DNA of 64,000 bases from Leuctra nigra (taxonomy: Eukaryota; Arthropoda; Insecta; Plecoptera; Leuctridae). The stretch is from NCBI GenBank assembly GCA_934045905.1, contig OW203769.1:26505705-26569704 (forward strand). Direction: 5' to 3'. Shown here piece by piece: positions 1 to 64,000 of the stretch. The notes under the pieces are model-generated. The model ran no database searches. It was given only the letters and a program-made list of their open reading frames with translations, and was not told where the DNA came from. Every line of letters starts with the position of its first letter. Within the stretch, counting starts at the first letter, position 1. The position numbers and the translations under genes were made by a program.

Positions 1-1332
1 AGTTTGCAGGTCATGGCAGAAATCTCGCTTTGTACTTGGATAGAAAGCAGAGAGTTCTGCCAAAAGACGAATTGTGTATTTTAGAAGGTTTTGATGAATC
101 ATTACTGTAAGAGTTACGACATAAAGGACCCTTAACGTTTTTTTATTGATTGATTTTATTTTCTCTGTTAGTTAATCATAATAATTGTTAATACTATATT
201 GTACTATTGCTTTTTATAATTGTTATTGTTATATTGTTATAGTATTGTACTCTGTAACAGAGACATTCCAGTGATTGAGGAAAATATTCAAATAGATATC
301 AAGCAGAATACTTAAGTCAAAAGCTCTTCATAATGTTAATAAATAATCCAAATATCATCAATTCAAAATATTGCTGATTGGCATTACTTATAGTAATCTG
401 AATTATACAAAATCAATCATATATAAAATACTAGAAATAATATGTAAACATTCCGAGTGGTGCAAAAAAAGATACTATCAAGGAAAGTGTTTTAAAATTT
501 TTACCCATTTTAGAAAACATAACAAAATTTAAAATGTACAAGTTTCAAACATTTGTTGCATAGGAAAAAATTTAGCAAATAATTAAAGTTACCTACTGTT
601 GATAAAACAGAAAACCAGATAATTGACTTGTTTGAAGAATGATTTGGATAATTTCTTTGGTAAATTAGGTGAATTTATGATGTTTGGTCCACCATTTTCC
701 TTTCCTTATATTCTATGCGCTAACGATGCTTCCATTGTAAAATATTTCTGAATCTGTGATACTGAAGTTCGTGGCTACACCACTGTGCACGTATTTCGAA
801 CGTTTGTCGACTTGAAAATGTATATCTCTCATGCACCCTGGAATATTATGAGGTATAAACCCCATTCTTTATATTATATTATATAATTATATATATTCTT
901 TGAATGGAGCTGCAAAAGGCAACTGTTCATAACAAATTCAATGAAAAGTTTGAATTACATTATCTCTAATGCACCTTGACATCATAATATTCGATCACCC
1001 GCAGTGCTGGTAGCATTACAATTTACAGCTTACAAATTGTATTCCAATAATTATAAGTATCAACGTGTTTTAATTAAGTAATTTCAAATTACCTGACAGT
1101 ATGCATTATTAGAAATTACTAAATTTTAACACGACATAACAGACCTGTTTTCTTACATCAAAAGAAGACTATAGTCATCCAAATAATAACAATAAAACGT
1201 ATTTAACATTTTTTTAAGTGAAAACGTCGTTAACAAATATTTTATTTCGCCTTTCATAGGTTATAATATATTTGGGCCACACATGTTTTTAAAATGTCAG
1301 TCGCAGGACTTTTTTGTTTCAACTTTTGACCT
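1..1332. other. AT-rich intronic DNA, no gene seen
   Basis: This stretch lies downstream of the last visible vestigial exon in the gene's own (minus) orientation. It is AT-rich, all frames are broken by stops, and I recognise no coding motif, splice-site pair or repeat copy. The short C-terminal vg exon was looked for here, as an end like the aromatic tail of insect Vg, and was not found. Confidence 0.5.
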
Positions 1333-1522
1333 AAATGTGTACTACAGATAGGACCTACATATACCTATAGATATATATAGACCTATAGACCTATAGACCT
1401 ATAGAGAGATACCTATAGGATAGACCTACAGATAGGTACTTCTAACTCGTGCTATGTAGAGTGTCCTATAGAATGGTATAGAGTATCCTATAGAGTGTCG
1501 AGTGTATGATCACTCGACACTC
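1333..1522. repeat. CCTATAG-rich low-complexity block ending in a hairpin
   Basis: Irregular repeats of the heptamer-like word CCTATAG and its variants run from about 1350 to 1495. The block ends with a perfect 12-bp inverted repeat: GAGTGTCGAGTG at 1493-1504 and its complement at 1511-1522, separated by six bases. It looks like simple-sequence expansion. I see no coding potential. Confidence 0.6.
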
Positions 1523-4240
1523 GAGGATAACAAACCAAGTAGCAATTCTGCTTCGACAGACTGTACAAGTGTATAGAAAAGAATTAGGAATTGGTTTTCT
1601 GTTGAGGAAATTTGGCAGTCAAAATAATACTTTTATATATAGGTTCCTATTGTCTCAGGTAGGTGTTTGGTACACATTTCTTCAGAAATTATTGTATCGT
1701 GCCCAATATCAATTTATAAAAAAAAATATGCTGAAGACTTGAATAATTGTTTTCTCCATATAATATTCCAAAAAATATTATATAAAAACATACATTTTTA
1801 TAACAACTGGAAAAACAAAATAAATGAAACTTCATCTGATTTTGCTAAACACTAATCGCACCATCATAAAAAATCAAAATGCATACAATACGATGCACAT
1901 GGGCCACAAATGCAGGATTGCATTCTAGTTGCATTCATTATACTGTGTATTCCTACGACTCTATTGTTTTGTTAGTCTATCATGCATACGACACCGTCAC
2001 TTCCAAGAAATCACGAACTGTTATCAATGACATGTCTGGGGTCTCAGCAACGATTGTATCACCGACTTTATTGTATACGAGCACGAAACCAAGCGAGCAA
2101 CTGCTTCTTATACCAACAATACAACAATACAACACGTGAGAAGGGTTTTTCACTGCAATCGGCTTGTAATGTTTCATGCTGCATTAGAGACATAGAGGAG
2201 ATCATAATGATTTTATATCTACTGATCTCAAAATATTCAAATAAAGAATGTAAACGAAACAAATCACAAAAATACAAATTAATCACACAATTTAAAGAAA
2301 AGAAAATAAGATGAAAAATTAAAATAGAAAAAAATATATTGCCTCTAAGTTTTATTACACCAGAATACAATAACGTTATTTGTTTATACTTGTTTTCTAT
2401 TTTAAATCTCATATAGCAGTTATTTTATGATCATGAAAATCGTTCAAGAGCGTGTTAATTTGTAAGTTCGGCTTAACACGTCCCAGCCATCTTCGAGCGA
2501 ATGGATTTTACTTCATTCCGTTAGGAGTTTTTTACTGACAATAAAATAATATATGTAGGTGCAAACGAACTATTACCCATTATTTCTCCAGTGTGTATAT
2601 CTTACTTTTGCCCTATGTGTGTTATTAATTAGCCTATTTTGTCCAAATTACAAAATTAAAACATACAAAATAGGTGCGTGAGCAGTAAAATTAGGTATCG
2701 GACATTCGCATCCCCAAAGCTCCATTAAATATGCAAATACCTACGTTATAGTTTGAAGCTTTTTGTTTTTAGCCCCGAAGGTGACAATCCTTAATATATG
2801 TATAGGTATAATTTGATATACCTATACTTAAAATAATATTGATTACCAAATTATCACATAAAATCATGTAATCTGTGACTAACATGGGAAGATGTACGAG
2901 GTATCAGCGAGCGGCGTGGCGATCAGTCGCTGTTGAAGTTGGAAGTCGCAGCAAATGATTTTCAGGAATGCAGAAGTTTGCTTGTCGTCAACGCGGCAAA
3001 CACTTGTTCTGTTCTAACAGAATGCCGAAACTTTCGATTGCTTTTTATTGCATCGATTAAAACGCGAGAGAGAAAAAAAAACAACGGAACGAGCGCGGTT
3101 TCGTATAGAGAGAAACGTTCCATTTTTTTAAACCACACTCCAAATGAGTCGAAAATGCGCGCGCAGTAACCACATATAAGATGTGATTTGAAATCATCGA
3201 ATGTATTCTTAGAACGGTTCGAATTAACTGTCGGTATAGTTTCAAATATATCTTTTTGTTTAAATGATAAAAATAATAGCGAGCGGAGAAATAGAAAGAA
3301 GGAAAGAGACAGATGAAAAAAAGTATACAACTTCGAATGGACAACAAAATAAAACTTGAAAAAGTATATGGAAGTGACAACTAAAAAGTCTAATCTTTGT
3401 CGTCGGCATTTTCGTCTTTTCAAACCTGATCGTCTCTGGCAAATGGAATAGAAAGAGACAGACAGGATTTACCTTAATGAGAGTAAGAGCAAGGGCCATT
3501 AAACATGATTGTACAGGCCGTTTGAGAAGCATCGACTCTCTCAGGACGAGGTTGGAAGTCTTCAACTTTTCAAACGATCCTTAAGTGCCTATATTACTTA
3601 GAGAAGGTAAATTGTTTTGGGAATACGAACGTTTTTCTAGAATAATTTTGATTTCAAAACATTGTGATAGTCGCATTGGATTTATCCTCGTTGATTTACC
3701 ATATGTCTGCATGGATTTCGAATGTGAGAAATTGACACAACGTTACGTTGATGGAACAAAACGACTATTTTAAATTTATGTCAATACCTTATAAGAACAG
3801 CCCGTACTTCGAACGATTAGCTTGTTGCAGCAGACACATTCTTTGATACGATTGGAGACGAAATGGGTGAACGAAATGAATTGAAATGTTAATTATGATT
3901 ATAGATAAACGAGATTATAGATAGAGATTATAGATATAGATATAACAGCGCGGTTATTTCTTGGTAGATTACATTATTTCTTTGATAATTGATTATTTTT
4001 AATAGTTGATTTTTTGTGAAAATTACATAATTCTTTCCCCCTATAGTATCTACCCCATTATCTATCCCAAACTTGGAACAGGAAATAATCTGATGGAATA
4101 AGGTGAACACTTCCGGGCCCGGATTAACAAAGGTGTACCCCCGGGGGAATTGATGGTTTATTATTTTGGAAATTCAAAATTTTCGAATGCCAAATGGATG
4201 ACGTGTGCAGTGCCTATACAAAAGCACAAAAAAACGGAGA
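1523..4240. other. intronic DNA, no gene seen
   Basis: AT-rich sequence with only short open frames that resemble no family I know. A slightly GC-richer patch at 2885-3010 and a purine-rich patch at 3260-3360 have no splice signals or conserved residues. No copy of another repeat in the window was recognised here. Confidence 0.4.
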
Positions 4241-4242
4241 AA

Positions 4243-4385
4243 GTTCTATAAGCGCACACTTAAAAACAATTAGCCAAAACAGCGTGCATCAAAAACAGTT
4301 CAATAAATTGTGAGCCAAAATAAATATTATTTTCACGATGTAATTTTGGCTCACATTTTGGAGATGTTTCAGGAAAAATACGCGA
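4243..4385. mobile_element. partial copy of the GCCAAAA foldback element
   Basis: The segment contains TTAGCCAAAAC, TGAGCCAAAA, TTTTGGCTCAC and TTTCAGGAAAAA followed by ACGCGACCTAAAAT. The same words occur in the complete foldback element at 55487-55677, so this is a diverged, rearranged relative. The arms here are short and imperfect. Confidence 0.5.
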
Positions 4386-4514
4386 CCTAAAATTATGTAA
4401 TCAAAGAATCAACAACCAACGAATCAATCTATTCGGAATCGTTAGTATAACTATAAACAACACTCGAGGCAAAATGTCAATGAGAGGCAAGAGAAGAAGA
4501 TAAAAAGATTGCGC

Positions 4515-4700
4515 GCCTTGAAATGAGTGATATGCGATTGTAGCGCCGATGCGGCGAATGTCGGCAACTACAGGTAGACAATAGAATCACTGGGGTCCCG
4601 AACACAGGCTTCTACCTGTCACCAGGGTAACCTCAACGTGATCGGCTAGGGCTAGTTGCAAAGGTCATCGGATAAATCTTCAAGTGATCGCAGAGATGCT
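4515..4700. other. GC-raised patch, possible old SINE
   Basis: This patch stands out from its AT-rich surroundings (AGCGCCGATGCGGCGAATG and so on). On the minus strand it holds GTGTTCGGGACCCC, a weak match to a pol III B box. No second copy is present in the window and no tail or target duplication is visible, so the SINE reading is only a guess. Confidence 0.25.
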
Positions 4701-7700
4701 GGGTGAAACATAGTCACTTTTGAATGTTTAGAAGGTCGGCCTTTACAGTACAATATCAATACTTAACAGTATCAGTAGAGCCAAGATTATGGTTTTAAAA
4801 TTGCCCAAACTTCGTTTTGAATATTGGTAATTTCGCGTGTTTTACAAAATGTTTGATTTTAAAGCGAGATTTCGTGATTAAAAGTGATAAAACCATAATC
4901 TTGGGGTATCGTATTTTCTTGTTTCTTTTTTATTCTCTTAATTGCAATTTGATTGCTGTGCCAACAAAATAAAAATATTACTGACATTTATATCAGTAAT
5001 ATTTACATTAGTCTAAATCTAAGTCTGAGAAGTCTGAAAATTGCCAAAAATGCCTTGGGACAATGACCTTGGGGTTTTTAAATTTTAACCAATGGGAGGA
5101 TTTGGCTGAAACTTTGTAAGATTGGGGACAATCTTAGTTGCAATGACTTTGAAAAATTTCAAATTGATCGGACCATAACCAATCGAAAGATATTTTTGTT
5201 TAAATTTGAACCAATCACAGGATCCCGTTCAAAAACAATCGCAAAGACCGCAAAGATTACGTTAGTATGTGTGCAAAATTTCAGATCGATTGGTTGTGTG
5301 ATTTGACCTGGGCAGTGCAGACAAAACAAGCACACAGAGAAAGTGCCATGAGTACCGTGGGGATGCTCGCTGGCGGGCTGGCATGTAATGCAGGTAGGTA
5401 ATGCAAAGTTGGAATGCAATCCCACCCCGGGCCCCTGTCAGTTTCAGTTGTGGGCCCTTTTACATTTTACGGGCCTTTTTCATATTGTATACCAGCAATT
5501 TGACTCATCTTACATAAGGTAATTTTTTCGTTTTATGTGTATTTTTATCGATGAATTTTTATCGTTAATTTATGAAAGTTAATTTGTTACTGATTGCGTT
5601 ATTACAGCTGTAATCGAAATTTATACATCACAATTTTGGCCAAACTACTGCACTCGAAAGGGTCGGGATTTCTCTCATTTACCGTTAAATTTTGACGTTT
5701 TTATTTTTGATAATAATCGGACTTATACAGACTTTCACGAGGGCATGTTTTGTGATTGTGTATGAAAATCAGCTGAGGATGGCCTAACTTTTCCCAAGTC
5801 TCGGTAACTGATTCCTCGACTGCGTCTGTAGCCTCTAAATCAGTTATATTTGACTGCAAAATATGTATATTATTTTGTTAAAATTGTAACAAAAACAAAG
5901 AACGTTAATTATTATATGCAAATGTAATATAATATTAATATTAATAATAATATAGGGTTGCAAAACAGTACAATTGTACGACATGAGTTAGAATTTGAAA
6001 AATTTTATGAAACAGGTCAGAAATATATTTATTAGGGATGCGAAAGCATTTACTCTGGACTCACTCTGGGTTCACTGGACTGCATTTAATCATAATGCAT
6101 TTTTAATGAATTTTATGAATTTTATGCATTTAATTTAATCTGATCCTGTTTACAATTATATTCATCATGTCAGGAGATGTTACACATCATTATCTATGCC
6201 CTTCTTATTCGCAACCGACTGGCCAAGTCCATCACGTCATCTTCTTTTTCCCCCAACTCTTCTACCTCATCTTCCCCCTCCGGTCTTCCCCCAAACCTCC
6301 GCGATTTATTTCGATATGTCCACCACCTCTCTTTTACGACCGTCTCCCAAATCCCTCTTCTTTCCATCACATAATATATAAAATATATGTAATTAATTTA
6401 ATAATGTTGTAATCTTTTTCTTAATGTTTTCATTTTTCCCGTAACTACTTTGTTCTCCATTTTATTCGTTTGTAATTTACATGTGTAATTTTTATTAAGC
6501 AAGACATTGTTGTATAAATTAAGTAGTGCACGTAGTATTACGGGGTTAACCCTAATCCTACTGCCAGCAAATGAAATATTTTGAAATAATTTGAAATAAT
6601 AAAATAAATAGTTCATATGAATCTCTCCAAATTTCATATCATTCAGATAATCGATTTCGTCTATTCTTGGTATTTAACATGCATTTTACTCGTTTGAAAA
6701 CATTCCAGATTTCTTTTGTGCCCAAAAATTACTAATGCCACTAGTGAATCATTTTAATAACATGTTACTAACTCCCGCTAACGAAGTATATAATAGTATA
6801 CAACAAATAATACAACATATTATAATGTTTTTTATTTTGTTTTATTTTAAAGCGTAACTTTCTAATTTATGGAATGCTCAGTGTGTATTTTTTGATTTTG
6901 ATGCATTCTCCGGTGATTCTATGCACCCCTTTTTACAATAAATTAAAGTGTTAAATTATAAAACATTCCATTAAAAAATAACCAATTATTTGAATACCGG
7001 ATCCTCAATTGAACAAATATAGTTTTTTTATGGAATTAAATATTACAGCTTAATAAAAATTATTTTTAGTGTTTCTTCTTTGAAACCTCCTTCGGGTAGA
7101 ACAGACATATTGTTTACTGTTTCTTTATAAACAAAAACAATTTGAAATTAAAATATTAGCGCGATTAATTTGAATTTTGGAACAAAATTCGTCCGATGTA
7201 GGTAGTCTATATTTTGTACTGCTATTGTGTACAAAGAACAATGATATTCAAACATTAGCGAAAATATTTAGAACTGAATTATCCTACTTACGCATTTTTG
7301 GAAAGTTATACTATCCACATTTAAAAAAAAAATCACGTTGATTTCTGTGTGAAATCTCAAGTATAAGCTGTCTTGCTACTCAATACACTCACTCACCATC
7401 TTGTTAGGTTTTCATACAATTTAATACTTTTTATTGTTTCTTCTTTGGTCCGTGTTTTTGCCCAGAGAAAAAACTCTCTTACAAGCTTCTGTCCTCGGCT
7501 GAGAGAAAATGCCGTCTCCATCGTGAAATAAGGAATTAACGTTTCATTCTAAACGTCACCAACCCGTGAGTTGTTCAGATTTATCAAGAGAGTTGATCAA
7601 TTGGTCGAATACTCTTTGTATGCTTGGTGTGGATATTTGAAGGAAGACCATTGATATAACGTTGATGATAATAATATAATAATTTAGTACAGGTATACAT

Positions 7701-7940
7701 AAATTATCCTTAGTGTTATTAAATTTCTGAAGGGACCTACTTGGAAAATGGCATAACAAAAAAGATATCTCAGTTTTGGTAAACACACCGCAAATTCTAA
7801 CAAAATGTATCAGATATCAAAATATTGAAGACTTAAAGTACTTTCGTCTGGCAAGATAGAGGTCTCGGGTTCGGACCTCGGTTAGGCCGGATATTTTTCA
7901 AGCCGCCCATATCAAGCCCTTTTTATCAATCATACATAAT
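4701..7940. other. intronic DNA, no gene seen
   Basis: AT-rich DNA without recognisable exons. A patch near 5400-5480 is rich in GGGCCC words, also seen at 21630-21740, and may be repeat debris. A GGTTCGGACCTC word at 7866-7890 resembles a pol III B box but has no partner box. The final vestigial exon might be expected in this intron's flank but was not recognised. Confidence 0.35.
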
Positions 7941-8046
7941 TATACCCAGATTCAGGACAATTTATAAAACTTTACTCACAAGGTTAAATTCCATCGCTCT
8001 GCAACATCTCACAGCTACGGCGATTCCCAATCTCCACACCTTCTGT

Positions 8047-10659
8047 GTGGAAAAAACCTTTGAATGTACAGGCATCATTTGGACTCTCCCTAACCAGCCC
8101 CCCTACATAGTCATCTCAATTTACCGTTCACCCACGGGAGACTTTTCCTCGTTCATTGAACAACTAGACAATCTCCTACAACACCTATTATCCTCTTACC
8201 CGAAATCGGACTTATTCGTCTGCGGAGACTTCAATGTTAATTTTCTAGTTCCCTCCAATGACATGATAACACTCTTAGATACTCTTCACTCCTACAACCT
8301 ATATCAGACAATCAACACTCCGACTAGAATAACCAGCCACTCCAGCACTCAGATAGACAACATCTTCACCACTGTTGATTCAAGTTCTATATCAGCCTCA
8401 ACGACTGATCCTAACCTATCTGATCATATGGCCATAACAATTAAAATCACAGCACAGTCGCAGCCTCAAAACAAATATGTAACCAAACGTATATTTAACA
8501 ATACTAACTTAGAACATTTCTGTTCTCTCTTGAGCGAGGAAGAATGGGCGTCTACATACTTATCCCAAGGCGCAGACGAAATGTACAGTAATTTTCTAAA
8601 TACTTATCTCCTTCATTTTCACGCTGCTTTCCCTTTTCATCGAGTCAAAATTCGCAAGAAAAATACATGGATCACTTCAGAGATCCGTGATTCTGCAAAG
8701 AACCTGCGTAGACTTAATAAAAAATACAAACGCGACCCTTCAAATCGTGAAACTAAATCAACTTACATCGCAAGTAAGAATGTGCACACTCGAGCCATAC
8801 GACTTGCCAAACGTCATCACTCAGATCACATACTCGAACTTTCATCCAATAAGCCCAAAACAGCATGGCAACTGATCAAAAATCAAACCACTGCACCCCT
8901 TCCTATTAATGATCTTGAAATCACTATTAATGATAAAAAAGTAAGTGATTCTAATCTTCTCTCAGAGCACTTTAACTCGTTCTTCGTCAACTCGTCCAAC
9001 ATAATCCAACCGAGGACAAACACTGACTTTAACCTCTTGCCTATCCTTCTCGAAAACAATGCACCAGACAAATCTGTGTTCCTAATCCCAACAACGCCCA
9101 GCGAGATAATTATATTGATAACCAAAATTTCCTCAAAGGCTTCTAGTGGCTTGGATGACATTCCAGGTACTCTGGTTAAACAAACCATTAAGTACATCGC
9201 AAGTCCACTATCGCATATCATTAATGAATCATTCTCGTCAGGTATTTTCCCTCAGAAACTCAAGGAGTCAAAAATTATACCAATTTACAAGAAAGGCTCC
9301 AAACTTGACGTGAATAACTATAGGCCAATATCCCTACTCCCAGCATTTTCAAAATTTTTTGAAAAAGCTATCTACAATCGCTTCTACTCCTATTTAACTG
9401 AAAATAACATTCTTACAAGTTCCCAACACGGATTTCGAAGGAACCGGTCCACTTCCTCGGCAATATTTTCTTTTCTCTCTCCACTTTACTCAGCCTTAGA
9501 CAGGAGTGATAAAGTGATAGGACTTTTTTACGATCTCTCAAAAGCCTTCGATACTCTTTACCACCCACATCTTCTTTCCAAACTCTATTCCTATGGCATT
9601 CGCGGTTTAGCTCATGACCTCATAACCTCTTTTCTTAAGGATCGTACACAAAGAGTCTCAATTCGTTCGAGTAATCCAAACAATCCTAACTCAACCTTGT
9701 CAAGCCCACAGTATATCACTAGAGGCGTCCCACAAGGATCAATTCTAGGCCCGCTTCTCTTTATCTTATATATCAACGATTTACCCCTTCATTTCAATGA
9801 AGGTACAGTCACAATCTATGCAGACGACACCAGTCACCTTTTAACTACAACCAAAGACTTGGCCTCCCTGTCCAAAACAGCCACAGAACAAGCTGAGCTA
9901 ATGTCTTCCTATTGCGTAGTTAATCAACTTTCCCTTCAGCCAACCAAAACTGTCTTTCTCGAATTCCGCAATAACCATTCTATCCCTGACTCAAGTCCTC
10001 TTATTCACATGAACAGAACCAGCATTCTGCAGAGTTCTTCGACAAAATTCCTAGGGCTCCACCTTACTGATAATCTTAGTTGGACCAAGCATGTACACAC
10101 TATCTCTTCTAAAATATTAAGTGGATGCTACCTTCTTCGTAGATTGAAACTCACAGTAAGTCCAGAATCGCTTAAACTCATATATCATGCTTGCATTCAT
10201 TCACACCTGTCATATGGTCTCCTTTTTTGGGGTGCTAGCACCGCCGCTAAAAGAATCTTCATTCTCCAAAAGCGTGCAGTTCGCATACTGGCCGGCATAG
10301 CACGAAGAACATCATGCAAGCCTCACTTCACCACTCTAAAAATATTAACACTACCTTCCACTCTTATTCTCATTGCCGCTTCCTTTGCACACTCTAATCC
10401 CGAGCTCTTCCAGCGAAACTCTTCAGTGCACACACATAGTACACGTACGACTAATGATATTCATATTTCAACACACTCACGGGCACTTTTTCAGAAAAGC
10501 CCCCAATACCTCTGCTCTGCAATCTACAATCGAGTTCCTGCCCGAATCAGAGAAGCCCCTTCCTACCACTCATTCTGCTCCTCCCTACGATCCTACTTAA
10601 TTAACCATCCTTTATACAGCATTGATGAATTTATTCATGAATCCAATGTCAACCCTTGA
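8047..10659 (+). CDS. LINE endonuclease-reverse transcriptase (5'-truncated)
   Basis: This 870-codon frame encodes the enzyme that nicks target DNA and copies element RNA into it. Residues 1-135 are the C-terminal part of an APE-type endonuclease, with SIYRSP, CGDFNVN near residue 60 and LSDHMAI near 125. A linker follows, then the reverse transcriptase: IIPIYKKG and NNYRPISLL (about 415-430), FYDLSKAFDT (about 495), GVPQGSILGPLLF (about 560) and the catalytic YADDT near 591. A C-terminal connection/thumb region ends at TGA. Codon 8047 is GTG, not ATG; the frame continues open upstream, so the listed start only marks where the conserved block begins. There is no internal stop or frameshift across 2.6 kb, which points to a young insertion. 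The missing endonuclease N-terminus probably prevents activity. Confidence 0.88.
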   Translation: MEKTFECTGIIWTLPNQPPYIVISIYRSPTGDFSSFIEQLDNLLQHLLSSYPKSDLFVCGDFNVNFLVPSNDMITLLDTLHSYNLYQTINTPTRITSHSSTQIDNIFTTVDSSSISASTTDPNLSDHMAITIKITAQSQPQNKYVTKRIFNNTNLEHFCSLLSEEEWASTYLSQGADEMYSNFLNTYLLHFHAAFPFHRVKIRKKNTWITSEIRDSAKNLRRLNKKYKRDPSNRETKSTYIASKNVHTRAIRLAKRHHSDHILELSSNKPKTAWQLIKNQTTAPLPINDLEITINDKKVSDSNLLSEHFNSFFVNSSNIIQPRTNTDFNLLPILLENNAPDKSVFLIPTTPSEIIILITKISSKASSGLDDIPGTLVKQTIKYIASPLSHIINESFSSGIFPQKLKESKIIPIYKKGSKLDVNNYRPISLLPAFSKFFEKAIYNRFYSYLTENNILTSSQHGFRRNRSTSSAIFSFLSPLYSALDRSDKVIGLFYDLSKAFDTLYHPHLLSKLYSYGIRGLAHDLITSFLKDRTQRVSIRSSNPNNPNSTLSSPQYITRGVPQGSILGPLLFILYINDLPLHFNEGTVTIYADDTSHLLTTTKDLASLSKTATEQAELMSSYCVVNQLSLQPTKTVFLEFRNNHSIPDSSPLIHMNRTSILQSSSTKFLGLHLTDNLSWTKHVHTISSKILSGCYLLRRLKLTVSPESLKLIYHACIHSHLSYGLLFWGASTAAKRIFILQKRAVRILAGIARRTSCKPHFTTLKILTLPSTLILIAASFAHSNPELFQRNSSVHTHSTRTTNDIHISTHSRALFQKSPQYLCSAIYNRVPARIREAPSYHSFCSSLRSYLINHPLYSIDEFIHESNVNP

Positions 10660-10912
10660 TTCTAACTTCAGTTAGAAAATGTTAGTTAACTAAAACATTT
10701 AGGTTAGTTATATTATAATTAATAATAAATCACATAATATTTTAGGCTACCTAATTAAAGTTTATACTCTCTAGCTCATAGTTCCCTAGTTTTAGAATGG
10801 TTTGGGTGGAAGACCGTAAATATTTACGAACCCCGCCATTTTGCACAATGATGTTTGATGTTTGTATACTCATTTGTCAAATTGTCAAAATTGTCATTGT
10901 CAAATAAAGAAT

Positions 10913-10950
10913 TATCTTATCTTATCTTATCTTATCTTATCTTATCTTAT
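10913..10950 (+). repeat. (CTTAT)n tail of the LINE
   Basis: About seven to eight CTTAT units follow AATAAAGAAT and mark the 3' end of the retrotransposon. Some LINE clades end in such short tandem repeats instead of poly(A). Confidence 0.85.
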
Positions 10951-11065
10951 TTCCATTAAGCTAATTGCGAGCGACTTAAAATAAACAATAACGGTTCATT
11001 AACTTGTTAAAAGCTTTAGTTAACTTTATTTTAATACTATTCATATTTGTATTTGTATGTTATTT

Positions 11066-11094
11066 TTGTAAAATAAAAAAAAAAAAAAAAAAAA
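11066..11094 (+). repeat. poly(A) tract
   Basis: A run of more than 20 A residues follows TTTTTGTAAAATA. It could be the tail of another retroposed sequence covering 10951-11094, but no coding part or second copy was recognised. Confidence 0.5.
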
Positions 11095-12056
11095 TTAAGA
11101 GAAGTTTATCGATTTCCAACGATCTCTTAAGATTTCTCTCTACTCCCGATAAACATAATTGGTAAACAAATTGTATGTACCTAAGCTTAATAAATACCTT
11201 CTTTATAATCCAGCGTTGCAGGTGTGTTTAATTATCAATCAATCATCTATATTAAAATCTCAATTTTAAAGGATTTCTATTTATTGAATAAATTTAGGAA
11301 ATCGAAAAGGCCACTTTTTCAGAAAATAACCCTTAAGGAACATACCTACCTACCCGTCTCAGGTGCATTAAGTAATGTAGTTGATGACGCTTCAGTTTTT
11401 CCGTTTTAAAACACATCATAATTATGCAGAAAGTCAGTGGAGGCACCGAGTCCACGTAATTCAAGTCAGTGACTTGATGTATAAAAATAAAATATATAAT
11501 AATATTGGTCAAATATATTTTGTTTCGTTAATATATTTTATACCTACTAATTATGTATACATAAATAGGATATTTTATCAAGAAAATTGATATTATTGTA
11601 AATCATTTCTTGCCGGCATTTTCTAATAGAAACAGGCGAAATCAGTGTTATAGAGTAACTCTTTGTTTAATCCCGTAACACAACATTTGAAAACGGTTAA
11701 AATTATCAGAAAAATACGATCTTTCCAGTGAACTCAAACTTTTTATAATGTGTATTTTATATTTCAATTACTGCAGATGATTTAAGTTAAATTTTGACAT
11801 CCGTCCATGTTACCTTATGGGAAATATCAAGCTTATTTTTTGATATGATATCTCTTAAAATAATCCCGTAACACATGTTTTTTTTGTTTCCTTTTTTGCA
11901 TTTGTTACTGTTTCAAGTGTATTTCAAGATAATTTGAAGAATTTCTATTTATCAAAGACTTTCGGTGGATGTACTCTTCGGGATCTTTGAATCATCGTAA
12001 AAAATTAATCTTTGAAACATTTTGATACGATTCTACGAGATCAGCTGTTCACTTAC
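11095..12056. other. vestigial downstream intron, no gene seen
   Basis: AT-rich sequence directly downstream (minus orientation) of the last visible vestigial exon. It begins with the donor GTAAGT at 12056-12051. No further exon or repeat copy was recognised. Confidence 0.5.
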
Positions 12057-12262
12057 CCGCCATTGAAGGGTACGCCGAGTACGTGGACTCGAGGGCATGC
12101 GCGTGGTGCGCAGAAGGTTGGTGCGCAGCCGACGCCCAAGGCTCGGGCTTGGTGTATTGGTGGGGCGCTGTAACGTGCGGGGGCAGTCGTGCAGAGGGTG
12201 GCAAAAGTAAACCACTATATTGTGCGGCCATGTTGTGGTGATGGTGGTAGTCATGGACAGCC
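12057..12262 (-). CDS. vg: vestigial exon, His-rich C-terminal region
   Basis: This 206-bp exon of Vestigial, the nuclear cofactor that binds Scalloped/TEAD and drives wing development, is bounded by a good acceptor (TTTCCTCAG) and donor (GCGG/GTAAGT). It starts in phase 2 and ends in phase 1, so it joins the exon at 13242-13419 without a frame break. It encodes about 68 residues, starting AVHDYHHHHNMAAQYSGLL and ending HALESTYSAYPSMAG. The HHNMAQY-like block and the HALE...SYPxMAG ending match my recollection of the insect Vg C-terminal region. Reading past the donor gives GK and a stop, so this is not the last exon. One short terminal exon is expected further downstream and was not found in 1-12056. 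The exon has clearly higher GC than its flanks. Confidence 0.92.
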
Positions 12263-12343
12263 CTGAGGAAAGAAAAATTAACATTTTTAATTGCATTTTT
12301 TTCGCGATCACTCGCGGCATTGTCTCAGATCTTCATAATTTGT

Positions 12344-12772
12344 CCCCCACCGACGGCTGCAACCTTATAGCGGTGGTGGGGTTTGTGTTGGCCAATGAAC
12401 CATTGCAGCTACGCCGGTGAGCATATGCTCATGTGTAAGGGCTACCCATGCCGGACAGATCAGTGGTGAGGCCCAGACAAAGAGCAGCCTGGGTCGACCT
12501 ATCCATGACCTCCTTTGAATTTGCGGTCCCCTTAATGGGCCGGCCTTCCCCCCTCGAGATGGTGATCCCCCTGATATCGGGTTCCGCCGGCCCGAATCCT
12601 CACACCCCCGGTCCGTCCCCATTCCGGCCTGGCCTTCCCACCAGTGCTGAACTCCCCCGGATCGGGCCCGTTAGGTCGAACCCCTCCCCATGTCCTCCAC
12701 TTTTATTCAACAAAGGTAAATGTAAAAATTAATGTGCGCCATATAACCTCGTCGTTGACGCGCCGTTAAACA
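12344..12772 (+). mobile_element. SINE-like retroposon, copy 1
   Basis: The sequence starts CCCCACCGACGGCTGCAACC and ends ...GACGCGCCGTTAAAC with an AATAATAAT tail. A second copy at 25970-26414 starts at the same base and has a 13-bp target duplication, which defines both ends. The first 38 bases can form a stem (CCCCACC with GGTGGGG). Its short frames are GC-rich by-products and not genes. It lies in the 979-bp vestigial intron between 12262 and 13242. Confidence 0.7.
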
Positions 12773-12779
12773 ATAATAA

Positions 12780-13180
12780 TCTAGTCTAATTCAAGAGTAA
12801 AATCGTGTCATTTTAAGCTAAAATGAAGTTCTATTTTTTTGTACCGACATATTTTAATAAAATCTTTTTTCTTGTAGACCTACGGACATACCATCAGAAA
12901 AAAATGAAAACAATACCAACGTGCTCTATTTTAAAAGTTATACACCAAATTCGCAATGATTTTCCTATACCTCCCATGTTAAAGTTTGGTTCATTTTCAG
13001 TTATGTTGCAAATAAATACTTAATAATAAAAAAAATACATAAAATTGAAAACTCATTATATGGGCGGGAGTTGCAAACTACAGGAAATTAAAAGAATCTT
13101 TTTTACATAAATGTAGTTGAAATATTGGAAAACGTTTTTTGAACTTATAATTTTAAGATTTTTTTTGTTTTTATCGATTG
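12780..13180. repeat. dispersed repeat, copy 1 (partner at 38.9-39.3 kb)
   Basis: The order of words here (AATCGTGTCAT, GAAAACAATACCA, CGTGCT, ATTTTAAAAGTTA, CATACCTCCCATGT, AAAATTGAAAACTCATT) recurs at 38960-39270. The two copies are clearly related but diverged. No terminal repeats or coding frame are visible. The element type is unknown. Confidence 0.65.
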
Positions 13181-13241
13181 ATTGATAAACCGATCGATTC
13201 ACTCCATCGTAAGAAAGAAAACTCCGTGGTTTTCGGGTTAC

Positions 13242-13419
13242 CTGTGGTGGTGCGCTGCTGCCGTGTACTGCTGGTAGTGTGAGTGCCAGGGGTCGCTGCT
13301 GGCGGAACTGTGTGGGTGGTAGGGGTCGCCATAGCCGTGGTGCGTCACCGTCGCCGGGCTCTGGTAGTTGCTGTTCCAGAAGGAAGGGGGGAAGTTGCGC
13401 TGGTTCATCGGAGACGATT
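13242..13419 (-). CDS. vg: vestigial exon with FPPSFWNSNY motif
   Basis: This 178-bp exon is flanked by an acceptor (CTTGACCAG) and a donor (CACAG/GTAACC). It starts in phase 1 and ends in phase 2, matching the TONDU exon upstream and the His-rich exon downstream. It encodes SSPMNQRNFPPSFWNSNYQ, then a Tyr/His/Ser-rich stretch (HHGYGDPYHPH, SDPWHSHYQQYTAAAHHH). RNFPPSFWNSNY is a conserved block immediately after the TONDU region in insect Vestigial and is the best single identifier after TONDU itself. The region behind TONDU is low in complexity and is thought to contribute to transcriptional activation by the Vg-Sd complex; that role is family knowledge and is not visible in the sequence. 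Frames on the plus strand here are shadows. Confidence 0.94.
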
Positions 13420-16250
13420 CTGGTCAAGAGAAACAGGTCATCATTTACTTTGTGCAGTCGACACAATTGCGTATCTAGATTATAGAACAACAAATTCATG
13501 CATATTTTTTTAAATTATTTTTTAAAACTTGAGTGATATTTCTTATGTAGGTAGGTATATCTATTCAAGGTACCGAATGCTATAGCCCCTCATTTAACAC
13601 GGACGATGGTAAAATATTAATTTTACACTGGAGGGCAGAAATATGTACCAAAAAATAAATACATCGGGCTAATGATTCAGGAGATATGAGCCGGTTACAT
13701 GAATTTACCTATTTGCTTAGAATTACCCAAATACGCTTTGAAATTACGCTGTAGGGGTGACAGACAAGCAATACACTTTCCTGAAGATAACATTTCCTAT
13801 TAATGAGCAAGTAGGTAGTTGTTACTTGTTATTATCCCTCGTTTAAAATAACATTGTTTCAAATGAGCCTGCTACTTAAAACTCGTCTTTATCTTCTTTA
13901 TAAGCGCTATAAAATGAGTGTGGGTATCGAAATGACTGTATAGATGCATTTCCCACGGACACTGTGGGAGGCCCACATGACTGTGGACCGATCTGCAGAT
14001 GATCCGCTGTCGCTTATCTCGCCGTGATCTGTACCAGACAAACTCGAGCTGTCATTAACCTGGTGTGGTGACATCAGAGGGTTCCCGGAGTGCAGGGGTG
14101 TCCAACATGACGACACCTAACCAGGGGTGTCCAATCCGTGACAAACCCTCTTGTCATCCTCGACACAAGGGTAACCAATCTATTTCAATTTATCAATTTC
14201 TCAATGTGTTTCTCCCATTTCATAGTGTTTAATTATCAGATATTTCAATATTAATATTACCAGATGTATATTTATTATCAAATAATCAGATATTTTCCTA
14301 AAAACACGAATGGACGAATTTCTCCAGACGAATTGACCATTTTAACCGTTTAACCATTTTATGTGAACATTGTTCACATCGTTCCTTGTATGTCTTAGTC
14401 TCTCAAGACAAGGGTGACTAAATCACAACAAACTCTACTGTCACCAAATATGTACCTCTGAGGTAAAAGGACCGATGTCCACTTAAATGATTTTCAAGTT
14501 GAGCTCAAAAATCAAATGTTACCCTCATAGGTTAATTTATAATTGTCAAACGATTCATTTTGTAAGAGATACTTCAATAAACTGTATTTGTTGAATTTAC
14601 ACGTAAAAACAACAAGAGTTTGATAGAGCTTGATATAAAATATGCGATGATATCGCAACATCGAGAAACTGGACATTGGGCCTCTCTAAGGTACAGAACT
14701 TATCGGGGTCCAGTATATATTATATTATAATAATAATTATAGGGAATTATATATCAATTCATAAGAAATTCTCTTGTCGCCACAGTAGTATACAGTGGTT
14801 TCCCCAAGAACAAGGGTGACCAAATCAAATCTATCTGTTTTGCATTCTAATTAGAAGTTCTTCTTTGTCAATCTCGCCTCAGCAATACATGATCTCAATC
14901 TCATGAGAGTGTAAGAGCCATTTACAAAAACAACCAAAGGTCAAATAAGTGATTTCGAAACAATCAATACAAACTTTCCTATAGAGGTATAGATGAACTG
15001 CAAATTTAAAAGATTTTACCTCCGATATACAGAGGTTGTTGTTCCCCAATTGTAGCTTTTTCAGTGATTATCTATTATCTTATCTAGTTACATAAATTGT
15101 TTATCTTTTATCGAAAATGTTAATTATTAAGATAAAAAAAATCGGAAAAGCAATGATTTTTTCCTTGTTTTGAAGAAACTCTACGAGAATTACTTTCTTG
15201 AATCTACCAGCATTTATATTCATCGAGCCTTTAAAAAATTCGTGAATATAATTATAATTCACATTGAACAATTGATTCCCTTTTAAAATGGAATACCTAC
15301 ATTTTTTCAGCCCTTCTCAACAATTAATTTTTTATCATTGTCTATACTAAAATTATCTAGATAATTTTTAAAATATTTATTTATTATCTTATCTAGATAA
15401 TGTAAATTGGTTATCTGTCACAGGAAAATAGTACGTAATTCTAACAATTAATAATTACCTATAATTAATTTACTACTTATAGATAGATAGATAGATAAAA
15501 TACGAAGCATGTACCTAATATTATACCTAAGACAAAGGAATGTAATCTATTTTACATACCCCTGAACTGTCCACTGTATTTACAACGTAACTATCAACGA
15601 ACCAATAAAATCAGTTAGTTTTAAATCACTTAAAACATCTTATGGGTAACCTTTACTATAAAAAAAAAATCACCACAATTAAGATAAGAAAGGTTCCCAT
15701 GGGCTTATACCTATAATATAATACATTAGTTTAGTTTAAATGTCTAGTGTTTCTAATAGTTATAAATAAAACTTGTCTGGTATTGGATTGGAATGTTATT
15801 GGTGTCTGCGAAACTACTGCGCGATTATGCCAGCCAATCAAATCGGTGCAATTATATTAACTCTGGGCTTGATAGAGCTATTTATTATATAAAATGCAAT
15901 GATAGTTGTTGCCTTTAATTGGATTTTAATGGTTGTGAATTGTGATTGGATTGAAAACAAAATTGCAGTGGCTACGAGGAATTCAAAATGGGGAAGTTTT
16001 AAGAAAGCTGATTTTTTGTTCTGGGATAGCTTTGTGCATGAACAAGAATCGTTTCTGTATTTCATAAATACAAGTAAAAAATACTAAATAGATTACCTAG
16101 GTACTCTGACCAAAATTTTCCTTTGGTTTTCCACTTTAGTATAGTTTACAGGCATAGGTACTCGTATTTGCTAATTATTGTATATTACAGTTATTGGATA
16201 TATAGTCTCTTATTAAATGTCATGCCTAGGATTTTTTTTTTTCAATTTTA
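13420..16250. other. vg: vestigial intron, part between exon and repeats
   Basis: This is the first part (by coordinate) of the 6.7-kb intron between the TONDU and FPPSFW exons. A patch of higher GC at 13940-14130 has an open minus frame of 69 codons (containing SSSLSGTDHGEISDSGSS) and a TTCCCACG word at about 13951, but it has no convincing splice-site pair. From 14160 to 14830 the phrase ACAAGGGTGAC(C/T)AAATCA recurs three times, which suggests old repeat debris. Short runs of GATA occur at 15480. Confidence 0.45.
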
Positions 16251-16256
16251 AGTTAC

Positions 16257-16410
16257 GTTTACAGCTCGGCGTTCGTTCGACGTTCGGCGCTCAGCGGTTG
16301 AGCCTCCTGATTGGCCAACGCCGAGCGCTGGCGTTCAAGGTCAAAGATAAACCATGTTCATCTTTCAGCGCTAGCGCTGAGCGTCGAACGTCGAACGTCG
16401 AACTGTAAAC
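16257..16410. mobile_element. foldback MITE with GTTTACAG termini
   Basis: The element starts GTTTACAGCTCGGCGTTCG and ends CGAACGTCGAACTGTAAAC. The arms are imperfect inverted repeats of about 45 bp built from CGTTCG/CGAACG words, around a short centre. There is no coding potential. The superfamily is not clear. Confidence 0.7.
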
Positions 16411-16870
16411 TTCGGGTCTCATTTATTTACTACTGGAGCGCTCCACAGGTCGGAATTAAAATGGACTTATAGCAGGTGAATTTTACCTCCATGAAGATGA
16501 GAGTGATAGTGGGATTTATAATCTTTGTTTTTATTACAATTTTATTTTATATTCACATTAACATATGTACAAACACTTCTGATACGTTTTGTGTCCAGTT
16601 AATTATTTATTTTATATAGAAAGAAATATAAATAAACAGTTCAACTTGTTGCGTCTTTGCCGCCATCCCCACCCAGCTCATTATTCACTAGAATCCAGGT
16701 CACTAATGTTGCCATCACTATCACAATCACTAACAATATCTTCCTTGAACTTCCCACTATCATTTTCATCTTCACTAAATTAATAATTGCTACTAGAATC
16801 GTCAAAAACTTCCTCCAAATCATTGCTGCACATTCCTTTCCTATAGGTAGACGCCATATTGGATTACTAG

Positions 16871-17250
16871 CTGGTGTGTTGGATACCTCGGTTCTCGTTA
16901 GATCACTGAGGTTAAGCAACATTGAGCGCGGTCAGCGATTGGATGGGTGACCATTCAACTCTGTCTGCCAGGTTGCTGCCGTTGGGCCAGAGAGACTGGG
17001 GTGTTTGGGGGTCAGTGTGACGACCTCCCTCCACCTGTTATCAGTCTCTCGACGGCGCGGGTTGTGGAGGCCTGTGCTGTGAATGTTACACCGTCCTTCG
17101 GAAGGGACGTTAAGCCGTTGGTCCCCTTGGTATCTTTCGTCAGGAGTAGGCTACATGCCGGTACCGGGTTTCCTCTCCTCCCTTCTCTATATTACATTCT
17201 CACTAGTGGAGCCTGGCTCTGTTGAGAATATAGACTTAATAATAATAAAA
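16871..17250 (+). mobile_element. SINE with 5S rRNA-derived head
   Basis: The first 85 bp resemble 5S rRNA in order: TACCTCGGTTCTCGTTAGAT, AGGTTAAGCAAC (box A region), GAGCGCGGTCAGCGATTGG and ATGGGTGACC (box C). This is an internal pol III promoter layout. The head is followed by a body (GTTGCTGCCGTTGGGCCAGA ... CTCTCGACGGCGCGGG) that recurs without the head at 38702-38823, and by a TTAATAATAATAAAA tail. The arrangement matches the 5S-derived SINE3 class. It is not a functional 5S gene, since only the 5' two thirds are present and with changes. Confidence 0.8.
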
Positions 17251-17487
17251 GAAATATTTCGACTTGGTTTGTCAACTTTTTCATGGAATAGGAACAAATA
17301 GAATTCTGTGTGACTCGATTGCTCAGTAGATACAATAGTGTTTTTTGTTTATTTCGCTGATAGATAGCGCCACTTGTACGAAAATTGTTTAGAAGCAATA
17401 CAAAATGATGTCGGACCTGTTCCGACATACGGCAAGAACGGGAAAATAAAAATGTCGGAATCATTCCGACTTTCGGCCTGAAAGGGG

Positions 17488-17990
17488 TGGGTTTTGATAG
17501 AATGTTCACATGATCAGTCTGATTGTATATAAGTAGCACTTTTCATTTAAAACATTTTAAAACATTTAAATCATTTTGCTTCTTGCATTGTTAATTAATA
17601 AATAAGCCGCCGGTTATTCAACAAAACCTCTCAAGACTATGAAATTTCCGATACGATTAGAAACCAAACCCTTTAACCAATTGATCTCAAATTTTAATCA
17701 TGATTATTATATAAAAGACAAACTTAGGGTTATCACTTGGCACATTTTTTAAATTAAATTTCATACGGCACCCAGTGTGACAAAAAATATACCATTGTTC
17801 ACTAAATATCATCTCTATATTACTAATTAACAAAGCAAACAATTAAAAATTTACCAAGTGATAAACGTAATTTTGTCTTTTATCTAATCAAGATTCAAAA
17901 TTCAAATCATTTGGTCAACCCGTTTTGTCTCCAACCGTATCCCAAAAAGTGCCTGCAAAATGCGGCAAAATCGCTCGCACTTACACCACC
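17488..17990. mobile_element. foldback element, family A copy 1
   Basis: This segment begins TTTTGATAGAATGTTCACAT followed by GATCAGTCTGATTGTATA and matches 56921-57383 over nearly its whole length. Each copy is internally self-complementary. AACCAATTGATCTCAAATTT and a later copy of TTTGAATTTTG/AAATCAAATTGG-type sequence pair, as do the AAACTTAGGGTTATC and GATAA(C/A)...TTTGTC arms. It is a nonautonomous element without coding capacity. The piggyBac-like element at 17991 abuts its right end. Confidence 0.7.
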
Positions 17991-18728
17991 TTAACCCTTT
18001 CCCGGGCAAATTATTTGAGCTTATGGAAAACAGTGACAACAGCGAATTAGTGAATTAGATAACATTAAAGCATGTTGACACTTTTTTTTTTTAATTGTCA
18101 CTTAAAAAATTTGGTGGGATAAATACTTCCCACCACCCATATAAGAAAATGCGTTGTAAAAAAAAATTTGAATTTTTTTTTGAATATGATATATTTTTGA
18201 ATCGAGATTTGAATCGAGATCGAGAACTGCAAGCTTAAATACATAATTTATGGTTAAAAGAAAAGTAAATATCAATGATTATCTAAAACATAACTTATCA
18301 TTTTCGAATAAGAGATACTATAGGTTGGGCAGTGGGAAGACTACTTCCCGTTTGTAAATGATTTCGTAATAAAAAAAAATGCAGCGGTCAAAATAATATG
18401 TTCATCAAATATTTATCTAATATTACTTACATGATACCTTACATCAAACATTTACACTTTAGGTTATCAATCCAAATTTACATATAGATATTGAGATATA
18501 AATCGATTTTTTGACGAAATTTGGCGTACCGTGTGTCATCCGCTATTTGCCACGGCTTTCTTGATGGTCTAGAGATCAATTTTACCGACCACACATTTTT
18601 TTTTAAAGTTGTGTAATATGCACATAGATAGCGCCACATCAAAGACCCGGGAAATATATCACCCGTCGCCCATACAACGCATAGAAGTTACTGGGAAAAC
18701 CGTTTCCCACCGCCCGGGAAAGGGTTAA
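17991..18728. mobile_element. piggyBac-like nonautonomous element with TTAA duplication
   Basis: TTAA at 17991-17994 is followed by CCCTTTCCCGGGC. At the other end GCCCGGGAAAGGG is followed by TTAA at 18725-18728. The terminal inverted repeat starting CCCTTT and the TTAA target duplication are the signature of the piggyBac superfamily. The 730-bp interior carries subterminal repeats with TTCCCACC words (18116-18140, 18705-18715) and no transposase, so mobility would depend on an enzyme supplied elsewhere. Confidence 0.85.
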
Positions 18729-18769
18729 ATCTGTAACAGCGTTCTAATATCTTGTGGATATTAAATACG

Positions 18770-18850
18770 TTCTGTGCTAGTTCATTGCAGGAAGGCACGG
18801 GTTCGATCCCCATAGGTGTACACATAACCAGATACGATACGATCTCTCAA
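18770..18850 (+). mobile_element. tRNA-related SINE fragment
   Basis: GGAAGGCACGGGTTCGATCC contains an excellent pol III B box (GGTTCGATCC). No full cloverleaf can be drawn, so this is more likely SINE remains than a tRNA gene. Boundaries are uncertain. Confidence 0.4.
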
Positions 18851-19231
18851 ACACGTGTGGCAGAGAGCAATGGGAAAATATAGGACGTATTGACACTCTA
18901 TAAAAGGCAAGTTATTTTATCTTGTATAAATAAATCTAATTATTACCCATTGATTAACTTGCTTGGCTACAAAGTAACATGGTTCGGTACATACATTGAC
19001 ATAATTGTGACATAATGCCTCTATTTCTAAACGTACACCAACTCAACTAATCACCATATTAATTGCTTCCTTTTTAATACAGAACTGTCATAAGGGTAAC
19101 AATTACCTCCCCCCCCCCCCCCCTTCCATACCCAGCCATCGGTCATAGTTTAGTCAAACTTTACTCAGAGAGCGAAATCAAAGATCTTGTTATTATAACA
19201 TCTTTGGCGAAATGAATGAAAGATTACGAGC

Positions 19232-19330
19232 ATGGGTTTTGATAGGATGTTCACATGATCAGTCTGATCAGTCTTGCTTATAATGCTCATATGCTTCAAT
19301 CTCTCCTACTCCTTGATCGAAACTAGCCGC
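19232..19330. mobile_element. family A foldback element, head fragment
   Basis: TTTTGATAGGATGTTCACAT followed by GATCAGTCTGAT repeats the start of the elements at 17488 and 56921. Only the head is present; the downstream sequence is different. Confidence 0.6.
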
Positions 19331-20078
19331 CTTAATGTTACAAATTCCATCGGTCCTTATTTTGTAGAAATTATAATTTTTCATACGAATTAATTTAAAA
19401 AGTGTAATTATAACGGGTCTTCAGAGGTGACATTCATTTCTTATTCGTCCGTGAGCCGACAATGTAGTGAAATATAAATATTGCTTCATTATTTCATAAA
19501 GATACAAATTTTAGTTATACATTTTATAAACCAATGAATTTGAAAATATTTTTTTGAACAGTTAGTAGAAATAAGAACGATTAAATTCCATTATCACGGC
19601 CAAATTTTTTGACAAATTGGAACGAACCTATGACTTAGAGAAACTTGACCGTGACAACCAACTTTGATGATTTGATAACGGTCTGTCAAAGGGTTTGATA
19701 AAATCTTTTGTCATAAAGTAGATCAGGCTATATTTCTGTCAAAGATTTAACGCAATAATTTGATGATTGACAAATGATTTTACAGAAAATTTTACCTAGT
19801 AAATGAGCTTAAGATGAAGAACTACTTTACTTTATTTTGGTAGTACAAGCCTAAATTAAAATGCAAAATGCAGCCTGGGTCTCTAAAAAATGACTAATTA
19901 TTTAAATAATTTATAGAATATTTTATTTCAATCAAATACACAACAAATAATTTGTAGAAATAATTATTTGATGAAACTTATCTATATAATGGCAGAAACA
20001 ACTACCCCCTCCCCTTGCGACCAATTGTAGCGATGTCACTCTCCCACCCACAAAATCTCATCTATCATCTCTACTGAC

Positions 20079-20282
20079 CTTTATCATGGGAGGTATTCGA
20101 CGTCTTGTCACTGTAGCTCGACGCCGCCGACAGCGCTCTGCTGAAGTGCTGGTCCACGACAGACTCCACATCGCCGGAGTAGTGCGTGAACACCACGCAG
20201 TTGGCCGACAAGTACTGCGCCCTGCTCCCTCCAGGGCCAGGCCCTTCGTCATCGTCGTCGTCATCGTCCCCGGGACCACAAC
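20079..20282 (-). CDS. vg: vestigial exon with TONDU (Scalloped-binding) domain
   Basis: This exon encodes the interaction domain by which Vestigial binds the TEAD factor Scalloped in the nucleus to form the wing selector complex. The predicted acceptor is TTTGAACAG at 20283-20291 and the donor AAAG/GTCAGT at 20079/20078. The length of 204 bp gives phase 2 in and phase 1 out, fitting both neighbours. Residues 1-22 are an acidic lead (CGPG, seven Asp, Glu, GPGPGGSRAQ). The TONDU core then reads YLSANCVVFTHYSG, DVESVVDQHFSRAL, followed by SAASSYSDKTSNTSHDK. In this frame a TGA lies just upstream, inside TTTGAACAG, so the exon cannot extend further left in the protein. The first 72 bp (20211-20282) form the proximal unit of a 17-unit tandem array that also duplicates the splice acceptor; use of the proximal acceptor is my inference. 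Confidence 0.95.
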
Positions 20283-21576
20283 CTGTTCAAACAAGTTGGG
20301 ATCAGTACTGCGCCAGGCCCTTCGTCATCGTCATCGTCATCGTCATCGTCCCCGGGACCACAACCTGTTCAAACATGTTGGGATCAGTACTGCGCCAGGC
20401 CCTTCGTCATCGTCGTCGTCGTCGTCCCCGGGACCACAACCTGTTCAAACATGTTGGGATCAGTACTGCGCCCGGCCCTTCGTCATCGTCGTCGTCGTCG
20501 TCCCTGGGACCACAACCTGTTCAAACATGTTGCATGTTGGGATCAGTACTGCGCCCGGCCCTTCGTCATCGTCATCGTCGTCGTCCCCGGGACCACAACC
20601 TGTTCAAACATGTTGGGATCAGTACTGCGCCCGGCCCTTCGTCATCGTCGTCGTCGTCCCCGGGACCACAACCTGTTCAAACATGTTGGGATCAGTACTG
20701 CGCCAGGCCCTTCGTCATCGTCGTCGTCGTCGTCCCCGGGACCACAACCTGTTCAAACATGTTGGGATCAGTACTGCGCCAGGCCCTTCGTCATCGTCAT
20801 CGTCGTCGTCCCCGGGACCACAACCTGTTCAAACAAGTCGGGATCAGTACTGCGCCAGGCCCTTCGTCATCGTCATCGTCGTCGTCGTCGTCGTCCCCGG
20901 GACCACAACCTGTTCAAACAAGTCGGGATCAGTACTGCGCCCTGCTCCCTCCAGGGCCCGGCCCTTCGTCCTCGTCGTCGTCGTCGTCCCCGGGACCACA
21001 ACCTGTTCAAACATGTTGGGATCAGTACTGCGCCCGGCCCTTCGTCATCGTCATCGTCATCGTAACCGGGACCACAACCTGTTCAAACATGTTGGGATCA
21101 GTACTGCGCCAGGCCCTTCGTCATCGTCGTCGTCGTCGTCCCCGGGACCACAACCTGTTCAAACAAGTCGGGATCAGTACTGCGCCCGGCCCTTCGTCAT
21201 CGTCATCGTCATCGTAACCGGGACCACAACCTGTTCAAACATGTTGGGATCAGTACTGCGCCCGGCCCTTCGTCATCGTCATCGTCGTCGTCGTCGTCGT
21301 CCCCGGGACCACAACCTGTTCAAACATGTTGGGATCAGTACTGCGCCCGGCCCTTCGTCATCGTCATCGTCATCGTCATCGTCCCCGGGACCACAACCTG
21401 TTCAAACATGTTGGGATCAGTACTGCGCCAGGCTCTTCGTCATCGTCATCGCCATCGTCCCAGGGACCACAACCTGTTCAAACATGTTGGGATCAGTACT
21501 GCGCCAGGCCCTTCGTCATCGTCATCGTCGTCGTCCCCGGGACCACAACCTGTTCAAACATGTTGGGATCAGTACT
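20211..21576 (-). repeat. vg: tandem array of about 17 copies of a vg 3' splice site and exon start
   Basis: Seventeen units lie between 18 AGTACT words. In gene orientation each unit reads AGTACTGATCCCAACATG, TTTGAACAG/GTTGTGGTCCC, a (GAC/GAT)n acidic run, GAAGGGCC(T/G)GGCGC and the next AGTACT. Each therefore carries a branch-point-like TACTGAT about 20 nt before a CAG acceptor and the start of the TONDU exon. Unit length varies by multiples of 3 (70, 73, 76, 79), as set by the GAN triplets, and so is 1 modulo 3 in the units checked. Two units (the exon-proximal one and that at about 20941) carry 17 extra bases (CTGCTCCCTCCAGGGCC on the plus strand). One has a 6-bp TGTTGC insertion near 20530. 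Open frames over 500 codons on the plus strand are a consequence of the repeat. Confidence 0.93.
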
Positions 21577-21700
21577 TGTCCTCATCATGTTTGTCGTCAA
21601 ATCTCCTGGCCAATAAGAAAAGTGTAGGGCCCCTGTCCCGGGCCCCTCATCGTCGTCCTCATTATCTATTACCATGTGAGGTTGTGGCGTAACTTCAGAT
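21577..21700 (-). other. vg: distal edge of the acceptor array with an open frame
   Basis: In gene orientation this segment runs GATAATGAGGACGACGATGA, then GGGGCCCGGGACAGGGGCC, and ends ATGAGGACAAGTACTGATCC at the first array unit. The frame reads DNEDDDEGPGTGA...DPNMFEQ into the array. Its acidic run and GPG resemble the start of the TONDU exon (DDDEGPGPG), so it may be a diverged relic of the same sequence or an alternative exon. A run of 13 C residues sits at 21705-21717. Confidence 0.4.
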
Positions 21701-21899
21701 TTCGCCCCCCCCCCCCCGCAGGATATTATTTAGGGCCCCCTACTTTTTAATTGCCTAACCATAAAATCATTTTAAAATATGCATCATTTTTGTTAATTTT
21801 TAAATACTTTTTGTTTAATTATTGTAAATCCAGTTGCGAGCTTAGTTTATGTAGTAGGTAGGTAGATAATAACAGAAGGTGAAAATAGTACCTACACTC

Positions 21900-22100
21900 A
21901 GGACCGATTTGGGTCTGGGGGAGGGCCTCACAACAATACGCGGGTCCGGGCCGCGCAGGCCGGGATAATTCGAATTTCACTCTAGAATTTAGTGCAATTT
22001 AACGCGACTTAAACACACACTTTGGTCGATTTGATCATCTTATTTTTTAAATTACTACTATTTTCATCAATTATCAATTAATATGAAATATCTTTGTTTT
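21900..22100. repeat. dispersed repeat, partner at 26.4-26.6 kb
   Basis: TAGAATTTAGTGCAATTTA, CGCGACTTAAACACA and CGATTTGATCA occur here, and in the same order at 26466-26525. It begins near CAGGACCGATTTGGGTCTGG, whose CAGG start resembles hAT-type termini, but no matching right end was defined. It lies inside the vestigial intron between the two splice-site arrays. Confidence 0.55.
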
Positions 22101-22132
22101 TATTGTTAATTCGACCCATATTTTATCCCCTG

Positions 22133-22560
22133 CCCCCCCCCCCCCCCCCCCCCGCCCTGGGCCCACGCGACTGCGGGGGAGGGATGGGAGGTTGGAGGTG
22201 TACTCACCGTCTGCCGTGTTCCTCGTGGAGAGATCCTCTTCCTTGTGGCGGACCGGGGGCGGGGAGACGGGGGAACCGACTCCCCCCCCCCCCCCCGCCC
22301 TGGGCCCACGCGACTGCGGGGGAGGGATGGGAGGTTGGAGGTGTACTCACCGTCTGCCGTGTTCCTCGTGGAGAGATCCTCTTCCTTGTGGCGGACCGGG
22401 GGCGGGGAGCCGGGGGAACCGACTCCCCCCCCCGCCCTGGGCCCACGCGACTGCGGGGGAGGGATGGGAGGGTGGAGGTGTACTCACCGTCTGCCGTGTT
22501 CCTCGTGGAGAGATCCTCTTCCTTGTGGCGGACCGGGGGCGGCGAGCCGGGGGAGCCGAC
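22133..22560 (-). repeat. vg: three-copy tandem array of a vg 5' splice site and exon end
   Basis: The end of the vestigial exon, its donor and about 60 bp of intron are present three times with units of 137-143 bp. The exon/donor boundary CAGACG/GTGAGT occurs at 22488/22487, 22351/22350 and 22208/22207. Each unit also holds CCCATCCCTCCCCCGCAG, a pyrimidine-rich acceptor-like site. Two complete pseudo-exons (22351-22450 and 22208-22313) are therefore bounded by splice signals on both sides. The copies are separated by C runs of 9, 15 and 21 on the plus strand, which set the frame: the three exon ends are read in three different phases. Confidence 0.9.
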
Positions 22561-22674
22561 GCCGCCGCCCCCCGAGCTCACCGAGCCTGTACTGCTGTGG
22601 TGTGAGGAATGGTGTTGGTGGTAGGAGTCCAGAGACGTGGATGGTTGAGGCTCCAGAGACCGCTGGACGTTGAA
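22488..22674 (-). CDS. vg: vestigial exon, Ser/His-rich N-terminal region with HKEEDL
   Basis: The acceptor is TTTCTCTGTTCACAG and the donor GACG/GTGAGT. The 187-bp exon starts in phase 0 and ends with one base over, which pairs with the two bases that open the TONDU exon. It encodes FNVQRSLEPQPSTSLDSYHQ, then HHSSHHSSTGSVSSGGGGVG, SPGSPPPVRHKEEDLSTRNT and AD. A KEEDL motif is also found upstream of TONDU in Drosophila Vg, and the Ser/Gly/His-rich composition fits. It is not the first exon, since there is no initiator and an acceptor precedes it. The expected first exon was not recognised between here and 64000. The last 70 bp are repeated twice more downstream in the donor array. Confidence 0.88.
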
Positions 22675-22734
22675 CTGTGAACAGAGAAATCAGTTCTGTT
22701 ATCAATATCATATGGAGCTCAGGGAGATAAGACA

Positions 22735-24515
22735 ATTTTAGATAGATGTAAATAAAAATAGTTGGGCCCTGTTATACCAACAAATGATTATCTGAGGGTT
22801 AAAATTTTTATAACAACCGGTATTTCAACGGTTGTCATAATTTTGTTTCATTTAAAATAAGTTTAATTGTAAAATCAAGCCTTTGTAGATAGAACTAACT
22901 CGACAATTTATCTAGGGGTATAACAAATCTTAACCTATACCTATATAGTAAATAAATATGTGTTTTTGCTTTTAATAGCACAGTCAAAGCAAGTATTGTA
23001 TGAATCACCAGTATTGCTATAAGAATATAATTTACTTTCAGAAAGTCGAGCGCAATTAATATGGAATTTAGTATAACAATGCCCAGGCGATTAACTTTTT
23101 TGTGTGAATTGGTTTTTACCTAATTTTAAACTATAAACTTATTTTTTAACTTTTTATCATCACTAAACCAATTTTAATAGCAAAATAATGAACAGCATTG
23201 GAAAGATAGAGTAGTAGTTTATATATATAAAAAATATGATTTACAAGATTGTGTCGTGGATGTTTTTGGAATCATTTTTCGGAACCTTGCTACCATTTAC
23301 AAGATTAATCTAAAATGTAGAAAATATGGGAAAACATTTTACTAAAACTGGAGAATATATTATGTATACATATTTTTTTAACTTTTTTATCACTTATAAA
23401 AAATAATACGGCAAAATTGGAAGCTGGAGGAATTGTCAATGAACAGCCTAAAAACAAGTAATCCAAATTGCACAAATTATGGGATAAATACTTTACCAAA
23501 ACTGGAGAATAACATTGAAATATACATATTCACATGAAAGGAAAACGACTCGAGTGCTTAGAGCTCAGCAGGATACAGAATCTTGAGCCGCTTCTTCGCC
23601 GGCTAATAGCACGTTTGTTTTAATGATTGACCAAGACAAGTCGGCAGATGCAATCAACCGAGACACGGACACCGTCTCCCAGAACTCCGACCAACTGTCA
23701 ACCCAAACTGACTCCCAGCTTGCTCTGACGTCACAATATTAATGACTACCTGTCGAAATAATAAATCACTCGGAAAGTTTCAAATTCGACCGCGCTATGA
23801 TCTTTATCTCTCATTGGTTATACTTAATATGTATGTTTGGTTTGATGGGTTTTAGAATATGGTTTAAATAATTATTGATTAATTTTAACTAATTTTGTGT
23901 TTTGAAAGTATTAAAACATTTATAGCTTTGTTTGTTGTTAACAGGCTGATTTAATTGTGCTTTACCACTTCGCAGTAAAAAATTAGGTGTTTGATTTTAT
24001 TTCCAGACATGTGTGAAAACCGAAAATATGTTTGAAAGAAAGACAGTAATTCAAAATTTTTGAGAAACGTTGTATTTTAAGATTTTTTTATTGCACACAA
24101 TTAAACACAATACAATAAATGCACAAATCTACTAACTATCCCACGTAGCCAAAAGGCTAGTCTGTGGGAGACAAAATAATTTAAATAATATTGCTGTGTG
24201 CAAATGTCTTAAAGTTTGTGCATAAAAATTACACACTTCTACTTTTCAGTTATATTTCAAAAACGTCTTGTTTATAAAATGTTTGAAAAAAAAACATACT
24301 TATTTCATCTTTTCTAACATATTTCATTTCAAACACTAATTTTATCAAACATTTATAACTGAAATTATAACTAAAATGTGTTCGAAGAGTCTTTACACAT
24401 AATGAAACTGTAAATCTCTAAAAAAAAAAAAAAAACTACAAGTAGGTACCAAACGTTCGTTTAATGCATTTAATAATATTTCTTTGTATGACAGTTATCG
24501 AACTAAACTAGTAGT
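22735..24515. other. intronic DNA, no gene seen
   Basis: Mostly AT-rich. A GC-raised patch at 23540-23730 has no open frame with splice sites and no second copy in the window; it could be an enhancer or repeat relic, but nothing in the sequence decides this. Confidence 0.4.
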
Positions 24516-24519
24516 GTAA

Positions 24520-24703
24520 AGGCCGATGCACAATTGACGCAGACGGACGACGCGGACGGACGACGGAGACGGATACGATGTTTAGGTATGACATATTCAC
24601 TCTGGCTGTTCACAATCGGACGCGGACGGACGACGACTTTAACATTGTATCCGTCTCCGTCGTCCGTCCGCGTCGTCCATCCGCGTCAATTGTGCATCGG
24701 CCT
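24520..24703. mobile_element. foldback MITE with TAA duplication (PIF/Harbinger-like)
   Basis: The left end AGGCCGATGCACAATTGACG and right end CGTCAATTGTGCATCGGCCT are perfect inverted repeats. They extend inwards through GACGGACGACGGAGACGGAT-type sequence. The element is flanked by TAA on both sides (24517-24519 and 24704-24706), a 3-bp duplication of the kind PIF/Harbinger elements make. The 184 bp have no coding capacity. Confidence 0.75.
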
Positions 24704-25328
24704 TAACATCGTACATATTGACGTATAGGAGCGTGATCGTCCATCTGCCTGTTTCAGCTCGATGGGCCGTGGACTTCGGTGGACTTCGCTTTGCCGAAAT
24801 GGCAAACTAATTTAACTTCTACATCTCCTAGTAGGTATATAAAATTGTGTCAATTAATCCGTTGTAGAAATGTGATTACAAAAGTTTATTAAGTTTTAAG
24901 GATTAATTATATTTTCAATTTTTTGAGTAAATTAAGACAAATTTACAAAATATGTTTGAATAGAGACTATTATGCGAATGTGATAAATATAGTCAAAAGC
25001 GTAGGAGTCTGAATATGTCAGAGGATATCTCAGAGATTCTCGATGACACTCCAATAACATCGATAAAGTAATCAGATTTCTAAAGGAAACTAATCTCTAT
25101 GACGAAATTTAGGACCAAAATTTGATATTAAAAGTTTACATTAAAATATAAAATATAAAATATGGAACTGAATTTTTTTTTTTAAATAAATTAAAAAAAT
25201 TGCGCTAATAACAAAGTCGAAAAGCGCAAAAAAAAGTGAATAGAGACAAATGCTAGGTGATTATAAAAACGATTGAATTGACAAAAACGTTTGAATCAAC
25301 GTACGTACTAAAATATTTTGTCCTCAAA

Positions 25329-25545
25329 TGCACATTATCTGGTCAGAACTTGTACAACATGCACTATGTGATCAGAATGTGTCCATCAGACATCATCACA
25401 AGATTGTCAGGTAAAAGGTTATTCTCGATGTGCACATTATCTGGTCAGAACTTGTAAAACATGCACTATGTGATCAGAATGTGTCCATCAGACATCATCA
25501 CAAGATTGTCAGGTAAAAGATTATTCTCGATGTGCACATTATTAA
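25329..25545. repeat. 102-bp tandem duplication
   Basis: TGCACATTATCTGGTCAGAA occurs at 25329 and 25431, and TGCACATTAT again at 25533. The intervening 102 bp (through CAGACATCATCACAAGATTG and TCAGGTAAAAG) are almost identical. There are two full copies plus the start of a third, suggesting a recent duplication. Confidence 0.85.
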
Positions 25546-25969
25546 TTGTCAAGAAAGTGACCATCATGATGTACAACTCACGCATGGAAGAGAAATATGT
25601 TGATCATCACTGATGATGTACTTCTGATGTACTTCTGTACATCATATTCTACCAAGTTTTTGTACATCATGATGTGCAACCAAAGGAGTAAAAATGTTCT
25701 ATGATGATGTAAATCTTTTAAGATTTTAGTCTATGTAGTCACGTCAGGGGATCGAAAGATAGTGAAAAGTTAAAAAGTTAGTGGGTCAAGGACATAAAAT
25801 TATATTCAAACAAAGAAATAATTCTGGATTGGTATACCTAGGAAATTCGGATGTCAAATATTCTTACATTTGATACCCTAATTATAAAAGCAGCAGAGCA
25901 GCACCATCTTGGCGCTACATATTTTTTACAATTTACACAGTACAATTTGCTCGAAAATGGCGGAGTCCG

Positions 25970-26414
25970 CCCCACCGACGGCTGCAACCTTATCGCGGTG
26001 GTGGGGTTTGTGTTGGCCAACGATCCATTGCAGCTACGCCGGCGAGCATATGCTCATGTGTAAGGGCTACCCATGCCAGATAGGTCAGTGGTGAGGTCCA
26101 GACAAAGAGCAGCCAGGGTTGGCCTAACCAAGTCCTCTCTTGAATTTGCGGTCTCTATCGGGCCAGCCTTCCCCCTCGAGATGGTGATCCCCCTGAAATC
26201 GGGTTCCGCCGGCCCGAATCCTCACACCCCCCGGTCCGTCCCCATTCCGGCCTGGCCTTCCCACCAGTGCTGGACTCCCCCGGATCGGGCCCGTTAGGTC
26301 AACCCCCTCCCAATGTCCTCCACTTAATTCAACAAAGTTTAAATTAAAATAATTAATGTGCGCAATGTAACCTCGTCGTTGACGCGCCGTTAAACCCTAT
26401 TAATCTATCTATCT
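25970..26414 (+). mobile_element. SINE-like retroposon, copy 2, with 13-bp target duplication
   Basis: ATGGCGGAGTCCG occurs immediately before (25957-25969) and immediately after (26415-26427) the element, a 13-bp target-site duplication. The element starts CCCCACCGACGGCTGCAACC and ends GACGCGCCGTTAAACCC plus a TAATCTATCTATCT tail. Length is about 445 bp and no protein is encoded. Copy 1 at 12344 shares both ends but has an AATAAT tail. The target site lies inside a different repeat related to 21900-22100. Confidence 0.85.
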
Positions 26415-26439
26415 ATGGCGGAGTCCGACATATCGATGG

Positions 26440-26570
26440 TTGCAGGGAAATTTTCAGTTGCGGCTTTAGAATTTAGTGCATTTTATCGCGATTTAAACAC
26501 AATTTATGGACGATTTGATCAAAAATTCTTCAAATTACTACTAACTCGATTATCGATATTTTTTGTTTTA
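26440..26570. repeat. dispersed repeat, partner at 21.9-22.1 kb
   Basis: TAGAATTTAGTGCATTTTAT, CGCGATTTAAACACA and CGATTTGATCA match the segment at 21960-22040. A run of about 22 C residues follows at 26609-26630. Confidence 0.55.
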
Positions 26571-27642
26571 TGGTATGCATTCAATCCAAATCTTCGGCCT
26601 CCCCTAAGCCCCCCCCCCCCCCCCCCCCCCGTAGGGTCCTCAACATTGAAGTTACTTCAATGGTAATCTTAATATAAGCAACCTTATTTATAGGCAAAAA
26701 TTTTTTATTGAATAACTATTATTATAATAATTGGCATTCTTTATGAGAATTAGTATAATTAGAAATATTATGATAATTACGTCGTTAATATATTATAAAT
26801 TTATAAAATTGTTTTAATTATTAATGGGAAATTTTTAATTCTGACATCATTCGTTTTATATTCATCAGAAATGCCAGAATAATTAAAATACTTTGATATT
26901 AATTAATCATGAAGTTTTCAGTTCCTTCAAGTATCTGTTACTATTGCCTTTGTTATTATTACTCTAATTATCCATATGTTTTTTGTTCCTTAATGTCAAT
27001 CAATAACTTATCCATAGTCGAATTATACATTGTAAAATTTTCCTTTTATTCACATATTTACTTGACACTGTACCACTTATGTTAACAAAAGAGTTAAGTG
27101 GAAGAGAAGCCACTGGCTTAACTTCGCTCTAAAAAAATAAAGATATTTATTATTATTATTATTATATATTTGGCATATTATATCACACAATTAATACATG
27201 CATACAAAATTATTTAAACCAACAGAAAATTTAAAATTTGCCTGGACTTAATGGAATTAATTTCTATTGAAATCTCATGCAGAGGAATTGCTTTATTATA
27301 ATGAAAAAAAAACTCCGGCTTCTTTCAGTTGAGTTGCAATCTGAGAATAAACAGGTATAGGTTCCTTCCTAATTATTAAAAAAATAATATGTCTTATTAC
27401 AAAAAAGGTCAAGACATTATTCAGATCAATTTAAAAGAAAATGAATTAGGATCGGACCAACGGGAGCATGATATACTTTTCAGTGTTGAATTCAGGCACA
27501 CCTGCGGGGGGGGGGGGGGGGGCGAAGCTTCCCAGAGAGTGGTCACTCGCCCCCCCCCCCCTTCCCCCGGGTCATATTTTCTAAATGATGTAGGAACAAA
27601 TAATAATAGTAATACCGTCTTAATTTTTGAGATGTGTATAAA

Positions 27643-28580
27643 CAGGCGCGTAGGAACTTCATTTTGAGTGGGGGGGGTCAAAATTATGGGGATCAATGAA
27701 TGTGAGGAAAAGTAGTCGTCGTTACAATGGGGTCTGGGAAGCCCGCAACCCAAATTGCCCCGCAGGGCCTTTTTTGAATTTTTGATACAAAAGAATCGAA
27801 TTTGAAGCTATTTTTGTATATTTTTCAAAGAAATTTACAATGTGTGAAATGCAATATTCTGTGGAAACTTTAAGAAATGTAATATAATTTGTAGCTATTT
27901 GTTTTTAATACCCATTATTGGCCCCGCAGGGAATTTTTTGGGTTATTGATACAAAATAATCGAGCTTAAAGCTATTTTAGCATACTTTTCAAAGAAATTT
28001 AAAATGTATGAAATGCAATATTCTGTGGAAACTTTATACAAATGTAATATAACTGTAACTATTTGTTTTTATAGAATCCCCATTGGCCCCGCAGGGAATT
28101 TTTTGAGTTTTTGATGCAAAAGAATCGAATTTGAAGCTATTTTGGCATCGTTTTCAAAGAAATTTAAAATTTGTGATATGCAATATTCTTGGGAAACTTT
28201 GACAAAATGCATTTTAATCTGTAAATTTTGTTATTCGATAAAATCCCTAAAGATAATCGATTATGAATAGATTTTGGAATTGCTTTGAAAACGGTGCTTA
28301 TTCGGTATCATAGTTTAACGTGTAATTATTAAATTGTATTCATGAGGATGATCTTGTTGGACAAATGAGTTATGGTCTAATTGGATAATACCTCTGTTCA
28401 ATTAGCTTTGCAAAACTTGGGAAAATTTTGAGAATTCAACCTCATAATGGAGCAAATTTGTGCATTTTTGGATCTCTTTATCAAAATTTGTGTGTATCTG
28501 GGGGTTATATCTGGGGGTGTCAAGATGAAAAGTGGGGGGGTCATTGACCCCCACTCCCCCCCCCCCTTCCTACGCGCCTG
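27643..28580. mobile_element. hAT-like nonautonomous element
   Basis: The terminal inverted repeat is CAGGCGCGTAGGAA on the left and TTCCTACGCGCCTG on the right. It is flanked on both sides by the 8-bp duplication TGTATAAA (27635-27642 and 28581-28588). CAG...CTG ends with an 8-bp duplication are diagnostic of hAT transposons. The 938-bp interior has no transposase, is G/C-run rich near both ends, and contains three tandem copies of a 164-bp sequence. Confidence 0.88.
27757..28245. repeat. three tandem 164-bp units inside the hAT-like element
   Basis: GCCCCGCAGGG begins units at 27757, 27921 and 28086. Each continues with TTTTTGA...ACAAAA(G/T)AATCGA, GAAGCTATTTT, CAAAGAAATTTA and GCAATATTCTGTGGAAACTT. 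Similarity is high but not complete. Confidence 0.85.
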
Positions 28581-28589
28581 TGTATAAAT

Positions 28590-29280
28590 TAACTCTTATA
28601 GTACAATAGAAGAAGATTTGATTGACTTCGTGCAATAACCGCATTTACCAAAGCAATTTATATGTGTACTTATAGAGTGGTAATTCCATTCGATATTGAA
28701 ACAATTAGAGTGCGATTTTTCATTTTAAAACACATGACATTTGATTTGTCAAATGTAACCAAATCGCATCATATGAGTGACCTTGAGGAAAATTTTTCTC
28801 GGGAGCTACGCCCCCGAACTCCGAACCCCAGTGAGTTTTACCCGCACAAGAAAGTCTGAATTCAACACTAACTTGTGTACCTAATTGAATTTTTATTTAT
28901 TATTTATATTTTTATTTACTATTTTTATTTTGGTACTACATTTTGTATGCTTTATTTACAAGATGGCGTAGGTTACTTAAAAGCATATTTTACCTTGGTT
29001 AAAAATTTGATTTTTTAAGATTCTTTTTCTGAACTCTATACATGAACATAGCTTTCATTCGATACCATATTCGATGTATTTACATTCATCATTAATTTAA
29101 TCATCACATTCAATTGCTTTTCACTAATTAACTGACCAATCAAAGACTTTGTTTTGATTTTGGTAGACTTTTGGTTTGGTACGTTATACAGTTTTCTTTT
29201 CTGAATCCAACGATATGAAAGAGGTACACTACTGTTGAAATTAGTGGTGGAGGTCATTTTATTTGGCTATATTATAGTAG
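28590..29280. other. intronic DNA, no gene seen
   Basis: AT-rich with two short open frames (28662-28859 plus, 29036-29257 minus) that resemble no known family and have no splice context. Confidence 0.4.
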
Positions 29281-29281
29281 G

Positions 29282-29629
29282 TATAGTACGCCCAGCGAGC
29301 GTGGAGAAAGTTCAGCAAATGCTGTGTAAAATTCAACAATAGGGCCAGCTTGTAATCCTGAGTGTTTTGACGCGTGCCCGGTTGTAAATATCTCTCAACG
29401 ACTGCAGGTGTTCTGGAAAGGGTTGTTTTGTTGTGGTGCCAAATATCTTTCAATGCAGTCGGCTTTTAAAATTCAATGAAAGTTGTTTAAAATGGCAACA
29501 GTGTAGGTGGAAGGGGTGGCATGTCGTAAAATGAGTTGTATCTTGTCAGAGCTTAACGGTCGAACAAGGGTCGAACAATACTGCTCATCTTATGAAAGGA
29601 GTTTCTCCACGCTCGCTGGGCGAACTATA
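29282..29629. mobile_element. MITE with 27-bp terminal inverted repeats
   Basis: The left end TATAGTACGCCCAGCGAGCG continues TGGAGAAA. The right end reads TTTCTCCACGC and then TCGCTGGGCGAACTATA, one base different from a perfect inverted repeat. The 348-bp interior is noncoding. A TA dinucleotide at the edges would fit a Tc1/mariner-type duplication, but this is not certain. Confidence 0.75.
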
Positions 29630-29758
29630 AGCATTTTGCCCTGTCCTGTCAGTAGTAATTCATTTAGCCCGCGAGTAGTCGCCGGATGATTGCTTTTTAG
29701 ATGTTGGTTATTTCGATCGTATATTTTCAATTTATTCCTTAACACACACATTCTTAGG

Positions 29759-29899
29759 CCCGGTTGTACTGTACTAAGTCCCTGGTTACCGGTATAGAAT
29801 TTATCGCCTGAAACCATGGCAACAGCCAATGAAACACGGCCATCTAGACCGCTAAAGTCCACTTTAGTCATAACTTTATCTTGATATCGTACAACCGGG
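29759..29899. mobile_element. small MITE with CCCGGTTGTAC ends
   Basis: CCCGGTTGTAC at 29759-29769 and GTACAACCGGG at 29889-29899 are perfect inverted ends of a 141-bp element. No clear target duplication was found. Confidence 0.65.
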
Positions 29900-30575
29900 A
29901 TTTAAACAATCGGCAAAACTTATTATGATTAATACCGTAAACGTCATGGATTTATCAAACCATTAATGTTGTTACTTACAAAAATTTATTAGAAGTGTAA
30001 ATTAACAGTAAATAGAGAATATTTTTTGTGGTGTAAGTGTAAAAATAGTGCCGGGAGTGATCATCCATTTAGTTCCTGTTTACATGCACTATACTCACTT
30101 GTGTTTATACAAATGGTGTGTTTCAAGCTGTGCTTAATTTGGGCGTATGCCCGGGTAAGCCCGGCTTAACCACCGTTTTTGAAGGCTAAGCTGGGCTTAT
30201 GCACCTTTTTATACTTATAAATACCTATAGGTATCCATAGCGACTTTTTAAACAATATTTTATCATAATTGTGAAGAAATACTCTTAGGTGACCAAATAT
30301 CAAATCGCCAATTTTTTTTGTCCAAAACCCATAAAAATATACAAAATTCACTGTGGAATTTCAAACATTTCCCGGGCCTGCGGCCCGGACCCACTTATGT
30401 TTGGAGGACCCTTCCAACCCGACAACCCATTGTTTCGTGCTCAAAACTGTTTTTCCGAAATAGGTATAGACGTTGTATAGGTACACTAGATAAAAAAAAT
30501 ATGAGACTTTTTGAGCAAGCGAAGCGAGCGACTCCTTTTGGCTTCATTTGGCATGGACCTCTGTTTTTTTTGTGT

Positions 30576-30613
30576 GACCTGTACAGCGTCCTGTCCAGGA
30601 CGCTGTACAGGTC
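30576..30613. repeat. 38-bp near-perfect palindrome
   Basis: GACCTGTACAGCGTCCTG and its exact complement are separated only by TC. A further GTACAGGTCACACC follows at about 30644, so the word GACCTGTAC occurs three times in 80 bp. Confidence 0.85.
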
Positions 30614-31314
30614 ATGGACCTATATACCACCATGGTACAGGTCACACCATTTCTCCGATCGAGCTAATATTTTGCACACAATATGTATAGACCAAAACTG
30701 CGGTTTTCTGGCACTACCTAAATTTTTTTTTAAATGCCATGATTGGTTAATTTTTTTTTAAATATCTTCTAATTGGTTGAAGCGAACGATTTAAAAATTT
30801 GCTGGATCATTAATACTAACTAACATGCTCTAAATTTTTCAAAGATTCACTCAAATCCTCACATTGGTTAAAATTTTTTTAAATCTTCCGATTGGTCGAA
30901 AATCAAAATGATCGGATTCAGTTTAAATTTTGCATGGCAACCAGGGCTAACATTAAATAATATTTTACATATTCTCCACCTAAACGTTCAAAAATTTACA
31001 AACAAGATCAGCCAAATTCTTGAAGATCTAGTGGAGCGGTCGCTCCACCCAGCCAAGTCGTACTGTACACTCACAGTCACTCAACATACCGTAAATGCCT
31101 AATAAACCGAGGAGCAGACCAAACACTTTTACTGTAAGCAACAACATGGCATTTTCGGTCTACTGGATCATAAAATTGGAAAATCTCACATTGTTGTGAA
31201 ATATCTTAATTTCGAGCTATGGCCCACCCCACCACATATACCAAATTTGGGAACAATAGGTTATGCCATTTGCGAGCTAGAGGGCCGTGAAAACAGTGGA
31301 ATTACATCACTTTC

Positions 31315-31343
31315 ATCTTCTTCTTCTTCTTCTTCTTCTTCTT
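31315..31343. repeat. (TTC)n microsatellite
   Basis: About nine TTC units. Just downstream, GCCTCATGCTCAAAAGAA (about 31350) recurs inverted at about 31486, giving a roughly 20-bp stem with a 115-bp loop. The open frame that covers this has no recognisable domain. Confidence 0.7.
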
Positions 31344-31564
31344 TAGCAGCCTCATGCTCAAAAGAATTTCCAGATTTATCGACGCAAGTGACCAGAGTCT
31401 ACTGGATTCCGTCCATAAGATTATTAGCTCACGGTCTTGTGGCGTTGAGGACTGATACCCGCAAATATCTACTTGCGGACGCATCTTCTTTTGAGCATGA
31501 GGCTGTAGATGATGATGATGATTCAGATATCAGGAAACACCGCTATCACCGCCACAGCCTAAAC

Positions 31565-31975
31565 GGCTGAACCGATCGATCTGAAATTTTTACCACATGT
31601 GCACTTTTGGCGTCTGAGATGCCTTTTTATAAAACCAAAAGGAAGCCGCCATTTTGAAACCGGAAATGACATCATATCTCGAAACCGGCTGAACCGATCG
31701 GAACGAAACTAGCGTCAAACTATTCGGACGGTCATATATATGAAAATACAAAAATCTAAACAGAAATGTACTATTACTGAAACCGGAAATGACGTCATAA
31801 AAATGAAAATCAGACTTTAATCACCTCTTACTACAATAACTACTTATTCACAAGGTTTATAATGATACAAAACATTTATATAAACAAATTCTACGTGGAG
31901 TGTTTTCAGCCGCCATTTTGATAACCGGAAGTGATGCCATATCTCGAAAACGGCTGGACCGATTGGAACAAATCT
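31565..31975. repeat. repeat debris with ACCGGAA..GACxTCAT motifs
   Basis: GCCGCCATTTTGA followed by ACCGGAA(A/G)TGA, ATATCTCGAAA and CGGCTG(A/G)ACCGAT occurs at 31647 and again 262 bp later at 31909, with partial versions at 31565 and 31780. The motif cluster looks like transposon debris, of unknown family. Confidence 0.5.
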
Positions 31976-32137
31976 TTCGCTTTTCTTCATGGAATATCAC
32001 TTTAAGCATATTTTGGTACCAAACGCAACTTTTCTTAGTAACCAAATTGGAACTGGTTTATTTTTTTAAAGGAATTAGTCATTGTTGTTTCAATATGTGT
32101 TACAAATTGTTTAAATAAACTAAAAAAATTGTGATAT

Positions 32138-32533
32138 CCCCATAAAAAACACTCCGTGTAAAAATACCAGCCAAGTCTCTTTAACTATAAAAAAATAGAA
32201 GAAATCTAAAAATTCAGCACTGAAAAGTAGTGATATCAAAAAATTGGCCAAGTCAAACTTAATTTGAAAAACCAAAATATACTTGGCGCATCGTTTTTAA
32301 GGGCATTATATAGGTATATTTTATATATTTAGGTACATATGATTTTTGGCATATACTTCTATACTAGATTAATACCCGATGCGCCAAGTATATTTTGGTT
32401 TTTCAAATTAAGTTTGACTTGGCCAATTTTTTGATATCACTACTTTTTAGTGCTGAATTTTTAGATTTCTTCTATTTTTTTTTATAGTTAAAGAGACTTG
32501 GCTGGTATTTTTACACGGAGTGTTTTTTATGGG
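32138..32533. mobile_element. large foldback MITE with 156-bp arms
   Basis: The arms 32138-32293 and 32377-32533 are almost perfect inverted repeats, with an 83-bp AT-rich loop. The ends are CCCATAAAAAACACTCCGTG and its complement, and inner words such as GATGCGCCAAGTATATTTTG are conserved in both arms. There is no coding capacity. If transcribed within the vg pre-mRNA it would form a long hairpin. Confidence 0.88.
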
Positions 32534-32539
32534 TCTATA

Positions 32540-35500
32540 CTAATTGATAAGTTCATGTTCATAATCTTCTAATTATTCTATGGACCTTGGTTGTATGAGA
32601 TGCAATTCGGTTTTCAGATGGTCGTTGTTTTCTAATTCCACATGGCTGAGTTTGCATCCAGGTGAAATGGGAAAACAAACAGTGACATTTCCTTCACAGC
32701 GTTTGTTGCCTGCTAGCCATCAGACGTATTTCCAAATCTCTCCTGCATTTTGCTTATTTTCTTCGATAATTTCTTCAGTTTGGTGCCTTTAGTCATTTCC
32801 AAAACTGGTGAACATTATTTTTCAATAGTATTTCTCCAGTTGGTTGACATTTCATTTCATTTTCTTATTATAATTGTGGAAACGTTGGATTCATTCCGTT
32901 TACACACTTTTCAACCTGCCAATTCCTTGGAGGTTGTTACCTTATGTTTGTTTGAACGTGATTTATTCCGTTCTTTTCCTTTAATATTATTGAGTTTCTT
33001 TCATGTAAATAAGTTTTGTTCAATTAGTTACATAGGACGTTGAATAGTACTTGCATTTCTTTATTTATCACGATTTGTATTTTACCCATATCGATTACTT
33101 CACGCATTCATTGATTATAAATATTTCTTCCGCTTTTATTGAACAAATTTCAACATTTCGAAAATGGGAAAGACTTCTGCCAAGACAAAATCATTAAATG
33201 CTAAGAAGCGCATCACGAAACTAGATTATAAATTATATTATATAGATTATATTAGATTATAGATTTGTCTCGGATTATAATGTCACATGCAATGGCACTC
33301 AATTATTTCATATAGATTGAGTGGTCGTGTTTTGCTTTCAGTTTGACTAAAACGTTTTCTGTACGTTGTGTTTCGGTTCGACGTGTTGCAAGTATTGGTG
33401 CTCGCTCTCCAACGCGTTACCCAGAGCGTTTTCCTAGTAATATTACTTGCATTTTATTTTCAATTCACCATTTGATTTACTGCCCTAAATTACATAATAA
33501 AGTATCTGATAGATATCTCTTGTTGAGCCCTACACTGGCCTCCTGCTTGCAGGTTATAATTAGTAATTACAATAAACAAATAAATAAATATATATATATA
33601 AATAATAGATGTAGTACATCACATGACAAAATACTGTGAAAAACAATACAAATATTAATTACAATCAATTAATTAAGTTAGCTGATTGAGTTAGCAATCA
33701 ATAATAATTAATTTCTACTATTAATATTCATAAATATTTAAGTTTTATACTTTACTATAAACATGAGTATATACAGATACAGATACAAAAATAGTATCTA
33801 TATCCTGTGTCTAGATACTGAACAACACTGCATGGTTTTTAATTTTCCCTAAGAACCCAATTGTTGCTTTGTATCTATTTTTACTTATTTGGGTCCATCC
33901 TGAATTGGTTCTCCCTTTTGAAAATGTCTAAAATCAGCACTGGGTGAAATTGTTTGGTGAGCTTTTTTCAACCCATTATTTTGTTTTTGAACATATTCGT
34001 TAACAACACAAGATATATTTAATAATAATTATTCACAAGTATAATAATTCAGATTCCGACACCACACTCTAAAAATCCATTATATAATCCAAATCCTCAT
34101 CTTTTTTTAGCGAAGTATAGGTATAGATTGTTAAAGTTACTCTTCGCCTGTATAGTAATTCAATTTATAGTTGGTTGAGGTAGTAAATTTGTTTGAAGTC
34201 GAGTCAACTTGAACCAATGTGCACAGGTTGACATGTTTATTAGTAGCAGCATCTTCCCACGTGCATCTATCTGAATATATGGGTGTGATTTTCGCACGCG
34301 GGTTTCAGTAGTTTTCGGCGACATGTTCGAGGTGAATCGCCTGATCGGCGGGAGAGATACTTGTTTCGGTCCGCGAACCATGCTTGTGGGTTTATGTTCT
34401 CTAGGACATCTCTGAATTGTTATTAAAAGTAATGGTTTCTGTCACTGCTGAACAGGAATACATTTCAGGGGGAGGATTAAGTAGTCTCTAAAATAGACAA
34501 ATTTAGAGTTCGAGCTGGAAAAAAAAATTGTACGTCATTCGTTTTGGTCCTATTTGGTTATAACGTATACTTAATTGTTATAAATAAATATATAGATTGC
34601 AGGCACAAAATATGTTTTTTGTTACAAAAAAAATATTAGTAATAAATTCAAACATTTTACCTAATATGAAAAAATTGTATTTTGAAAAAATAAAATAAAT
34701 TTCAATAACGTCAAGGATAGATATGTAAAAATAATAAATATCAATGTGGAATCTATAATATATACACACAACTTTCACCCATAATGAATTTCCGAACTTC
34801 TCTTTAATCCTGAGCGTTGGGTGACATATTGTTATACTTTCATATTCCCATTTTATTCTCCCCATATACTTAGTATCAAATAAACAATCTTTTATTTCCT
34901 AATTCAGAAGTTAAAATAAAAATAAAAAAACAACAAAATAAAACAAATGGAAATTCTTTCCCACATAAATTATCAAGAATAAATAAGAATGTTTTTGTAT
35001 TTTGATTAGCGGAGACGAAGTATTTCGGTAGTGGGTATCTTGTTAGTGCATTGTGTTCAAGGTGTATCGGTGTCGGGTGTAGAGAAGTCAAAGCGGCCGA
35101 ATGCTCGTTGATTTATAGTGGTACAAGGCTGCGACCAGAAGGAAGGAATTTGTCGGCATCTTTGCGTAGCCGAACGACCCGATCACTGGCGTCAACGCTT
35201 CGGTCTATTCTCGAACTCTTGTCGTCAAGATGTCGATTGTAATTTTATGTTATTCTTATGATAGTGAGACGATTTCATGCGAGATGTTTAATGAAAATCG
35301 ATGAGCAATAAAGGTCTTGGTTCTCTAATGTGTCGATAAATCGAATTAAATATGAAGGGTGTAGGACGATAAAAGTCAATTTTTGGAGAGAGATTGATGT
35401 GTCATCTCGCATGGGTTTGTACGACTTTCAAAACATTCTTTAGGTTTGTAGGAAATTATAATATAAACATTGAAACAAATCGGCTATCAATGCAAGACTG

Positions 35501-37585
35501 AATCGGAGTCCCTGTACCCTTCAAATACTACTATTTGACTTGTCGATTTTCCAACATGATTTGAAAAAAAGTCATACTCACTATTATGACCTGAAGATGT
35601 CAAATATTTACTTTTTTGGAAATTTGTTTAAGTACAGAATTTTCATTCGTTCAATCAGTCGGTTTATTTTAGTTCTCATGACGTAACGTTTTGACATACA
35701 AATTTTAAAGCATTACAAAATGTTTATGTCTGAACCGAAATTTCGCTAAAAACGATCAATATGTCGCAGTTAGAGGGGGTAGAGATAGTTTTGTGGCGTC
35801 TTTTTTTTTGGGGTCAGGTCAATTAATATGCCTTTTTTAGCGTGAGATACCAAAACTTGCTACCTAAGTTCTTATTATTTATTTTTCTAAATTCTCAATT
35901 ACTTATAACTAGGAATATCGTGAGTTTACCTATATATATCCCACTAAGTTATGAATTTATTTTTATGAATTTATCATACATTTGTTTAATGTTGATTATA
36001 TCGTAATTATTATTCCTTTCTTTTCCAGTTGAGGAGCTTACTTTCAAATCGCAATTTCTCCAAAAAAATTAATATTCGAGTAAGAGATTGCATCAAGTTT
36101 TAAGTCGTTTTCTTTCGATTACTCGAGATCGAATTTGATCGAATAATTTGTAGTTTTGATAAAGTAAGAGACAATTAAGAATCATTCACTAACTGTATTG
36201 TTAAAACAATGTATTTTTTAAATGACAATTAAATAAATAAATTATATAAATGAAAGAAGATATCTTCATCAATTACACACAATGTTGCCCGTAAAAAATG
36301 CTAGTTAAAATTGGTCTTATAGCAACTTGTCCTAGGGTCCCTTTTGCATCAAACTGCAACTTTTCAGCTTGAACTCATACGCTGCACTAACAATGGTACG
36401 GGTGAATCAACGGTACGGGAAAATGTTCAAGTCCCAACACTTCTTTTGCGGTTATTACATTTCCACTGTTATTGAAATTTTTTATGATTTTTTGGGAGAG
36501 GAGGGGCGGTTGTGTAACAATGGATTTATTTATATCGCGCCTACCCATGGGCTCCAGCCATGGTGCTTAGAATTCGCCGTTTTTCATACAAATCTCTGAT
36601 GAAATAATACCTCAAACAAGAGCATAAAACCATTATATCTTACTGCATGCTCCAATTATATGTTCTTAATTGAAGTTCCAATCCCAAAATAATTCATATT
36701 TGTAGTGCAACGTTGTCAGATTTATGGTACATTTCTCACAGTATACACATTTTCTTTCTTATTTGGCCGGTGACCCTATATTTTCAAACAGCAGTCTTAT
36801 TCTATAAATTATTATCTTTAATTTGAGGCTATTTTCAATATTTTGTCATTCCTTTTGCGGTTTTATGAGCAAATCAAGAACAATTACTGGACGATTTGAA
36901 GTATCCCTGTGTTATCTAATGGGTACCTATACCTAGGTACTTCAAACACACAATATTTATTTAATACCTACCTATATAACGTATTTCTGAGTATAATTTG
37001 TTTTTACGTCTATTTTCGGTTACATTTTCAGAAATACAAAATAACTAGCATTTTGTAATTAAACGTACCTACAATATTGTTTTTTCTTCATGCCCCAAAG
37101 AATCCATAGTAACAATTTGTAATATAGGTTACTTCTATCAATCCAATTCTATTGTACTCTAGAATTGAATCTTTTCAGAAGTAGTTCATCAAGTAAGGTA
37201 CAATTTATACCTATTTCATTTATAATTAAATACTTTGTATCATAAGAATGTAAATGGTGTAAAGTGTGAATTTGTGATAATATAATGAAATCTTCAGTTA
37301 CTGTATCGGTATTCAGTGGGGTAAGTCAATCGTCTCCAAATTGTTTAGAAATAATTTGACACTTGGAAAGGTTACGTAAAGCAATGACATCTCACTCTTT
37401 CGATATGTTATGCGACTTCTGTTTGATAGTTAACTAAGTAGAAAGAAACGGCAGAAATGACTTCGAATATAATTTTATTAGCTTGAGCTTGAATATTTTC
37501 ATATCAAGACATAAAGTTCAAGGAAAATGCAATGGGCAGCCAAAATCAGCAAATTTTACTCTAATAAAAAGACACATGCATCACA
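32540..37585. other. intronic DNA, no gene seen
   Basis: Five kilobases of mainly AT-rich sequence. Mixed-composition patches at 33340-33450, 34200-34400 and 35040-35240 hold short open frames without known motifs. A TATAAAT word sits on the minus strand at about 35115 but has no supporting initiator or exon. No repeat copy of the other families in the window was seen. Confidence 0.35.
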
Positions 37586-37600
37586 CACCTGACGACACAA

Positions 37601-37819
37601 TGTACACTTGGCCAAACAAAACTTGAACGTTCAATAAATCTGATAGGCTGATAAATGTTAGATCGCACCATCAGACGTCAGTCTAAGCGATCTCATTATC
37701 TCACTCTAGTAGGTGACCTCACATTTCAATGATAAGAACAAGCTTTGATTGGTTATGGGACATGACCAGCAGTCATTCAAATTTGGTCAACGATCAAGTT
37801 TTGTTTGGCCGAGTGTACA
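37601..37819. mobile_element. MITE with TGTACACT..GGCCAAACAA ends, copy 1
   Basis: TGTACACTTGGCCAAACAAA (continuing ACTTGA) and, at the other end, TCAAGTTTTGTTTGGCCGAG then TGTACA form 26-bp inverted ends with one mismatch. The interior contains CTAGTAGGTGA and CAATGATAA words shared with the element at 42599-42819. Confidence 0.7.
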
Positions 37820-38701
37820 TAGTCATTAGTCAGCATATAACCTCCGCTCGTTCTTCATCTTTCCAAAGAAATTTTGAGATAATTATATCCACTATGAATG
37901 TAATATTTAACATAAAAGCATTGGGTTTTAACAGTTTTCACATGCGTATACACCAGATTTTTTTCTCTTTTTTTTTATTAATAAATCACTGCAAAATCAA
38001 CTTATATTGACTAAAAATATTGATAAGCTCCAGTATGTAATAAATGTCCTTCATAATTCGTCTTGTATAACTCAACATGAACGATGTATAAGGAGTGTTC
38101 TCATAGGTATCTATTTTTTGATCGGATTTAGAGAATTTCTACTCAGGCATATCTACCCACTCAACATGGATTTATGTATAATTTCAATAATTACAATTCA
38201 TAAGGATCATGCGATTTATTTAAAAATGCCTTTAAAATGCCTGTAGCCATTCACTTAAAATAGTACTACATATTATTTATTCTAACTTCTGATGTATTAC
38301 CTATAACCTATTAGAGCTACACTAGTTGCCACCAAGCCACCAAGCGTAAAAAATTGCATCTTGAGGTAATAACATAGAGGTAATTGTCTTACCTATGGTA
38401 ATGGAGCAGATTCATTGGCACTTGTAACGAGTTCAGTTCAAGTTACATAAATTAAAACGCGAAACAGAATTTCAGCTTACGTCATGTGTCGACAAACAAA
38501 TGGGCATATTTTATTACAGCACACTCATTCATATTTTTGCAAAAACTAGATTTATTCACCAATAGCAGCATTTTGACCAGCACCCTTTTTAATCACATCC
38601 TGCTGAACGAGGTGTCATTGTCAAGAAAACTGTGGTACTTTAATCTCTTAATTTAAAAAGAACATTCTGCAGGTGATTATTTTCGAACGGCTTTGGACTT
38701 T

Positions 38702-38823
38702 GCCAGTTGCTGCCGTTGAGCCAGAGAGACTGTATTTGGGGGCTAGTACGGCCTCCCTCCACCTGTTATCAGTCTCTCGACGGCGCGGGTTGTGGAGGCT
38801 CGTGCTGTAAATGTCCATAACCT
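38702..38823 (+). mobile_element. 5S-headed SINE family, headless fragment
   Basis: CAGTTGCTGCCGTTGAGCCA through GTTATCAGTCTCTCGACGGC and GCGGGTTGTGGAGGC matches the body of the SINE at 16970-17075. The 5S-like head and the tail are absent. Confidence 0.75.
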
Positions 38824-38919
38824 CAATGTTTCCGATTTACTTGAAATTTTAGTGAATTATTGATAATCACGCCATACACAATCCCTGAGAAAATTAAACA
38901 CTTCTCGTGTCCAATTTCT

Positions 38920-39300
38920 GAGATAAATTGATTTGTCTTCACCATTGTTATCTTATGGCAGAAAAAGATAATCGTGTCATATTTAGGCTATAATGAAGAT
39001 TTATTTTCTTTATGTCGATAGGTTTGAACAAAAATCTTATTTTATGGTAGACATAATGAACGAACATACATAATATCAGGGAAAAAAATGAAAACAATAC
39101 CACGTGCTATTTTAAAAGTTAGAACTCAAATTCGAAATTATTTTCCCATACCTCCCATGTAAAGGTTTTGTTCATCCTCTGATGGCATAAAATTGAAAAC
39201 TCATTGTTGGACTGGAGTTGTAAACTTCAGGACTAATGAGTATTATAGAAAAACGTTTTTTAAACTTGTAATTTCAAGAAAAAATATTTTTGTATATACG
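38920..39300. repeat. dispersed repeat, copy 2 (partner at 12.8-13.2 kb)
   Basis: ATAATCGTGTCATATTTAGG, ATCAGGGAAAAAAATGAAAA, CAATACCACGTGCTATTTTA and CATACCTCCCATGTAAAGG follow the same order as at 12795-13000. In both places it lies beside a SINE sequence. Confidence 0.65.
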
Positions 39301-39359
39301 ATTTCCAATTTTAAAATCTATCAGCGGAAGTTGAGATTGATTTGCTCGTCGGTACACCT

Positions 39360-39455
39360 ATGGTCGGTGACAGGCAAAGATGAACCCGCACTAGCATGGA
39401 CCGCCCTATACCTGGCAATGCTAAACAGGGTTCATCTTTGCCTGTCACCGACCAT
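39360..39455. repeat. perfect 28-bp inverted repeat with 40-bp loop
   Basis: ATGGTCGGTGACAGGCAAAG (continuing ATGAACCC) at 39360-39387 is exactly complementary to 39428-39455. Inside the loop TAGCAT and ATGCTA can also pair. RNA from either strand would fold into a roughly 96-nt hairpin. It could be a small foldback element or a microRNA-like precursor; no copy elsewhere in the window was seen. Confidence 0.8.
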
Positions 39456-39459
39456 ATGA

Positions 39460-42400
39460 CCATCCTTGTCTGTGCTATGACTGTGCTCAGTTTTCTTAAT
39501 TTGTTTCTATGCATAAACACACATTATAGCCGCACACTCTCAAACTCGTATTCTAATCTATTGTTCTTGCTGGCATCATCTTCTATGACTTGCTATCGAT
39601 GCTTTCAACCTCTTTGACAAAGATACCTTCTCTGCATGGGACTTCTTCGACTCTTCTAAACCACCGACAATGACAATACAAGATAATTGAGACTTGAAGG
39701 CTCATTTAGACGACTTGGGCTCAAATATGACGAAGCAGTCTTTTGATACGTTTGTATAGTCACATGATCGTATGTAGACATCAAATTTGATAACAATGGA
39801 TCTTATGTTATATCATAATGTTTTTTGAGGGCTGAGATTTTATGATGACAAATGTTATTAATGTTATTTGTTATTAATAATGTTCTTATTAATGATCGTA
39901 CGACACTTAAAATTTGCATTTGTGGGATCGATATAATGTGTCCGCAGTTATGATCGGTCCTCTCGAAATTGCATTCAGAAAACTCAATAATATTGTATCA
40001 AGATGTCATGAACACATAATTACATCTACATTTTGATGAAACGGTGTATTATTTTGGAATTATTTTGAGGCTATTTTGCTTGTAGCTCGCACCAGCTTCA
40101 AATGTAATCATTTTGTATATTGCACATTTTTATTTTATATATTATATTCATAAAAAATTAGTTTTGTAAAGAAATAAAATAAATAAAATAAAATAAATAT
40201 AAAATATATTTATTACTCAAAAGAAATAAATTGAAACTCTTTATCCAACAAAATTATCTAATTCCCTTAAAATATAAAGATTAAATTTAACGTAATTCTA
40301 TGAATCTATAACAACTATCTCATATCCATCATTGTATTACATCACTCCAACAATATGAAAGATAACGCAATATATCCCTCCCCTCCCCCACCCCTAATGA
40401 AATGTTGGGGTGAGTGAGAGGGTTGGGGGGACGTCGTCTTGTGATCTAATCAAGCCGCCGAGACGCCGAGCGTCGACGTCGAGGCAGATATTACACAGGC
40501 GTCGAGACGCCCTTCATTAGAACAATCAAGCCGACGTCAAGCGTCGCCGAGCTCCATTACGTCTTCCCTCCCACCCACCCACAACGACGCCGGGGTTGCA
40601 GAAACCGACGTCCAATAGGGGGTGATTGTGGAGGACTGGCCAGCCAATCAGAAAGCATAGTTCGTGCGGGATGCTCGATACTTTTAGTTTATTATTTTCA
40701 ACATGCGCTGGTTTACTTGCAATATTCATACTCATGTAATATAAATTCTTAAAAGTCCTAAAAATTTCTCACTGGGGTTTGCCGAGTAAAAAGAGATGTA
40801 TAATTAATTGTTTATTTATTGCCCACGTTCGGAAGTGAAACTTTTCAAAAGTATGAAATATAAAAGGTATACGAAAATGTTTAAATGTATAACTTTTTAA
40901 TAATTTTATTGATCAAGACATTCGACATTCGATCAAAATGACATTCGATAACGATAGTTTTAATTCTTTAATTCACTCACACGTATCGTACATTTAGTTG
41001 TGTTCACACAAGTTGTATAGTTGTGTAGTTGTTGAGTTGGCAACTCTCAGAACACATTTACGCCCTCTCTGCTCAGATGTCTTTCCGGATGGATCATTTA
41101 ATTAAATTGTGCTTCAATATTAATAAGAAAAAGCTTATAACTTTCCGTCATGTCATTATATGAAAGAAATTTAAAATTTCCACAAGTACTTCCCTCGGAC
41201 GAGGAAGTTCTTCTAACTCATGGCTTTCCAAACCCACATTATTTTGTTTGTGGAAAAGTTTTTCCTTATTTTTCCATTTCATTTTCAAATTAAAAACTAT
41301 GCTTCAATATTACTGTTTTGTCTTCATTAAAGTTGTGCCTTCGTAAAGAAAATGCTTGTAATCTAAACTTTCGGCTTACATAACACGATAAAAAATGTAT
41401 ACTAGGTACATAATTTAGTAGGTACCTAATAAGTAAAGTAAATTAGTACCGACGAAAAGTAATTTGAAAAACAAAAGTAGTATATAATTTTGAATTACTA
41501 AAACGACGAACCAACTAAAACTCGATCCTTATTGATATAATGTGATAATCTGAGAGTCCCGGGTTCATGTCCTGTCTCAATACTGCTTTCGGAGCCACTT
41601 TAACATCGGCAACACAAAGCGCGCCGCTCTCAGCTCCTGGGAAGATATTTCTGCTCAGCCAGATAGCGAGGTAGCTTGCTACAGTGGCTGGAGAGGCATT
41701 CAACCTGCATCGTGTGATAGTGTTGGGCAGTAGAACTCAACCAGAGGTCGTTCAAAATAATACTTACGCTTTATTAGTAATTAATTATTAGTACACGTTG
41801 AATGAATGGGATTTTGCAAAAATGTTCTGTGTACAAATCTAAGAGTCAAACTATTGATTCACTAAGATTCACTATTCACCGACTCATTGATTCACTCTTT
41901 TCAAATTTTGTCATCTTTCGCAGATGAACCTATCTATTTCTGCATCAAAAGACTCATTCTGTACCCAGAGGTAGAAGGCCGGAAGTCCATTTCCTCGATT
42001 TTGCGTTGTTCGATTTTGGAATGATGTAATCAAGCTCTATTAATTGCCTTTTGACTGATGTCAAGTAAATGTAAATATGTACACACGAATTTAACGTTAT
42101 AATTTGAAAGTTGTAAAAATATTGAAAAAGTGTTGAAAAATATTCCTCGGCATATTGACTTCACGATTGTTTTAGATTACTGAGTGTGGGAATTAGTGAG
42201 TGGTTGGGGAGATGGCCCCTCTATGTTTCCCATCCCTTGCTCTGCTTCAGAATAAAGTGTCCTTGGGGGATAGATCCCCCCTCCCTCTCCCTCTCTAATA
42301 TAGTTAAAATTACATTTTTAAAATCAATTTTTTTTTTAAATAATTGTATGCCATATTATTTTCATAATTCTAAAAAAAAGTAGGAAAATATGGCTCAAAT

Positions 42401-42595
42401 AGAAGCTAACAAAAATATTTAGACGTACTTGTTATTTACACCACCATAATGCTGCTATACAAATTTACACACACAAAAAATGCATAATGTGTCATAAAAT
42501 TAATGCCATTTGGATGTCTAAACGTTAGTGTGTGAGAAATATTTTTGGATCACACCACTTTTCGTGTGATAAGGCTTGGCAATATTTTTAAAAAT
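39460..42595. other. intronic DNA, mostly featureless
   Basis: AT-rich with two exceptions. A CpG-rich patch at 40430-40640 contains AATCAAGCCG twice and several CGTCGACG-type words, possibly the remains of a foldback element. A segment at 41530-41720 (CCCGGGTTCATGTCC, then GGAGCCACTTTAACATCGGC) looks like SINE remains with a weak B box. No gene is seen. Confidence 0.4.
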
Positions 42596-42598
42596 GTT

Positions 42599-42819
42599 TG
42601 TACACTCGAACAAATAATATACGGTACCTCGAAAGAAGTGGATTGTCTAATAAAGGTTTGATTGGCATCATCCCATGAAGTCTGTGATAATGCATTATCT
42701 AACTCCAGTAGGTGAGCACTGATTTCATTGATAATAACAATGATTGATTGTCAAGGAACCGGCCCAGCAGCCAATCCGTTTTGTGCAAAGTACAGTTTTT
42801 TTATTGGTTTGAGTGTACC
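42599..42819. mobile_element. MITE with TGTACACT ends, copy 2
   Basis: TGTACACTCGAACAAA at the left and TTGGTTTGAGTGTAC at the right form short inverted ends. The interior shares CAGTAGGTGAGC/CTAGTAGGTGACC and CATTGATAATAACAATGATT-type sequence with 37601-37819. It is more diverged than copy 1. Confidence 0.55.
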
Positions 42820-43642
42820 TATCTGTAAACTGAAGAACACGAAAGATAGAAACATAATGTCCTTATAATATGAACAAACTTCTTGACATTCTTTGGAAAT
42901 GGCCTCACACTGACTGGATTCAAGTGAAAGGCAATACATTACAATTTGCTGGCCACTTTGAACAATGCACCTGCTTCTTTATTCCTTCGCTCGCTGACAT
43001 TGTTGAGATTATAGATCTCATCATTCCCTTCACTAATTTGCCTGGACCTTTTATTTGAATATTTAGAACATTCCTCGGAATCATCCTTATTTCTTTTTTT
43101 ATGTTGTTCGTGAATATAAGACCTGTATTTTAAATAATTTATTACGGTTATAAAATGTGGTATTCTATCTAATTAGTTTAAGATAAGTTGTGCATGGCTT
43201 CTAACGAGACCAAAATGACGATATTCCTTCCATTTTCGTTACAAAAAATTAATTACTCTATTTTTTTATATTTGCACTAATTTGCTACATAGCTATTACA
43301 TCATTTAGTTTAAAACAATGGAATATTTATGCATTATCTTTCATCAGAACCCAATTAAACATTTTGAAATTAATATAAGACAATAAGACAATATCTGAAA
43401 TCTTAATGTATTGAGTGTATTTTGTAAACTACAACTACTAAGTACTTCAGCAAGAGGCTGAAGGTAAAAGAAGGTTAAAGGTTAAAAAAATTCGATATTG
43501 AAACTACTATTGAGTGTTAGTTTAGGTAGTCTATTGAATTATAATATTTATTGTTTTGAAGAGTTAAGAGAAAAAATATTTCTAAAAATGGAAATATATG
43601 CTGGAGTATTATTGGCAGGAATTATTCTACTTATCTACTTAT

Positions 43643-44460
43643 ATGGTAATGGAGAGAAAACAGAAGACTAAGTGCTGTATAAAATTGAAAGGAGATGTGC
43701 TTGAAGAGAGAGATGAGTTTAAGTACTTAGGAAGTGTACTGACAAGGGATGGAAAGGTGGACAAGGAGATTGAGAGGAGGGTGTGTATGGCTGAAGGGTT
43801 TTATCAGAGTGTGAGGAAACTGTTGTGGAACGAAGACATGCCACGTAGGTGTAAGGTACTACTGTACAAGATGTACTTTGTACCGATCTTAACTTATGCA
43901 GCAGTAACCTGGCCAATGGGAGGGAAGGAAGAAGTGAAATTACAAGGGGCAGAGATGAAGTTTTTAAGAAGTTTAGCAGGATTGACAAAACTTGACAAGG
44001 TAAGAAGTACAAAGATAAGGAAAGATCTGGGAGTGGAGGCTCTAGGTTTCAAATTGGGAAAAGAGAGGTTGAGGTGGTATAGACGATGGAAAGGAATGGC
44101 ACCGGGAAGAATTCCAAGGAGGGAGGCAGAGCGAGCAGCAATTGATGGGAAAAGAAAGAGAGGAAGACCAAGAACAAAGTGGATGAATGGAGTGGTGGCG
44201 GCTGTGGAAGAGAGAGGGGAGTCGTGGATGAAGATCAGAGATGAAAAGTGGTGGGAAGACGTGGACATATGGAGAAGACTTGTAGAAAAAGTTGAGGAGG
44301 AAGGAGGAGAAGAAGTTGAAGATGGAGAAGAAGATGATGAAGATGAAGAGAATACAGAAGAAATGTCAGGCCCGGCCAGCCGGTTTCATTAATTAGGCCC
44401 TTGTATTTACCTCCTTAACCCACTGTAATTTGGAAAAAAAAAAGGATTAAAGATTATTAT
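43643..44460 (+). pseudogene. non-LTR retrotransposon 3' fragment 1
   Basis: The frame ending at 44392 encodes only the C-terminal part of a LINE reverse transcriptase. It has EFKYLGSVLTRDGKVDKEI, then an LYK.YFVPILTYAAVTW block, and a lysine/arginine-rich GRPRTKWM...DEKWWEDV region with a Glu/Asp-rich end. The YLGSVLTRDG and LTYAAVTWPM blocks are typical of the region behind the RT palm in RTE-like and related LINEs. The palm itself (YADD) is missing, so this is a dead 5'-truncated copy. A 3' untranslated stretch and GATTAAAGATTATTATT tail follow. The host frame before 43643 is unrelated. Confidence 0.75.
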
Positions 44461-44805
44461 TTATCTACTTCTAACTTGGAATGTATTTTATTACAATGAA
44501 TACTTACCTTTTAAATGTATGTATACCTACAGCTGTTGGTGTGCCTAAACTAGGAGCAAAATTTAATTTTAACTTACAAGCTCACATATTTTCACAAAAA
44601 ATAAAACTGTTTGTTAGGACTTGTACGCGCAGGACTAACTAGGTAGTTTTTTATTGATGGCCTTGAACATTAATTAATCATAAATGATATACTATTATAT
44701 TTATTGAAGAAGACAACACCGATATTTAATATTTATTACATGCGAGTAGACGTTATTAGCACAGGTTGTGCCCGTTTCCTCTTAAGACATTTTTAAAAAA
44801 TTGCT

Positions 44806-45365
44806 TTTTATGGGGCGGTAACATGGCCAATGGGCAGAAGAGAAGTAGCAGAAATCCAGGCGTCACAGATGAAGTTTTTGAGAGGGGTGGCGGGAGTGAC
44901 CAAGTTGGATAAAATCAGGAGTAAGAAGATAAGACAAGATTTGGGAGTGGAGAAGTTAAGTTTGAAGATGGGTCGAGAGAGGTTGAGATGGTTCGGGCAC
45001 ATGAAAAGAATGGGAGAGGAGAGAATTCCTAGAAGAGCATTTGAGAAGGGAAGACAGGTGAAGAAAAGGAAGACTGGACGTCCGAGGACGAAGTGGATGG
45101 ACGGCATTGAAGAGGATGTGGCGGAGAGAGGCGAAGATTGGAGGAGAGTGGAAGGAGAGAAGTGGTGGGAAGATGTAGAAAGATGGAATGAGTTGGTGGA
45201 GCGGCAGGTGGAGGATTCGGAGGATGGTGAAGACGATGAGGAGGAGGACAACGGGGAAGAAGTCGGAATGGCCAGCCGGCTGCGGCATCCCAGGAGGCCC
45301 TAGAGGACGGTGGAGCTACCTCCACCCCCAACCCGACATTAGTTGGATGGGGAAAAAAGATACTA
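44806..45365 (+). pseudogene. non-LTR retrotransposon 3' fragment 2, same family
   Basis: The frame from 44809 (YGAVTWPMGRREVAEIQASQ) to TAG at 45301-45303 parallels fragment 1 from its AAVTWPMG block onwards: KFLRGVAGVTKLDKIRSKKI, LRWFGHMKRMGEERIPRR, GRPRTKWMDG and EKWWEDVERWNEL, then an acidic end. It is truncated more severely. The two fragments are direct-oriented, about 350 bp apart, and too different to be a simple duplication, so they look like two independent insertions of one family. Confidence 0.75.
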
Positions 45366-45369
45366 TAAA

Positions 45370-47655
45370 ATGAAAACCGATTTAGTCAGGTATTGCTATT
45401 ATTTTCGTGGACAAACATTTATGCTAAGTTGCTAAATTCGCCACATAAGAAAATGTCAATTAGTTTAGAGCAAAAATAATTTGCTGAGGGTGTAATTGTC
45501 ACAATTGGAAACTAAATGAGCATTGCTAAATGAGCTGGATAACTTATTGTAAACTGAATGTACCCGAATGTATCTATAATTTATGTGCTGTGTACTGAAA
45601 TTATGTAGTAGAGATTGTTCTGCTTTAACCTGTAAATACTATATATTTGATATTCATTTGTTTCATATTCGACCTCTAGAAAGTGTAAATAATTAAGCAA
45701 CCTACAGATAAGCCCTTTGAGGCTTTGAAGGATAAAATGTGAATGTTTAATTGTATTTGTGTATTTCTTGTGTTACAATAAAAATAAATAAAAAAAAACT
45801 TGTCATTATATTCATAAATGTAAATTTTCATAAAAATACAAATGTTTCATGTTTATAGAGATACTTATTATGATGATATTCTGATGCAAAATGTGTATAT
45901 TATTTTCATTTATTTATTTACTTATTCTTATGATGGAATGGAATTGGAATTTACAATATGGAATTTACAATAAACTATAGATATTAATTTAATTGAACTC
46001 ATGAAATTGACTTGTCAAAAGAAAGTACTACATATTACGTTTAAAAATTATTTAAAATCTTAAATTAACAACAACGCATGATAATAAAACCTAAACATGT
46101 GTTTTTTTTTAATGATTATCATGACTATTATTATTATTACCATTCAAAGTTTTGTGATATTTTGTCATGATTTATATAAAATTATTTATTTTGTCAACAG
46201 TTTCGATTTTAATATAAATAATATCGAATATTTAAAAGGTCGACTTCCAAATTTTGAAAATAAGTTGTAATATAATATGTCTGTGGTTTATGCCTCTAGA
46301 AAATTCTTTTTTCTTGTATGCTTTTGTTTAATATGGAATTGTTTTTCTTTTTGATCAAAAATTTATAATTTTTTGTCTTGAAGAAGATTTTGATATTAAA
46401 ATCGTAACTTTGGCAGAAAGAAAGAAATAATTTTATATGAAACATGGCGCAATATTTCAAAACTTTGAATTGTTTTAAATTAAACCTAATATAAACTTAT
46501 CGATTTGTTTATAATATTAGTTTAAATACAATTTTATTTCACAACAATAGTGTTCCAAACAGAATACTCTGAAAATCATTTTATTGATGGCCGACCCAAT
46601 ACAGATCAATGTACAATAATAAAATATTAAAAACTGAGAAAAAATTCTAAAATTGTTACAAAAATATTTTGTAAATTTTCACAGTTGTAAAATTTGATTA
46701 CATATTGTCCGTTCGGCCGGCGGGATACTTTTTAACTTCTCACATCCCGTTTCTATTAGTTTTGTAAAAAATTTAAAAATTTTAAATAAAATTACTTTTT
46801 TATTGCACAGAGTTCAATCTTGTTTCATAATTTTAAAATGTTAATAAAAGTGTGCAGTTTAGGAAAGTGCACAGTTTCAGTGTAAATAAAATTGAACGTC
46901 ACCCCCACGGGTGACGGGGGGGGGGGGGGTTGTAAGCCCCATTTACATGCTAACATTTCCTATAAAATATTGTATAAAATCTTTTGTCAAATCTTTTATA
47001 ACATCTTTTACAGAAATAGAACTTGCTTTCTATGATAAAATTATTTATAAAACCCTTTGACATAACAGTTGACCATAAAATTGTCTTTGTTGCACGGTAA
47101 AATTTCTTTGAAAAAAGATTTTTTTTTATAGAATTTGTATGGAAAATTTTACCGTGTAAATTGTGCTTTGCAACATGATTCTTTTATTTAATCACCATTG
47201 TCCATTACTTAACGGTTTTAATTATGTACCGTCGCTTCATTTACCGGCCATGTAGCTTTTTTATCGGCTATTTCAGAAGTCTACCTTCCAAAATATTCTT
47301 TTGGCATTGATTCCGCAAGGTTGCAGACCTCCAGTCACTTCTCTTGGACGTCGATTGAGACTTCATACAAGTTGAAAGCTTGCTTCACATTGTGAATTCA
47401 TTGCCTATTATTTATTACTTTCCATCCTGATGATTGACGTGATTGGTTTCAAATGATAATCAGTAAGAGAGAATTTGGGCGATGCTCCATAATCGATTCA
47501 CTAGATTGTTCCTTGAAAATAAAAGAACGATAATTTCTTGGAATGCATTTTGTACTTAGTAGGTAGTATAGTAGGAACTGATTCAATTCAATATTTCTTC
47601 CTTATTTAGAAAGAAACAATTATAATCATCAACTCACTAATAAAATATTAATATG
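45370..47655. other. intronic DNA, no gene seen
   Basis: Strongly AT-rich with no coding motif. A G run (46916-46929) follows CACGGGTGAC. Similar GAGTGAC-plus-G-run sequence occurs at 48903. Confidence 0.45.
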
Positions 47656-47660
47656 TTAAC

Positions 47661-48165
47661 CTTCCATACAATGCATCATGCAGGGACAAATTTAGGGAAC
47701 TCTCGATCTTACCTCTACCTTGTCTTTATATTTTGACAGTATGCCTCTATACCAGAGACAATATTATTTTATTTAGGGACAATAGTCATCATGAGCATAA
47801 TACTCGGGGAGCAGAGAACTTGAGGCATGAGTACTGCCGGCTCAAATTAACATCCAGCGGTGTCCTGCAGTCGGGTCGAAGACTCTACAACAAGCTGCCT
47901 CAAGAGATGCGCAGCATCGCTTCCAGAAGCATATTCAAGAATGCTTTGAATGACTTTCTTTTATCAAACTCATTTTATACTGTTGATGACTTCATGAACT
48001 TTTAGTGACTTTTAATGTATTTTAATGAATGTTCTAAGTATCCTGGTTAAAGATTGTTAATTTACTGAAGCTGTAGCATTCATATAATATTACCTATAAG
48101 ACTGACTTTGTAATACAATGCTTAAATTGTTCACTACAAATAAATAAATACAATACAATACAATA
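47661..48165 (+). pseudogene. non-LTR retrotransposon 3' fragment (CR1/L2-like)
   Basis: An open frame starting upstream of any ATG reads SCRDKFRELSILPLPCLYIL and then DNSHHEHNTRGAENLRHEYC, ending LYNKLPQEMRSIASRSIFKN, ...FYTVDDFMNF and a stop at 48005. HNTR...YNxLPxEIR...FKxxL...FY.xxDF is the usual C-terminal end of CR1/L2-type LINE polymerases; a comparable end is present in the intact LINE at 8047-10659. A 3' untranslated stretch and an (AATAC)n tail follow. Only the last 115 codons remain. Confidence 0.72.
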
Positions 48166-48441
48166 ATGATAGATAATTGGAAATGTTTTTAGTAGGAATT
48201 TAATTCGACCTAAGAATGTAACGTTGAGTTCTATAACGTTGTCCAAATATGATTTTACCTTCTCTAGGTTGTGACATTTTGAGATTAAACAATATTCCAC
48301 AATTAATTCCAATAAGCTAGCATAAACACGTTATGCAAATCTTATAGGAATCCGAAACCAGAATCAATTTTATAAAACTGAAAAATATTTTAAAATATCA
48401 GAAAAAATAATTGTATTGATCTAATTGACAGTAGGTAGATA

Positions 48442-48796
48442 CAAGGACGTATTCGTATTTAGGGGGGGGGGGGGGGGGCCGAGGGGGCCATGCCCCCCCC
48501 TCCCCCGAAATCAGGGTTTCATCTAAGAAAATAAGCACATTTAAAATAATATGTGAAAAAAAAACTTATAAATAGACAGATCATGTCAAAAACGTTCCAA
48601 AGTGGTTAAATTTGATTTTAAATTCCAAAAAATTACGTATTTTTGATATTTTTTAATTTACAATTTACCAAAATAGCTATACACTGCGATTCAAAATTGC
48701 ACCTAAGTGAATGACCTTGATCCAATCCACTGTCATTTTTCTAAATATTAGTAATGTCCCCCCCCCCCCCGAAATTTAATCCTGGATACGCCCTTG
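48442..48796. mobile_element. short hAT-like MITE with 8-bp duplication
   Basis: The left end CAAGGACGTATTCG and right end CCTGGATACGCCCTTG are imperfect inverted repeats. GGTAGATA flanks the element on both sides (48434-48441 and 48797-48804). The 8-bp duplication indicates a hAT-type element. G and C runs lie just inside the ends, as in the element at 27643. Confidence 0.78.
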
Positions 48797-48804
48797 GGTA
48801 GATA

Positions 48805-51800
48805 TATAATCATTCAGACTTCAGAGATTCGCTCACATCTATTCTTCAGCAAATGTTTTAATAAAAATTGATTGAAATGCACTTTATGGGAAAAACAATG
48901 GCGAGTGACGGGGGGGGGGGGGGGGGGGCTTGATTTTCGTAGGTATTCATAAGTGGGTTTTCACGCGTGTTTGACGTGATTAAAAGTGGTGAACTCTCAG
49001 GTACGAGACACGCAAAATAATCTTAGGCTCGAGAATACAAAAATACTTCTGTTTTGTTCAGAATGACACGTGACTAATTTAACTTGTGATTTCTAAAAAT
49101 AGAAAATAGATTTTACATCACCCGTAAAAAATGGGGGGATTGAGATTATAATAAATTTAACAAAGACACATTGAATTGATGGTAAAGAAATCGCCATAAC
49201 TAAACCCCTTCCTTTAAATTTCTCCCGCACCCTTGTGTGTTTTACACGAACAAAACCGTTTTTAATATGCAGGTACCGTGATTAGTATAGTAATAAAGAA
49301 AAACAAATCTTCTAACATGCAATTGAACAAATTGAAGCAATTGAACGAACAGAATAAGGGCAAAAGATACGCAAGGTCGTCCGCGGCGTATCCCAATTGA
49401 ATCAAATTTTAAATGTAGCACGTCCCAGTAATCGTCCTAAGTAGGTAGCACATTCATTTCCCGGAATCATATTATTGTAACCTGTAGTTCAAGTCATAAT
49501 AATCTAATATAATTTAAATAATACATTTTATAAAATGTAGTAGTACTAACACAATGAAAGGTTCTAGATATTTCTTTTTACGGTCTTATTACAAACTCTT
49601 TAAAAATCGTTTAAAAGTGTAGACATTCCTGTGAAACTATGCGGCGTGTGTTGAGCTCTTGTTTTGGGGTTCCCTTAGAGAATGTCTCAAGTTTTGTTTT
49701 TAGATTTTTACAGAGGTATTTTTTGCTCGTAAACTATTTGGGTGTTTTGCCAAAACTGTTTTAAATGTTGAGTTACTATCTTGAACGTTAAAAATACTCG
49801 CCACGAATCTAATTGTGTGAGAAAAGAGTTCTTCATTAAAAGGCTAGAATTCGCTTCCATTTAAATCTACATTTTCACAGGTATAGACAGACTGGAAGAC
49901 TGGTCCACCCTGGAGATATCAATATACGACTTTATATTATACTAATTTCGTACACATTTTCATAGGTTTCAAAATGTCAATAATTCTATAAAGAAACTAT
50001 TTGCACAATAAGTTCGTATAACAAAAATTAATAAATAAATGGTAATATCCCGTGTTCGGTTCTATGTCTTTAAAAATGGATCTAATCTAATGTTAAATAA
50101 TGTGGAAATGAAAGCCAATTCAAACACATTATTTGTAGGGACAGGATCTTTGACAAATCATGAATATTCCCTGAAGAGATTCTAGTGAATCATCGTTTCT
50201 CTTATACAATCCTCAAGTCCTTTTCAAACATTAGCCCCATGGTCACAGTCCAGACTTTCACAAGCAAAAACATTCCTATGCCATCGTACGAGTTAAAAAA
50301 TTATTTTTAAAACATGCAGTAATCAATTATTTAAAGAAATATTTTAATTTATATATAAATAGATATTTTGAAAATAATAGGATTCAAACAAAATCGTCTC
50401 GTGAAGACAGACCTACATATTCCAAATGAATTTGCATAATTACTTTGTGTTGCAAACTTTAAATCAAATTTGAATTTATGAGTCGGTTAGGGATAAATGT
50501 GTAGTATTATTGCAATTGTAGTCAACTCGATAAATAATTAAAACAGTTGGTTTTTTGGGTTATTAGAACAGATATTTTTTTCGGTCTAATCTATTATTAT
50601 TGTCTTGGTTGTATTTTATACTTATCTATGTTTACTATTGCTTTGCTGTATAGCTGTAGACATCACAAGAATTTCAAGATACGTATAATTAATGATACAG
50701 TTGTTCTAATAAAAGAAAAATAGCAATTGTTTACCAATATTCCCTTATTAAAAAAGTTAAAAATTTTGAACTGAATGCGAATTATTAGGTTAAGTGGACG
50801 TTTCATAAAATGGTTTAATATTATAATAGAGAAACATATAAATCAAAATTTATTTGTATACATATTTTATAAACATCTTTTGAAGTGAAAAGAAATTACA
50901 ATTAATACTAATTACTAATTAGGTACTCTTCGGTAACTCTTCATAGAAATGATTATTCATGCCATTGTAAGAATTTTCAAGAGAGATTCTAGAAATAGCA
51001 GCAATCCCTGTACTGAGCCTCAATGCCTACTTATTCTGAGAATTAAATAGAACTAAATGTTGTCAACTTCATGCCATATAAATCTTTCCCACTGAAAGCC
51101 GGCAAGATTAACGACGCACGGTATACTCGCTCTTTGCTACAAGCCAGCAGGACGAGCAACAAAAACTTTGCAAAGACACAGCAAAAGAGACAGATGTAAG
51201 AGAAACAAAACGACGGACGACGAATATCATAAATAATGTTTATGGGATTTTAAGCAATTACATAAATCACTCCAATGTAGATTGGTGAAATACGTAATTA
51301 TAATTAATTAAACTTCTAAAACAATTGCTATAAATAAAATAGCTTTCTATATGTCGGTCAAAATTGACGTGGCTTATTAATGTGATGGGAAGATTTGAAT
51401 TGAATTAAGTATGAATTTAAAGATGAACAGGAAAAAAATGTTCGGGCGGAAACGAGGCTTGTCTATAAACTAAAAATAACAAAAATTTGCCAAGGGCCGA
51501 CACAACAAATGACTTGGAAATAGATTCAGATTGGAAGCTTCCAACTGTTGTATGCACAATACCAGCCACAATACCTACGTCTTTTAGACATCAGCTGCTG
51601 TATATTATTTATTCAAAGTCGATTGATATCATTGTTCTCTCTAAGAAATTTATACAAGAGCAATACCAGAAATTTAAGTTACAGAAGTATAACTATTTTC
51701 AGCATTTCCCACGAAATCTCTGGAAAATATTTTATGTTATACTCTCATCTTAAAATTTCGTTTCTTCATTTTCTTAAAATTTAAAAAAAAACATAAAATG

Positions 51801-52630
51801 TTGGCGTTGTTCATAAAATGTAAAATGGGATAACAGCTATTGCTCGTGACTTTAGTATTGCAGTGAGGAGTACAAAAGGCAACTCAAGTCCCATATCCAC
51901 TTTACCCCCACTTTCTCCAAAAGAAAAACGGGGAGATAGCTTCCCCCACTACTTCAAAGTACTCCAGCTATATTGGTTATTGGTTTACTGAAACGAAGTA
52001 GGCTTGAATATATTTTCAGGAGAGTTCTTTTTTGTTATTGCTGTGGAATGAAAATGTAGGTTTATACTGTACCTTTAGGAAAACAGTTTTAGGTATTTTA
52101 TAGAGCTATCTTCTTATGAATAGCATAGAATGTACTCAAGATTAGTTCATATTTGATAGGTGTCATTTTATTTGCGTGTAAATCGTTCCATGCTACTTGG
52201 GTATTAGGAATACGTTGAAACTTATTAAAAACATAACTGCACAACGTTATTTGCCAATTATTGAGGCTCTCGCTCTCCTGGGTCAAATAGTGACCTCTAC
52301 AGGCCATTAATTGTATAGAACTGTAGGTACATAATTTTAAATGCAAAAGATTCTGAAAAAGTAAGAAATTTTCAATCGCATTGTCTTTATACTATTATGT
52401 TAGAGTTTAATTTACTAACAATTTTTTTTTTTAACTTTACTATATATTTATTTACGATTTATAACGTATATTTTACATTTTTAATGTATTTTGAGTATTT
52501 AATTCACTGCATTATATTTTATGCGTATTTTATGCATTTAAAACATTTAAAAAACTAACTGAAAATAATAAAGCATATTGTGTTCAATTTCACGCCCCCT
52601 TTGGGCATTGGCTAATGGTGACTAATGTAT
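48805..52630. other. intronic DNA, no gene seen
   Basis: AT-rich, with a G run of about 19 at 48910. A patch at 51100-51210 is slightly GC-richer. Open frames are short and unrelated to known families. Confidence 0.4.
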
Positions 52631-52634
52631 CTGG

Positions 52635-52757
52635 GACCCTATTCTAGAACTTTTAAATTCCCAATTCCACTAGAATTCAATTCCATACAATGTTAATCCT
52701 TATGGCCGTGACTGAATTCCATCAGCATGGATTTGCAAAATCGTTCTAGAATAGACC
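52635..52757. mobile_element. possible small MITE
   Basis: ACCCTATTCTAGAAC on the left and GTTCTAGAATAGACC on the right are inverted ends of a segment of about 120 bp. There is no clear target duplication and the interior was not matched to another copy. Confidence 0.45.
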
Positions 52758-52764
52758 TCCTGGT

Positions 52765-52945
52765 GGACTGTGAGAAGGGGGTGGTCGTGGCCTATTGGGA
52801 GGGAACCTTCCCATCATTTGCCTCTCGACTGGGGGAACCACTAGGTATATGGATCGAAATTCACCAGGAAGAACGGCAGCGGGAATCGAACCGGGAAGTC
52901 TGTCTGAGCCAACTTGCTCTCTCACTTATATAGCTGTCACGTACT
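52765..52945 (-). mobile_element. tRNA-derived SINE
   Basis: Read on the minus strand, GGCTCAGACAGACTTCCC is followed by GGTTCGATTCCCGC, a perfect pol III B box, and then a unique body (CGTTCTTCCTGGTGAATTTC ... CAATAGGCCACGACC). Position and order fit a tRNA-headed SINE. No intact cloverleaf can be drawn. Confidence 0.6.
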
Positions 52946-53102
52946 CAATTGCCAATAGAATGAGAACAGCCCCTTTTAGTGCAGGTTCAAGTGTAGAAAA
53001 AATGCTTTCCGCTCGATTGGAGTGCCGAAATTGATTTTTTCATAATTAGCGATTGTTTACATCATTCTTAATATTACCTGTAGTGCCTTCAATTTTTTTG
53101 GT

Positions 53103-53383
53103 GGCCATCTTGGAAAATATGGCGGAAAACGTAATTTTACAAATTATTTAATTATTGGTAGAGGAAAGGTTGAAAAATTATGAAATAATTCACTAAAACT
53201 AACTCAAATATGGAGACTTGAAAAAAAATACGCCGTGAACGAATTTTATTTTTTCATTGTTGGAATTGACCAATCACGTTTCTGTGTTTTTTTGCTCTCA
53301 ATTTATTATGAAACGCGTGGACTTTTACTAAAATATGTAGAATTAAAATTTGTAGACAATTTCATTTTGAACAATATGCGTTT

Positions 53384-53446
<63 letters not shown>

Positions 53447-53588
53447 CTTTTTTTTTTCAAGTCACTATATTTGAGTTAGTTTTGGTGAATTATTTCATAA
53501 TTTTTCAATCTTTCCTCTACCAACAATTAAATAATTTGTAAAATTTACGTTTTTCGCTCGTTTTCCGCCATATTTTCCAAGATGGCCA
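53103..53588. mobile_element. foldback element with (TA)n centre
   Basis: GGCCATCTTGGAAAATATGG (53103 onwards) and CCATATTTTCCAAGATGGCC (ending 53588) begin arms of about 130 bp. The arms continue through AATTATTTAATT, TTGAAAAATTATGAAATAAT and ACTAACTCAAATAT. The centre carries a run of about 26 TA units (53387-53439), which probably grew inside the loop. Confidence 0.82.
53387..53439. repeat. (TA)n microsatellite
   Basis: About 26 uninterrupted TA dinucleotides, located in the loop of the foldback element at 53103-53588. Confidence 0.95.
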
Positions 53589-53819
53589 TTCGCCATTCAT
53601 AAGTACCTGCAAAGATGTTATACCTCCATTTGGCAAAGCATTTTATGCGGAATCTCAAAAAAATTATAGTGTACTACCAATAGTAGGTATAGCTACTCAG
53701 TAATGCTAATAATACAAATTATTTGTATTTGTATTTTCATGTCGCAGGTTAACAATTACATTTAAATCTACATTTACTAATTTAGTATTCTTTGCACAGG
53801 ATATTTTGTCCTTGTCTGC

Positions 53820-54358
53820 TAGTGCTGCTGGGTACGTTCCTCAAAAAAGGAACTAGATCCAGTTCCACTTCTTTTGAGCAAAAAGGAACTAGTTTCAGTT
53901 CCTAGTTCATTTCAAATAAAGGAACTGGAAAGTTACAAGGAAGGTACTAAGTTACTTTTAAGTTACTTTGCCCTCAAAAAAACATCAATTTTTTTTTAAA
54001 TTAATTTTAATTATTATTTTTTTTAAATTGTTTTAATTTATTATCTAAATTGAGTGAGCAAATGGAACAAGTATATAATATATTCTCAGAAATCAGGTAA
54101 ATTTAGGTAGCAACAAAAAAATTCGTCATAATTTATTATAAATTCTGTGAAAATTATTTCATAAGACACTACTACGCCTATTCGATAAGGAACTTAAAAA
54201 TAGCGTAAGATAAGTTCCCAAGTTCCTTACAAAAAGGACACTTTTTAGTTTCTAAGTTCCTTTAAAATTAAAGGAACTAAGTTACCCTAAAAGTTCCCCC
54301 AAAAGGAACGAGTTCCCGGTAACTAGTTCCTATAGGAACTAGTTCTTTCCCAACACTG
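53820..54358. mobile_element. GGAACTAGTTCC-rich repeat, copy 1
   Basis: Clusters of GGAACTAGTTCC-like palindromic words lie at both ends (AGTGCTGCTGGGTACGTTCC on the left, GAACTAGTTCTTTCCCAACA on the right), with an AT-rich centre containing TCAGAAATCAGGTAA and TTTATAAATTCTGT. The same order occurs at 62972-63416. The ends are loosely inverted. It is a nonautonomous element of unknown superfamily. Confidence 0.72.
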
Positions 54359-54359
54359 A

Positions 54360-55485
54360 TCCTGTAGTGTATTTGAAGTAAGCTCAAAAATAGAAAAAGT
54401 GTGTATTTAATGGGTGAAAAATAACTAACTTCAAAACGTCTACATTATAAATAAATTCCTAAAATGTTTTCTATGTTCGGTTGAGAAATATTATAATCAT
54501 GAAGACCCAAACAAAAAGAAGCACCTACCCATTATAATACCTACATCCTATATACATTAACGAACTCTCTTTGAATACACATTTTCTCTCTTGGGGGAGG
54601 ATAAAATAGTTTTTTGATATCTTCATTATTATTAACCTAGCCCCGTGCTCGAATTGTTGGAATTCCTTTCAGAAGAGCAAGGAATCTTTCCGGGAGGAAT
54701 CTACAGAGCTAAAGTTACTCCCTTAGCGGTGTTGGCTTGAGAAGGGGTAGAGGGGGGGGGGGGGGAGTAAATTTCCCCGCCAAATATAAACACAACAAGT
54801 ACAATGACGTGGCACTAAGTTAGCGAATTCATGCTAGTTAATACATTGTTGAGATTGCGGTTTGCATTGTTGTGACTTGACTAAAATGTGTTGGCACATT
54901 GTTTCATTTGACTATTAGTGACATTTGAATTTGTCAAGCTGTAGAATTTAATATAGTTTAATTAATTTTATATAATTTTGCCTTATAAATTAGGCAAATG
55001 TGATTTAAATTAAATTTAAATCAATTATTTTATGGAGACATAAGGCTTTTAGATTGTTTCTTCCGAAACCTTGGGGTTCTTTGGGTTCTTCCGGCCCGGC
55101 ATTCAATTGTTGTGTTTGTTGTGAAAAGCATCAACTTCATAAACAAATTACAAATACCTGATGAAAAAATACTGATTTCAAAATATTACCTACTAAGATG
55201 ACTGAAAACACTGTCCAACATGACAAATACTCAGTACACAATCATTAATTAATATTACTCAAATTTCTTATAGGCAAGCGATACACCGGACTTTTTGTCC
55301 GTGTTGACATTAAATTTGCTACGAATAATTTCCATGTGTTGTAGTTGTTTGTATTTGTATTGTGTATTTGATTTTATTTTCAAACTCTCTTGACACATAA
55401 AAACGAAAAATTTATTGATCCACAAGATTTTTATAAGTGTCGTATTCACCAGAGATATCGACTCCAACCACACTACAAAAACTAG
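54360..55485. other. intronic DNA, no gene seen
   Basis: AT-rich, with a G run at 54752-54765. No coding motif or repeat copy was recognised. Confidence 0.45.
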
Positions 55486-55486
55486 A

Positions 55487-55677
55487 AGCCAAAACGGGGT
55501 GAATTAAAAACAGGTCCAGTGTATTTAGGTCGCTTTTTTCCTGAATCAGCCCCTAAAATGGGAGCCAAAATGGATGTTTTTTTTCATGAAGCCGTTTTGG
55601 CTCACTTTTTAGGGTCTGTTTCAGGAAAAAAGCGTCCTAAAATACACGACCTGTTTTTGATTCACCCCGTTTTGGCT
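55487..55677. mobile_element. foldback MITE with AGCCAAAACGGGGTGAAT ends
   Basis: The two halves are near-perfect complements: AGCCAAAACGGGGTGAAT, AAAACAGGTC, TTTCCTGAA(T/A)CAG and TTTTGGCTC words appear in mirror order around TTCATGAA. Length is 191 bp, with no coding capacity. A partial relative lies at 4243-4385. Confidence 0.82.
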
Positions 55678-55679
55678 AC

Positions 55680-56560
55680 TTGTTTTTACTGTCACATTTC
55701 AGTCATAAAAATCAAATAGGTACTCAATTATGTTTATGTTATACCTACTGATGTAATATGTGCTGTAGCCTAATATGGTATTATTTTACCAGCTCTCAGC
55801 TTAGACTCTGGAAAGTTCGTTTTGTATTACAATTCAATAGATTTTGTTGCGAGCAAATTTGTAAAATTAGTATCGTCTCGTTAAAATTATTTTAAATAGC
55901 AATTTGAATAGTTATGTCTAAAACTATTAAATTAACCTTGTTTATAAATGTTTCTCATTTGTTGGGTTTGTTTAATCGCTTGCATAGTAGTATGTAACTC
56001 GATTAGTATAATAGCTGATTGCAGATTTTAACTGCAATTTTGTCATTTATTTATGGATAAGAATTGAATTTCGCTGCGTCTAGGTCAATTCATTATTCAT
56101 CAATTGGTAATTATAAAATGTAGAGAATATTATACTAAAGCCAGGAATGATTTTATAGTTTTGATTCTGTCATATTGACATTAAGCACAGTGTTATACGG
56201 ACTCGACTGTGATGAACCCAAGAAAATGTGCCGATGATGGCTGTGAAAATCTTCATCGTCAAAACGAAATGATGCAATACTCTGATGAAACAATAAGATA
56301 GATCGCTTTTTCCCACTTCCTATTTGCTTCTGATGCCTTGCTCTAAAATGTGTACACTTTTTGTAGATTTTTTAACTATCCTTTATTATTTATTGTAAAT
56401 ACAAAGAAATCGCACAATCAATAATAAATAATTATCAATAAAATACAAATAAAAAATATATATATCAATTTAAAAAAATTAATATATAATATAACAGACA
56501 TGTTTTAGGAGCATTTAAAAAAACACAATAAGAAGAATGTAGGTTTCTGTGGAAAACTTC
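55680..56560. other. intronic DNA, no gene seen
   Basis: AT-rich with no recognised gene or repeat. Confidence 0.45.
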
Positions 56561-56640
56561 CATAGAGTCATCCGACCGAACCGGGGCTCGAACCCGGGAC
56601 CTCTCACTTGCCGGGCGAGAGCTTTTCACAACACACATCC
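56560..56640 (-). mobile_element. tRNA-related SINE fragment
   Basis: On the minus strand AAAGCTCTCGCCCGGCAAGT, GAGAGG and TCCCGGGTTCGAGCCCCGG resemble the D-to-T half of a tRNA, with a perfect B box. The acceptor stem does not pair, and TCGGATGACTCTATGGAAGT follows instead of a tRNA end. This is a SINE-type sequence and not a tRNA gene. Confidence 0.6.
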
Positions 56641-56920
56641 CTTCATATCAAAACACAATAAATCAGATGCAATATATAAAATAAAAAATTAATTTAATGG
56701 ACATATGCAGGTAGGGTATGTCCTCCTACGATTAAAATGTATTGAAACATGTATAATGAGTTTTAATCTGTCCAGAATAAACAGTACCTAGTTTTAGGTA
56801 CCTACATGTAGTTTTTACTTGGATTATATTTGGAGAATTGTGTGCTTTAAGATGATACTAGCGCTCGGCCGTTTTAGAAAATTGAGAGAGAAAAATTGTT
56901 TCATAAGTGAGTGTAACTTT

Positions 56921-57383
56921 TACAGGATGTTGATATGATCAGTCTGATTGTATATTAGTAGCCCTTTTTAATTTTTGCTTATAGCTTCGTTAATTAGGCG
57001 CCGGTAATTCAACAAAACAGCGCAAAACAATGAAATTTGCGATACGATTGGAGACCAAACCCGTAAACCAATTGATCTCAAATTTTAATCATGATTAGAT
57101 GAAATACAAACTTAAGGTTATCCCTTGGCACATTTTTGAAATTTAATTTTATACGGCGGCCAGGGAGACGAGAAAATAGCTAATTTTTCACCAAAAATCC
57201 ACTAATTATTACTAATTAACGAAGCAAAAAATTAAAAATGTACCAAGGGATAACCCTAAGTTTGTCTTTTATCTAATCACGATTAAAATTTCAAATAATT
57301 TGGTCTACCCATTTCGTCTCCAATCGTATCGCAAAAAGTGTCTACAAAAAGCAGCAAAATCGCTTGCGCTTGCAGCACCTTAA
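56921..57383. mobile_element. foldback element, family A copy 2
   Basis: This copy matches 17488-17990 from GATCAGTCTGATTGTATA to the final CACCTTAA. Internal arms pair: GCGATACGATTGGAGAC lies near the left end and GTCTCCAATCGTATCGC near the right, and AACTTAAGGTTATCCCTTGG has an inverted counterpart at CCAAGGGATAACCCTAAGTT. The long self-complementary arms are better preserved here than in copy 1. Confidence 0.78.
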
Positions 57384-57389
57384 GTCATA

Positions 57390-59525
57390 CATTTACATGA
57401 TGTATAGAATCAAATTTATTTATAGTTTACCAAATTTCTCTCTGGGATGAGACGACACACCTAAGACGGCACAAAATTTATGATATTATAATTTGTCTGC
57501 GTACATTGAAGTTACAAAAACTCAATCCGTTGTAAGAATATTTACTCCTAGCTAACTTTTCACCCATAAAGAATGAAATGATGAGATCAAGGCAGAGGTA
57601 ATGACATCTGCATTGCAACTCGATGATTCCGACAACATCGATGATCTCGCATCTATACAGCCTCTACGGGGAGGACGCTCAAAATGTTGACAAATCTTTC
57701 GTCATGACCTGTATTGAAAATATGTTTACAATATTAACGGAGTGGATAATTGTACAAATGTGTATTTTTTTGTTTAAAAATGTAATTTTAATGCACTGGA
57801 CTAAATGGCAATGAGAGTATTGTGACTGAGAGGGCATGGAAACGCGCGAAATTTCTCGTCTTGTAAAACAGCAGTTTTTCGTTTTTACAGTGTTCAATAG
57901 AATGGTGTTTCGAAAATAATTTTTTCAATTATTATAGTTTGATTAAATTAAATTATGACATTGGCAATTTTGAATTCTATTTCTGGTCTCTCGGTACTAT
58001 AGGTATTAATTTCTAGCAATAATTTTCCACATTAGTTGATTTATACCAGGTTTGTATTTTACTCTGAAGAAATAAATATTACCACAGAAAGTAGTTTTAG
58101 CCACTAATTGGTATAAGATCTCGAGTTTTAGCTGTCTTTTATAAAACATTACAATTTAAATATAAGTATCTTTTTTCTCAATTTAATATTCAAATTATCG
58201 CTATATAGATAGTAGACAAGAGACAATTCTTTTCGGTTATGTATGTCCGAAGTAACTGTGTAACGTAAATAGGCTAATGATCGATCATTCACGGAATGTT
58301 ACACAAACACCTCTAACTCAAGTATCTGATCCCAATAAGTTGAAATATCAGTGGTTTAGGTTCAGTCAGCGTTAGACCTTTAATTTATCGATTGTTTTCT
58401 GTCAGATCAGGTAAGTTATTATCAATAACAAACCATATAGAAAGCAACATTGCGTTCAGTTTCTTCACAACAGATATCTGTGTGTATCTGCACGGGTTTA
58501 TTCAGTACTTTTCATCATGGGTAATTCTTAACAACTGAATATTTTTTAAATTTACTAATATATTTCTTAATAACAGAAGAGGTTGACTTTTATGATTATC
58601 ATCTCTATGCGCGGGTCGTTATAGCTATGAGGATGACATGGGTCAATAATGTGTGTAACAGATAAAAAAGTTTATTTAGGTAATTAATTTTGTGTTTCAG
58701 CAAAATTCATCAAAATTATATATAATAGTAAAAAATGTATTATTAACTTTGATCAAAATCGGACTCTCTAATGTTGTTTTCATATTTTTCCGACGGACGT
58801 AATTGGATTCAAACGCACTTTATTATAGATGTATCAATTTCTTTGAACATTGACTATTGTAAGAATTGGTTTAGCTAAGTTTGCCAAAGAGTCATCTGAA
58901 ATGACTGACTGCTCTCGAGCAATGATCTCCATTGTTTGCTCCTTCCTTGTCTAATGTCGCACCTCCAGAATTTAGAAACCGCCACGTCAGTTTTGATAGT
59001 TTTGAGCGAATGCGTAAACAAGGAAATATAACGTATGTTCAGTGCATGGCCGATTTTCTAGTAATTTTCTTCGCAGGTATTATAGTATGTATCCATCTGA
59101 TTTTGCACTCAAATGTTTATTTTTGTCAAACAGAAAAATGTTATAAATGTATTTTATAATGAGGGGGAAGTGGGAATTAATAGTTTTTATTAAAATCATA
59201 AACTGCGACAAATTGTTTGTCATACATCATTATTCAAAAATTTTATTTATTTTTATAGATAACTGAACTTGAATCCAAAAGAGTCTTCTTCTAATTTTTC
59301 CATGTAAAATAATATTTTTTTGTCGGTTTAAACTGAAGGTGCGAGGTAATAATATTCTAAACCTACGACATGCAATGCAATTAGGTATCTTATTAATATT
59401 AGCAAAATTAAAAAAACACGTAGCTCTGTTGATTATAATAGAGCATTGGAGTATCAATCAGCAGGGCAGGAGTATTTGATCGCTGGTATTAGCTAACATC
59501 TTTTCAACGGTTGTACTGCTTTCGA
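57390..59525. other. intronic DNA, no gene seen
   Basis: AT-rich, without recognised exons. Short open frames at 57623-57814 and 58932-59159 show no domain. Confidence 0.4.
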
Positions 59526-59529
59526 TCTG

Positions 59530-60718
59530 TGGGTCATTTCGCCTCAGAACAACCAACGAATTTTCATGACCCATTTCTATTATAATCAAACTTGGTGAAG
59601 TTGTTGTTAAAAGCAAAAAATGAGACACATATTTTTTTGTTTGGTCAATTTTGTCACCCTTCTGGTACTTTCACCCCTTCGAAAATCTCACTTTTTAAGA
59701 AACCCTTAAATACATAACTGCTTGTAACTTTAGACCTGTTTGAGATATTTTAGTGATCTTTTTTAATATTTGTACACAAATGTAAGTAGTTTCATAATAC
59801 GCAATGATAAATATAATTATTTTTTAAATCAGGGGTGACCAAACCAAATTTTGACTTTAAATGGGCCCCCCCCCCCCCCCAAAAAAATACATTTTTTAAA
59901 ATTTTGAAAAAATTATATCTTGTTTATCATTATTATGTTAACATTCCCTGAAATTTTCAGAGTGGTATATTGTTTTGTTATTTTTTTATGAATTAAAGTT
60001 CACCGTCGTATTTTAGAAGATCATAAAATATCACTCTCCGTGTGGTATTATGATATTAAGTGTGCTTCAATTATTGATTAAAATGAATCAGTGTTAGAAT
60101 AATGACACAATCCTATATTGAATTTGTCAGTTACACGATATTTTTAAATAGGGGTGACCAAATCGGGAATGGTATTACAGCAATTTAATATCCACTGATG
60201 CAGTCTTAATTTTTAGATTATGCGCTATTTCTCAGTACATTTTGGTGTTCGAAATCGACTACCATTGTAAGATGTTCTTTGTTTGTCAGTTTTAATTGAG
60301 AGTTCAATGAAATATATGCAATGAGATGATTATATATTTTTATATATACATAATTTTACTGTGCTAATAATTAGTAAATTTTTTGGTTGACGCTAGTAAA
60401 AGCCCCATAACCTCGCCAAGGTCTCAACCATTGTATGGGGTCTTTTTTTATTGTGGAAAGGTTAAAACCACAGACTGACATATGAGAGAAAAGGGATCAC
60501 TTCGGGACTTTAACGATTTCATCTTTAGATTGAGCGGCATATGAATAGATTTTGGTGGAGAAAATGGAAACTGAGACAGGAATGAAGCAATGAAGTTTCT
60601 GAGTTCCAGTGATGGTGCGTGAACTCAGAAACCTTTCATTCAGGAGTCTTGCCTCGGCTGCGTGGTCTTCTTCCGTACAGAAAGTGAAGTCGACGGCTTC
60701 AATGTTCGACCTCGCCCA
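59530..60718 (-). repeat. left arm of a 3-kb long inverted repeat
   Basis: This arm is the inverted counterpart of 61422-62615, with matching landmarks throughout. Examples are TTCGACCTCGCCCA at the inner edge, the C-terminal coding region of a transposase-like protein (a 140-codon minus frame ends at 60497), AATGGTTGAGACC/GGTCTCAACCATT, the run of 15 C at 59866-59880, and TGGTCACCCCTGATTTAAAA outward. Identity is high but not complete; for example, the C run is shorter in the right arm. Confidence 0.88.
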
Positions 60719-61643
60719 TCTGCGAGAGCTCATGGACGAGAAGATGATAGAAAACATCACCTTCAAGTGATGGGCGTCCGTCGATCGTTGCTCTCTGGAG
60801 ATAGTCACCAAGCCCATGGACGACTTCCTGGAGAGCTTCTGTGATGGTCTTGTCACCCTGAAGCGACACTCTTTCCTCGCCACACAGCAAGCCGCCTTCC
60901 AGAACGAAGTGAAAGACAACTTGAATCCCGGAGAATTTCTTGTTGTTTGCGATTTTGCCGAGAACTATTCCTTTGTTCTCCAAGATGAAGCGCAGGGCTT
61001 CAATTGGAATAACTCCTCGGCAACAATCCATCCGTTCGTCGCCTACTATCACGTATGTGGAGAGGAGCGACACGTCAGCTTCGTCGTGATATCGGACTGT
61101 CTCACTCATAATACAGTGGCAGTCCACTTATTCCAGAGGAAGCTGATGGAGTATCTGACGAGTGTCCAGGGCGCAGCTCCGAAGAAGATCATCTACTTCT
61201 CCGACGGGGCCGCCTCCCAGTACAAGAACCGGAAGAACTTCACCAATCTGTGTCATCACCAGGAGGACTTCGGCGTCGCCGCCGAGTGGCACTTCTTTGT
61301 CACATCATATGGCAAAGGAGCGTGTGACGGCGTCGGAGGGACGGTGAAGAGGCTCGCTGCCCGCGCCAGTCTGCAGCGCCCCTACGAGTCGCAGATCATG
61401 ACTCCACTGCAACTGTTTGAGTGGGCGAGGTCGAACATTGAAGCCGTCGACTTCACTTTCTGCATGGAAGAAGACCACGCAGCCGAGGCAAGACTCCTGA
61501 ATGAAAGGTTTCTGAGTTCACGCACCATCACTGGAACTCAGAAACTTCATTGCTTCATTCCTGTCTCAGTTTCCATTATCTCCACCAAAATCTATTCATA
61601 TGCCGCTCAATCTAAAGATGAAATCGTTAAAGTCCCGAAGTGA
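60719..61643 (+). pseudogene. transposase-like gene, interrupted and 5'-incomplete
   Basis: The main open part (60816-61643, 275 codons) has CDFAENYSFVLQDEAQGFNW, ISDCLTHNTVAVHLFQRKL, YFSDGAASQYKNRKNF, HFFVTSYGKGACDG and VGGTVKRLAARASLQRPY. Spaced acidic residues (CDF, FSDG, ...) and the GK(G)xCDGxGGxxKR box resemble a transposon-derived protein family found in many animal genomes and usually annotated as uncharacterised; an RNase H-like DDE nuclease is my guess. The same frame continues upstream from 60719 (HLRELMDEKMIENITFK) but meets an in-frame TGA at 60768-60770. The N-terminal part is missing: at 60718 the sequence switches to the inverted copy of its own C-terminal region. The last 74 codons lie in the right arm of the long inverted repeat. 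Confidence 0.6.
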
Positions 61644-62615
61644 TCCCTTTTCTCTCACATGTCAGTCTGTGGTTTTTACCTTTCCACAATAAAAAAAGAC
61701 CCCGTACAATGGTTGAGACCTTGGCGAGGTTATGGGGCTTTTACTAGCGTCAACCAAAAAATTTACTAATTATTAGCACAGTAAAATTATGTATATATAA
61801 AAATATGTAATCATCTCATTGCATATATTTCATTGAACTCTCATTTAAAACTGACAAACAAAGAACATCTTACAATGGTAGTCGATTTCGAACACCAAAA
61901 TGTACTGAGAAATAGCGCATAATCTAAAAATTAAGACTGCATCAGTGGATATTAAATTGCTGTAATACCATTCCCGATTTGGTCACCCCTACTTAAAAAT
62001 ATCGCGTAACTGACAAATTCAATATAGAATTGTGTCATTATTCTAACACAGATTCATTTTAATCAATAATTGAAGCACACCTAATATCATAATACCACAC
62101 GGAGAGTGATATTTTATGATCTTCCAAAATACGTCGGTGAACTTTAATTCATAAAAAAATAACAAAACAATATACCACTCTGAAAATTTCAGGGAATGTT
62201 AACATAATGATGATAAACAATATATAATTTTTTCAAAATTTTAAAAAATGTATTTTTTTGGGGGGGCCCATTTAAAGTCAAAATTTGGTTTGGTCACCCC
62301 TGATTTAAAAAATAATTAAATTTATCATTGCGTTTTATGAAACTACTTACATTTGTGTACAAATATTAAAAAAGATCACTAAAATATCTCAAACAGGTTC
62401 AAAGTTACAAGCAGTTATGTATATAAGGGTTTCTTAAAAAGTGAGATTTTCTGAGGGGTGAAAGTACCAGAAGGAGGACAAAATTGACCAAACAAAAAAA
62501 TACGTGTCTCATTATTTGCTTTTAACAACAACTTCACAAAGTTTGATCAAAATCGGAAGGGGTCATGGAAATTTTCGCGATTTTTTGGTGGTTCTGAGGT
62601 GGAATTACCCCTGTG
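61422..62615 (+). repeat. right arm of the long inverted repeat
   Basis: This is the inverted counterpart of 59530-60718, from TGGGCGAGGTCGAACATTGA outward to GTGGTTCTGAGG. It includes the C-terminal codons and 3' flank of the transposase-like gene. The 703-bp spacer is 60719-61421. Confidence 0.88.
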
Positions 62616-62619
62616 TTTT

Positions 62620-62971
62620 ACCCAAGGGTTTTACCCTTGAGTATGGACCCCTCATACACAAGGGTTTTGCCATTCGGTACGATTTGTTAGGATTTGTTCT
62701 ACGATTCGGAGGGAGGTGTGTGCTTATACCTAAATCCTTGGTGTGCGATTTGTTGTGCGATTTAGTATTTGGTTCAAGTGGAACGATTTAGTGCAATTCA
62801 TTTTACACACCTTGGAACAAAGTCACAAAGTCTGTTCATACGTTTCATACGATTTGTTCTTTTACGATTCGGAACGATGGTGTATGATTTATTGTACGAT
62901 TCGGTATTCTTACATCTAAGTGAAGGGTGCAGGATTTGGTACAGGCTTAGACATTTGTCTGTGGTACAGGG
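62620..62971. repeat. cryptic repeats of TACGATT(T/C)GG-like words
   Basis: GTACGATTTGTT, CTACGATTCGG, GTGCGATTTAG, GAACGATTTAG and TGTACGATTCGG recur every 15-40 bp. The pattern continues after the inserted element at 62972-63416 in 63690-63950 (CACGATTTAGTATA, ACGATTCGCTACG). No fixed period is visible. Confidence 0.5.
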
Positions 62972-63416
62972 AAAGGTTGGGTAAGTTCCTCAAAAAGGGA
63001 ACTAGTTCCAGTTCCAGTTCCTTTTACCAAAAAAAAGGAACTGGATAGTTACCAGTAAAGAACTAAGTTCCTTATAAGTGCCCTCCATAAACCACCCGGA
63101 TTTTTTTTTAATTACTGGGTTTCTAAATTGTATTAAAGCGATCTAGTATTATATTTTCAGAAATCAGGTAATTTTGGAAGCCAGAAAAAATGGTTCATAA
63201 TTCTTTATAAATTCTGTACAAATCATGTCATAAGATACTATATTTCTATTCGAAAGGAACTAAAAAATAACGTAAAATAAATTCCAAAGTTCCTTACAAA
63301 TGGAACTTTTTAGTTCATAAGTTCCTTTAAAAAATTAATGAACTAAGTTCACCTAAAAGTTTCCCAAAAAGGAACCTACAGTTCCCGGTAACTAGTTCTA
63401 GTTCCTCTCCAACATT
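62972..63416. mobile_element. GGAACTAGTTCC-rich repeat, copy 2
   Basis: GGTTGGGTAAGTTCCTCAAA and GGAACTAGTTCCAGTTCC on the left, and GTTCCCGGTAACTAGTTC, CTCTCCAACATTGG on the right, match the element at 53820-54358. It is inserted in the TACGATT-rich repeat. Confidence 0.7.
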
Positions 63417-63419
63417 GGC

Positions 63420-64000
63420 TATAAGTCACATGCGGAAGAAACTGAGATAAACGACGTATTATGTTGAAACTTGATCTTCCATACAGATCGATATTTCCAT
63501 TGCGTTTTTCAAGACTGCAATATTTTCTACAAACCGAGGGTATATCTGAAAGCTCATAAAAATCACCGCAAGACCCTAACTATATTTTTCAAAATATTGA
63601 CTTATAGCGTTCTTTCCCGTACCCTTCAAGTTGTATTATTTGTTCGATTACATTCATGTTATAAGTTGAAGTTGGTATCTATTTGGTCTAGAAGTTTTAC
63701 GATTCGCTACGAAGGTATATTTATATTCCACTTGTGGAATGGTTCCGTTGTGAATAAAGAATAAATAAAGATATAGGTATGATTTGTTTGCGCTTTTGGT
63801 GCAAAGTGTTGCACGATTTAGTATAATTCATTTCAATTCGGTATTTTGTTTGGTTTGTTTTATCGGCACGGAATTTGTTATACGAGACTGACGTAATTCA
63901 ACGTATACACGATTTAGTATATAGATATCCAATTAAAGTAAATCGACTATATATTATTTAGTCCGATTGTTTAAGATCTCGTACTATATTTAATAAACAA
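63420..64000. other. intronic DNA with more TACGATT-like words
   Basis: AT-rich. From about 63690 the TACGATT/CGATTTAG word cluster resumes. No gene is seen. Confidence 0.45.

Follow-up and report, generated by a model that had tools for sequence, protein, structure and literature searches.

The stretch of Leuctra nigra DNA analysed here (the window, 64,000 bp) is part of a 33.5-Mb contig (G000:C8:26505705-26569704) and carries coding exons of the developmental selector gene vestigial on its minus strand. The gene had already been named in a first-pass annotation, and this assignment was borne out by the exon downstream of the repeats described below, which matched the Pfam family Vg_Tdu (PF07545) with 67.4 bits against a cut-off of 27. 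Six exons with a coding span of about 89 kb joined into an unbroken frame for a Vestigial protein of 318 residues, running from MTMSCPEVVYQAYYPYLYQR to ESSKDLYWF. For the last exon, four possible AG joins led to 318, 316, 315, or 313 residues, and the 318-residue join was chosen because its GLEAQVQ equals that of Anabrus. The coding exons were located as follows (window positions unless stated otherwise; a slash marks the exon-intron junction):

L009:1564-1433, outside the window: first coding exon of vestigial
22488-22674, minus strand: exon A, the coding exon preceding the TONDU exon, acceptor TTCACAG, donor ACG/GTGAGT, aligned with Anabrus vestigial
20079-20282, minus strand: TONDU exon read from acceptor 17, 204 nt, donor AAAG/GTCAGT, part of the 318-residue frame
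13242-13419, minus strand: exon 3, coding, next after the TONDU exon
12057-12262, minus strand: exon 4, coding, after exon 3
L021, from 6658, outside the window: last coding exon of vestigial

At the protein level, the closest homologue among the matches listed (120 of 181) was vestigial of Anabrus simplex with 66% identity over a 258-residue query, and similarities to insect vestigial extended along the whole gene, N- and C-terminal exons included. Two solved chains revealed a sequence match, both of vestigial-like protein 1. A vestigial tree of 43 of 121 rows placed the protein in a weakly supported group with Orthoptera, Blattodea, and Phasmatodea; SH-aLRT was 87, the fork was open, and no set was starred. 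The gene shares the TONDU motif and the gene-wide matches to vestigial of Anabrus and Periplaneta with the Vestigial/TONDU family (PF07545) and differs from it only in its repeated boundaries, while the coding product looks ordinary.

Several other elements were detected in the introns and elsewhere in the window. The vestigial intron before the last exon holds a non-LTR retrotransposon with an uninterrupted frame of 940 codons (7837-10659, plus strand), for which the Pfam domains RVT_1 (E=2.2e-29) and Exo_endo_phos_2 were found and whose nearest protein, among 120 listed of 659 matches, was 49% identical. Poly-G/poly-C runs were seen in vestigial introns at about 19110, at 21706-21720, and at 22139-22155, one of them forming the edge of array B (see below). 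At 24536-24700 (minus strand), GACGCGGACGGACG-type repeats lie, by eye, in two opposite orientations and appear foldback-like, with one 13-bp array scored at 24536-24573. Two open frames on the plus strand (43586-44392 and 44797-45303), alike by eye and with acidic tails, are perhaps fragments of retroelement proteins; a Pfam match at E 0.001 was absent from both. A frame of 290 codons at 60771-61643 (plus strand) was also without a Pfam match, and the last part of the frame at 60497-60964 (minus strand) is nearly word-for-word that of the former, so that the two may represent an inverted duplication of a mobile element.

The intron-exon boundary in front of the TONDU domain is present in many copies. 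Repeat finding and motif counts confirmed the 17 tandem copies of a splice acceptor plus exon start that had been reported at first pass, each unit (17 of 17) repeating the branch-point-like TACTGAT, the acceptor TTTGAACAG, and the start of the TONDU exon:

20211-21576, minus strand: array A, 17 units (TACTGAT, acceptor TTTGAACAG, first TONDU-exon codons), bounded by AGTACT
20283-20291, minus strand: acceptor 17, the exon-proximal TTTGAACAG, sole opener of the TONDU frame among the 17
20365-21558, minus strand: acceptors 1-16, each leading to a stop before TONDU
Last bases of acceptors 1-16, minus strand: 21550, 21474, 21398, 21316, 21231, 21155, 21079, 21003, 20910, 20825, 20749, 20673, 20600, 20517, 20441, 20365

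Tandem Repeats Finder placed array A at 20236-21576 (period 76, 17.0 copies, score 1776); the span 20211-21576, as annotated before, is exact when the repeat is taken as bounded by AGTACT. Counted on the minus strand, TTTGAACAG and GTTGTGGTCC occurred 17 times each in the window, always inside array A, and TACTGAT occurred 20 times, 17 of them within the array. Two details of the earlier description had to be amended. The units are tandem as described, but the acceptor-to-acceptor spacing measured over the 16 intervals was 73-93 bp rather than 70-97 bp. The shift of the frame by one base attributed to each unit holds for 14 of 16, because their spacing is 1 mod 3, and fails for unit 8 (93 bp, 0 mod 3) and unit 13 (83 bp, 2 mod 3). 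A piece of 17 bp is carried by units 8 and 17 only; with it, unit 8 reaches its 93 bp and keeps the frame, and units lacking it mostly shift the frame.

Fifteen of the 17 units have distinct sequences, and the acidic GAC/GAT run differs in length among them; together with the uneven spacing, this is what a genuine minisatellite that keeps mutating would show. Since adjacent units were not more similar to each other than units far apart (mean identity was 0.83-0.92 whatever the lag), a simple step-by-step duplication is not visible. Towards the edges, unit 17 revealed a private AACTTG variant and unit 1 no private base, and identity did not clearly fall with distance. A search of the host genome (536 Mb, 144 contigs; simple repeats skipped, so that counts are lower bounds) with a two-unit query listed nine matches, all of them within array A.

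A second array, missed at first pass, was identified on the other side of the same intron by Tandem Repeats Finder (22139-22573, 143 bp, 3.1 copies):

22139-22573, minus strand: array B, about three 143-bp units, each with the end of exon A, donor, intron start, and acceptor-like CCCCCGCAG
22208-22351, minus strand: extra donors 2 and 3 with last exonic bases 22351 and 22208, both with the ACG/GTGAGTAC of donor 1

All three units have an identical donor, ACG/GTGAGTAC, and each carries GTGAGT together with the acceptor-like CCCCCGCAG. While acceptor 17 is poor in pyrimidines at positions -20 to -4 (10 of 17; the three other scored acceptors of the gene have 12, 12, and 14), CCCCCGCAG is preceded by 15 of 17 in each unit and exceeds all four. 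Because array B repeats the donor side and array A the acceptor side, both ends of the intron that separates exon A from the TONDU exon are multiplied.

Joining of donor 1 to acceptor 17 led into the TONDU frame, while with each of acceptors 1-16 the same donor reached a stop before TONDU (16 of 16). This frame test agrees with the earlier claim that only the exon-proximal acceptor of the 17 opens the TONDU frame. The accompanying claim, that the upstream acceptors add units and shift the frame, was incomplete in that it left out these stops. Rescue of the decoys by donors 2 or 3 was rejected, as only one of the 51 donor-acceptor pairs (3 donors, 17 acceptors) kept the TONDU frame, namely donor 1 with acceptor 17. 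Reading the array through as coding sequence was rejected as well, since 15 of the 16 inner units have stops in both frames other than that of the exon, and in unit 8 stops stand in the frame of the exon itself.

When all 89 AGs between 22150 and 20140 were combined with the three donors, six pairs kept the TONDU frame, all with acceptors in the last unit of array A: 20282, 20243, and 20228 with donor 1, 20224 and 20221 with donor 3, and 20214 with donor 2. Five AGs besides acceptor 17 would therefore suit a reading in which the real acceptor is not among the 17 but is an AG in the last exon copy, or one further upstream such as TAATAG at 21665, and in which the repeats are no more than intron or exon sequence. 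For the upstream site, some similarity to an exon start was found behind it:

21628-21666, minus strand: putative early copy of the exon start, now diverged, DNEDDDEGPGTGA, upstream of array A, behind TAATAG

The DNA similarity of this stretch to the exon start gave a local score of 28, which was reached by 1 of 500 shuffles, the best of 439 other stretches of the window scoring 24. In addition, DNEDDDEGPGTGA resembles EDDDDDDGPGTGS of Anabrus (tblastn E=1.4 to residues 122-134 of Anabrus Vg), so that the stretch is possibly an earlier copy of that start. Use of the site at 21665 leads to a stop, however. As for the five AGs in the last unit, two, AAG and GAG, pair with donor 1 and lack a pyrimidine tract, and the remaining three require donors 2 or 3. 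Moreover, the acidic run before the TONDU motif comprises 7-9 residues in Anabrus, Periplaneta, Cryptotermes, and Zootermopsis, the nearest relatives among the matches listed, and is included only by acceptor 17 among the six productive pairs. A real acceptor outside the 17 is thus hardly probable.

All 17 acceptors read AG/GT, which is what recursive splicing would need: the junction regenerates a donor, and early acceptors would be re-spliced stepwise to acceptor 17. The regenerated donor GTTGTG, however, fits the consensus at none of the four positions after GT in every one of the 17 units, compared with 2-4 positions for the five donors of the gene, and this consensus check makes the process most improbable. 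Usable donors were not found inside array A either; among its 88 GTs, 87 match GTRAGT at 0 or 1 of the four positions after GT and one matches at 2. An alternative exon array of the Dscam type consists of complete exon copies, each having an acceptor and a donor of its own. This type was rejected for array A, whose units lack a usable donor (no GT of the 88 exceeds two of four consensus positions); in array B, both a GTGAGT donor and the acceptor-like CCCCCGCAG are present in each unit.

A known class of repeats accounts better for both arrays. Minisatellites across an exon-intron boundary, named mirages, have been described in lancelets for globin genes (BflGb6, BflGb9), Adh3, TnC, and PGBD5 (PMC3087553, PMC3902484), and in view of these cases the first-pass wording of a "very unusual" structure is too strong. 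By its sequence, the Leuctra structure is a member of this kind. The repeat spans the boundary, with intron end, acceptor, and exon start in array A and the donor equivalent in array B, and the splice signals are retained in 17 of 17 acceptors and 3 of 3 donors. Further marks of the kind are undisturbed mRNA splicing, array lengths that vary among or inside individuals, and concerted evolution that spares the array edges. In the lancelet genes, many units likewise retain AG/GT signals, and repeats can involve 5' as well as 3' boundaries. Leuctra differs in that an insect developmental selector gene is concerned and both boundaries of one intron are involved; lancelet PGBD5 has its repeats at exons 3 and 4, which may or may not frame one intron.

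The number of copies differs, too. There are 17 units here, compared with 6 and 3 in the two haplotypes of the BflGb6 globin mirage (PMC3087553) and at most 7 in PGBD5. Among these published cases, haplotype 1 of BflGb6 was apparently misassembled in its draft genome, and lancelet PGBD5 has 2 and 3 repeats according to one assembly and 7 and 6 according to another, so one may ask whether assembly or sequencing also expanded or collapsed array A and the true units are fewer or more. We assign this only a slight probability, as units that arose by mere stuttering of a single read should be identical, whereas 15 of 17 differ, and as the array lies deep within its contig.

Related processes were described in other systems. 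According to PMC2812944, internal tandem repeats at exon-intron boundaries of human segmental-duplication genes can switch on cryptic splice sites or give rise to new introns; those repeats average four 30-bp units in primate-specific paralogs, whereas here a conserved regulator with an intact frame is affected. PMC2891723 describes intron gain through tandem duplication of AG/GT proto-splice sites. A duplicated AG/GT unit as found here could, by analogy, become an intron of unit length, with the difference that the GT stands in a very weak donor context in all 17 units. Among the open-licence literature matches listed (titles and abstract starts), an insect mirage was not found, so we do not claim the first case in an insect; among the titles listed for vestigial isoforms, none had a bearing on the structure. 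Compared with the published globin and PGBD5 cases, host, gene, and copy number are new, and the pairing of repeats at both ends of one intron may be new.

Altogether, the locus is probably best explained as a mirage-type minisatellite over the intron-exon boundary of the TONDU exon in a vestigial gene with intact frame, accompanied by a shorter one on the donor side, which arose by neutral expansion and in which acceptor 17 is normally used with little leakage. Acceptor 17 would serve as the main site, judging from the arrangement of the splice signals. Its exon of 204 nt is the shortest, acceptors 16, 15, and 14 giving 286, 362, and 438 nt, acceptor 13 giving 521 nt, and acceptor 1 giving 1471 nt. 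Because it is nearest to the downstream donor and the introns flanking the TONDU exon measure about 2.2 and 6.7 kb, exon definition points to its use. According to PMC9225289, which treats human events, sites flanked by introns of more than 250 nt are recognised across the exon, with the closest sites favoured, and long introns allow efficient inclusion only of exons under about 500 nt; measured against that limit from human events, acceptors 1-13 would give exons of at least 521 nt. For 3' sites, the same report goes no further than calling the upstream preference "significantly reduced" when introns are long, and on this weaker statement the 16 equal decoys might compete well. The low pyrimidine content of acceptor 17 also speaks against its use as the main site. 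Regarding the lancelet genes, globin RT-PCR and Adh3 data, both as given in PMC3087553, suggest that regular splicing is not disturbed, and PMC3902484 states that the Adh and TnC mirages generate no aberrant mRNAs, splicing of PGBD5 being mostly predicted. From the preference for the closest site across the exon and from this undisturbed splicing, we expect acceptor 17 to be used in the main. Leakage to the nearest decoys would yield stop-containing transcripts, so that the array would be tolerated rather than used.

A functional counterpart to this neutral reading is a splice dial, in which the decoy acceptors divert part of the transcripts into mRNA with stops and the yield of full-length Vestigial is set by copy number. 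The dead ends at all 16 decoys would fit such a role, as would the identity of all 17 acceptors across TTTGAACAGGTTGTGGTCC and the GAC/GAT run of each unit, which could act as an exonic enhancer. Selection on the acceptor core was not seen, however, because the longest invariant run, 22 of 73 ungapped columns, is no longer than expected by chance (P=0.21 by shuffling). The decoy exons (286-1471 nt) are also longer than the proximal one, and the lancelet reports speak of undisturbed splicing, so that a dial appears unlikely. The extended form, in which the copy number of poison acceptors and donors is a heritable and possibly somatically unstable setting of full-length Vestigial and hence of wing growth in each animal, is to be regarded as very unlikely. 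Further searches for a special function were negative: RNA folding across two units gave z=0.27, with 110 of 200 shuffles folding as well or better, and an Rfam scan of the whole window resulted in no matches at gathering scores. The acidic run before the TONDU motif is itself variable among homologues: of the 120 listed (of 181), 108 had the anchoring motif, and in these the longest acidic run had a median of 3 and a maximum of 9 residues, runs of at least 5 residues being present in 17 of 108.

Regarding the origin of the mirage-type repeats, array A is bounded by a perfect inverted repeat:

20207-20216: left arm GACAAGTACT, perfect 10 bp, bounding array A
21571-21580: right arm AGTACTTGTC, perfect 10 bp, bounding array A

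A locus with one unit would fold into a hairpin of -22.5 kcal/mol, compared with -13.3 +/- 2.5 for shuffles, none of which (0 of 300) reached this value, and GACA came out first among the 256 possible 5' tetramers for the hairpin when the remaining sequence was held constant; these tests were chosen after the boundary was seen, and the palindrome AGTACT supplies part of the stem. Perhaps, then, a hairpin-forming site was the start of the expansion. A one-copy ancestor flanked by GACAAGTACT and AGTACTTGTC would have been duplicated through slippage or template switching at the hairpin; the longer unit would then have lost 17 bp, and the short form could have spread through unequal exchange. If the stretch at 21628-21666 is an older copy, acceptor 17 is possibly not the ancestral one.

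Minisatellites are common in the region around vestigial. In 244 kb around the gene, we detected eight tandem arrays with a period of at least 30 and at least 3 copies (arrays A and B included), three of them with at least 13 copies. Within the long vestigial intron before exon A lie two more tandem repeats, at 25329-25542 (102 bp, 2.1 copies) and 27757-28232 (165 bp, 2.9 copies), and long minisatellites were found in the flanks of the window at L020:6955-7791 (30 bp, 28 copies), L026:4645-5538 (69 bp, 13 copies), and L016:2890-3202 (35 bp, 8.9 copies).

The finding suggests that mirages also exist outside lancelets, and it shows that an array of this kind can sit in a conserved selector gene whose reading frame stays intact. 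The 17 nearly equal acceptors and three equal donors of one intron make the locus a natural competition test, in which the unit variants act as barcodes for the acceptor used and could show how the distance to the downstream donor decides the choice. If the decoys are used, vestigial dosage in this insect would depend on an unstable repeat.
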